A stretch of 36,677 nucleotides of DNA from assembly GCA_014238285.1 (NCBI GenBank), contig JABABK010000033.1, positions 1-36,677 on the forward strand. The letters run 5' to 3'. Of the stretch, positions 1-36,677 are shown one piece after another. The DNA is from Hellea sp. Lineage in GTDB: Bacteria > Pseudomonadota > Alphaproteobacteria > Caulobacterales > Maricaulaceae. Under the pieces are notes generated by a model. The model was not told where the DNA came from. It was given only the letters and a program-made list of their open reading frames with translations, and made no database searches. The position numbers and the translations under genes are program-made. Each line of letters opens with the position of its first letter. Within the stretch, counting starts at the first letter, position 1.

Positions 1-55
1 TATCCTGTTGCTAAAAATTCTACGTTGCGACTGGCCCCACAACGCAATTTGGCGA
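1..55. repeat. 55-base exact direct repeat, copy A (at the window edge)
   Basis: Bases 1-55 are identical to 229-283 and diverge at the next base (t versus a). The offset is 228 bases, exactly 76 codons, so the two copies encode the same 18 residues (RQIALWGQSQRRIFSNRI) in the same frame of the HhH gene. The repeat starts at the very first base of the window, so its true left limit cannot be seen. Confidence 0.95.
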
Positions 56-411
56 TGAAAATTAATCTCATTTTCTATAAGCTTTTCGGCTAAAACAGGC
101 GTAATTCCATCAATTTGCGTGAGATCATCAGAATTTTGCCCTTCATCAGGCTCCTCAATAATTTCGTCAGTCTTAGCTTTCACCAGCGCGCGGGCCTGAA
201 TCGACCATCCTTCATCTATGGACACACCTATCCTGTTGCTAAAAATTCTACGTTGCGACTGGCCCCACAACGCAATTTGGCGAAAATAGTGGACCTTGTG
301 AGCATTAAGTATACTTTCAAGCTCGGCTCCAATCTCTGTTATCTCTTGAAGGTTATCACTTAATTTAAGTTGCTCGGAGGCCACATTTTTTCCCAGGTTA
401 CCTGTTATCAT
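1..411 (-). CDS. Tandem helix-hairpin-helix repeat protein, N-terminal 137 residues (runs off left edge)
   Basis: On the minus strand an open frame runs from ATG 411 to base 1 without a stop; the previous in-frame stop is at 433-435. It encodes two copies of an alphaproteobacterial HhH module of about 76 residues. Unit one begins near residue 22 (DNLQEITEIGAELESIL) and continues RQIALWGQSQRRIFSNRIG and a DEGWSIQARALVKA tail. Unit two begins near residue 95 with a cleaner HhH core (DDLTQIDGITPVLAEKL). The pattern 'DDLxxIxGIxPxLxxKL...FxQIAxW...WxxQAxAL' is known from C-terminal extensions of ribosomal protein L21 and NuoE in this class; it usually mediates nucleic-acid or protein contacts. The gene starts 29 bases after the sulfotransferase stop, so the two are probably co-transcribed. 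ATG 411 lacks a well-spaced ribosome site; GTG 384 follows GGGAA at good spacing and is an alternative. The function is unknown, and the rest of the protein lies outside the window. Confidence 0.72.
   Translation of the reverse strand, partial: MITGNLGKNVASEQLKLSDNLQEITEIGAELESILNAHKVHYFRQIALWGQSQRRIFSNRIGVSIDEGWSIQARALVKAKTDEIIEEPDEGQNSDDLTQIDGITPVLAEKLIENEINFHRQIALWGQSQRRIFSNRI
229..283. repeat. 55-base exact direct repeat, copy B
   Basis: This is the internal copy of the repeat at 1-55. The protein sequence just before the shared block (read on the minus strand) differs between the two units (HKVHYF versus NEINFH), yet the block itself is identical in DNA. That suggests recent gene conversion, or a collapsed longer tandem array. 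Confidence 0.95.
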
Positions 412-440
412 TACACTTGAATACGTTTTCCTTTATCGGA

Positions 441-2489
441 CTATTTCTCACGTTTCAAATCAACTAGCATACTTTCATGTATATCGTTTAATGAAGGTCC
501 GGATTTTTTGAGTTTTTTGTGCATCTCCCGCACTTTCGGAAGACACTCATCCAAATTGTCCTGCATGGCATTTAGGACGGGGCTAACATCCCCTAATTTC
601 TCTTTAATGGAAGCTACCATGGGATATGTGTTGTCTGTTTTTTCCTTGAGAGCTTGAATAAGAGGCGCGGATTCATTTGCTTTTTCTTGTAACGAGTTAA
701 GCATTGGCAAAGAACCTTCTAATTTTTCTTGTACCGTTGTCAGCATAGGACCAATATTATCTAATTTACCCTGCAAAGTATCGGTAATAGGGCGGGCGTT
801 TTCAAGCTTCTCTTGCGCGGATTTACCAAGTCCGGTTGTCCCATCAATCTTTTTTGAAAGAGCCGTCGATATAGTCGTCGCACTTTCAACCTTGTTCAAT
901 GCGGATTGACGCAGAGCTCCTGTTCGCTCGAGCTTCTCAAGAATAGTCTCAAACTTATGTTTACCCTTAGCCTCAAGCTCACCCTTAATACTGTCCAAAT
1001 TGTTTTGAAGCGCATTTAAAACAGGTGAGGCACCTTCTAATTTGTCTTTCAAAGACAACATTGCGGGATCCACATTGTTTAAATTCGTCTGGATCGTACT
1101 TAAGATCGGCCCCGTATTGTTGAGCTTCTCCTTAAGTGTTAATATCATTGCTTCTGTGTTCTCTAGCCGCTCTTGAAGCGCAGTAAGAACAGGAAGTGAT
1201 AGATTGATTTTCGCTTGGACCATTTCCAGCATAGAGAAAATACCATTAAGTTTTTCAGAAACAGCCATCATCATTGGATCGACGTTTTCGAACTTGCCAT
1301 CAAGAGCGTCCACTACAGGTGTTATTCCATCAAGTTTTTCTTGTGCCGACTGCCGTAGCTCTATGGTCTTTTTGAGTTTCTTTCCAACGCCCTGCATGGC
1401 CGGTAAACTACGATTAAGTTCGTTTTGGATTTTTTTAAGATCGGGAGCAGAATCGTTCAAGACATCTTGCTTTTTACGAATTTGCCCGTACGCACTCGCC
1501 ACGAGTTGGGCTGAATATTCTAAAACCAAATCCTCATTACTTTCTACGTCTTCGGCTGCAGAAGCAATTTTAAATAAAGATTTCTCATCTGGAAAATACC
1601 TTTCCTTGATCCACTTATTGTCGGGTTTTGATAGTTTTTTTATGGTTTTAACTTGCTCTTTTGACAATCGAGCCTTCCCATAAAGACCCGTAGAATCAAG
1701 TTTAGCTAAGTCACTAATTAATCCATCTCTGGCTCGGTTTTTCTCACCATCGACCAAAATGGGTAGATGAGGGTTCACTGTCTTCAAGAACTGGGTTCCA
1801 ATCAGGCTTAACGATTCATTTTGACGTTCAACATTAAATTCATCAAGGCCTTCAGTGACCCCTATTAAATCCAAGAAGTCGTGAATAACATTCCCAGCAA
1901 CCAGTCGATCTCTCTCAAACAACCTTATGTTTAAAGCATCGCCAAAGGTTTTTTCTATCCCTTCGATCAATCCCTTATACTGTAATAGGAAGGGCAAAAC
2001 CTTGTCTTCAATTTCTTGCAAGACTCCAAATTCGGTACCGCCGCCTTTAATAAAAGTAGAATACAAGCTCATTAACATCGCCGCTTGTTCTCTTAAATAA
2101 AGGACAACGACCGTTTCCTCTGCAACTTCATCACAATAGGCCTTAACCAGGTGATATTTTGTATGAACGGCAATAAACTCACTGGATAAGATTAGATTCT
2201 CAGCGCTCGTTTTGCTATACTCGTCTTGGAGCTGCTTATTTAAGTTCTCCGAAAAAGCTGACCAAGTTCCACCATTTCGTTCAATTGCAGCTTTAAACAC
2301 TGGCCTACTAACGAGGTTAGGATTAAACAGTGCAGCAAGAAGAACATTTTTTCCAACAGCTGTCGCCTTGGGGTAAAAATATCCCAATGATTCAAGTTTT
2401 TCACGGTGAATATCTAGAGCACGCTGGATTGAAGTCGTTCCGGTCTTTTCAAGACCGATATGCAAATAGACTTTTTTAAACTTTTTCAT
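441..2489 (-). CDS. Sulfotransferase-like protein with a C-terminal 14-residue tandem-repeat tail
   Basis: 682 residues in two halves. Residues about 5-340 look like a PAPS-dependent sulfotransferase: strand-loop HIGLEKTGTTSIQ (10-22) matches the 5'-phosphosulfate-binding loop, and NLILSSEFIAV (98-108) resembles the 3'-phosphate-binding strand. Residues 347-676 are 23 copies of a 14-residue unit, roughly (S/T/V/I)xP(M/L)LxALQEKL(E/D)(N/G), with one 8-residue insertion after unit 12. There is no signal peptide or membrane span, so it is predicted to be cytoplasmic. It begins 15 bases after lysC ends and precedes the HhH gene, suggesting one operon. The acceptor is unknown; enzymes of this kind often modify surface glycans. 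The tail probably forms a rod or oligomerisation module. The fold is fairly secure, the substrate and tail function are not. It is AT-richer than lysC. Confidence 0.8.
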   Translation of the reverse strand: MKKFKKVYLHIGLEKTGTTSIQRALDIHREKLESLGYFYPKATAVGKNVLLAALFNPNLVSRPVFKAAIERNGGTWSAFSENLNKQLQDEYSKTSAENLILSSEFIAVHTKYHLVKAYCDEVAEETVVVLYLREQAAMLMSLYSTFIKGGGTEFGVLQEIEDKVLPFLLQYKGLIEGIEKTFGDALNIRLFERDRLVAGNVIHDFLDLIGVTEGLDEFNVERQNESLSLIGTQFLKTVNPHLPILVDGEKNRARDGLISDLAKLDSTGLYGKARLSKEQVKTIKKLSKPDNKWIKERYFPDEKSLFKIASAAEDVESNEDLVLEYSAQLVASAYGQIRKKQDVLNDSAPDLKKIQNELNRSLPAMQGVGKKLKKTIELRQSAQEKLDGITPVVDALDGKFENVDPMMMAVSEKLNGIFSMLEMVQAKINLSLPVLTALQERLENTEAMILTLKEKLNNTGPILSTIQTNLNNVDPAMLSLKDKLEGASPVLNALQNNLDSIKGELEAKGKHKFETILEKLERTGALRQSALNKVESATTISTALSKKIDGTTGLGKSAQEKLENARPITDTLQGKLDNIGPMLTTVQEKLEGSLPMLNSLQEKANESAPLIQALKEKTDNTYPMVASIKEKLGDVSPVLNAMQDNLDECLPKVREMHKKLKKSGPSLNDIHESMLVDLKREK
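462..1451 (-). repeat. 23 tandem 14-residue (42-base) protein repeats in the sulfotransferase-like gene
   Basis: Codons 347-676 divide without gaps into 14-residue units, apart from one 8-residue insertion after unit 12. Positions 1, 5, 8 and 12 are hydrophobic or small, giving 4-3-4-3 spacing, which is two heptads. Position 3 is proline in 16 of 23 units, positions 9-12 are often Q-E-K-L, and position 14 is often N or G. Units 3-5 (TIELRQSAQEKLDG and following) resemble units 15-17 (TTGLGKSAQEKLEN and following), which points to block duplication as well as unit duplication. Confidence 0.9.
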
Positions 2490-2504
2490 AATGCGTCTCA
2501 GCCC

Positions 2505-3770
2505 TTATCCCACCTCTAGCTCGAACGCACTATGCAAAGCCCGAACCGCCAGTTCAGTATACTCAGCATTTATTAAAACGGAAATTTTTATTTCAGAGGT
2601 TGCAATAACTTCAACGTTAATACCGCGCTCGGCGAGCGCTTCAAACATCGTCTGAGCAACACCTGTATGGGATCGCATGCCAATTCCAACAATCGATACT
2701 TTAGTGACATTTGAATCTGATTTGAGTCCCTCAAAGCCAATATCTGATTTAGCCGCTTCCAAGGCGGTCACAGCCTTTTCTAAATCGCGCTTTCCAACCG
2801 TAAACGTTAAATTGGCGGCGTTATCCGAGCGAGAAATACTCTGCACAATCATATCAACGATAACATTGGCATCCGACATAGTTTTACAAACTTTTGCGAC
2901 CATACCAGGTGTATCTTCTAGTTGAAGAATTGTGATTTGGGCTTCATCGCGAGAATAAGCCACACCGCTAACAATACGTTCTTCCATAGTTTCATCCTCA
3001 TGACAGACCAATGTTCCGGGATTGTCAGCACCGTCTTTAGCAAAACTGGTCAACACCCGAATTGGGAGATTATTATTCATTGCAAGCTCGACTGATCGAA
3101 CTTGTAAAACTTTTGCGCCCAGAGACGCAAGCTCAAGCATTTCTTCAAACGCTATCCGGTTTAACCGGCGTGCTTCTGGGACAATACGCGGATCCGTCGT
3201 ATAGATACCATCCACATCCGTATAGATATCGCAACGATCCGCCTTTAGGGCCACCGCCAATGCCACAGCTGACGTATCTGATCCGCCCCTACCAAGGGTC
3301 GAAATTCGTCCATCGTCAGAAATCCCTTGGAACCCCGCGACCACAGCCACTTTACCTTCGGAAAACGCTTCGTTCATTTTCGTATCTTCAATCGACTCGA
3401 TACGGGCCGAACTATGGGCCATATCGGTTCTAAGCGGTATCTGCCATCCAAGCCAGGATCTGGCTTTAACGCCTCGGCGGCGCAGCGCAATCGCGAGAAG
3501 GCCTGAAGTCACCTGTTCCCCAGATGATACAATGGCATCATATTCATCTTCAATCGGACCTCCCATGCTTTGATTATGCCCATTTACGCGGTCCGCGTCG
3601 AGAGCATCTACAAAGCCTACAAGGCGATTAGTTTCGCCGCTCATAGCCGAAACCACCACAGCAACTTCATTGCCATTAGCAACCTCTGCAGCAACCAAAT
3701 CTGCAACCCGGCGTATCCGCTCTAAGTTCGCAACAGATGTGCCGCCAAATTTCATGACGATACGCGCCAT
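2505..3770 (-). CDS. lysC: Aspartate kinase
   Basis: Aspartate kinase (EC 2.7.2.4) phosphorylates L-aspartate with ATP, the first step toward lysine, threonine, methionine and diaminopimelate. The 421 residues match the usual length. The N-terminus carries the kinase signature KFGGTSV (residues 7-13), followed by SSGEQVTSGLLA, GRGGSDTSAVALA (about 158-170) and YTDVDGIYTTDPR (about 183-195). Two ACT regulatory domains fill roughly 265-420, so feedback control by lysine and/or threonine is expected. Class II enzymes often have an internal start giving a separate ACT subunit; this was not resolved here. ATG 3770 has GGGA seven bases upstream. It is divergent from ubiG and probably leads an operon with the two minus-strand genes that follow. 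It is functionally linked to dapB at 12963, although not adjacent. Confidence 0.97.
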   Translation of the reverse strand: MARIVMKFGGTSVANLERIRRVADLVAAEVANGNEVAVVVSAMSGETNRLVGFVDALDADRVNGHNQSMGGPIEDEYDAIVSSGEQVTSGLLAIALRRRGVKARSWLGWQIPLRTDMAHSSARIESIEDTKMNEAFSEGKVAVVAGFQGISDDGRISTLGRGGSDTSAVALAVALKADRCDIYTDVDGIYTTDPRIVPEARRLNRIAFEEMLELASLGAKVLQVRSVELAMNNNLPIRVLTSFAKDGADNPGTLVCHEDETMEERIVSGVAYSRDEAQITILQLEDTPGMVAKVCKTMSDANVIVDMIVQSISRSDNAANLTFTVGKRDLEKAVTALEAAKSDIGFEGLKSDSNVTKVSIVGIGMRSHTGVAQTMFEALAERGINVEVIATSEIKISVLINAEYTELAVRALHSAFELEVG

Positions 3771-3837
3771 ATTTATTCCCGCTATTGTTCCTGCTTGTTA
3801 ATCGCGGCGCTTTTACGCGGGAGATCACGCTTTTACA

Positions 3838-3845
3838 ATTATAAT
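3838..3845. promoter_or_regulatory. Palindromic ATTATAAT: possible overlapping -10 elements of divergent lysC and ubiG promoters
   Basis: In the 113-base lysC/ubiG gap, ATTATAAT is its own reverse complement and so offers TATAAT on both strands (3840-3845 plus, 3838-3843 minus). No convincing -35 box lies at 16-18 bases on either side, so this is only a candidate. Confidence 0.3.
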
Positions 3846-3883
3846 CTTTCGCTATGGTAGCCTCATTGTAAAAGGCTTCATTA

Positions 3884-4648
3884 ATGGCTCACACCGAAAC
3901 CACCCCGGATCATATTTCCTCTATCTCCGTTGACCCAAGGGAGATGGAAAGTTTTGCCCGAATGGCCGCTGATTGGTGGAATCCTTCGGGGAAGTTTAAG
4001 CCGCTTCACGTCATGAACGCCTTTCGAATTGGCTTTATCAAGGCAGAGTTATGCCAGCAGTTTCATAGAGATCCCGACCAAGACAAACCCTTAAAAGGCC
4101 TGCGTATTCTAGACATTGGTTGCGGCGGCGGGCTTTTATGCGAGCCTTTGACGCGCCTTGGTGCAAGTGTAACAGGCGTCGACGCGCTCGAAAACAACCT
4201 CAAAACAGCTAAAACACACGCCAAGCAAATGGGCCTGGAGATCGATTACCGCCACGGAACGATTGAGCAATTAGTCGCCAGCGGTAAAGAACCTTTTGAT
4301 GCGGTTCTCAACATGGAAGTTATCGAGCATGTCGCCAACCCGCCTGACTTTATCCGAGATTGCGGCGCTATGGTTAGAGAGGGCGGCCTGATGATTTGCT
4401 CAACTATCAACAGAACCCTCAAAGCTTTCGCGTTTGCCATTATAGGCGCCGAGTATGTACTCAGGTGGCTCCCTAGAGGCACCCACCAATATGAAAAGTT
4501 AGTGCGGCCAAAAGAAATACAGCTGTGGCTCAAACAGGCCGGCCTAGAGCCCGAGCCCTCCATTGGCATGACACTCAATCCACTGACAGAAAACTGGTCT
4601 TACTCGGATGATTTATCGATTAATTATGTGACGGTGGCCCGGCGCTAG
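3884..4648 (+). CDS. ubiG: Bifunctional 2-polyprenyl-6-hydroxyphenol methylase / 3-demethylubiquinol O-methyltransferase
   Basis: UbiG performs the two SAM-dependent O-methylations of ubiquinone biosynthesis. The 254-residue protein has the family N-terminus (FARMAADWWNPSGKFKPLH), SAM motif I LDIGCGGGLLCEP (about 76-88), the acidic strand GASVTGVDA, and the VLNMEVIEHV segment typical of class I methyltransferases. Near the C-terminus KLVRPKEIQLWLKQAG is also characteristic of UbiG. AAGG sits eight bases upstream of the ATG. The gene is divergent from lysC, an arrangement I recall from many alphaproteobacteria, and converges on the DUF1223 gene with a 7-base gap. Confidence 0.96.
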   Translation: MAHTETTPDHISSISVDPREMESFARMAADWWNPSGKFKPLHVMNAFRIGFIKAELCQQFHRDPDQDKPLKGLRILDIGCGGGLLCEPLTRLGASVTGVDALENNLKTAKTHAKQMGLEIDYRHGTIEQLVASGKEPFDAVLNMEVIEHVANPPDFIRDCGAMVREGGLMICSTINRTLKAFAFAIIGAEYVLRWLPRGTHQYEKLVRPKEIQLWLKQAGLEPEPSIGMTLNPLTENWSYSDDLSINYVTVARR

Positions 4649-4655
4649 AAAGGCG

Positions 4656-5315
4656 CTAAGGCTTGACAACACTGGCTGCTATGATTTGAAAACTTTCAGG
4701 ATCGTGCACAAGAGCCGCATAAGCGAGCCCAGGCTCAGGTTTGATATTCGTTGGCCCAGCCTCTGTTAGCTTTTGAATGCTCCCAACAACATTTGCTATT
4801 TTCATTTTCCGGCCGCCATTTTCACCCTTTTTGACATCAATCATTTGCCATCCAGGTTTATAACTGACCAATAATACGTCTGAGTAATCAGCCTTCAAAA
4901 CAAGTTCATCATTCACAACACTCAAATCTAAGATTTTAGGATTGGGGGATAACATCCAGTCTGCAACCGCGGATTTTTTGTATTTTGAGTTATGATCCGT
5001 ACCATTTAAAATAATTTGCGGCGTGTAAGAATAGCCGATGTTTAGTGATTCAGAATATTCCTTTTGCCGGTTAGTAAACTCCTGTCGTCCGAAAACATCT
5101 TTCCACCCCAGAAAATCCCAATAGGTCACGGCATAGGATAGCACTAAATTATCCGGATCTTCCGCAAGCTTCCCAACAAACCTATTGGCAGGCGGGCAGG
5201 ATGAGCAGCCTTGAGACGTGAAAAGCTCAACGACCCTTGTTGGCATCTCGCCAGCCATAGCATTGGCGCTTATGAGCGAGACGAGAAACATTATTTGTAT
5301 AAAGCGTATTAACAT
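4656..5315 (-). CDS. DUF1223 family secreted thioredoxin-like protein
   Basis: 219 residues beginning with a signal peptide (MLIRFIQIMFLVSLISANAMA), then a thioredoxin-like fold. VVELFTSQGCSSCPPANR carries a CxxC motif (about 38-41) of the kind that defines the DUF1223 family. AVTYWDFLGWKDVFG and YTPQIILNG (the cis-proline region) are the other family hallmarks. It probably acts in the periplasm as a thiol-disulfide protein; no specific partner is known. No clear ribosome site precedes the ATG. It stands alone, convergent with ubiG and divergent from the exported protein at 5487. Confidence 0.88.
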   Translation of the reverse strand: MLIRFIQIMFLVSLISANAMAGEMPTRVVELFTSQGCSSCPPANRFVGKLAEDPDNLVLSYAVTYWDFLGWKDVFGRQEFTNRQKEYSESLNIGYSYTPQIILNGTDHNSKYKKSAVADWMLSPNPKILDLSVVNDELVLKADYSDVLLVSYKPGWQMIDVKKGENGGRKMKIANVVGSIQKLTEAGPTNIKPEPGLAYAALVHDPESFQIIAASVVKP

Positions 5316-5486
5316 GAGGACTACTTAGCGCCGGACCGAGCAAAGCGCAATTCAAACGCACGTCACACTTCTGTGAGTTACTGTTATTTTAAAATTTCAT
5401 CATGAAGCATGATTAGCAGCCAATAACTAGACTTAACAGACCGCCCTTGATATGGCTCGGTATAGTTTACGTGTGGGAGTAACATT

Positions 5487-7337
5487 TTGGCCAAAAAAAT
5501 ATTGATTTTTTTAGTTATAGCCTCGTCTATATTCGCTGGAATTTGGACATCGTTAGACAAGCCTTCTCCGCAAGATCATGTGACCGTTACGCCCCCCAGT
5601 GTATCAACTGTTGCCCCCGATTTAACGGCGCCAGCACGCCATGTCGATGACGCCGAAGCTATACGAGCACTAAAACTCCTTAAATTGAGTGTGCCTAATG
5701 ACAATATCGATTGGACCAAAAGAGACGGAACAAATGGACGTTACACTTTCACCAATATTTCTATTCCTAAATACGATATGACCATAAAAACCATGACCCT
5801 TTCTGGTGTCAGGTTAATACGAAAAGATATGCCTTATTTTGATCAAATAGAAATTGAAGGGTTACATATCGTAAAAGAGACTGCTCCTGTAAGCGGTACA
5901 GATTATGATGCATCATCAGACCCATTGGACCAATGGCCGGAAGAATGGCGTCCACAAGAAGAATGGGACGGACAATGGGATATTCAACCCAACAATTCCT
6001 CTACGGTTAAAACAGAGCTAACCGAAACCATATTAGACCACTTGATAGCAAGGCTTCCGCGAAATGAGGCGCTACCTGATTGGCTAGAACTTCAGACTTA
6101 TAATCAAGACGAAAATCTCACTGACTTTGTACGTATGTTTTTCGAAAGCCGCGATATCCCAGTATTTCCAGACATCAGAATTGAAGGACTACAGCACAAT
6201 ACAGAAGAAGAACTTACGACGTTAGGCCTGCTGACTTGGGCGCTCAATCCCGAAAAAGGTAACTATGATTTTCAAACCGAAAAAGCTCACTATGAATTAT
6301 CCACATCATGGGGTGATACAACTTATAAAGAGGCTATATCTGCCGAAAGCCTAAATATCATTGGAATCAAGTCTCAGGTTATTACAGATAGTTTTACAGA
6401 ATTTCAGCTCGACCCATCAGATTCCATATTATTTGGCATATCGCCATTTGAGCCCGCATTCGAACGTCTTAGTGTCAACAATTTCAAAGTGTCATCAAAT
6501 GCCTCTGAATACGACATTGGTCAAATTGATATTTGGCATACAGAAAAAGAAAACGGGCTTTATTCGAAATTTCAACGGGCAGATGCAGTTCGGTTAAAAA
6601 TTGTAAGTAACTCTGATGCTTCTCACAATGAATTTTCCGTGGATTATTCGGCTTTGCTTGGTTACGACACAATGCAATTTTCTGCTCATAGCCAAGCTGT
6701 TTTCAATGAAAAAGATCGCATTTATGAAATGGTGCAAGCACAACTCAGTATGTATGATGGTTTCATAGCTTCAACTGCCTTCAAGGTTTCTGACTGGAAC
6801 GGTTATGATCAATTCTCGTTTGGACTCAGCGGGACGCCAGCAAGTGATACCCAAAATGAAAATTTGAACGCTGCTAAATTACACTATGGAAATATGGATT
6901 TTACAGATACCGGAATTTTAGATCGTATAAAGTCCTATTTAATCGATGAAAAAAATATTAATGAAACCGCCCTCATTGAAACAATGAAAGCACCTTTTGC
7001 ACTTTCTACCACCATGGTTAAAGGCGAAACTCAAAGCGCATTAGCCGTAAGTTTCATGGAAAACCTCACACATTTTTTAGAAACGGGCGGAAGAATTCAT
7101 CTTCGCGCAGACCCTGCCACACCAATTACTCTTGAAGAAGTTGGCGAGATCTACAGTTCGCCATATTATTTAAACACGTCTGCAGAGTTTGAGCGCGAAA
7201 TCACTGATATGACTGAAGAAGAAATGAATGTTTTTCTTAGCGAAGCGAAAAAAAAATACCAAAAAGAAAATTCCAACAAAAGCGGCAAAATACTAAAACG
7301 CCTCAATGTCTCATTTGATCATTTTATTGCCGATTAA
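5487..7337 (+). CDS. Exported protein of unknown function, 616 residues
   Basis: I do not recognise this protein. The start is TTG 5487, supported by GGGAG at 5475-5479 with seven bases of spacing. An N-terminal hydrophobic segment (KKILIFLVIASSIFAGIWTS) should be a signal peptide or anchor, followed by a Pro/Thr linker, so the body is periplasmic. Around residues 137-165 there is an acidic, Trp-rich stretch (QWPEEWRPQEEWDGQWD). The rest alternates short beta-like strands, as in ISIPKYDMTIKTMTLSGVRL and FDQIEIEGLHI, reminiscent of AsmA-like or other beta-rich envelope proteins, but I see no diagnostic motif. The C-terminus is Lys-rich. It is AT-richer than most neighbours. Its stop overlaps that of yraN on the opposite strand at a TTAA. 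Confidence 0.75.
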   Translation: MAKKILIFLVIASSIFAGIWTSLDKPSPQDHVTVTPPSVSTVAPDLTAPARHVDDAEAIRALKLLKLSVPNDNIDWTKRDGTNGRYTFTNISIPKYDMTIKTMTLSGVRLIRKDMPYFDQIEIEGLHIVKETAPVSGTDYDASSDPLDQWPEEWRPQEEWDGQWDIQPNNSSTVKTELTETILDHLIARLPRNEALPDWLELQTYNQDENLTDFVRMFFESRDIPVFPDIRIEGLQHNTEEELTTLGLLTWALNPEKGNYDFQTEKAHYELSTSWGDTTYKEAISAESLNIIGIKSQVITDSFTEFQLDPSDSILFGISPFEPAFERLSVNNFKVSSNASEYDIGQIDIWHTEKENGLYSKFQRADAVRLKIVSNSDASHNEFSVDYSALLGYDTMQFSAHSQAVFNEKDRIYEMVQAQLSMYDGFIASTAFKVSDWNGYDQFSFGLSGTPASDTQNENLNAAKLHYGNMDFTDTGILDRIKSYLIDEKNINETALIETMKAPFALSTTMVKGETQSALAVSFMENLTHFLETGGRIHLRADPATPITLEEVGEIYSSPYYLNTSAEFEREITDMTEEEMNVFLSEAKKKYQKENSNKSGKILKRLNVSFDHFIAD

Positions 7338-7696
7338 GCGCGCCAAAAGTCCTTTTCATGGACAACTGACCAGCCTGCGACCACAAAAACTGCATCATAT
7401 CGTATGCCGTAGCTTTGATATTGGCGGTTCTTCCCGATATATAGCCCCCCGCATTTGATGATACGACGCTTGGATCTGCCTGAGATAGCGTCTCGGGCTT
7501 CAAGTAATGTCTTACGGGCTTTGACCTCGATAAAAACAATCAAATCACCTCGGCTCGCAATGATATCGATTTCGCCAGATTTAGTTTTGAACCTTTGCGA
7601 GAGAATTTTATAGCCCTTAAGCCGCAAATAATTGGCCGCCAGAAATTCAGCTCTGTGTCCGAGGCTTTCGCGGCGCTGTCGTTCCGCTTTACTCAT
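7334..7696 (-). CDS. yraN: YraN family (UPF0102) nuclease-like protein
   Basis: 120 residues with the restriction-endonuclease-like core of UPF0102: GHRAEFLAANYLRLKGYKIL, then SGEIDIIASRGDLIVFIEVKAR, which provides the E...GEIDxI...FxExK metal-binding pattern. The biochemical role is not settled; the gene is commonly found beside rsmI, as here. Its start overlaps the rsmI stop by four bases (ATGA), indicating translational coupling. The stop shares a TTAA with the stop of the convergent gene at 5487. Confidence 0.93.
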   Translation of the reverse strand: MSKAERQRRESLGHRAEFLAANYLRLKGYKILSQRFKTKSGEIDIIASRGDLIVFIEVKARKTLLEARDAISGRSKRRIIKCGGLYIGKNRQYQSYGIRYDAVFVVAGWSVVHEKDFWRA

Positions 7697-8562
7697 TTGA
7701 GCTTCAGAGCGCGCTGATAAAGGTCACGCTTAGGCCAGCCAGACACTTCAGCAATTTGGGCGCTGGCCCGTTTGGCGCCGAGCTCTTCCAAACATTCTTT
7801 GAGAGCTTCATCCACGGTTGCCTCGTCCCATTTGTCTTCGCCCTCAGGCGGCGCGATCAAAACAACGATTTCACCTTTTGGCGGCGTCTCACGAACACCT
7901 TCAAGAAGTTCAGAGAAAGGACCGCGTCGAAATTCTTCGTATTTTTTGGTCAACTCCCTCGCGATTACTGCGCTTCGATCGCCGAGAACCGCTTGCATGT
8001 CGACAAGTGATTTTTCAATACGGTTACCACTTTCAAAAAATATAAGGGTCGCTTTCACACCCGCAAATTCTTGCAAGATCGTCTGACGTGCCTGAGATTT
8101 ACTCGGCAAGAAGCCCGCAAACAAAAACCGATCAGATGGCAAGCCTGCGCCGACCAGAGCTGCCATAGGGGCCGACGCGCCCGGAACAGGGAAAACATCA
8201 TGCCCAGCCTCAATGGCGGCGCGGGATAATTTAAATCCCGGATCAGAGACCAGCGGCGTGCCCGCATCACTAACCTGAACGATAATTTTGCCGTTTTCGA
8301 GCCAATCCATGACTTTAGGCAGCGCTCTTGCCACATTATGGTCATGATAGGCTGTTAGCTCTGCTTCAATATTATAAGCGGTTAGCAATTTTCGAGTTTG
8401 CCGTGTGTCTTCGGCCAAAACATGATCCGCGGCTTGCAAAACATCTAGGGCCCGCAGGGTTATATCCCGTAGATTCCCAATCGGAGTCGCCACGATGTAA
8501 AGCCCAGGTGAAAAATGGGATTGCGCAGTTTGATTGGGAACTTTAGAGTCAAATAAAGACAT
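7693..8562 (-). CDS. rsmI: 16S rRNA (cytidine1402-2'-O)-methyltransferase
   Basis: RsmI methylates the ribose of C1402 in the decoding centre of 16S rRNA using SAM. The 289-residue protein shows the family landmarks GLYIVATPIGNLRDITLRAL (about 21-40), LAEDTRQTRKLL (54-65), VSDAGTPLVSDPG and FPVPGASAPMAAL (the SAM pocket), and ARELTKKYEEFRRG. The first 20 residues are a variable leader. Only 30 bases separate it from the divergent lppC-like gene, so its promoter must lie within that gene. No Shine-Dalgarno sequence is evident before the ATG. Confidence 0.97.
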   Translation of the reverse strand: MSLFDSKVPNQTAQSHFSPGLYIVATPIGNLRDITLRALDVLQAADHVLAEDTRQTRKLLTAYNIEAELTAYHDHNVARALPKVMDWLENGKIIVQVSDAGTPLVSDPGFKLSRAAIEAGHDVFPVPGASAPMAALVGAGLPSDRFLFAGFLPSKSQARQTILQEFAGVKATLIFFESGNRIEKSLVDMQAVLGDRSAVIARELTKKYEEFRRGPFSELLEGVRETPPKGEIVVLIAPPEGEDKWDEATVDEALKECLEELGAKRASAQIAEVSGWPKRDLYQRALKLK

Positions 8563-8592
8563 AAAAACAGATCAGTTAAACAGGACGTCGTT

Positions 8593-9930
8593 ATGACAGG
8601 CAAATTTACATTTGAACAGGCCGGAACGAAGCTAAAATGGCTTAGCCTCACAGTGGCTATAGTCGCCTTATCAGCCTGCGCAACAACGACCGGACCATCG
8701 CCTATACCCGGCCCTATCGCTGAAACTCCGACGCCGACACCTGAACCTGTTACGCCAGAAGCGCCTGAGCCTGAAACGCCAGACCCCGGCGCTGGCATAA
8801 CCGACCCGATTATCAAAGACGTTCTGACACGGGACGGACTAACCCCGCCTCATATGAAAGGCCGGGACTTAAAACGTATGGCAATACTTTTGCCGTTTTC
8901 ATCAAGCTCTTCTCGATTACGCGCGGAGGCCGCTTCTATGTTAAAAGCAGCTGAGCTAGCCGTTTTCAATCGCGATGAAGCGGATGTCGTTCTAATAGCG
9001 CTCGACACTGGCGGCACAGATGGCGGCGCATCTTCCGCCGCTGATGCCGCCCTGAAATCCGGTGTCGATGTTATCCTTGGCCCTGTTTTATCAAGGTCTG
9101 TGAGCGGAGCTGCCAAACGCGCCAAACGCAAAGGTGTTCCTGTCATCGCTTTTTCAACGGATCAATCAGTCGCCGGTGACGGTACTTATCTGCTCAGCTT
9201 TCCACCGGAAGCCGAAGTCAAACGCATCGTCGATTATGCCGCCTCTAGCGGCGCTGAACGGTTTGCCTTTCTTGGCCCGCAAAGTGAATATGGACGTCGT
9301 GTTTTATCCGCCTATCAAGCCGGTGTAAAAGCAAATGGCGGTGAACTTCGCGGCAATGAAACCTATGACGGCGACGATATCACCGTTATGCAAGGCCCTG
9401 CCAAGAAACTGGCCGATGCTTACAAGGCAAATGAACAATCAAGCTCGACAACACGCCGTCACTTCGAAGCTATTATGCTACCAGAAAGCGGCACAGCGCT
9501 GCGCTCTCTTGCGCCGCTCATGCCTTATTATGATATCGACCCCGATCAAGTACAGTTTTTAGGGACCAGTCTTTGGCACAAAGAAGAAGTCGTGCGCGAA
9601 CCAGCGCTCAACCGCGGTATTTTCGCAGGCCCTGATCAAGACGCGCAGCAAAACTTCAATAATCTTTATGATCAAAAGTTCGGGGAAGATCCAAGCCGTC
9701 TCGCCTCACTCGCCTATGACTCGGTTAATATTGGCGCTGTTGTGGCCGATGGCAAAGCCAGTAGCCGCCGCAGACGGGCTGAAGACGGACAAGGGTTTTA
9801 CGGCGTCGATGGCCTCATCAGCTGGGGGCCCGACGGAAAACCCAATCGCGGCCTTGCGGTTTATCAAATCCAAAACGGCCGTTTTGTTGTGATCGATCCC
9901 GCGCCAAGGACGGCTCCGGGACCGAGTTAA
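8593..9930 (+). CDS. Penicillin-binding protein activator, LpoA/LppC-like lipoprotein
   Basis: 445 residues. The N-terminus is a lipoprotein signal ending in a lipobox (ALSAC, lipidated Cys 29), followed by a Pro/Thr/Glu-rich linker to about residue 75. The remainder is a periplasmic-binding-protein-like domain of the LppC/LpoA type (KRMAILLPFSSSSSRLRAEA, VDVILGPVLSRSVSG, VPVIAFSTDQSVAG, FLGPQSEYGRRVL). LpoA activates PBP1A from the outer membrane in gammaproteobacteria; in alphaproteobacteria the domain is conserved but the partner is less certain. The divergent pairing with rsmI is a familiar arrangement. Its stop shares a TTAA with the convergent hemW stop. Confidence 0.9.
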   Translation: MTGKFTFEQAGTKLKWLSLTVAIVALSACATTTGPSPIPGPIAETPTPTPEPVTPEAPEPETPDPGAGITDPIIKDVLTRDGLTPPHMKGRDLKRMAILLPFSSSSSRLRAEAASMLKAAELAVFNRDEADVVLIALDTGGTDGGASSAADAALKSGVDVILGPVLSRSVSGAAKRAKRKGVPVIAFSTDQSVAGDGTYLLSFPPEAEVKRIVDYAASSGAERFAFLGPQSEYGRRVLSAYQAGVKANGGELRGNETYDGDDITVMQGPAKKLADAYKANEQSSSTTRRHFEAIMLPESGTALRSLAPLMPYYDIDPDQVQFLGTSLWHKEEVVREPALNRGIFAGPDQDAQQNFNNLYDQKFGEDPSRLASLAYDSVNIGAVVADGKASSRRRRAEDGQGFYGVDGLISWGPDGKPNRGLAVYQIQNGRFVVIDPAPRTAPGPS

Positions 9931-11057
9931 ACCAACAACATTTCAGTAATTTTATTCAAAACCGCTCGCCCCTTTGGAGTCACGGAAATTCTATCACCTT
10001 GAGTTAAAACATAACCGTCCATCTCAAGGTTGTGGACGGAATCCCTATCCAAACACTCACCTAATATTTGCTCATATCTTGTAAGCGATATGCCGTCCGT
10101 AATGCGTAGTCCCATGAGTAGGTATTCGGACGCCCAGTCTTGCCGTGTCAGTATTTCTGTTTCAGAAATTCCAGTGCGTTTATCATTGACCGCTTTAATA
10201 TAGGCGGTTGGATGATTATGGGCGATTGTCGCTTTACGCACGCCGTCTTTGGTTATTCGGCCATGAGCACCCGGCCCAACACCAACATAATCAAGGCCTT
10301 GCCAATAGGCCAAATTGTGTTTCGAAGATCGTCCGTCTCTCGCGTAGTTAGACACTTCATAATGGTCATAACCCGCGGCGCTTAATCTGGTTTCAATCAA
10401 ATCATAAAACTCGGCGCTGAGATCATCATCCACCGCCATTATTTTGCCGCGCCGCTGCGCTCGTTCAAAAGCCGTGCCCTGCTCGATTGTTAGCTGGTAA
10501 GCAGAAATATGCTGGGGGTTAAGTTTAAGAGCGATATCAATATTCGCCTTGAGCAAAGCCAGAGTCTGGCCAAACCATCCAAAGATTAAGTCCAGTGATA
10601 CGTTCGGGAATATATCCATGGCTAGCTCAAGCGCCGTCGTAGCGGCTTTGGCATTATGATCACGTCCTAAAAATGCGAGAGCCGGATCATGAAAGCTTTG
10701 CGCCCCTAAAGAAAGACGATTAATCCCCGCCTGAGCCAATGATTGCCACTGCTCTTCGTTTTGATCTTGAGGGTTAGCTTCAAGGCCAATTTCCGCGCCC
10801 CTTGGCAGCTTCCATAAAACATCGACACATTCGATGATCGAGCGAACATCATCAGCTTTCATGAGCGACGGCGTCCCGCCGCCAAAGTGAATGGAGGAAA
10901 TTTCGCGCGGGCCAAACATGTTTCGCCAGTGGGATAAATCAGCTATGATTGCTTTAACCAGCGCATCATTTTGACCACCTTTATAGACATTGAAATCACA
11001 ATAGGGACATATCCGAGCGCAATAAGGCCAGTGTATATAAACGGCGAGTTTTTCCAT
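9927..11057 (-). CDS. hemW: Radical SAM heme chaperone HemW
   Basis: 376 residues. The radical SAM cluster motif is CARICPYCDF (Cys 13, 17, 20; CxxxCxxC), preceded by YIHWPYC as in HemW/HemN-like proteins. Further family segments are SIHFGGGTPSLM, EIGLEANPQ, GINRLSLGAQSF and HISAYQLTIEQGT, and the C-terminal winged HemN_C domain contains TRQDWASEYLLMGLR. HemW is now viewed as a heme-trafficking protein rather than a coproporphyrinogen oxidase. The start overlaps the rdgB stop by one base (TAATG). Confidence 0.95.
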   Translation of the reverse strand: MEKLAVYIHWPYCARICPYCDFNVYKGGQNDALVKAIIADLSHWRNMFGPREISSIHFGGGTPSLMKADDVRSIIECVDVLWKLPRGAEIGLEANPQDQNEEQWQSLAQAGINRLSLGAQSFHDPALAFLGRDHNAKAATTALELAMDIFPNVSLDLIFGWFGQTLALLKANIDIALKLNPQHISAYQLTIEQGTAFERAQRRGKIMAVDDDLSAEFYDLIETRLSAAGYDHYEVSNYARDGRSSKHNLAYWQGLDYVGVGPGAHGRITKDGVRKATIAHNHPTAYIKAVNDKRTGISETEILTRQDWASEYLLMGLRITDGISLTRYEQILGECLDRDSVHNLEMDGYVLTQGDRISVTPKGRAVLNKITEMLLV

Positions 11058-11665
11058 TACGGGAAACGAGCCTTTAAAAACTTAGCGAAAGCATCGGCCC
11101 GGTGACTCTTGGCATGTTTAGCTGCTGGCGATATTTCAGCGAAGGTCAGTTTATCCCCTAAGGCTTGAAAAATGGGATCATAGCCAAAGCCTTGATCGCC
11201 GCGCGGCGGCCAAATAATCTCGCCTTCAACTTTACCTTCATAGACTTCTGTTTCGCCGTCTGGAAAGGCTAGACACAGCGCACAGATAAACCGCGCCGTT
11301 TTAGCGCCGCCTGCTCGGGTAAGCTCTTCCCATACCCGCCACATGGCCATATCAAAATCCCGGCCGCCGCCTTCGACCTTTGGGATCGCCGCCCAGCGAG
11401 CCGCATAAATTCCCGGCGCGCCGCCCAGCGCGTCAATCGCCAGGCCGCTATCATCGGAAAGCGCGGGTTTTCCGCTCGCCTTGGCCGCAGCCACAGCCTT
11501 AAGCCGCGCATTCCCGGCGAAAGTTTTTTCGGTTTCTTCTGGCTCTGGTAGATTAAGCTCAGCCGCGCTGATCGTGGTCACTCCAAGCGGCGTCAAAAGC
11601 TCTCTTATCTCCCGTACCTTGCCTTCATTATGTGAAGCGACAACCAATTCGGTCAGTTTTATCAT
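11057..11665 (-). CDS. rdgB: RdgB/HAM1 family non-canonical purine NTP pyrophosphatase
   Basis: This enzyme hydrolyses dITP/ITP and XTP to monophosphates, keeping deaminated purines out of DNA and RNA. The 202-residue protein has the family motifs [15 protein letters not shown] (9-23), [24 protein letters not shown] and [11 protein letters not shown], with a C-terminal [10 protein letters not shown] segment. A strong AGGAG lies six bases before the ATG. It forms a two-gene unit with hemW. Confidence 0.96.
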
Positions 11666-11783
11666 TAGGAACTCCTTGCGGGCCCCATTAAAGCGTAAAG
11701 CATAAACGGTAAAGTCCTGCTTTGCCCCCTTGCCTTATACCCCATTATTGATTATCGATATGGAAACTAGTTTTGGACTTTAC

Positions 11784-12308
11784 ATGGATAGACCCTTGTT
11801 GACACCCGCTATGCGGACAGCTCGATTTTTAAATATCGCGCTGAATGTCGTTATTGGAATTTTGATCGTCGCATTGTTTTTAATGCTGATTCTGCCCTTT
11901 TTTGGGGAGTCGGTCATTGATGCCATGGAGACAAAGAACGGGCAGGCACCTTCCTTGCCGGTCTTAAATCTCTCCGGCGCCCTCGGAGGCTCTTTGATTG
12001 CCGCCGCCTATCTTTACGTTGCCTTTGTCATAAAAAAAATCGTCCGCACCACGCTGGATAGCAATCCTTTCGTTGAAGAGAATATATCTCGCCTCCGAAA
12101 AACCTGGGTCGTGATCGCTCTTGTTGAAATCATTCGCATGGTTGCCATGGGCTTTATAGACCAGAGCACACAGGCGGCGGGCTCCCTTGAAGGGTTCTCG
12201 CTCAAAACGAGTCTGACAGCTTGGTTCTTAGTGTTTGTGATTGCGACCATGGCAGAAGTCTTCCGGATCGGCCTTGAACTGCGCCGCGATCAGGAGCTGA
12301 CCGTCTAA
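11784..12308 (+). CDS. DUF2975 family membrane protein
   Basis: About 174 residues with four hydrophobic segments: an N-terminal LNIALNVVIGILIVALFLML, GALGGSLIAAAYLYVAFVI, WVVIALVEIIRMVAMGFI and TAWFLVFVIATMAEVFRIG. This is the DUF2975 pattern, which ends FRIGLELRRDQELTV. Such proteins are typically encoded immediately upstream of a small XRE-type regulator, exactly as here, and probably modulate it from the inner membrane; the signal is unknown. The start is ambiguous. ATG 11784 has TTTTGGA at reasonable spacing, ATG 11760 and TTG 11730 have none. The stop overlaps the next start by one base (TAATG). Confidence 0.82.
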   Translation: MDRPLLTPAMRTARFLNIALNVVIGILIVALFLMLILPFFGESVIDAMETKNGQAPSLPVLNLSGALGGSLIAAAYLYVAFVIKKIVRTTLDSNPFVEENISRLRKTWVVIALVEIIRMVAMGFIDQSTQAAGSLEGFSLKTSLTAWFLVFVIATMAEVFRIGLELRRDQELTV

Positions 12309-12541
12309 TGTCTATTCGCGTAAATCTTGATCGTATTCTGCTGGATCGCCGCATGTCTTTGACGGAACTGGCGGAACGCGTTGGCATCACTCTGGCAAAT
12401 CTATCCATTTTGAAAACCGGTAAAGCGAGGGCTATCCGCTTTTCAACCTTGGAAGCCTTATGCCGAGAGCTCGACTGCCAACCGGCAGACCTCCTCGCCT
12501 ATGAGCCAGAAGAAGAGCCGCTCGCGAAAGCGGCTGAGTAG
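12308..12541 (+). CDS. XRE/Cro-CI family helix-turn-helix regulator
   Basis: 77 residues, essentially a single HTH domain (LDRILLDRRMSLTELAERVGITLANLSILKTGKARAIRFSTL, with the recognition helix around ITLANLSILKTGKA), followed by LEALCRELDCQPADLLAYEPE. This is the short HTH_26-like form paired with DUF2975 proteins, and the one-base overlap indicates coupled translation. Its target is unknown; autoregulation is likely. Its TAG abuts the stop of the convergent gene at 12542 without a single spacer base. Confidence 0.9.
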   Translation: MSIRVNLDRILLDRRMSLTELAERVGITLANLSILKTGKARAIRFSTLEALCRELDCQPADLLAYEPEEEPLAKAAE

Positions 12542-12925
12542 TTAGAAAATGAAGTTGTAGGAACGATCGCCGACGTAAAAGTTTGTAACGTTTCCGCTAA
12601 TGGAATAAATCACAACTAAATTATCTTGGATGCCCGCTTCGAATTCATCTTGGCTTACACTCTCGCACAATTCGAATACGTCAGTACACGCTCCAATATT
12701 CCGCTCTATAATCGGGAATCCAAGTTGTTCACGAATCTCTTCACGCGTTTGTCCAACCTTCAATACATATCCCATAAGCGGTGCGAGCATTTGCTCACGA
12801 TATTGATCACTGCTTTTCCAAAGATCAGAATCAAACTTGGCGGCTTGGGTATTTGCAAACACGGCATAGGAGCCGAGCATGATCGCAGCGCAGATTGGAA
12901 GAAGAATATGTTTAAGTCTAACCAT
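12542..12925 (-). CDS. Small exported BamE/SmpA-like protein
   Basis: 127 residues with a signal peptide (ILLPICAAIMLGSYAVFANTQA). The mature part has FDSDLWKSSDQYREQMLAPLMGYVLKVGQTREEIREQLGFP, resembling the BamE/SmpA/OmlA pattern where 'GxTxxEVxxxLGxP' follows a helix. The C-terminus (LVVIYSISGNVTNFYVGDRSYNF) resembles the beta strands that complete that fold. It has no lipobox, unlike BamE itself, so it is probably a soluble periplasmic relative rather than the assembly factor. It lies downstream of nothing obvious and converges with the XRE gene. Confidence 0.7.
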   Translation of the reverse strand: MVRLKHILLPICAAIMLGSYAVFANTQAAKFDSDLWKSSDQYREQMLAPLMGYVLKVGQTREEIREQLGFPIIERNIGACTDVFELCESVSQDEFEAGIQDNLVVIYSISGNVTNFYVGDRSYNFIF

Positions 12926-12962
12926 TTACTAGAAATGGTAAGCTTGCATAAAATATCAAGCC

Positions 12963-13775
12963 TTACAGGCCCAGCACATCCCGCATTGAGTACAGACCTT
13001 CAGGCTTATCATGGGCCCAAAGGGCGGCTACGACAGCGCCTGATGCAAAGACGGATCGGTCAAAAGCTTCGTGGGACAAAGTGATCATTTCAAGTTCGCT
13101 CGCCAAACGCACATCATGCTGTCCGATAACACCGCCGCCGCGCAAAGCTGAAAACCCAATTTGCCCTTCGGCACGTGGATCAGTTCGCCCCTCACGGGAT
13201 AGTACCTGTTTGTCGACCAGACTTACCTCGCGGCCACGCGCCGCGGCTTCGCCCAGCATGATCGCCGTGCCAGAGGGCGCGTCGACTTTGTGTCGGTGAT
13301 GCATTTCCGAGATTTCAATATCCCAATCATTGCCAAGCCTAGCTGATGCCATTTCAACAAGCGCTTCGAGCATATTAACGCCGAGGGAAAAATTGCCTGA
13401 CTTTAGAAGCGTAATGCTTTCCGCTGCCGTCAATAATGCCGCCTCTTCAGTCGGTGTATATCCTGTGGTCCCCGTAATCAACGAGTGACAGCGCATATCA
13501 TGCATACCAAGCGCCGCATCAATGGCGGCGCGCGGAGAGGAAAAGTCTATCATGACATCGCAATTTTGTAGACCCTCGCCGATATCAGATGTTAGCTTCA
13601 CGCCGCTCGGTGATAAGCCAGCAGGATCAGCGGCGTCTTTGCCAAGGTTCACAGAATTTGGGGCGGTCAAGGCGACAGCCAGCCTTGCTCTTGGCTCAGC
13701 CCGTAGGGCGCGAATAATCGCGCCGCCCATACGGCCTTCTGCGCCAAGGACGCCGATATCAATAATATTGCTCAT
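12963..13775 (-). CDS. dapB: 4-hydroxy-tetrahydrodipicolinate reductase
   Basis: DapB reduces HTPA to tetrahydrodipicolinate with NAD(P)H on the lysine/diaminopimelate pathway, downstream of LysC. It has the dinucleotide motif IGVLGAEGRMGGAI at the N-terminus, ITGTTGYTPTEEAAL, EMHHRHKVDAPSGTA (the signature with the catalytic His and Lys) and FSALRGGGVIGQHDV. The start is chosen at ATG 13775 (270 residues), with GAG seven bases upstream. ATG 13787, twelve bases earlier, is equally possible because the sequence repeats (MSNRMSNII). The longer reading back to 13841 is rejected because its start would lie inside a terminator hairpin. Confidence 0.95.
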   Translation of the reverse strand: MSNIIDIGVLGAEGRMGGAIIRALRAEPRARLAVALTAPNSVNLGKDAADPAGLSPSGVKLTSDIGEGLQNCDVMIDFSSPRAAIDAALGMHDMRCHSLITGTTGYTPTEEAALLTAAESITLLKSGNFSLGVNMLEALVEMASARLGNDWDIEISEMHHRHKVDAPSGTAIMLGEAAARGREVSLVDKQVLSREGRTDPRAEGQIGFSALRGGGVIGQHDVRLASELEMITLSHEAFDRSVFASGAVVAALWAHDKPEGLYSMRDVLGL

Positions 13776-13820
13776 TCTATTGCTCATGGGCCTGCTATAG
13801 CGAGGGTTTTCAAATGGAGC

Positions 13821-13855
13821 AAAAGAAAACGCTGCTCTCACGAGGAGAACAGCGT
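13821..13855 (-). terminator. Intrinsic terminator of the dsbD-redoxin operon
   Basis: Read on the minus strand, the arms at 13850-13855 and 13829-13834 (ACGCTG/CAGCGT) form a stem that extends, after one mismatch, with TCTC/GAGA and a 5-base loop. It is followed by TTTTCTTTT. It lies between the redoxin stop and dapB, so it closes the redoxin operon and separates it from dapB. Confidence 0.82.
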
Positions 13856-13909
13856 AATCATCGCCTTAAGTCTTGTGGGGGAACCTCAGGCGAAGCCATA
13901 AAACTTGTG

Positions 13910-14539
13910 CTAATATTTTACCTGACAACCATAGGGCGTTGTCTCCGAAGTGGCAATAGGCATGCCCGCTTTAATGGACGCCAAAGCTTCTGTGACATAA
14001 TTGGTCGCGCCCGCGATCGTCGATGAACGGCTAGATGGATTACTGTCTATAGCGCCCTGATACACCAGCGTCTGGCTAGCATCAATTACATACATATGCG
14101 GCGTGGTTTTCGCGCTAAACATATGACCAGCCTCGCCGATTGGGTCCAGGAGAACCGCCGCTGGCGCCGCGCCGCGCTCGGTCGTAAGTGCATCGGCCTG
14201 CGCGCCGCTAACATAGCCTTGCTTGCCCATGGCTGAGGAAATAACGGAAAGCCAAACCACATCATCAGCAGCAGCCGCTTTTTGCAGGTTCTGCATATTG
14301 CCGCCATCAAAGTCCGTATCGTAATGCTTCTTCACATAAGGGCAGCCGTGATTGGTCCATTCAAGCACAACCGTCTTGCCTGCATAATCAGACAAATTAT
14401 GGGTCGCGCCGCTTGTATCGATTATAGAAACATTTGAAACCTGAGCGCCCGTATCAATTTTTGCTTGCGCTGTGCCAGTCAACACTGCTGTTGATAGCGC
14501 CGTTAAGGCTGCGAGCTTTATATTATTTGAGACAGACAT
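13910..14539 (-). CDS. Periplasmic redoxin / thioredoxin-family protein with a single active-site cysteine
   Basis: 209 residues with a signal peptide (cleavage near TAQA-KI, residue 26). The fold is AhpC/redoxin-like: GKTVVLEWTNHGCPYVKKHY places one Cys (66) where thioredoxins have CxxC, LLDPIGEAGHMFSAKTTPHMYVID supplies the cis-Pro loop, and a second Cys (205) lies five residues from the end (YGCQVKY). It could act as a peroxiredoxin-like or thiol carrier protein. It is 19 bases downstream of the DsbD-like gene, with AGGAG five bases before the ATG, so the membrane reductase probably supplies its electrons. The substrate is unknown. Confidence 0.85.
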   Translation of the reverse strand: MSVSNNIKLAALTALSTAVLTGTAQAKIDTGAQVSNVSIIDTSGATHNLSDYAGKTVVLEWTNHGCPYVKKHYDTDFDGGNMQNLQKAAAADDVVWLSVISSAMGKQGYVSGAQADALTTERGAAPAAVLLDPIGEAGHMFSAKTTPHMYVIDASQTLVYQGAIDSNPSSRSSTIAGATNYVTEALASIKAGMPIATSETTPYGCQVKY

Positions 14540-14558
14540 TGGGGCTCCTGAAGACAGA

Positions 14559-16634
14559 TTATGGGTTCGCGTTTTTCTTGAGTTTTTCTTCTACCATAGA
14601 TTTGGTCAAAATTTGAGGTAAAATTGCAGGGTTCACGTCATTGTTACCAGATGGGTACAGCAAATAGAGCGGCACACCGGAACGGCCATATTTTTCAAGC
14701 TCTCTCGCGATAACGTCATTTTTGTTGGTCCAGTCAGCTGTCAGGAAGGCCGTATTGGTCGATTTGAATACGTTTTGGATGACTTCAGTGTTTAGCACTG
14801 TCAGCTCATTGACCTTACAGGATACGCACCAAGCGGCGGTAAAATCGACAAACACAGGTTTGCCTTCACTGCGAAGCTGCGCAACCTTTTCATTGGACCA
14901 GGCCTCGCTGTGCAGCTCCACCGCATCGGCATGCAAGGTTAGTGGAAGGGCGAGAGTTCCGATAAGGTTGATGGCGCCGAGAGCTTTCGCAAGTTTAGAA
15001 TTTTGCTTGAGAAGCCAGATTGCAAACCCAAGACCTAGGATCGCCAGTAAAATGTTACGAAGACCAAGCTCTCCGCTTTGCTGGACTAAGACCCAGATAA
15101 GCCAAATTGCTGCCGCAAACATTGGGAAGGCCAAGAACTCTTTAAACCGTACCATCCAATCGCCGGGCTTAGGCAATAGTTTTGTCAGAGCCGGAATGTA
15201 AGCCAGCAATAAAAACGGCAAAGCAAAGCCCAGCCCAAGGGCCATAAAGACGGCGATAGTTATCAAAGCGGGCTGGGTGAACGCATATCCAGTCGCGCCC
15301 GCCATTAAAGGGGCCGTGCAAGGCGTCGCCACAATCACGGCTAAGACGCCGGTGAAGAATGATCCCGTGAAGCCGCTTTTTTGCGTCAGACCTTGCCCGG
15401 TATTTTGAAAGCTTCCGCCAATTTCAAATACGCCGAGTAGATTTAGGCCTACCGCAAACAGGAGGAGCGCCAGAAATCCGATGACTCTAGGGTCTTGAAG
15501 CTGGAAGCCCCAGCCAATTTCGCTACCGCCAGCTTTAAATATCAAAAGCGCAATCGTCAGCGACAAAAAACTCATGAGCACGCCAAATGTATAGGCCCAG
15601 GCATCCTTGCGAATAGCGCCGCGCTCACCGTGCGCCGATTTGGCAATCGATAAGGCCTTGATCGATATCACCGGGAAAACACACGGCATAATATTTAAAA
15701 TTAGTCCGCCAAGGAATGCACCAATAATAGCCCCAAATAACCCAATTTGAGACGCGCCCGCAGGCTGGGGCGGGGCGGCCGCAATAATGCCTATATCTGG
15801 CGCGCTTCCGACCGCAACCTCAACTTGGTGACCAGTTAGGACCCCATCTCTAGAAAAGGACAAAACGCCATTGGCGGTTTTAGGGCCCCCTTTGGCCCAA
15901 TCATAACCTGGCTCTGTTTTTAACTGTACGCCGAGATCTGTAACCATGGCTTTCTGTGCGGCGCTATGATTGATAACGCCTTGAGAGAATGGGAAAAAAT
16001 GGGCGGCAGAATAATTACCTTCTGGCAAATTTGCAAAATTAAGAACAACATCCGCGCCCGATGCAACAATACCCGCCTCGATATTACTTAATTTTGGTGA
16101 GACATTACGCGCAATATTAATCACTTCGTTCCAACGATCATGAAGCTGGGTTTCTCCGACTTCAACAGATATCGACAATGTCGTATCTTCCGGAATACAG
16201 ATATCTTTACAAACGAGATAATAGATATCCGCTTCAATATCGATCACATCTCCGGGCGTAGCATTTCGGGATAACTTAAACGGAACCGGAAATATCGCTC
16301 GGTCATCAAATCCGTAATTTATGATAGGTCCGGTCGCGATAGGCTTAGGCAATGGCCAAATAATATCACCCGCTGTAACCTCTTCAGGGAGTTTCCAGGT
16401 GATCTGGACTGGTTCTCCGCTATCTCCAGAGTTCCGCCAATAAGTGTGCCACTGGGGGTCAAGCAATGTTCTTAGCGCGACATGGAATGTTTCACCCGGT
16501 GCGGCGCGATCATGGGAACTAACAAGCTGTGCATTAACCTTACCCGTATCAACCACAGGAGATTCGGATGCGGACGCCGTCACAGCGAATATCGCTAAAA
16601 AGAAAGAAAAAATCAGGCGCCGTAGATAAATCAT
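14559..16634 (-). CDS. DsbD/ScsB-like protein-disulfide reductase
   Basis: A membrane protein that moves electrons from cytoplasmic thioredoxin to periplasmic thiol proteins. The start at 16634 (691 residues) gives a good signal peptide (MIYLRRLIFSFFLAIFAVTASA) and a GAG six bases upstream; a reading from 16682 has neither. The periplasmic N-terminal domain includes YYLVCKDICIPEDT, with a CxxxC pair as in ScsB/DsbD-type domains. The central membrane domain has about eight spans with the paired cysteines in NIMPCVFPVISIKAL and VATPCTAPLMAGATGYAF. The C-terminal thioredoxin domain carries AAWCVSCK (Cys 603 and 606). It forms an operon with the redoxin just downstream. Confidence 0.92.
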   Translation of the reverse strand: MIYLRRLIFSFFLAIFAVTASASESPVVDTGKVNAQLVSSHDRAAPGETFHVALRTLLDPQWHTYWRNSGDSGEPVQITWKLPEEVTAGDIIWPLPKPIATGPIINYGFDDRAIFPVPFKLSRNATPGDVIDIEADIYYLVCKDICIPEDTTLSISVEVGETQLHDRWNEVINIARNVSPKLSNIEAGIVASGADVVLNFANLPEGNYSAAHFFPFSQGVINHSAAQKAMVTDLGVQLKTEPGYDWAKGGPKTANGVLSFSRDGVLTGHQVEVAVGSAPDIGIIAAAPPQPAGASQIGLFGAIIGAFLGGLILNIMPCVFPVISIKALSIAKSAHGERGAIRKDAWAYTFGVLMSFLSLTIALLIFKAGGSEIGWGFQLQDPRVIGFLALLLFAVGLNLLGVFEIGGSFQNTGQGLTQKSGFTGSFFTGVLAVIVATPCTAPLMAGATGYAFTQPALITIAVFMALGLGFALPFLLLAYIPALTKLLPKPGDWMVRFKEFLAFPMFAAAIWLIWVLVQQSGELGLRNILLAILGLGFAIWLLKQNSKLAKALGAINLIGTLALPLTLHADAVELHSEAWSNEKVAQLRSEGKPVFVDFTAAWCVSCKVNELTVLNTEVIQNVFKSTNTAFLTADWTNKNDVIARELEKYGRSGVPLYLLYPSGNNDVNPAILPQILTKSMVEEKLKKNANP

Positions 16635-16698
16635 AAAGAGCTCATAACTCAAACCCGTTAAGAAGCCTATGACGATATTCATATATCACATAGAAGTG

Positions 16699-16720
16699 AA
16701 AAACCCGGCATAAGCCGGGT
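16699..16720 (-). terminator. Intrinsic terminator after the SapC-family gene
   Basis: A perfect 7-base stem (ACCCGGC 16703-16709, GCCGGGT 16714-16720) with a four-base loop. On the minus strand it is followed by a run of five T (16699-16703). It lies 27 bases past the SapC stop and before the dsbD-like gene, separating the two units. Confidence 0.88.
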
Positions 16721-16746
16721 CAGAATTTCAAATTTTATGTTTTGTT

Positions 16747-17532
16747 TTAGTTCGCTTGAGCAGCTGCAGCACGGCGCAAAGTCATATTGACCAAGCGCTG
16801 CCAGTTACCCAGTGAAATCATATGGGCGTGAGCGACAGCCAAATATCCATTTTCCGAAAATTCTTTAAGAGTTTCTTGCGGAAGACCGCGAAGTCTCTCT
16901 TCGGTAACGGCGAAGTAATCTGCAATTTTCTGGCGCTCGGACGGTGAGCCATCCGCGTTTTGTCCTTGGAAATGCATGTCTTTTTGTTCAAACAAATCAA
17001 GCTCTTTAAAGCGCGCAACCATATTTTGCGTGGATTGACGATCGCGTTCAAAGTTTTGAAGGAATTGAAATGCTTCATTTGTGAACCCAGAAGCGTCAGC
17101 GCCGTCAAAGAACATTTTTTCAGGCTTCTTACTTGTCACGCATTCTGCATCTTCATCAACACAAACCACAAAGCGTTCATTATCAGCATCATTAGCCAAT
17201 ACGAATGGATAGCGCCGCGCAAAAGCAGGCATATAAAAATCTTGGGCAAACTGGCCGTCAGTTACGAAGAGATTTTCACCCGACCGGATGCCCATAACGG
17301 CAAGCGGTGATCTATCATCGCCCGCAAAGATAATAGGAACAGACGCTGCGGCCGCGCCAAATTCAGGTGCCGTGATTGGAATAAAATGCTGCGTCGACAT
17401 AAATTCAAATGGCTTATCAACGGGCTTAACGCCAAACTTGCCATGCTTGTCTTTGCTGAGCGGTTGTGGGTTGGAATAAAACATCACATTGCCAGTGACA
17501 GATGTTGGATTTTCTTTTGGAGCTTTCGCCAT
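16747..17532 (-). CDS. SapC family protein
   Basis: 261 residues matching the SapC family (named from the Campylobacter S-layer locus): MFYSNPQPLSKDKHGKFGV at the start, HFIPITAPEFGAAAASVPIIF, VTDGQFAQDFYMPAFARRYPFVL, and FNFERD-type helices (FLQNFERDRQSTQNMVARFKELDLF) in the second half. The biochemical function is unknown. Family members in alphaproteobacteria are often near TonB-dependent receptors and tryptophan-halogenase genes, none of which is seen here. There is no signal peptide. AGAGG lies five bases before the ATG, and it is monocistronic with its own terminator. Confidence 0.9.
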   Translation of the reverse strand: MAKAPKENPTSVTGNVMFYSNPQPLSKDKHGKFGVKPVDKPFEFMSTQHFIPITAPEFGAAAASVPIIFAGDDRSPLAVMGIRSGENLFVTDGQFAQDFYMPAFARRYPFVLANDADNERFVVCVDEDAECVTSKKPEKMFFDGADASGFTNEAFQFLQNFERDRQSTQNMVARFKELDLFEQKDMHFQGQNADGSPSERQKIADYFAVTEERLRGLPQETLKEFSENGYLAVAHAHMISLGNWQRLVNMTLRRAAAAQAN

Positions 17533-17626
17533 GAGGGCCTCTTTACGATTTAAGGTCTAAAATATTATTGCGGCCTCCTAACCAATAACTCCTTTATCTT
17601 CAATGAAAGAATCCCCTAGATTGCCA

Positions 17627-17642
17627 AGAATCATGAGATTCT
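17627..17642. promoter_or_regulatory. Inverted repeat in the sapC/zur intergenic region
   Basis: AGAATC-ATGA-GATTCT has 6-base perfect arms and sits midway in the 173-base gap between the divergent SapC and Zur-like genes. It could be an operator, but it does not resemble the AT-rich Zur boxes I know of, so its role is open. Confidence 0.25.
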
Positions 17643-17705
17643 ACCATTTAGCGCTTTGGACATTGGCTATTTCCCGTTATGTTTCGCAAAAAATAAGGGA
17701 CAGAC

Positions 17706-18149
17706 ATGCCAGATCACGAACATCGACATGCCAGTAGAGACGAGCGCATGACCAATGCGCGGCAGGTGTGTACGACAAGTGGCGAACGCTTTACGCCCCT
17801 TCGAGAGCATATTTTTGGCCTATTAATTGACGCTAACGGCCCGATTAAGGCCTATGATCTTCTAGATTTACTGAGACCAGAACACGGATCCCCTAAACCG
17901 CCGACCGTTTATCGTGCTCTAGAGTTTTTCACGCGCTTGGGTCTTGTGCACCGGGTCGAAGCGCTGAATGCCTATATTACCTGTGATCATTTACATGATG
18001 GACACGCAGCAGAGTTCTTCATTTGCGAGACTTGCGACACAGTTGAAGAGCGCCATGCCCATGATCATGTGGATTGCCTTCCTAAGGGTTTCGTTATTAA
18101 ACACAGCGTTATTGAGCATTACGGCCAATGCGCGAATTGCGCTGAATAG
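17706..18149 (+). CDS. Fur family transcriptional regulator, Zur-like
   Basis: 147 residues. The winged-helix part includes RFTPLREHIFGLLIDANGPIKAYDLLDLLRP and KPPTVYRALEFFTRLGLVHRV, the Fur-family recognition region. The C-terminal half has His-rich HLHDGHAAEFFICETCDTVEERHAHDH and ends QCANCAE, giving the two CxxC structural-zinc pairs. The pattern fits Zur (zinc-responsive repressor) better than Fur, but no zinc uptake or other target genes are in the window, so the specificity is an inference. AAGGGA sits about five bases before the ATG. Confidence 0.88.
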   Translation: MPDHEHRHASRDERMTNARQVCTTSGERFTPLREHIFGLLIDANGPIKAYDLLDLLRPEHGSPKPPTVYRALEFFTRLGLVHRVEALNAYITCDHLHDGHAAEFFICETCDTVEERHAHDHVDCLPKGFVIKHSVIEHYGQCANCAE

Positions 18150-18153
18150 CCCT

Positions 18154-18193
18154 CCCCCCCCCCGAGTAATTTAGAGTAATCGAGAGTAGATAA
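18154..18193. repeat. C10 tract followed by three imperfect 10-base tandem repeats
   Basis: Five bases after the Zur stop is a run of ten C (18154-18163). It is followed immediately by GAGTAATTTA, GAGTAATCGA and GAGTAGATAA (18164-18193). The last copy supplies the GAG that serves as the ribosome site of the TTG-started gene at 18195. Confidence 0.8.
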
Positions 18194-18194
18194 A

Positions 18195-19100
18195 TTGACC
18201 TTTACGGAAACATGGCGCGGAGAAGCCATAAATTGGGAATGCGATGAGCTTGGCCATCTCAATATGCGCCACTACATCACGAAAGCCCAACAAGCCAGGC
18301 AGATGTTTATCATGCAGCTTGGGCTCAGTCACGCCTTCAAAAAAGGCACGCCCGGCGCTGTAAGAGTGCGCGAATTTCACATTAAATATATCCGAGAAGC
18401 CATGCCTGGCGCGCCTTTACATATTGAATCGGCCATAACGAGTCTAGGCGAGAAAGACCTCGCCTTGATCCACATCATGTATCACCAAGACGGCAGTATT
18501 GCCGCGACTATCCATGAAGCCTTAGAGCATTTTTATATGCCAACTCACAGAAGCTTTGCTTGGCCAGAAAGGCTGCGGGAGCAAGCTACGCTCTATATGA
18601 GCGAGCTTCCTGAAGCCGCGCGCCCTCGAGGCATTCCGGATATAGAGATGCAGGGCGCCAATTATGAAACGGTCAAAAATTGGGGCTGCTCGGAAATTGG
18701 GCGTGGCGTTTTTCAACGCTCGGAAGTCGGCAGTTCTGATACGGTTTGCGCCCAGCACATGCTTGGCCATATTTCAGAAAGCATTCGCCATTTTGATACT
18801 GCTTTTCCAGAAAAAATTGGCACTGGCCCGATTACAGGTGTCTTGCTAGAACTTAAATTTCGATTTCACACATTCCCAGAAGCCGGAGATCCTTTTGTCA
18901 TTGCCTCCGGGATAATGGGGGTCACGGACAAAGTCCGGCGATTAGTCCATCATATCGTTAATCCCATAACTGGCATGCCTTATGCATCGGCAATTGCTAT
19001 CAACGGATTAATAGATCTTGAAAAGCGGCGTTTGGTTGTACCAAGTAAAATAAATAATGAAAAACTAACAAATGAAATCATTACCAATTTGCATCCCTAA
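18195..19100 (+). CDS. Double-hotdog acyl-CoA thioesterase-like protein
   Basis: 301 residues containing two hotdog folds in tandem. The first has WECDELGHLNMRHYITKAQQA (about 15-35), with the D-x-x-G-H-x-N motif of 4HBT-type acyl-CoA thioesterases. The second begins near residue 170 (GRGVFQRSEVGSSDTVCAQHMLGHISESIRHF) and lacks that exact motif. It probably cleaves acyl-CoA; the substrate is unknown. The start is TTG 18195, supported by GAG eight bases upstream and by coverage of the conserved N-terminus; no ATG is available before the motif. Confidence 0.8.
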   Translation: MTFTETWRGEAINWECDELGHLNMRHYITKAQQARQMFIMQLGLSHAFKKGTPGAVRVREFHIKYIREAMPGAPLHIESAITSLGEKDLALIHIMYHQDGSIAATIHEALEHFYMPTHRSFAWPERLREQATLYMSELPEAARPRGIPDIEMQGANYETVKNWGCSEIGRGVFQRSEVGSSDTVCAQHMLGHISESIRHFDTAFPEKIGTGPITGVLLELKFRFHTFPEAGDPFVIASGIMGVTDKVRRLVHHIVNPITGMPYASAIAINGLIDLEKRRLVVPSKINNEKLTNEIITNLHP

Positions 19101-19183
19101 ACAATATACCATATTCGTGGCCTTTATTTTTTTCCAAAAAAATGCTATAAACAATCGTCTGTTTTTAGATTCAGGGGCGCAAC

Positions 19184-19624
19184 ATGGTAGAAACTAAATC
19201 TGATGCCGTTAGCATCAATGGAATGACATTCCTCATCGAAGTCGAATACGGAAACCCTATTTTTGGATCAAGGTTCAAAACCAAGGTCAATTCCGTCGAC
19301 AATCTGGCTGATATCAAAGATAAGGGCGTGACGATTATCATAGAGCACACTTATTATGATTATCACGGCAATTTAGGCGTCAGCGAGTCTAAGATACAAA
19401 CGGTTAAAAAATCTGTTTCATTTGGCGGTAAAGGTAAATGGGGTGGTGTTGGAGGAAATATCATTACAGGTACTGGTTTGCTCGCCGTTATTACCATATC
19501 TTCGGGTGGCCAAGAAGAAACCCGTCACATGAGACTTGGATCAGCCGCTAACCGGACCGCTTCACCGCTAAATCTAGGCAATCCGTCACAAATGCCGGCT
19601 TTTGGATCGGGAATAAGTGGCTAA
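19184..19624 (+). CDS. Small protein of unknown function
   Basis: I do not recognise this 146-residue protein. It has no signal peptide. The first half looks beta-rich (SINGMTFLIEVEYGN, KGVTIIIEHTYYDYHGNLGV), followed by a Gly-rich stretch (FGGKGKWGGVGGNIITG) and a hydrophobic strand LLAVITIS; the tail is Pro/Ser/Gly-rich and probably disordered. AGGGG precedes the ATG. Its last 77 bases overlap the 3' end of the convergent alpha/beta hydrolase, which is unusual but possible; the tail could also have been extended by loss of an earlier stop. Confidence 0.6.
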   Translation: MVETKSDAVSINGMTFLIEVEYGNPIFGSRFKTKVNSVDNLADIKDKGVTIIIEHTYYDYHGNLGVSESKIQTVKKSVSFGGKGKWGGVGGNIITGTGLLAVITISSGGQEETRHMRLGSAANRTASPLNLGNPSQMPAFGSGISG

Positions 19625-20426
19625 AGTCTTTTTCTAAAAGTACTTTATTCTTGCCAATAACCCGTCCAATTTTAGCCCGTGTTCTCGGAGTGCTGACCGC
19701 CGCCTTACCACCTGCATAGACGATCCTACTATTTTCGGGAAGGTTCCCAGCCGCCTTATAAATATCATGCCCTTGCGCCACAAAAACTGCTTGTTCCCAT
19801 AAAGGATGACAAGTCAACTGAACGCCGTCATCGTGAGGCTTTAACCCGCCCGTCAAATAGTCTTGCAGAATTTCATCGGACACATGTTTAAATCCGCCCC
19901 TGCCTTTATACCGCTCAAAGGCAGCTTGCAGGGAGTCAAAAACAGAGCGGCGATTACCGGCGTTTTTGGCAATCGGAAAGTACTTTTTCATCAAGGTCTG
20001 CCCGCCTGGCATATAGGGCCACTTTTGCGACATCCAAGGCAAGGTAACAGGATCAAATCCCGCATATCCCGACAACTTGTCTTTAAGTTGACCACTGGCC
20101 AATATAGCACTAACAGCTCCAAAACTATGCCCGGATAAAACTACTTTGCCATGGACGTAACGCCCGATAAATGTTGCAATATCATCGGCGAATATTTGAA
20201 AACTTTTAAGTGAAGCGGCGTCCGTGGGAAGGTCCGTCATGCCATGCCCGCGTAAATCTATCGCCACAGTATGAACGTCCAGTGGCTCCAGAACAGCTCG
20301 ATAAGTTAAAGCATTAAACCCATTGGCATGGGCAAAGACCAAACGCACGGGTCCTTTATCAGCGTTAAAATGCAAAGCAGACATTGTTCCGCCCGGCATG
20401 GGGTATGATTTACGCAAGACAGTCAT
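19548..20426 (-). CDS. Alpha/beta hydrolase
   Basis: 292 residues. FAHANGFNALTYRAVLEPL is the oxyanion/HG region (about 31-49), LSGHSFGAVSAILASG places the nucleophile Ser 101 in a GxSxG elbow, VDLRG-type strand AIDLRGHGMTDLP precedes it, and DFSHLFPIQKP supplies a C-terminal His (270). The hydrolysed bond is unknown. It is the last gene of the long acyl-CoA operon, starting in a four-base ATGA overlap with the metallophosphoesterase stop. Confidence 0.88.
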   Translation of the reverse strand: MTVLRKSYPMPGGTMSALHFNADKGPVRLVFAHANGFNALTYRAVLEPLDVHTVAIDLRGHGMTDLPTDAASLKSFQIFADDIATFIGRYVHGKVVLSGHSFGAVSAILASGQLKDKLSGYAGFDPVTLPWMSQKWPYMPGGQTLMKKYFPIAKNAGNRRSVFDSLQAAFERYKGRGGFKHVSDEILQDYLTGGLKPHDDGVQLTCHPLWEQAVFVAQGHDIYKAAGNLPENSRIVYAGGKAAVSTPRTRAKIGRVIGKNKVLLEKDFSHLFPIQKPAFVTDCLDLAVKRSG

Positions 20427-21091
20427 AAAATATGCATTAAGCGATATTCATCAAAAATGTCATCTATTTTGCGAACCGTCAAATTGCCTGTTTCCCACGC
20501 ACCAGTATCTAAAAAATATCGATTGCCAACCCATCTGGGTTTATCCAATGGCGTATGACCGTGAATTGTGATGGCGACGCCTTCAACATCAAAACCAGGC
20601 GGACTTCTTAGAACTTTTCGTCCCCACATCATCACATCTTTACTTGCGGGGGTCGTGCGGCTTTTCTTCCAATCAAGTCCATCTGGCTCTGCATGGCAAA
20701 TACCAATTTGATACTGTTGGAAGCTGAGTGTTGCCGCGATAGGTAACGATAGAATACGTTTGGCCCAATATGTAATATGGTCCTCAGTCATTGAATTTGC
20801 CCAATACCCAAATTCGGAACGCCATGGATACCCGGTACCGAACAAATGATCTTCTGCCATCATCTGCTCATGATTGCCTCTGACACATTGAAACCAGGCT
20901 TCATCAAGGAGCGAAAGGCATTTAACGCTTTCCGGTCCGCGGTCGATAAGGTCTCCAACTGAGATTAGTCGGTCTTGCGTATAGTTAAATCCAACATATT
21001 CTAACTGTTGAATCAAAAGATCATAGCACCCGTGTATGTCGCCAACGATAAAATCTCGACCATGTTCATTTTTTCCGAAGAATGCATGCAT
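20423..21091 (-). CDS. Metallophosphoesterase, PrpA-like serine/threonine phosphatase fold
   Basis: 222 residues with the full calcineurin-like signature: GDIHGCYD (17-24), GDLIDRGPES (46-55), RGNHE (71-75) and, near the end, ITIHGHTPLDKP plus FLDTGAW. This spacing matches the short bacterial PrpA/ApaH-like phosphatases. It may dephosphorylate phosphoproteins or nucleotides; sequence alone does not decide. AAGG abuts the ATG, too close to be a normal ribosome site. It is 39 bases downstream of the crotonase gene in the same operon. Confidence 0.9.
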   Translation of the reverse strand: MHAFFGKNEHGRDFIVGDIHGCYDLLIQQLEYVGFNYTQDRLISVGDLIDRGPESVKCLSLLDEAWFQCVRGNHEQMMAEDHLFGTGYPWRSEFGYWANSMTEDHITYWAKRILSLPIAATLSFQQYQIGICHAEPDGLDWKKSRTTPASKDVMMWGRKVLRSPPGFDVEGVAITIHGHTPLDKPRWVGNRYFLDTGAWETGNLTVRKIDDIFDEYRLMHIL

Positions 21092-21130
21092 CCTTACTAT
21101 ATGGTGAACTATTTTAGTTTCACAATAGCC

Positions 21131-21832
21131 CTACATTGCATGGACTTTAGCGGGGTCAAGATCATCTTCGATGGCTTGATCCAGAATTGCAAAAGCTGTT
21201 TTTCGGGAGCGCTGCTTGGTTTGCTTAAACGCGGTTTCGTTGAGTTGCTTGAACATGTTCCCTGCCATTGGGCCAGCCATAGCAATTTGCTCAGCAGGCA
21301 CAGTGCGGTCAAAGAAACCTGCCCTAACCGCATCTCGTGGATTGAAAATCTCGGCATTAATAACGCAGCGGTTAAAGTAATTATTTGCCAATCTGTACCG
21401 AGCCATTTCGATTCCGAAATTATGCATGGTCATCCCGATAAGCGTTTCGTTGAGGCCAACCTTAAAGTCGCCTTCTACAATAATCCGGTAATCACATGCC
21501 AGCGCCAAAAACGCGCCCATAGCAATTGTGTGTCCTGTCGCCACCATGATAACCGGGCGCGGGAATGCGAGGATGCGGCGCGCAAGTTTTGATCCAAGTG
21601 ACGTTAGGCCCAGTGCATTTTGCGGCCCGCCCTTCATTTCTTTAAGGTCAAATCCACCGCAAAACAAACCATCACGGCCTGTTAAAATAACAACTGCGTT
21701 ATCAGATTCAGCTTTGTCAAAGGCGGCGTTTAATTCGCCGAGCATAGACGTTGATAAGGCATTGGCTTTACCATCATCCATTTTAATGGTCGCGACGCCG
21801 TCATTAAGTGAATAAGTTACATTATCGGTCAT
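21131..21832 (-). CDS. Crotonase/enoyl-CoA hydratase family protein, atypical active site
   Basis: 233 residues from ATG 21832, chosen because AGGAG lies six bases upstream; an earlier ATG at 21859 falls inside a palindromic element. The crotonase fold is clear: GRDGLFCGGFDLKEM (first oxyanion-hole strand) and MVATGHTIAMGAFLALACDYRI. However, the segment where true hydratases have PEALxGLLPGAGGTQ reads NETLIGMTMHNFGIE, so GAGGTQ is missing and the second catalytic Glu may be displaced. It may therefore be an isomerase, a hydrolase or a specialised hydratase. It lies downstream of the FadB/J-like gene. Confidence 0.87.
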   Translation of the reverse strand: MTDNVTYSLNDGVATIKMDDGKANALSTSMLGELNAAFDKAESDNAVVILTGRDGLFCGGFDLKEMKGGPQNALGLTSLGSKLARRILAFPRPVIMVATGHTIAMGAFLALACDYRIIVEGDFKVGLNETLIGMTMHNFGIEMARYRLANNYFNRCVINAEIFNPRDAVRAGFFDRTVPAEQIAMAGPMAGNMFKQLNETAFKQTKQRSRKTAFAILDQAIEDDLDPAKVHAM

Positions 21833-21851
21833 AGTTTTCTCCTTAAAAACT

Positions 21852-21929
21852 CCGCTCATCCCGTTGAAAAACGGGACCCAGCCAAGCCCGCATCTCCGAC
21901 TGGATCCCGGCCTTCGCCGGGATGAGCGG
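21852..21929. repeat. REP-like bipartite palindromic element
   Basis: Outer inverted repeats CCGCTCATCCCG (21852-21863) and CGGGATGAGCGG (21918-21929) are perfect over 12 bases. Inside, two independent hairpins can form: TCCCGTT-GAAA-AACGGGA (21859-21876) and ATCCCGGC-CTTC-GCCGGGAT (21904-21923). The CTGGATCCCGGCCTTCGCCG half matches a dispersed intergenic repeat I know from many alphaproteobacterial genomes. It sits in the 111-base gap between the FadB/J-like and crotonase genes, where it could attenuate transcription or stabilise the upstream mRNA. Confidence 0.75.
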
Positions 21930-21943
21930 TATTTACTTATATT

Positions 21944-24139
21944 TTAGGCTGCTTCTTTACGGCCAAATTTGCCATAAAAAGTTTCGCCTTTTTCAGCCAT
22001 GTCCCGCAACAGAGAAGGAACTTCAAACTGTTCGCCATAAGCATCACGAAGTTCATCTGCGCGTTTAACAAAACGCTTGGCGCCTATCGTGTCGATGAAG
22101 CTAACAGCTCCGCCCGTAAACGGCGCGAATCCCCAGCCAAAGATAGAACCAAGATCAGCTTCCCGAGGATCGTGGATAATGCCTTCATCAAAGGTACGAG
22201 CCGCTTCAACGGCCTGCGCGTACATCAAACGATCTTTGACTTCCTGAACATTTGGCTGGTCTTCGAGGACGCCGTTGACGGCGAACTGATCAAGCTCTTC
22301 CCAAAGGTGCTTTTCTTTGCCGTTATAAACATAAAAACCTTTGCCATTTTTACGGCCCAGACGGTCATATTTTTCAACCATTGGCACAATAACAGCTTCC
22401 ATCGTGCCTGATTTATAATCATTACCGAGGTCAGCTTTGGTCTGCTTGAGAACTTTATAGGCAAGGTCAATCGCGACTTCGTCTTGAAGCGCTAGAGGTC
22501 CAACAGGCATGCCTGCCATTTTACCAGCGTTCTCAATCAAAGCAGGCTTCACGCCTTCTGAGAGCATATTATAGCCTTCGCCGATATAGCGCATGACACA
22601 ACGATTGGCGTAGAAACCGCGTGTATCTTCAACAACAATCGGCACTTTGCGAATACGAGTAACAAAATCGATCGCCCGAGAAATGGCGTAATCCGATGTT
22701 TTCTCACCTTTGATAATTTCGACCAGCATCATTTTATGTACCGGGCTAAAGAAGTGGATACCGATAAAGTTTTCAGGGCGCTTGGATGCTTTTGCCAAAT
22801 CCGTAATCGGAATCGTTGAAGTGTTTGATCCGAAGACCGCCGATTCGCCAATAACAGCTTCGCCAAGTTCAGTAATTTTAGCTTTAAGAGCAGAGTCTTC
22901 AAACACCGCTTCAACAATCAAGTCAACATTTTTAAGCGCAGCATAATCTGTCGTCGCTGTAATACGGCCTATAATGGCGTCAGCTTTTTCCTGAGTGGTT
23001 TTATTGCGCTTAACCCGTTTGGTTTGCTCATCGATTGTGAACTGCTTGCCTTTATCCGCGCCCTCTTGGTCACGGTCAATCAGGACAACATCCATGCCTG
23101 CCATAGCAGACACATAAGCAACGCCGGCGCCCATAAAGCCCGCGCCTATCACGCCAACGCTTTTGACGTCTGCTTTTTCTTGTCCTTCTGGACGGCCTTC
23201 GCCTTTTTCAATCGCTTGCTTAGAGACAAACAGAGAGCGGATCATATTGCGGCTTTCAGGCCGTAGGAAAAGGTCAGCAAAGTAACGGCTTTCAATCCGA
23301 AGCGCCGCGTCCATAGGCACGAGCGATCCTTCATAAACGGCTTTTAGAATATTCGCCATAGCCGGGTAATTACCGTAAGTTTCCTTGCGGATCATGGCAT
23401 TGGCACCGGCGAACATTTGGAAGCCTTGCGCCGTATAAGGCGCACCGCCTGGAAATTTAAAGCGGTCTTGATCCCAAGGCGCTTTGGCTTTTGGATTATC
23501 TTTAACCCACTGCTTGGCCGTTGCGACAAGCTCAGCTTGCGGCGCTGTGCCTTGTAAGATGCCCATGGCCTGGGCTTCGCTGGCCTTTAGCTGCTTGCCT
23601 TGCATCAAGATAGGCGCGGCGTTCATAAGACCAATCAATCGCGGTAGGCGCTGCGTTCCGCCAGCACCTGGCAAAAGGCCAACAAGCGCTTCTGGGAGGC
23701 CTAATTTTAGCTTCGGGTTATCACTAGCCGCGAAACGTCCGTGACACGCCAGCGCAATTTCAAACCCTCCGCCAAGGGCGAGGCCATTAACAGCAGCAGC
23801 CACTGGCTTGCCGCATGTTTCCATAGCCCGAAAGGTTTTGTTGAGGGAAAACACATTGTCAAAGAGCTGCTTCTTAGCCGCTTCTGGATCTGTTTTCATA
23901 AGCTGGGTTAGGGCGGTTATATTACTGCCCATTTCGCTCAGGTCAGCGCCAGCACAAAATGCTGATTTACCAGAGGTAATAACCGCGCCTTTTATGTCAT
24001 CATCGCCAGATATTTTTTCGACGATTTCGCCCATTTCGGCAACAACCGCATTGGAAAGCACATTCATAGTGCGGCCCGGGCTATCGAAAGTGATCAATAA
24101 TATACCATCGCTATCGAGGTCTAATTTAAAATGTTCCAT
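21944..24139 (-). CDS. Multifunctional enoyl-CoA hydratase / 3-hydroxyacyl-CoA dehydrogenase (FadB/FadJ-like)
   Basis: 731 residues. Residues 1 to about 200 form a crotonase domain (SAFCAGADLSEM, ALGGGFEIALACHGRFA, LPEALVGLLPGAGGTQRLPRL with its catalytic Glu), which hydrates enoyl-CoA. Around 328 the NAD-binding motif VGVIGAGFMGAGVAYVSAMAG begins the dehydrogenase, with HFFSPVHKMMLVEII and VEDTRGFYANRC carrying the catalytic region; the C-terminal helical 3HCDH domain follows. It performs two successive beta-oxidation steps. It begins 25 bases after the thiolase stop, so the two probably form the trifunctional complex. Confidence 0.95.
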   Translation of the reverse strand: MEHFKLDLDSDGILLITFDSPGRTMNVLSNAVVAEMGEIVEKISGDDDIKGAVITSGKSAFCAGADLSEMGSNITALTQLMKTDPEAAKKQLFDNVFSLNKTFRAMETCGKPVAAAVNGLALGGGFEIALACHGRFAASDNPKLKLGLPEALVGLLPGAGGTQRLPRLIGLMNAAPILMQGKQLKASEAQAMGILQGTAPQAELVATAKQWVKDNPKAKAPWDQDRFKFPGGAPYTAQGFQMFAGANAMIRKETYGNYPAMANILKAVYEGSLVPMDAALRIESRYFADLFLRPESRNMIRSLFVSKQAIEKGEGRPEGQEKADVKSVGVIGAGFMGAGVAYVSAMAGMDVVLIDRDQEGADKGKQFTIDEQTKRVKRNKTTQEKADAIIGRITATTDYAALKNVDLIVEAVFEDSALKAKITELGEAVIGESAVFGSNTSTIPITDLAKASKRPENFIGIHFFSPVHKMMLVEIIKGEKTSDYAISRAIDFVTRIRKVPIVVEDTRGFYANRCVMRYIGEGYNMLSEGVKPALIENAGKMAGMPVGPLALQDEVAIDLAYKVLKQTKADLGNDYKSGTMEAVIVPMVEKYDRLGRKNGKGFYVYNGKEKHLWEELDQFAVNGVLEDQPNVQEVKDRLMYAQAVEAARTFDEGIIHDPREADLGSIFGWGFAPFTGGAVSFIDTIGAKRFVKRADELRDAYGEQFEVPSLLRDMAEKGETFYGKFGRKEAA

Positions 24140-24164
24140 TTTATTCTCTTATTCTTATTTCGGA

Positions 24165-25376
24165 TTAAACGCGTTCGATGATGGTGGCTGCGCCCATGCC
24201 GCCGCCAACACAAAGCGTAATTAGAGATGTCTCTTTGTCGGAGCGCTCAAGTTCGTCCACCATAGTGCCTAGGATCATCGCGCCGGTTGCGCCGAGTGGG
24301 TGCCCCATAGCGATCGCGCCGCCATTAACATTCATGATTGCTGGGTCAATATCGTGGGCTTGCATGAAGCGAAGAACCACGGCTGCGAAAGCTTCGTTTA
24401 GCTCATAAAGGTCGATATCACCGATTTCCATTCCGGCTTTTTTGAGGGCTTTGGCCGCGACAAATTCAGGCCCCGTCAACATGATGGTTGGCTCAGAGCC
24501 AATTTCGGCAAATGATTTAATCCGCGCACGCGCCTTAAGGCCAAGAGCTTCGCCCATTTCCTTTGTGCCGATCAGAACCGCAGAGGCGCCATCAACAATA
24601 CCGGATGAGTTACCAGCGTGGTGAACGTGATTAATCTTTTCAAGCTCAGGATATTTTTGAAGTGCAACGCCGTCAAAACCCGGCATGACAGTTCCCATGC
24701 CGATGAAGGACGGGTTTAGCGCGCCAAGGCTCTGCATATCTGTGGTAGGACGCATATGCTCATCTTTGGCTAGGATCGTAACACCGAGCTGATCTTTGAC
24801 TGGCACGATGGATTTAGCGAAACGGCCTTCATCCCAAGACTTGGCTGTCCGTTTTTGGCTTTCAACAGCGTAAGCATCGCAATCATCGCGAGAGAAGCCA
24901 TATTTCGTCGCGATCAAGTCAGCTGAAATACCTTGAGGGACCAAGTTATGCTCATAGGCAAAATTTGGGTCAACCGCCATGGCGCCGCCGTCGGAGCCCA
25001 TAGCAACACGGGACATGCTTTCAATACCGCCAGCAACAATCATGTCGGACATGCCGGACATGACTTTGGCCGCGCCCATATTAACGGCTTCAAGGCCAGA
25101 GGCGCAAAAGCGGTTAATGGTAACACCCGCCGCTGTTTCAGCGTAATTCGCCTGAATAGCTGCGACCCGCGCGATGTCAGCGCCTTGTTCACCCACCGGT
25201 GAAACGCAACCCATGATAACATCATCAACTTTGGAAGTGTCGAGATCGTTTCTTTCTCGAATAGCTTCGAGCTGCTGTGTCAATAAAGACAGAGCCGTGA
25301 TTTCGTGCAAGCTTCCACTTTTCTTGCCCTTACCGCGCGGCGTTCTTACCGCATCAAAAATATATGCATCGGTCAT
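24165..25376 (-). CDS. Acetyl-CoA C-acyltransferase (thiolase, FadA-like)
   Basis: 403 residues of thiolase type. The nucleophile Cys 91 is in [12 protein letters not shown], His 359 in [13 protein letters not shown], and the second Cys 389 in [14 protein letters not shown]; these are the three thiolase signatures. It cleaves 3-ketoacyl-CoA at the end of each beta-oxidation round. AAAGGAAA lies before the ATG. It is followed closely by the FadB/J-like gene and preceded by a small lipoprotein gene, all on the minus strand. Confidence 0.95.
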
Positions 25377-25403
25377 TGTGGGTTTCCTTTTAGTTATATT
25401 TAC

Positions 25404-25796
25404 TCAACCGCATCTTTGAAAAGACTGTGGTTCTTGATCGTTAATTTTTACGATAATTTCATTTTTACTAATGGACTTGAATGTCCAATTCACACCCCGA
25501 ACTATTTTTTTGACATCTGAAGAACGGTCAACGCAGGTTTCGTATGAAGCAACTGAGAACACAGAATTTGTTTCTTCAATAGATTTAATTCCGCAGCCTA
25601 CGTTATCTAACTCAATATAATCGACAATCGTCAAGCGTGCTGACCGCCAATCACACACGCCTTCGCCTTGGTTATACAATCCAGAAAGATGGTTTGAAAA
25701 TTTACCTTCGGCGGTAAAGTATCTATCATACAAATTACTGCAGCCAGCTAATAGGAAAGCGCTACTAAGCATCGATATCAAATAGCCCGTTCTCAT
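25404..25796 (-). CDS. Small lipoprotein of unknown function
   Basis: 130 residues. MRTGYLISMLSSAFLLAGC is a clear lipoprotein signal with lipidated Cys 19. The mature part has four more cysteines (GVCDW, VGCGI, YETCVD, FQRCG), enough for two disulfides. I do not recognise a family. Its start overlaps the acyl-CoA dehydrogenase stop by four bases (ATGA), so it is translationally coupled inside the beta-oxidation operon, which is an unexpected place for an envelope protein. It is AT-richer than its neighbours. Confidence 0.75.
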   Translation of the reverse strand: MRTGYLISMLSSAFLLAGCSNLYDRYFTAEGKFSNHLSGLYNQGEGVCDWRSARLTIVDYIELDNVGCGIKSIEETNSVFSVASYETCVDRSSDVKKIVRGVNWTFKSISKNEIIVKINDQEPQSFQRCG

Positions 25797-26950
25797 AAAC
25801 TCCGCGCAATGACCATTTTCATGATCTCATTTGTGCCGCCGTAAATACGTTGCACCCGGGATGCGCGCCATTGGCGCGCGACCGGGTATTCATTCATAAA
25901 GCCGTAGCCGCCAAAGAGCTGCAAGCAGCGATCATTGATCTGGCATTCCATATCGGTCGTCCAATATTTAGCCATAGAAGCGGTTGTTGTATCCAAATCA
26001 CCGCGCAAATGCTTTTCAGCACAATCATAAACAAATGCTTTTGCTACCGTCGCTATAGTCTTACATTCCGCCAGCTCAAATTGCGTGTTTTGAAAGTCGA
26101 TAATACGCTTACCAAAGGCTTTACGTTCTTTAACATACGCAATGGTGTGTTTAAGTGTTTTTTCCATAATCGCCACAGATTGAACCGCAATGTTGAGGCG
26201 TTCTTGTGGAAGCTCTGTCATTAGCTGGATAAAACCCTGACCTGTTTCAGGCCCGAGGAGACTATCAGCCGGTACTTTCATTTCGTCGAAAAACAGCTCC
26301 GCTGTATCCTGGGCTTCGCCGCCCACTTTATCGAGAATACGTCCCCGACGGAAACCTTCGAGATCATCCGTATCGACCACAAATAAAGATTTAGAATGTT
26401 TGCCCTCACCGCCTGTATCCGCGACAATAATGACAAGATTAGCCGTTCCGCCATTGGTGATAAATGTCTTTGACCCATTGATAACCCAGCCATTGCCATC
26501 TTTTTTGGCTGTGGTTCGAATGGCTTGTAAGTCAGAGCCTGTTCCCGGCTCGGTCATGGCAATCGCGCCAACATACTCGCCAGAGGCCATTTTAGGGAGC
26601 CATTTTTGTTTTTGCTCTTCTGTGCCAAAATGAAGAATATAAGGCGCAACGATTGCGTTGTGTAATGACAGGCCAAAACCGTCGACTTCGGCCCGCTCAA
26701 GCTCTTCCATGATAATCATTTCGTGGCGATAATCTCCGCCGCCGCCGCCATATTCTTCAGGGATCATAGTATTGAGCAAACCCATTTGACCAGCCTTATT
26801 CCAATATTCCCGGTCAACCATATGGTTTTTACGAAAGCGTTCGGAGTGCGGCGCCATTTCTGTTGAATAAAACCCGTAAACAGCGTCCCGGAAAATATTG
26901 ATATCTTCCTCGTCATACCAAGACGGGTTTTTATAATCCAAAACGCTCAT
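25793..26950 (-). CDS. Acyl-CoA dehydrogenase, isovaleryl/long-chain-like catalytic arrangement
   Basis: 385 residues: N-terminal helical domain, FAD-binding beta domain with AIAMTEPGTGSDLQAIRTTA and WVINGSKTFITNGG, and a C-terminal helical domain ending RVQRIYGGTNEIMKMVIARSL. The position of the usual catalytic Glu (YEGT) is Gly here (YGGT), while LPQERLNIA has a Glu at the alternative site used by isovaleryl- and long-chain enzymes. It oxidises acyl-CoA to trans-2-enoyl-CoA, passing electrons to ETF. AAGGAA precedes the ATG at five bases. Confidence 0.93.
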   Translation of the reverse strand: MSVLDYKNPSWYDEEDINIFRDAVYGFYSTEMAPHSERFRKNHMVDREYWNKAGQMGLLNTMIPEEYGGGGGDYRHEMIIMEELERAEVDGFGLSLHNAIVAPYILHFGTEEQKQKWLPKMASGEYVGAIAMTEPGTGSDLQAIRTTAKKDGNGWVINGSKTFITNGGTANLVIIVADTGGEGKHSKSLFVVDTDDLEGFRRGRILDKVGGEAQDTAELFFDEMKVPADSLLGPETGQGFIQLMTELPQERLNIAVQSVAIMEKTLKHTIAYVKERKAFGKRIIDFQNTQFELAECKTIATVAKAFVYDCAEKHLRGDLDTTTASMAKYWTTDMECQINDRCLQLFGGYGFMNEYPVARQWRASRVQRIYGGTNEIMKMVIARSL

Positions 26951-27027
26951 ATCAATTCCTTAGTTCTGTCTATTAGACGGAAAACCCGAACACGAAGCGC
27001 CCGGCTTAGGGTTACAATTTATATTTA

Positions 27028-28818
27028 TTAAAACGCTTCAGCGCTCAGAGCCATGACAGGCGCTGCGCCAGTTTTAATTTTGGCTAGATGCGCGTCGACC
27101 ATCGGCAACATACGGGCGATGAAGTAACGGCCTGTGATCAGCTTGTTAGTATAGAAGTCTTCATTTGACCCGTCATTGATTGCTTTTTGCGAAACCACGG
27201 CCATTCTAGCCCAAAGGTAAGCAAATACGGTCAAACCGAGCATGTGCATATAATCGACAGAACCAGCACCGGCATTATCAGGGTTCGTCATACCGTTTTG
27301 CATCAGCCACATTGTGCCTTCTGTCAGCTTGCCTTTGGCCGTCTTCAGCTCTTTCATGAAATCAGCAAGCTCTTCATTCCCTTCATGCTCGGCGACAAAT
27401 GCATCAATTTCGCTATTGAGCGTCATCAAAGCGCGGCCGCCATTACGGCCAAGTTTACGTCCCACGAGATCAAGCGCCTGAATTCCGTTTGCGCCTTCAT
27501 AGATAAGCGTAATCCGGCAATCGCGAACAAATTGGCTCATGCCCCACTCTTCGATAAAGCCGTGACCTCCAAAGACTTGCTGACAATCTATCGTCGAAGC
27601 CATAGCTTTGTCCGTCAGATATCCTTTAACAACCGGCGTTAAAAGACCGAGAATATCATCAGCGCGCTCAACTTCTTTTTCATCAGATGAGTGACGCTCA
27701 ATATCTTCTTGCTTGGCGGCCCAGTATAAAAGAGCGCGGCCCGCTTCGTTAAAGGCCCGTGTTTCCATCAGCATACGGCGTACATCAGGGTGCACAATAA
27801 TTGGATCAGCTGGACCGTTTTCGTTTTTTGGTCCAGTCAGTGAGCGGCCTTGCAGACGATCACGCGCATAAAGCACAGCGTTTTGATAGGCGACTTCAGA
27901 CTGACCAAGGCCTTGCATGCCAACGCCGATACGGGCTTCATTCATCATGACGAACATGACTTTAAGGCCTTTGTTCTCTTCGCCGATCATATAGCCGGTC
28001 GCGCCGTCAAAGTTCATGACACAGGTCGAGTTACCGTGAATGCCCATTTTTTCTTCGAGCGCGCCGCAGGATACTTCGTTTCGCTCACCCGGGTTTTCGT
28101 TATCGTCCAAAATGAATTTTGGCACGATGAAAAGAGAAATCCCTTTAACGCCAGCAGGGGCGTCTTCTGTCCGCGCGAGAACCAAATGAATGATATTGTC
28201 GGTCATGTCATGCTCACCGGCGGAGATGAAGATCTTTTGACCTGTGATTTTGTAAGACCCGTCTGATTGCTTCACAGCTTTGGTTTTCAAAAGACCCAAA
28301 TCAGTCCCGCAATGGGGCTCGGTCAGGTTCATCGTCCCGCACCATTCGCCGGAAATCATTTTTGGTAGGAAAGTTTGCTTTTGATCATCTGAACCGCCAA
28401 CTGAAATCGCCTTGATAGCGCCGCCCGTCAGGCCAGGATACATTGAAAAAGCCATATTGGCTGAAGTTTGCATCTCGCCAACCGGAATACCCATAAGACC
28501 AGGCAAGCCTTGGCCGCCATAATTTGGATCACGAGTAATAGATGTCCAGCCATTTTCAACCAGTGTTTTATAAGCGTCTCTGAAACCAGTTGGCGTCGTA
28601 ACAGATCCGTCAGCATGGCGTTTACAGCCCTCATGGTCGCCCACAATATTAAGCGGTGTGAGGACCTCTTCCGTAAATTTGGAACCTTCTTCTAGAATGG
28701 CGTCCACAAGATCTGTATCAAGCTCGGAAAATTGGTCATATTTAGCAAGATCAGAAATATTCAGCATTTCATGCAGGATAAATTTCATGTCGCGAATAGG
28801 GGCTTTATAGCTAGGCAT
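27028..28818 (-). CDS. Acyl-CoA dehydrogenase with extended C-terminal domain
   Basis: 596 residues, the longer acyl-CoA dehydrogenase type common in proteobacterial beta-oxidation clusters. FAD and substrate motifs include TMNLTEPHCGTDLGLLKTKA and YKITGQKIFISAGEHDM, HGNSTCVMNFDGA, and RITLIYEGANGIQALDLVGRKL, where YEGANGIQ carries the catalytic Glu at the classical position. Beyond it are about 120 extra residues forming the C-terminal helical domain. The chain length preferred is not readable from sequence. It starts 11 bases after the merR stop with AAGGA eight bases from the ATG, so it is the first enzyme of the operon. Confidence 0.93.
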   Translation of the reverse strand: MPSYKAPIRDMKFILHEMLNISDLAKYDQFSELDTDLVDAILEEGSKFTEEVLTPLNIVGDHEGCKRHADGSVTTPTGFRDAYKTLVENGWTSITRDPNYGGQGLPGLMGIPVGEMQTSANMAFSMYPGLTGGAIKAISVGGSDDQKQTFLPKMISGEWCGTMNLTEPHCGTDLGLLKTKAVKQSDGSYKITGQKIFISAGEHDMTDNIIHLVLARTEDAPAGVKGISLFIVPKFILDDNENPGERNEVSCGALEEKMGIHGNSTCVMNFDGATGYMIGEENKGLKVMFVMMNEARIGVGMQGLGQSEVAYQNAVLYARDRLQGRSLTGPKNENGPADPIIVHPDVRRMLMETRAFNEAGRALLYWAAKQEDIERHSSDEKEVERADDILGLLTPVVKGYLTDKAMASTIDCQQVFGGHGFIEEWGMSQFVRDCRITLIYEGANGIQALDLVGRKLGRNGGRALMTLNSEIDAFVAEHEGNEELADFMKELKTAKGKLTEGTMWLMQNGMTNPDNAGAGSVDYMHMLGLTVFAYLWARMAVVSQKAINDGSNEDFYTNKLITGRYFIARMLPMVDAHLAKIKTGAAPVMALSAEAF

Positions 28819-28829
28819 AATATTAGTCC

Positions 28830-29330
28830 TTAAATTTCATTTAAGTGGTTTTCAGAAGAGAGGTGTTTGCGAAACGCATCGTCATAGGCTTCCGCTAATT
28901 GAACGACCTCAGAATTTTCATCGGTATTATCTAATTTGTCAGTCATGATCTGGCATAGCTCACCGAGATGGCGGCTCAGGACATCGATATCTGTCCGACG
29001 GCGCTGAAGCGATTTAATAACACGCTCAAAACTATCACGGCGCGTCAAAAGCTCTGCTCTATCCGTAATCCGGCCATCGGTCACATCAAGCACGACTTTA
29101 ATATCATCAAGCGTGAAGCCGAGACGCTTGGCGCGTAGGATACTGGTCATTTTCACATGCTCAACAAGACCAAATATACGGGTGCCAGCCTCTCTATTGG
29201 GGCTGATCAGTCCCTTATCTTCATAAAATCGAATCGCTCTTGGCGTAATCTCGAATATTTCAGAGAATTCACGGATAGACCAAGTCGGGTCTTCAGATAG
29301 ATTTTGGGCTGCTTCAATTTGCATAAGCAT
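28830..29330 (-). CDS. MerR family regulator of the acyl-CoA operon (LiuR-like)
   Basis: 166 residues. The MerR winged helix is WSIREFSEIFEITPRAIRFYEDKGLISPNREAGTRIF (about 18-53), continuing LVEHVKMTSILRAKRLGFTLDDIKVVLD, then a coiled-coil dimerisation helix with LTRRDSFERVIKSLQRRRTDIDVLSRHL. No metal-binding cysteines are present, as in LiuR/PsrA-type MerR proteins that sense acyl-CoA compounds. It heads the operon and a 16-base palindrome lies 14 bases upstream, so autoregulation is likely. The start could be TTG 29333, ATG 29330 or ATG 29324; none has a ribosome site. Confidence 0.88.
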   Translation of the reverse strand: MLMQIEAAQNLSEDPTWSIREFSEIFEITPRAIRFYEDKGLISPNREAGTRIFGLVEHVKMTSILRAKRLGFTLDDIKVVLDVTDGRITDRAELLTRRDSFERVIKSLQRRRTDIDVLSRHLGELCQIMTDKLDNTDENSEVVQLAEAYDDAFRKHLSSENHLNEI

Positions 29331-29343
29331 CAATTAGATAACG

Positions 29344-29359
29344 TTGACGTTAACGTCAA
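29344..29359. promoter_or_regulatory. Perfect 16-base palindrome, probable MerR/LiuR-type operator
   Basis: TTGACGTTAACGTCAA is perfectly self-complementary and lies 14 bases before the merR ATG. It resembles the palindromes I associate with LiuR-like MerR regulators, though I cannot compare it with a database. A related half-site, GTTAACGTC, recurs at 29407-29415. The site could serve both the operon and the divergent PodJ-like gene. Confidence 0.65.
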
Positions 29360-29501
29360 GTGCGACATATGCGAAATATTGATTTACGGGCTTTTTTCAT
29401 AAAAGTGTTAACGTCTTAACCGCACATTAACCACAATCACTGTCTACCTGACCATAAGTGGGTCGTCTTGAGTCGTCCCTGAAACAAATTTGGATTAACT
29501 G

Positions 29502-32264
29502 GTGAAATCTGACATGAACAAACGTCAGCCTAAGGCAACGGACAATCGCAAGACGACAACGCGGAAACCAAGCACGGCGAGCGCGAAGAGGTCTGCGGCA
29601 AAGCCGACCGTCAAAAAGACCAAAACCGTTGCGGTCAAACCAACCAAACCGCCAAAAACCATCAGCAAGCCTACAAAATCAGTAACTAAAGCCCCTCAAA
29701 AAGCCAGAAAAGAAACTCTGGTATCTTTGCGCGGCCATGTTGATGACATTGTTAAGAGGCTGAAAAACGCCGATAGCTTGACCCGCCGGAGCGTCAAATC
29801 TCTCGAAACAGCCTTTGGCGTGCTTGAAAATGAAGTCAAAAACCACAAAACCATCAATCACGCCGCTCTAACCCGCCGCGTGGATCAGCTGGCATCGCAA
29901 TTACAACGCAATATCGAAACCACAAAATCAGAAATTGCCACGGACCTAAAAGCGGCCCTCGACAATCCTACCATTACAGGTCTTCAAGCCGCCATTGGTA
30001 AAAGCGAAATGCGCCTATCCCAAACTGAGATCGCGCAATCACAAGCTTTAGCAAAAATTAATCGCCACATTGCCGAGCTAGCCCGGGTCATAGATTCGCG
30101 CCTTAAAGAAAACACTCAAAAAATTACAACACTCCAAGATCACGTCACAACAGTGGAAGCCAAAAACGAACAACGCGTCATCGCTGTAGAACAAGCCACC
30201 GCGACAGCGGTGCGCCGTTTGGGCGACAATGTTGTCTCTGCAGCGGAGCAATATCAATCCAAACTTGATCAACAGAACGCTTTAATGCGCGAAAAGATCG
30301 CAGAGATTGGTGTCCAAACATCAAAAGACTTTAATAGTTTTAAAACTGAGACTTCGCGGCGTCTAGAAACTCTGGAACACGGGCAGCAAGATCAAAATCA
30401 TTTCATGGATCAAGCCATTACAAAACTTGCCTCCCGCATTGATAATCTGGAATATGGTTTATCTGATCCAGCAATTCCCGTGCCTGTGCCTCACATGGCC
30501 CCCAGCGAATTCACCGAGCCGACTCCCGTAGCGCCTGTTCAGGAACACATTGCAGAGGACCCTTTCCAAGTTGCCGATCAAGGCGTTCCTGTTTCCACTC
30601 AATATATTGCGGAAACGGTTGCGCCTCAAATTCAGCAGCCAATTCATACGCCGGCTGAAGAGCTCAATCCTTATATCAGCCTCGTGCCAGACCTTGCTCA
30701 AGAGCCAGCCTATGCACCGCTCGAAGACGCCTATAGCCCTCAGCCAATTTCTGCGCCGGTTGCCACACCTGTAGAACCCGTACAAAACTACGCTGAAACA
30801 ACATATGAGCTAGGACAGCCGCAAGAATTTCAACCCCAACCGGCTGAGCCGCTCATGGCTCAACAACATCATTATGTTGACCCTGCGCAAGCGAATTACG
30901 CGCCGCAAGCGCAAGCCGGAAACGCGGCTTATGCCTACGCGGAGCAAGAGCCAGCCTATGATTACGCGCAAACCGCAGCCCCAAACACTGACGGCCCGTT
31001 AGAATTTGTCCCGGCTCAAGAATTTGCCCAGGACGAGCTTCCATATGCGGATCCTGGTTACGGTGAACAACATCAAGCTCAGGTCGCCACTCAAGGCGTT
31101 TCTCGTCCCGGCCATGTGGAGTCTTTAGCCGAAAAGAAGTCTAGAATGCGCGGCCTTAAAGACGGTACAGCGCTGTCAAACATTCCTGGCCTAACCCCGC
31201 GTAATCTCAAGGTTGCTGGCCTCGCCATTATTATTGCCTCAGCCGGATATTTTGGTCTTCGTAGCTTTTCTGGAAATTCTAATCCTGCACCGATTTCAGT
31301 CGATAAATCTATTTCAAGCGATATGGGTATCATGCCGGTTGGCTCAAGCATTGAATCCCTCGCACCAATCGGTGAATATGACGACAATCAAGGCGGCGTC
31401 ATAGATCCTGCCATTCCAGATATGGCGTCCGCGCCTGGCGGAACACAAACATTAGCACAAGCGGCTGAAGGCGGTGACGCTATCGCTCAATTTCAACTCG
31501 GGCTTTACTATCTCGACGCTGGCCGTTCCAATGATGGGCTTAAATTTATCAGAGCCTCAGCCAATCAAGGCCAGCCTGCGGCTCAATATCGCCTTGGCAA
31601 ATTATACGAAGCCGGCATTGGCGTGAAAGCCGATCCTGACATGGCCCGTCAATTAACCGAGCGCGCAGCCCGCGCCGGCAACCGAATTGCTATGCATGAC
31701 CTGGGGCTTTATTACGCCGACGGACTTGGCGGCGTAGACCGCAATATCGAAACAGCTTTATCGTGGTTTGAAAAAGCGGCCGAGCGCGGTGTTGTCGATA
31801 GTCAGTATAATCTTGGCGTCCTATTTGAATCATCACCAGAAGTTCCACGCGACGCTTTAACGTCTTTCGTTTGGTATTCCATCGCAGCGTCACAAGGTGA
31901 CCAAGTTGCTGCCAGTCGCAGACCTATCTTAGAAAAAGACTTATCTGCTGAACAGTTGGATCAAGCGAAAAGACGCTTAGCACAGTTTAAACCTACAGCA
32001 ATCGATGACGCAGCAAACGGTATTTTCCGCCAGATCAATTGGACAATGCCTGAAGGGCAGAAACTCGCGGCTGCTCCAGAGCTCGTCCGCGATGTTCAGT
32101 TCTTGCTCGGACAACTCGGTTACAATGTGGGGACACCGGACGGGGATGCGGGGCCAAAAACCAAGGCTGCCGTTCTTGCCTTTGAAAAAGCCAACGGCAT
32201 GACTGAAACTGGTATCGTTTCAGCCTCTCTGATCGACCGTCTACAAGCTGCCGCTGGCGTTTAA
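29502..32264 (+). CDS. PodJ-like polar/envelope protein: coiled coil, membrane span, Sel1 repeats, peptidoglycan-binding domain
   Basis: 920 residues. A Lys/Thr/Pro-rich basic N-terminus (1-70) is followed by long coiled-coil helices (about 75-325), then a Pro/Gln/Ala-rich region (325-540). A single membrane span lies at about 567-588 (LKVAGLAIIIASAGYFGLRSF). Periplasmic Sel1/TPR repeats follow at about 650-810 (AIAQFQLGLYYLDAG, AAQYRLGKLYEAGIGV, AMHDLGLYYADGLGG, DSQYNLGVLFE), and a C-terminal PG_binding_1 domain (about 860-918). This order matches Caulobacter PodJ, a polar organiser, so a role in polarity or cell-wall organisation is inferred. The start is GTG 29502 (GGA seven bases upstream) or ATG 29514. 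It is divergent from merR. Confidence 0.87.
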   Translation: MKSDMNKRQPKATDNRKTTTRKPSTASAKRSAAKPTVKKTKTVAVKPTKPPKTISKPTKSVTKAPQKARKETLVSLRGHVDDIVKRLKNADSLTRRSVKSLETAFGVLENEVKNHKTINHAALTRRVDQLASQLQRNIETTKSEIATDLKAALDNPTITGLQAAIGKSEMRLSQTEIAQSQALAKINRHIAELARVIDSRLKENTQKITTLQDHVTTVEAKNEQRVIAVEQATATAVRRLGDNVVSAAEQYQSKLDQQNALMREKIAEIGVQTSKDFNSFKTETSRRLETLEHGQQDQNHFMDQAITKLASRIDNLEYGLSDPAIPVPVPHMAPSEFTEPTPVAPVQEHIAEDPFQVADQGVPVSTQYIAETVAPQIQQPIHTPAEELNPYISLVPDLAQEPAYAPLEDAYSPQPISAPVATPVEPVQNYAETTYELGQPQEFQPQPAEPLMAQQHHYVDPAQANYAPQAQAGNAAYAYAEQEPAYDYAQTAAPNTDGPLEFVPAQEFAQDELPYADPGYGEQHQAQVATQGVSRPGHVESLAEKKSRMRGLKDGTALSNIPGLTPRNLKVAGLAIIIASAGYFGLRSFSGNSNPAPISVDKSISSDMGIMPVGSSIESLAPIGEYDDNQGGVIDPAIPDMASAPGGTQTLAQAAEGGDAIAQFQLGLYYLDAGRSNDGLKFIRASANQGQPAAQYRLGKLYEAGIGVKADPDMARQLTERAARAGNRIAMHDLGLYYADGLGGVDRNIETALSWFEKAAERGVVDSQYNLGVLFESSPEVPRDALTSFVWYSIAASQGDQVAASRRPILEKDLSAEQLDQAKRRLAQFKPTAIDDAANGIFRQINWTMPEGQKLAAAPELVRDVQFLLGQLGYNVGTPDGDAGPKTKAAVLAFEKANGMTETGIVSASLIDRLQAAAGV

Positions 32265-32293
32265 CAATATTCGACGCTTTGTGGTGTTATAAG

Positions 32294-32311
32294 CCCGCTT
32301 GGCGGTATTTT
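32294..32311 (+). terminator. Weak candidate terminator after the PodJ-like gene
   Basis: CCGC-TTG-GCGG (32295-32305) followed by TATTTT lies 30 bases past the stop. The stem has only four base pairs, so this is a weak candidate. Nothing else notable is visible in the 135-base gap. Confidence 0.25.
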
Positions 32312-32399
32312 GATCACGCCCACTACATGAAAAAATATCTATAGGCCGTTGCGCCAGACTTCAAACCGTGTCAGCAAACGTCCCGAATAAGAGGCCGTT

Positions 32400-32879
32400 A
32401 TGAGCGATAACATCATGGAACGCATGTGGGCATTAGCGCCCGCCTTTGTTGAGGGCGTGCCGCAAGGCCGCGCACTTGGCATAAAATTCGTTGCGGTTGA
32501 CCGCGGTAGAGCGACATTTTCCCTGCCTTACAATCCGGCCGTAATTGGTGATCCGGCGACCCGCGTTATTCACGGCGGCGCTATCACTACCTTACTTGAT
32601 CAAGTCAGCGGCCTAGCCGTTGTTTCGGCCACTGTCACTGAAGAGAACATAAAAAACATGGCCGGCGTTGCCACGCTGGATCTGTCGATAGACTATATGC
32701 GCCCTGCTAAGCCAGGCGAAACCGTCATCGCCACGGCCCATTGTTATAAAACAACCCATCACATCGCATTCGTCAGAGCCATCGCCCATGACGGCGATGA
32801 GGATGACCCAATTGCCATGTCACAGGCCACATTTATGATTTCGCAAACGTCAGCTAAGCCTAAAAAGGCAGGCTCATGA
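32400..32879 (+). CDS. PaaI family thioesterase (first of two)
   Basis: 159 residues with a hotdog fold of the PaaI type: VIHGGAITTLLDQVSGLAVV (about 58-77) carries the HGG motif and the catalytic acidic residue on the central helix, followed by TLDLSIDYMRPAKPGETVIATA. It hydrolyses acyl-CoA thioesters, with unknown preference. AGAGG lies six bases upstream. Its stop overlaps the next start by four bases. Confidence 0.93.
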   Translation: MSDNIMERMWALAPAFVEGVPQGRALGIKFVAVDRGRATFSLPYNPAVIGDPATRVIHGGAITTLLDQVSGLAVVSATVTEENIKNMAGVATLDLSIDYMRPAKPGETVIATAHCYKTTHHIAFVRAIAHDGDEDDPIAMSQATFMISQTSAKPKKAGS

Positions 32880-33289
32880 CCCGACCGGACATCAAACAAA
32901 TTTTATCTCGCATTCCTTACGCCAGCTTCATTGGTGTTGAGCATGTCATCATAGAAGATGAACTCACGATGATATTGCGCTATAAAGAGAGCAATATTGG
33001 CAATCCATTTTTACCGGCGCTTCACGGCGGGGTTATTGGCGGATTTATGGAAATGACCGCCATTGCTGGGCTTATGTATAGCGGGCGTTATACGAAAATC
33101 CCCAAACCCATCGGCCTCAATATCGGATATTTGCGCCCCGGCAAGCCCGTTGATAGCTTCGCCAAGGCCAGCATCGTTCGGCAAGGCTCCCGCGTCGCCA
33201 ATGTTCGCGTCGAGACATGGCAAGACGATATCGACAAACCAATTGCGACGCTCATGGGCAATTACCTGACCGCCAATTCTGAAACATGA
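32876..33289 (+). CDS. PaaI family thioesterase (second of two)
   Basis: 137 residues, a paralogue of the preceding gene: FLPALHGGVIGGFMEMTAIAGLMY aligns with its HGG helix, then GLNIGYLRPGKPVDSFAKASIVRQG. The central-helix acidic residue is Glu (FMEMT) where the first copy has Asp (LLDQV), as often seen between hotdog paralogues. They may form a heteromeric pair. It overlaps both neighbours by four bases (ATGA), so the three genes are translationally coupled. Confidence 0.9.
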   Translation: MTRPDIKQILSRIPYASFIGVEHVIIEDELTMILRYKESNIGNPFLPALHGGVIGGFMEMTAIAGLMYSGRYTKIPKPIGLNIGYLRPGKPVDSFAKASIVRQGSRVANVRVETWQDDIDKPIATLMGNYLTANSET

Positions 33290-34605
33290 CGGTTTTAACC
33301 CGGGCGCAGGTTTTTTCACAAAGCTGGCCCGTCATTTTTGCCAATGCTTTAACCCCGCTCGTTGGTCTCGTAGACACATGGGTCATTGGTCAATTTGTCG
33401 GCACATCAGCGCTTGCCGGCATTGGTCTTGGCGCGGTGATTTACGGTATAATTTATTGGGGTTTTGGCTTTTTGCGTATGAGCACGGCTGGGCTTAGCGC
33501 GCAGTCTGATGGCGCTAATGATCAAATAGCCGTGCAGTCGCATCTATTTCGCGCCGTGCCACTCGGCCTGCTCATCGGGCTTATCATGTTGGCTCTTCAG
33601 ATAGTCATCATACCTCTCGCCTTTTTGATCTTCACGGCGGACGCCGATATTGAATCCTCTGCCGCAATATATATCAAAGCCAGACTTTGGGGCCTCCCTG
33701 CCTATCTTGCCTTAATTGCCCTCATGGGATGGTTCATTGGACTGGGCCGTGCCAAGCGAGCGCTATCCATGCAGATCGCTCTGAATCTGGTCAACGTAAG
33801 CTTATCCTTGCTATTTGTTATCAAATTTAAAATGGGACTACACGGCGTCGGCCTTGCCACCGCTCTAGCAGAATGGGGAGGACTGGCCTGCGGGCTTTTA
33901 CTAGCACTCGGAGAAATTAGGCGGCGAGGCGGATTTATTCCGGACGCCCTTACAACATCATCACTACTAAAACTGTCAGAACTCACCAAGCTAGGACAAG
34001 CCAACACAAATATATTTATACGCACGGCCGCCCTGACATTCGGATTTAGTTTTTTTGGCAATGCCGCCGCGTCCCAAGGTGAAACATTTTTGGCCGCCAA
34101 TCATATCCATTTACAGCTCATCACGTTGTCAGCCTTTATATTAGACGGGTTCGCCAACACGGCCGAAGCTGTTGTCGGCGCCGCTTACGGCGCAAAGTCG
34201 CGCACCCGGTTTGACCGGGCAGTCAGGCTAACCTCAGAGTTCTCCTTTGGCTTTGCATTGATTTGCGGCGTGCTTATTTATAGCTTTGGCGGCGTGATCA
34301 TTGATCAACTTTCAACTGATATAGCCGTCCAAACCATGGCTCGAACCTATTTGCCTTACTGTGCCCTCGCGCCTGTCATAGGATTTGCAGCCTATCAGCT
34401 TGACGGTGTTTTCATTGGCACCACAAGAACGCGGGAAATGCGAAATGCCGGACTAGCCGCCGTATTGATTTATCTCGCAATCTATTTCATCTGGCCCGGC
34501 ACGCCGAATGGTCACGGAATTTGGATTACGTTTTTGATTTACTATCTAGCCAGAACGATAACGCTTTTATATTATTACTCCAAAATTAGACCACAAGATA
34601 TTTAG
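33286..34605 (+). CDS. MATE family efflux transporter (DinF-like)
   Basis: 439 residues with about twelve membrane spans in two six-helix halves. The N-terminal SWPVIFANALTPLVGLVDTWVIGQF and GLGAVIYGIIYWGFGFLRMSTAGLSAQ are typical of the DinF branch of MATE transporters, as is the C-terminal AAYQLDGVFIGTTRTREMRNA. It should exchange Na+ or H+ for organic cations at the inner membrane; the substrate is unknown. Translational coupling to the PaaI genes recalls a PaaI-PaaI-MATE cluster found in other alphaproteobacteria. Confidence 0.95.
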   Translation: MTVLTRAQVFSQSWPVIFANALTPLVGLVDTWVIGQFVGTSALAGIGLGAVIYGIIYWGFGFLRMSTAGLSAQSDGANDQIAVQSHLFRAVPLGLLIGLIMLALQIVIIPLAFLIFTADADIESSAAIYIKARLWGLPAYLALIALMGWFIGLGRAKRALSMQIALNLVNVSLSLLFVIKFKMGLHGVGLATALAEWGGLACGLLLALGEIRRRGGFIPDALTTSSLLKLSELTKLGQANTNIFIRTAALTFGFSFFGNAAASQGETFLAANHIHLQLITLSAFILDGFANTAEAVVGAAYGAKSRTRFDRAVRLTSEFSFGFALICGVLIYSFGGVIIDQLSTDIAVQTMARTYLPYCALAPVIGFAAYQLDGVFIGTTRTREMRNAGLAAVLIYLAIYFIWPGTPNGHGIWITFLIYYLARTITLLYYYSKIRPQDI

Positions 34606-34613
34606 AGTACGCA

Positions 34614-35063
34614 ATGAACATCGCCAAAGCTGATCCAAATGAATGTGATATTGCCAAACTTTTGGCCGGACATTTGGACGAGGCTGAAAATCAAGATTGT
34701 AGTCACGCCTTTGGTATTAAGCGGCTATCTCAAGATGACATTCATTTTTTCGCCGCGCGAGATGAAACCCATGCCCTCATGGGAGTCGCTGCTTTAAAGG
34801 CTCTGGGCTCCGATCACGGCGAGATAAAATCCGTAAGAACCCATGATGATTTTTTGCGGCGCGGGGTTAGCCGCGCGCTCATGGCAAAAATCACTATAGC
34901 GGCAAAAGAGCTTGGAATGAACCGCCTTAGCCTCGAGACCCACTCAACGCTGGCCTATGCAGCTGCCCGCGCGCTCTATGAAAAACTGGATTATAACTAC
35001 TGTGATGCCTTTGGTGATTATGGAGATGATCCTCTTAGCGTTTACATGACCAAGAGGATTTAG
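34614..35063 (+). CDS. GNAT family N-acetyltransferase
   Basis: 149 residues in the GNAT fold: IHFFAARDETHALMGVAALK, GEIKSVRTHDDFLRRGVSRALMAKITIAAKELG (RRGVSRAL is the acetyl-CoA pyrophosphate loop, motif A), RLSLETHS and AARALYEKLDYNYCDAFGDY. This resembles YhfO/PhnO-like small-molecule acetyltransferases. The substrate is unknown. It starts eight bases after the MATE stop, so it is probably in the same transcript. Confidence 0.9.
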   Translation: MNIAKADPNECDIAKLLAGHLDEAENQDCSHAFGIKRLSQDDIHFFAARDETHALMGVAALKALGSDHGEIKSVRTHDDFLRRGVSRALMAKITIAAKELGMNRLSLETHSTLAYAAARALYEKLDYNYCDAFGDYGDDPLSVYMTKRI

Positions 35064-35099
35064 GGTTCACACCGCCGGAAACTTCTCTAGTAAAGTTTC

Positions 35100-36575
35100 A
35101 TGGAAAATTTTGGACTGCTCTCCCTTCTCCCGCCTGTTCTGGCCATTGCTCTGGCGCTTTATAGCCGCCAGGTCTTTTTGTCGCTTTTAGCTGGCATATG
35201 GCTCGGCTTTGTTATTCTCGCAGGTTGGAACCCCCTTCAGGGGACGTTTGATACTTTAGAGGGAATCGCCAATGTTTTTGCCAGTAATTACAACACCAAA
35301 ATCATTATCTTCACACTCGTCGTAGGCGGACTAATAGCACTCGTACAGCGCTCCGGCGGCGTGCAAGGTTTCGTGGAACGTATTTTAGCGCGGCTAGAAA
35401 CAGAGACTCATAAAGCGGCTGATCGCCAGCAACGCAAAAAGGTCGAATTGCTTGCCTTCGCCACAGGCTTTATTCTATTTATTGAAAGCAATATCTCAAT
35501 CCTGACAGTAGGCACTCTATACCGTCCTATCTTTGATAAGCTGCAGATCCCAAGAGAAAAGCTAGCCTATATCACGGATAGTTCGTCTGCGCCGTCCTGT
35601 ATTCTTATTCCGCTTAATGCTTGGGGCGCGTTCATTATTGCGCAAATGGCCGCTCAGGGCATAGACGGCGGGTTTTCCGCGTTGATGAAAGCCATGGTTT
35701 ATAATTTTTACCCGATGCTGGTCATCGTGATTATGCTTTATGTTATTCTGTCGGGCCGCGATATAGGCGAGATGAAAACAGCCGAGACCAGAGCCCGCGA
35801 CACAGGCAATCTATTGCGGGACGGCGCACAGCCCATGATGGGTGATGAAGCCATTGCTATGCCCATTAAAGACGGCGTGACAGCCAAAGCCCGCAACATG
35901 GTTATCCCCATCGCATCACTTGTTGTTTTGGTCCCCACATTTTTGATCATGACCGGATGGGGCGCCGCCCAAGAAGCGGGCCAAGGCTTCGCTTTTGCCA
36001 TGCGTGAAGGTTCCGGCGGGACGTCCATTCTCTATGCCAGCAGCTTTGCCTGTATGATCGCCGCCGTGATGTACAAGTTCAGCGGCAATCTTAGTATTAG
36101 GGAAAGCTTTGATACATTCCTCAAAGGCATGGCCGCCATGCTGCCTTTGGCCATTTTAATGGTTCTGGCTTTCGCCATCGGTAATATTTGTGATGCGCTC
36201 GGCACAGGTCAATATGTGGCCGATACAGCGCAGCAATTCATATCCCCTGCATTAGTCCCCGCGCTTTTATTTATCGTCGCCTGTTTCATCGCCTTTAGCA
36301 CGGGGACCAGCTGGGGAACATTTGCCATCATGCTCGCCATCGCCATACCGCTTGCCCAAGGTATGGAAACCAATGTCAGCCTCGCCATAGCCGCCGTTCT
36401 TGGCGGCGGTATCTTTGGCGATCATTGCTCCCCGACGTCTGACACATCCATCATTTCATCTATGGCCAGCGCCAGTGATCATATCGATCACATTCGTACC
36501 CAGCTTCCCTATGCGTTGATTGGCGGCGGGATTACGGTTGTGCTTTATTTGATCCTAGGGTTTGCGGGGGTTTAA
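35100..36575 (+). CDS. Na+/H+ antiporter, NhaC family
   Basis: 491 residues, with about eleven or twelve membrane spans. Family features are the N-terminal LLPPVLAIALALYSRQVFLSLLAGIWLGF, FTLVVGGLIALVQRSGG, and the C-terminal signature GGGIFGDHCSPTSDTSIISSMASASDHIDHIRTQLPYA. It should exchange Na+ for H+ at the inner membrane; some relatives carry organic anions instead, so the substrate is probable rather than proven. No clear ribosome site precedes the ATG. A lipoprotein gene starts one base after its stop. Confidence 0.92.
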   Translation: MENFGLLSLLPPVLAIALALYSRQVFLSLLAGIWLGFVILAGWNPLQGTFDTLEGIANVFASNYNTKIIIFTLVVGGLIALVQRSGGVQGFVERILARLETETHKAADRQQRKKVELLAFATGFILFIESNISILTVGTLYRPIFDKLQIPREKLAYITDSSSAPSCILIPLNAWGAFIIAQMAAQGIDGGFSALMKAMVYNFYPMLVIVIMLYVILSGRDIGEMKTAETRARDTGNLLRDGAQPMMGDEAIAMPIKDGVTAKARNMVIPIASLVVLVPTFLIMTGWGAAQEAGQGFAFAMREGSGGTSILYASSFACMIAAVMYKFSGNLSIRESFDTFLKGMAAMLPLAILMVLAFAIGNICDALGTGQYVADTAQQFISPALVPALLFIVACFIAFSTGTSWGTFAIMLAIAIPLAQGMETNVSLAIAAVLGGGIFGDHCSPTSDTSIISSMASASDHIDHIRTQLPYALIGGGITVVLYLILGFAGV

Positions 36576-36576
36576 G

Positions 36577-36677
36577 ATGAAGCACTTCATCTTAACCACC
36601 GTGCTAGCATTCAGCTTAATCGCTTGTGCTGAAGCACAAAATACAGCACCTGAAACCACTGACTTGTTTACGGGAGC
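36577..36677 (+). CDS. Lipoprotein, N-terminal 33 codons only (runs off right edge)
   Basis: ATG 36577 lies one base after the antiporter stop and opens a frame to the window edge. The first 17 residues (MKHFILTTVLAFSLIAC) form a lipoprotein signal with lipobox LIAC, followed by AEAQNTAPETTDLFTG. The tight junction suggests co-transcription with the antiporter. The family cannot be told from this fragment. Confidence 0.7.
   Translation, partial: MKHFILTTVLAFSLIACAEAQNTAPETTDLFTG

What the first reader, a model, noticed from the sequence alone, without database searches (positions are those of the whole stretch)
462..1451. Sulfotransferase tail of 23 proline-punctuated two-heptad repeats
Codons 347-676 divide into 14-residue units with hydrophobic positions 1, 5, 8 and 12, the heptad pattern of a coiled coil, yet 16 of 23 units have Pro at position 3. 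A regular proline every fourteen residues should kink or break a continuous helix, giving either a segmented rod, helical hairpins or surface-binding amphipathic helices like those of apolipoproteins. A 330-residue repeat fused to a sulfotransferase-like domain is not an architecture I know. It could tether the enzyme to a polymer, membrane or partner.
Basis: partly seen in the sequence, partly recalled or inferred. Interest (0 to 1): 0.72.

Follow-up and report, generated by a model that had tools for sequence, protein, structure and literature searches.

The report
Sulfotransferase with proline-marked coiled-coil tail
A bacterial enzyme that probably adds sulfate to sugars carries a long helical tail of repeated 14-residue units whose number differs between related species, which suggests a natural adjustable spacer or oligomer-forming arm.

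Summary
The repeat is real. Gene 441-2489 (-) encodes 682 residues: a sulfotransferase-like P-loop domain (1-318), then a tail of 14-residue units. The tail is not one array of 23. It is two blocks of 11 units (347-500, 523-676) around a 22-residue insert, and block 2 looks like an old copy of block 1 (offset 176 residues). All 16 prolines of the tail sit at unit position 3, the outward heptad position f, with four different codons. Two AlphaFold models give about 90% helix in the tail, through most prolines, but confidence is low past residue ~400.

Orthologues at the same site, between lysC and ptsP, differ: one has 14 units, one about 11 partly degenerate units, one a short end without the repeat, and one is fused to a second sulfotransferase. 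Four congeners have no insert. First, second and end units match among the three tailed proteins; the interior varies. A profile of the unit found no other carrier in genomes sampled from the class (384) or phylum (397).

Best reading: a coiled-coil, oligomerising spacer on a glycan sulfotransferase. A WbdD-like length ruler is possible, but the exporter domain expected for it was not found in the tailed genomes. No function was tested.

The parts
441..2489 (-). ST-A gene, 682 aa: sulfotransferase-like domain plus repeat tail
1536..2489 (-). sulfotransferase-like domain, residues 1-318
   Evidence: AlphaFold block pLDDT 74-98; orthologue model's top PDB match 3rnl, a sulfotransferase; relatives by sequence; no Pfam or NCBIfam hit for residues 1-346 alone
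2424..2462 (-). 5'-PSB-type loop HIGLEKTGTTSIQ, residues 10-22
   Evidence: H10, G12, K15, T16, G17, T19-Q22 invariant in 32 aligned proteins, I11, E14, T18 nearly so; motif name recalled
2067..2093 (-). Arg133...Ser141, 3'-phosphate-binding type
   Evidence: S141 invariant, R133 in at least 90% of 32 aligned proteins; comparison with cytosolic sulfotransferases recalled
1452..1535 (-). residues 319-346, start of the long tail helix
   Evidence: helix 319-397 in the model
990..1451 (-). repeat block 1, residues 347-500, 11 units, 8 with Pro at position 3
924..989 (-). insert, residues 501-522, with 8-residue phase shift; probable duplication junction
462..923 (-). repeat block 2, residues 523-676, 11 units, 8 with Pro at position 3; probable old copy of block 1
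   Evidence: best self-match offset 176 aa / 528 nt; 0 of 500 unit-order shuffles reach the alignment score
504..545 (-). end-type unit, residues 649-662, His at position 9 as in the last unit of both tailed orthologues
   Evidence: sequences
2505..3770 (-). aspartokinase gene (lysC), conserved border of the variable insert
   Evidence: Pfam AA_kinase and ACT domains; same place in relatives; gene name recalled
1..411 (-). next gene, helix-hairpin-helix-like repeats, cut by the contig end
   Evidence: a further copy of the domain lies before ptsP on G000:C106

Best explanation
A PAPS-dependent glycan sulfotransferase whose C-terminal tail is a coiled-coil rod. The rod makes the enzyme oligomeric and holds the catalytic heads at a distance set by the number of 14-residue units. 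Each unit is two heptads with core positions 5, 8 and 12 and a weaker, often Ser/Thr, fourth core position (1). Proline stands at the outward position f, where it can bend the helix towards its partners without touching the core. The first two units and an end unit are specialised; the interior is filler that changed by gain or loss of units and, in this genome, by doubling of an 11-unit block. Shown by calls: the repeat, the proline phase, the block match, the variation in length, sulfotransferase-type motifs and a modelled P-loop fold. Inferred: oligomerisation, a rigid rod, PAPS use, a glycan substrate. What the far end binds is unknown.
For: LIVMF in 31, 29 and 33 of 36 units at positions 5, 8 and 12. 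Prolines 16 of 16 at position 3, four codons. Hydrophobicity peak at 3.5 residues in all four segments tested, including the degenerate G007 tail. Both models about 90% helix in the tail. Block match at offset 176. Orthologues with 14 units (G005) and about 11 (G007), with matching first, second and end units. Top fold hit of the G005 model 3rnl, a sulfotransferase, E 1.8e-4. Of four plasmid-borne relatives whose neighbours I read (of 20 records matched), two lie among polysaccharide genes.
Against: Tail confidence is low past residue ~400 (block pLDDT 34-59), so a continuous rod is not shown. A 14-residue tandem repeat peaks at 3.5 residues by construction, so that figure is independent only for degenerate G007. 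With the window's own model the only Foldseek hit at E <= 0.001 is a GTPase; the sulfotransferase-fold protein 1x8j is rank 4. Fold matches are loose (3rnl: TM 0.51 by target, rmsd 7.0). Two orthologues lack the tail (G003, G009), so the head does not need it. The other two plasmid neighbourhoods are less clear. None of 27 window ORFs scanned matched a glycosyltransferase family at the limits used. No substrate, oligomer or anchor was tested.
Confidence: 0.5

Rival explanations
1. Length ruler: the sulfotransferase caps a growing polysaccharide, and the tail holds it at a fixed distance from a polymerase, as the coiled coil of WbdD does, so unit number sets chain length.
For: Same order of parts as WbdD, terminator domain then coiled coil (passages of PMC5082667, and PMC11231755). 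Tail length differs between orthologues by whole units or blocks. Lengths calculated for full helix at a recalled rise of 0.1485 nm per residue are 50, 30 and 23 nm, against about 20 nm for WbdD.
Against: Wzt_C (PF14524), recalled as the exporter part that reads such caps, was found in 0 of 3 tailed genomes and in 1 of 10 congeners searched, G008, which has no insert; two of the three tailed genomes are only 75-82% complete. No glycosyltransferase family in the 27 window ORFs scanned. Two orthologues have no tail. I did not identify a membrane-binding end.
Confidence: 0.15
2. Partner tether: the tail brings ST-A together with the product of the next gene (ST-B in relatives), so that two sulfations happen on one substrate.
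For: ST-B follows ST-A in G005, G007 and G003, and is fused to it in one frame in G009, where no tail is present.
Against: This genome has the longest tail, yet the only ST-B match in it is ST-A itself, 28% identical. G003 has ST-B but no repeat tail.
Confidence: 0.15
3. Segmented tail: each unit is a short helix of about 11 residues, closed by Asn/Gly 14 and Thr 1 and restarted at Pro 3, giving hairpins or a surface-binding chain.
For: Position 14 is S, T, N, Q or G in 22 of 35 units and position 1 in 19 of 36, proline at 3 in 27 of 36, a plausible stop-start signal. Three prolines of the G000 model (405, 475, 665) lie outside helix.
Against: Models pass helix through most prolines, including 349 and 363, where block pLDDT of the G000 model is 84 and 73. 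G007 has only 5 tail prolines, 3 at one phase (reached by 700 of 20000 shuffles), but keeps the hydrophobic period.
Confidence: 0.2

Closest known systems
WbdD-type chain terminators (E. coli O9a; Klebsiella O4/O7 terminators)
   Different: Terminators in the passages are methyl, phospho-methyl or Kdo enzymes; the word sulfotransferase occurs 0 times in the main text of PMC11231755. Wzt_C not found in the tailed genomes. I did not look for proline-marked units in WbdD
Bacterial sulfotransferase-like proteins with the EKTGTTSIQ loop
   Same: Catalytic-type motifs and domain length; 78 loci in genome contigs
   Different: In a script that listed motif-bearing ORFs over 430 aa at those 78 loci (10 rows), only L032, which is G005, has the 14-residue tail; shorter ORFs were not listed
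NPV_P10 coiled-coil proteins (PF05531)
   Same: Over the Pfam cut-off on the whole protein (34.5 vs 29.8 bits) and on the G005 tail (33.6)
   Different: About 40-57 residues matched; isolated repeat pieces score 15.9, 20.5 and 24.2, below the cut-off; a viral family, not fused to a sulfotransferase as far as I recall
MCE family (TIGR00996) and SMC coiled coils (TIGR02168/02169)
   Same: Weak matches of the tail (E 2.5e-7; 8e-11 and 2.3e-11)
   Different: Far below the curated cut-offs (30.2 of 140.5 bits; 40.4 of 567; 42.1 of 729); read as general coiled-coil similarity

Membership tests
PAPS-dependent sulfotransferase superfamily | P-loop alpha/beta fold like solved sulfotransferases | tested here: met
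   G005 model: top hit 3rnl, E 1.8e-4, prob 1.00. Window model: P-loop proteins first, 1x8j (PAP-bound, sulfotransferase fold by recall) rank 4, E 6.5e-3, so the match is weak
PAPS-dependent sulfotransferase superfamily | 5'-PSB Lys loop and 3'-PB Arg...Ser (recalled) | tested here: met
   K15, T16, G17, T19, S20, S141 invariant, T18 and R133 nearly invariant in 32 proteins
PAPS-dependent sulfotransferase superfamily | hit to a curated sulfotransferase profile | tested here: not met
   Residues 1-346: 0 families in Pfam at E 10 and 0 in NCBIfam at E 1
PAPS-dependent sulfotransferase superfamily | sulfate transfer from PAPS | not testable with these tools
   needs an enzyme assay
WbdD-type coiled-coil ruler | terminator domain followed by a long coiled coil | tested here: inconclusive
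   order of parts matches; coiled coil predicted with low model confidence; terminator role untested
WbdD-type coiled-coil ruler | ABC exporter with cap-reading Wzt C-domain (recalled) | tested here: not met
   PF14524 not found in G000, G005, G007; only in G008 of 10; control genomes rang in 2 of 14
WbdD-type coiled-coil ruler | chain length follows coil length | not testable with these tools
   needs glycan analysis
MCE family (TIGR00996) | score over the curated cut-off | tested here: not met
   30.2 vs 140.5 bits
NPV_P10 (PF05531) | curated score and a match over the whole domain | tested here: inconclusive
   cut-off passed for the full protein and the G005 tail, not for repeat pieces; best stretch in the window protein covers 22-64 of 75
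apolipoprotein-like amphipathic repeats | 11- or 22-residue period (recalled) | tested here: not met
   14 and 28 dominate (0.140, 0.137); 11 and 22 score 0.071 and 0.080, near the shuffle mean for 14 (0.074)

The most novel reading that the evidence does not exclude
A sulfotransferase-tipped molecular ruler: sulfate is the chain cap, and the doubled 11-unit block of this species (calculated 50 nm against 30 and 23 nm in relatives) is a natural lengthening of the ruler, outside the ABC-exporter pathway.
Probability: 0.12. Interest if true: 0.75.

Novelty: new variant of a known kind. Interest (0 to 1): 0.42.

Why it matters
Natural orthologues of one enzyme with no repeat, about 11, 14 and 22 units form a ready series for testing whether coil length controls where an enzyme acts on a glycan. 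The strict placement of proline at one outward heptad position is also a clean test of how coiled coils tolerate regular proline.

Tried and rejected
Rejected: one register of 23 units. Rejected: recent DNA duplication of units (unit DNA identity mean 0.43, maximum 0.60). No support for a phage origin of the tail: no tblastn match in 50,697 phage records at 1e-6; PHROGs matches of the tail to tape-measure and other tail proteins (best E 3e-8) I read as coiled-coil similarity. Apolipoprotein reading disfavoured by period. Of the Pfam rows shown, DASH_Duo1 also passes its cut-off on the G005 tail (26.6 vs 25.4), which shows how readily coiled-coil models ring here.

Led nowhere: solved-structure searches with the tail (0 at 0.01) and with the unit profile (best E 0.18). 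Paper searches: searches returned 0 papers; no relevant title in the listing; one paper, of which I saw two passages, both in its reference list. A fitted slip at residue 648 was spurious: block 2's eight prolines keep one phase. The unit-order control is imperfect: its shuffles leave out the insert, and the best shuffle reached 261 against 265 observed.

Full report
Observation. The gene at window 441-2489 (-) encodes 682 residues. Residues 347-676 show a 14-residue period, z 16 against 2000 shuffles. A cyclic profile fitted in a script splits the tail into 11 units (347-500), an insert, and units from 523 on; the fit slipped at 648, but the prolines keep one phase to the end, giving 11 units (523-676). 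All 16 prolines of residues 347-682 fall at unit position 3. Proline codons are CCT 7, CCC 4, CCG 3, CCA 2, and unit DNA identity averages 0.43, so the position is not held by recent copying alone. Over 36 units of two species, positions 5, 8 and 12 are LIVMF in 31, 29 and 33, position 4 in 28, position 1 in 11; proline is at 3 in 27, at 2 in 3, and nowhere else. With 5 = a and 8 = d, proline is at f.

Block copy. Among offsets from 7 residues up, 176 residues (528 nt) gives the best self-match of the tail in protein (mean BLOSUM62 1.51, next 1.00) and in DNA (0.479, next 0.443). Local alignment of the two halves scores 265, against 194 +/- 19 for 500 shuffled unit orders; none reached it, the best was 261. 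At that offset units 3-9 share 5-8 of 14 residues and units 1, 2, 10 and 11 share 1-3. I read this as an old doubling of a block.

Head domain. Residues 1-346 alone hit no Pfam or NCBIfam model. The loop HIGLEKTGTTSIQ and Arg133/Ser141 are largely invariant or nearly so in 32 aligned proteins. AlphaFold places the domain at high confidence. Foldseek with the G005 model gives a solved sulfotransferase first (3rnl, E 1.8e-4); with the window's model it gives other P-loop proteins first, 1x8j at rank 4. Of 20 plasmid records with a match I read four neighbourhoods: Marinibacterium (Wza, wcaJ, rmlA, rfbD) and Paracoccus (glycosyltransferases, UDP-galactopyranose mutase) are polysaccharide regions; the other two have an epimerase and unclear neighbours. 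In the window itself, 27 ORFs scanned with Pfam (7, 10, 10; one search lists 45 ORFs of 120 aa or more, overlapping ones included) gave no glycosyltransferase family at the limits used; the flank holds housekeeping genes.

Tail structure. Models give helix for 90% (G000) and 89% (G005) of the tail. Prolines with helix on both sides: 11 of 16 in G000, 8 of 15 in G005. Block pLDDT past residue 400 is 34-59 in G000, so only the first units speak. G007 has 5 tail prolines, 3 at one phase, which 700 of 20000 shuffles reach, while its hydrophobic period of 3.5 remains (0 of 500 shuffles). Regular proline is therefore not kept in every orthologue.

Relatives. Of 99 genomes (own included), 12 have a head-domain match at 1e-5. 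In the genus (10 genomes with the window's own) I take as orthologue ST-A, by identity and place beside lysC, ST-B or ptsP, the genes of G000, G003, G005, G007 and G009. Tails: G000 22 units; G005 14; G007 about 11 (157 residues; the gene is cut by the contig end on its N-terminal side); G003 a short end without the repeat (gene also cut); G009 none, fused in frame to ST-B. QN at positions 9-10 of unit 1, G and two basic residues at 9-11 of unit 2, and an end unit with His at 9 are shared by the three tailed proteins and read directly. lysC and ptsP are neighbours, 84-129 bases apart, in G001, G002, G004 and G008. In G006 neither gene was found at the limits used. G003 has two ptsP contigs (contamination listed as 6%); on C14 only a 79-residue match to ST-A lies between the genes. 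A ptsP tree of 10 rows interleaves carriers and non-carriers: G005 (14 units) pairs with G001 (no insert) at 100/98, and two of seven inner branches are open. Repeated gain or loss, or movement of the insert, is implied.

Spread of the repeat. Profile A5: 1 of 398 genomes of the order, the window's own. Profile A6: 1 of 385 of the class and 1 of 398 of the phylum, again its own. These are samples; G005 and G007, which would match, were not among the matches and so probably not in the samples. Control: A6 finds G005 and degenerate G007 and none of 8 other genomes. Rare carriers may be missed.

Known work. WbdD and related terminators carry a coiled coil that sets chain length (passages of PMC5082667 and PMC11231755). 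No paper on a sulfotransferase with such a tail came up, which cover open-licence papers only. Against filing this as a WbdD-type system: Wzt_C not found in the three tailed genomes and no glycosyltransferase family among the scanned window ORFs.

Conclusion. An unusual but intelligible architecture: sulfotransferase head, coiled-coil arm of variable length, proline held outward. An oligomerising spacer is the best-supported function; ruler, partner tether and segmented tail remain open.

Noticed in passing
window 1-411 and L139 (G000:C106 end): The next gene carries helix-hairpin-helix-like repeats that resemble extensions in L21 and NuoE models. A DNA repeat occurs twice near the contig end, so the break may be an assembly effect; another copy of the domain lies just before ptsP on C106.
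   Followed up: partly
L027 9515-13437 (G009): Between lysC and ptsP: ST-A fused in frame to ST-B, then a gene without a Pfam hit that looks sulfotransferase-like by eye, and a methyltransferase (Methyltransf_9).
   Followed up: partly
L030 8713-9417 (G003:C14): A 79-residue match to ST-A between lysC and ptsP looks like the scar of a lost insert.
   Followed up: no
L155 (G008:C3:2934-3335): A Wzt_C domain in the one congener of 10 with a match; this genome lacks the sulfotransferase insert.
   Followed up: no
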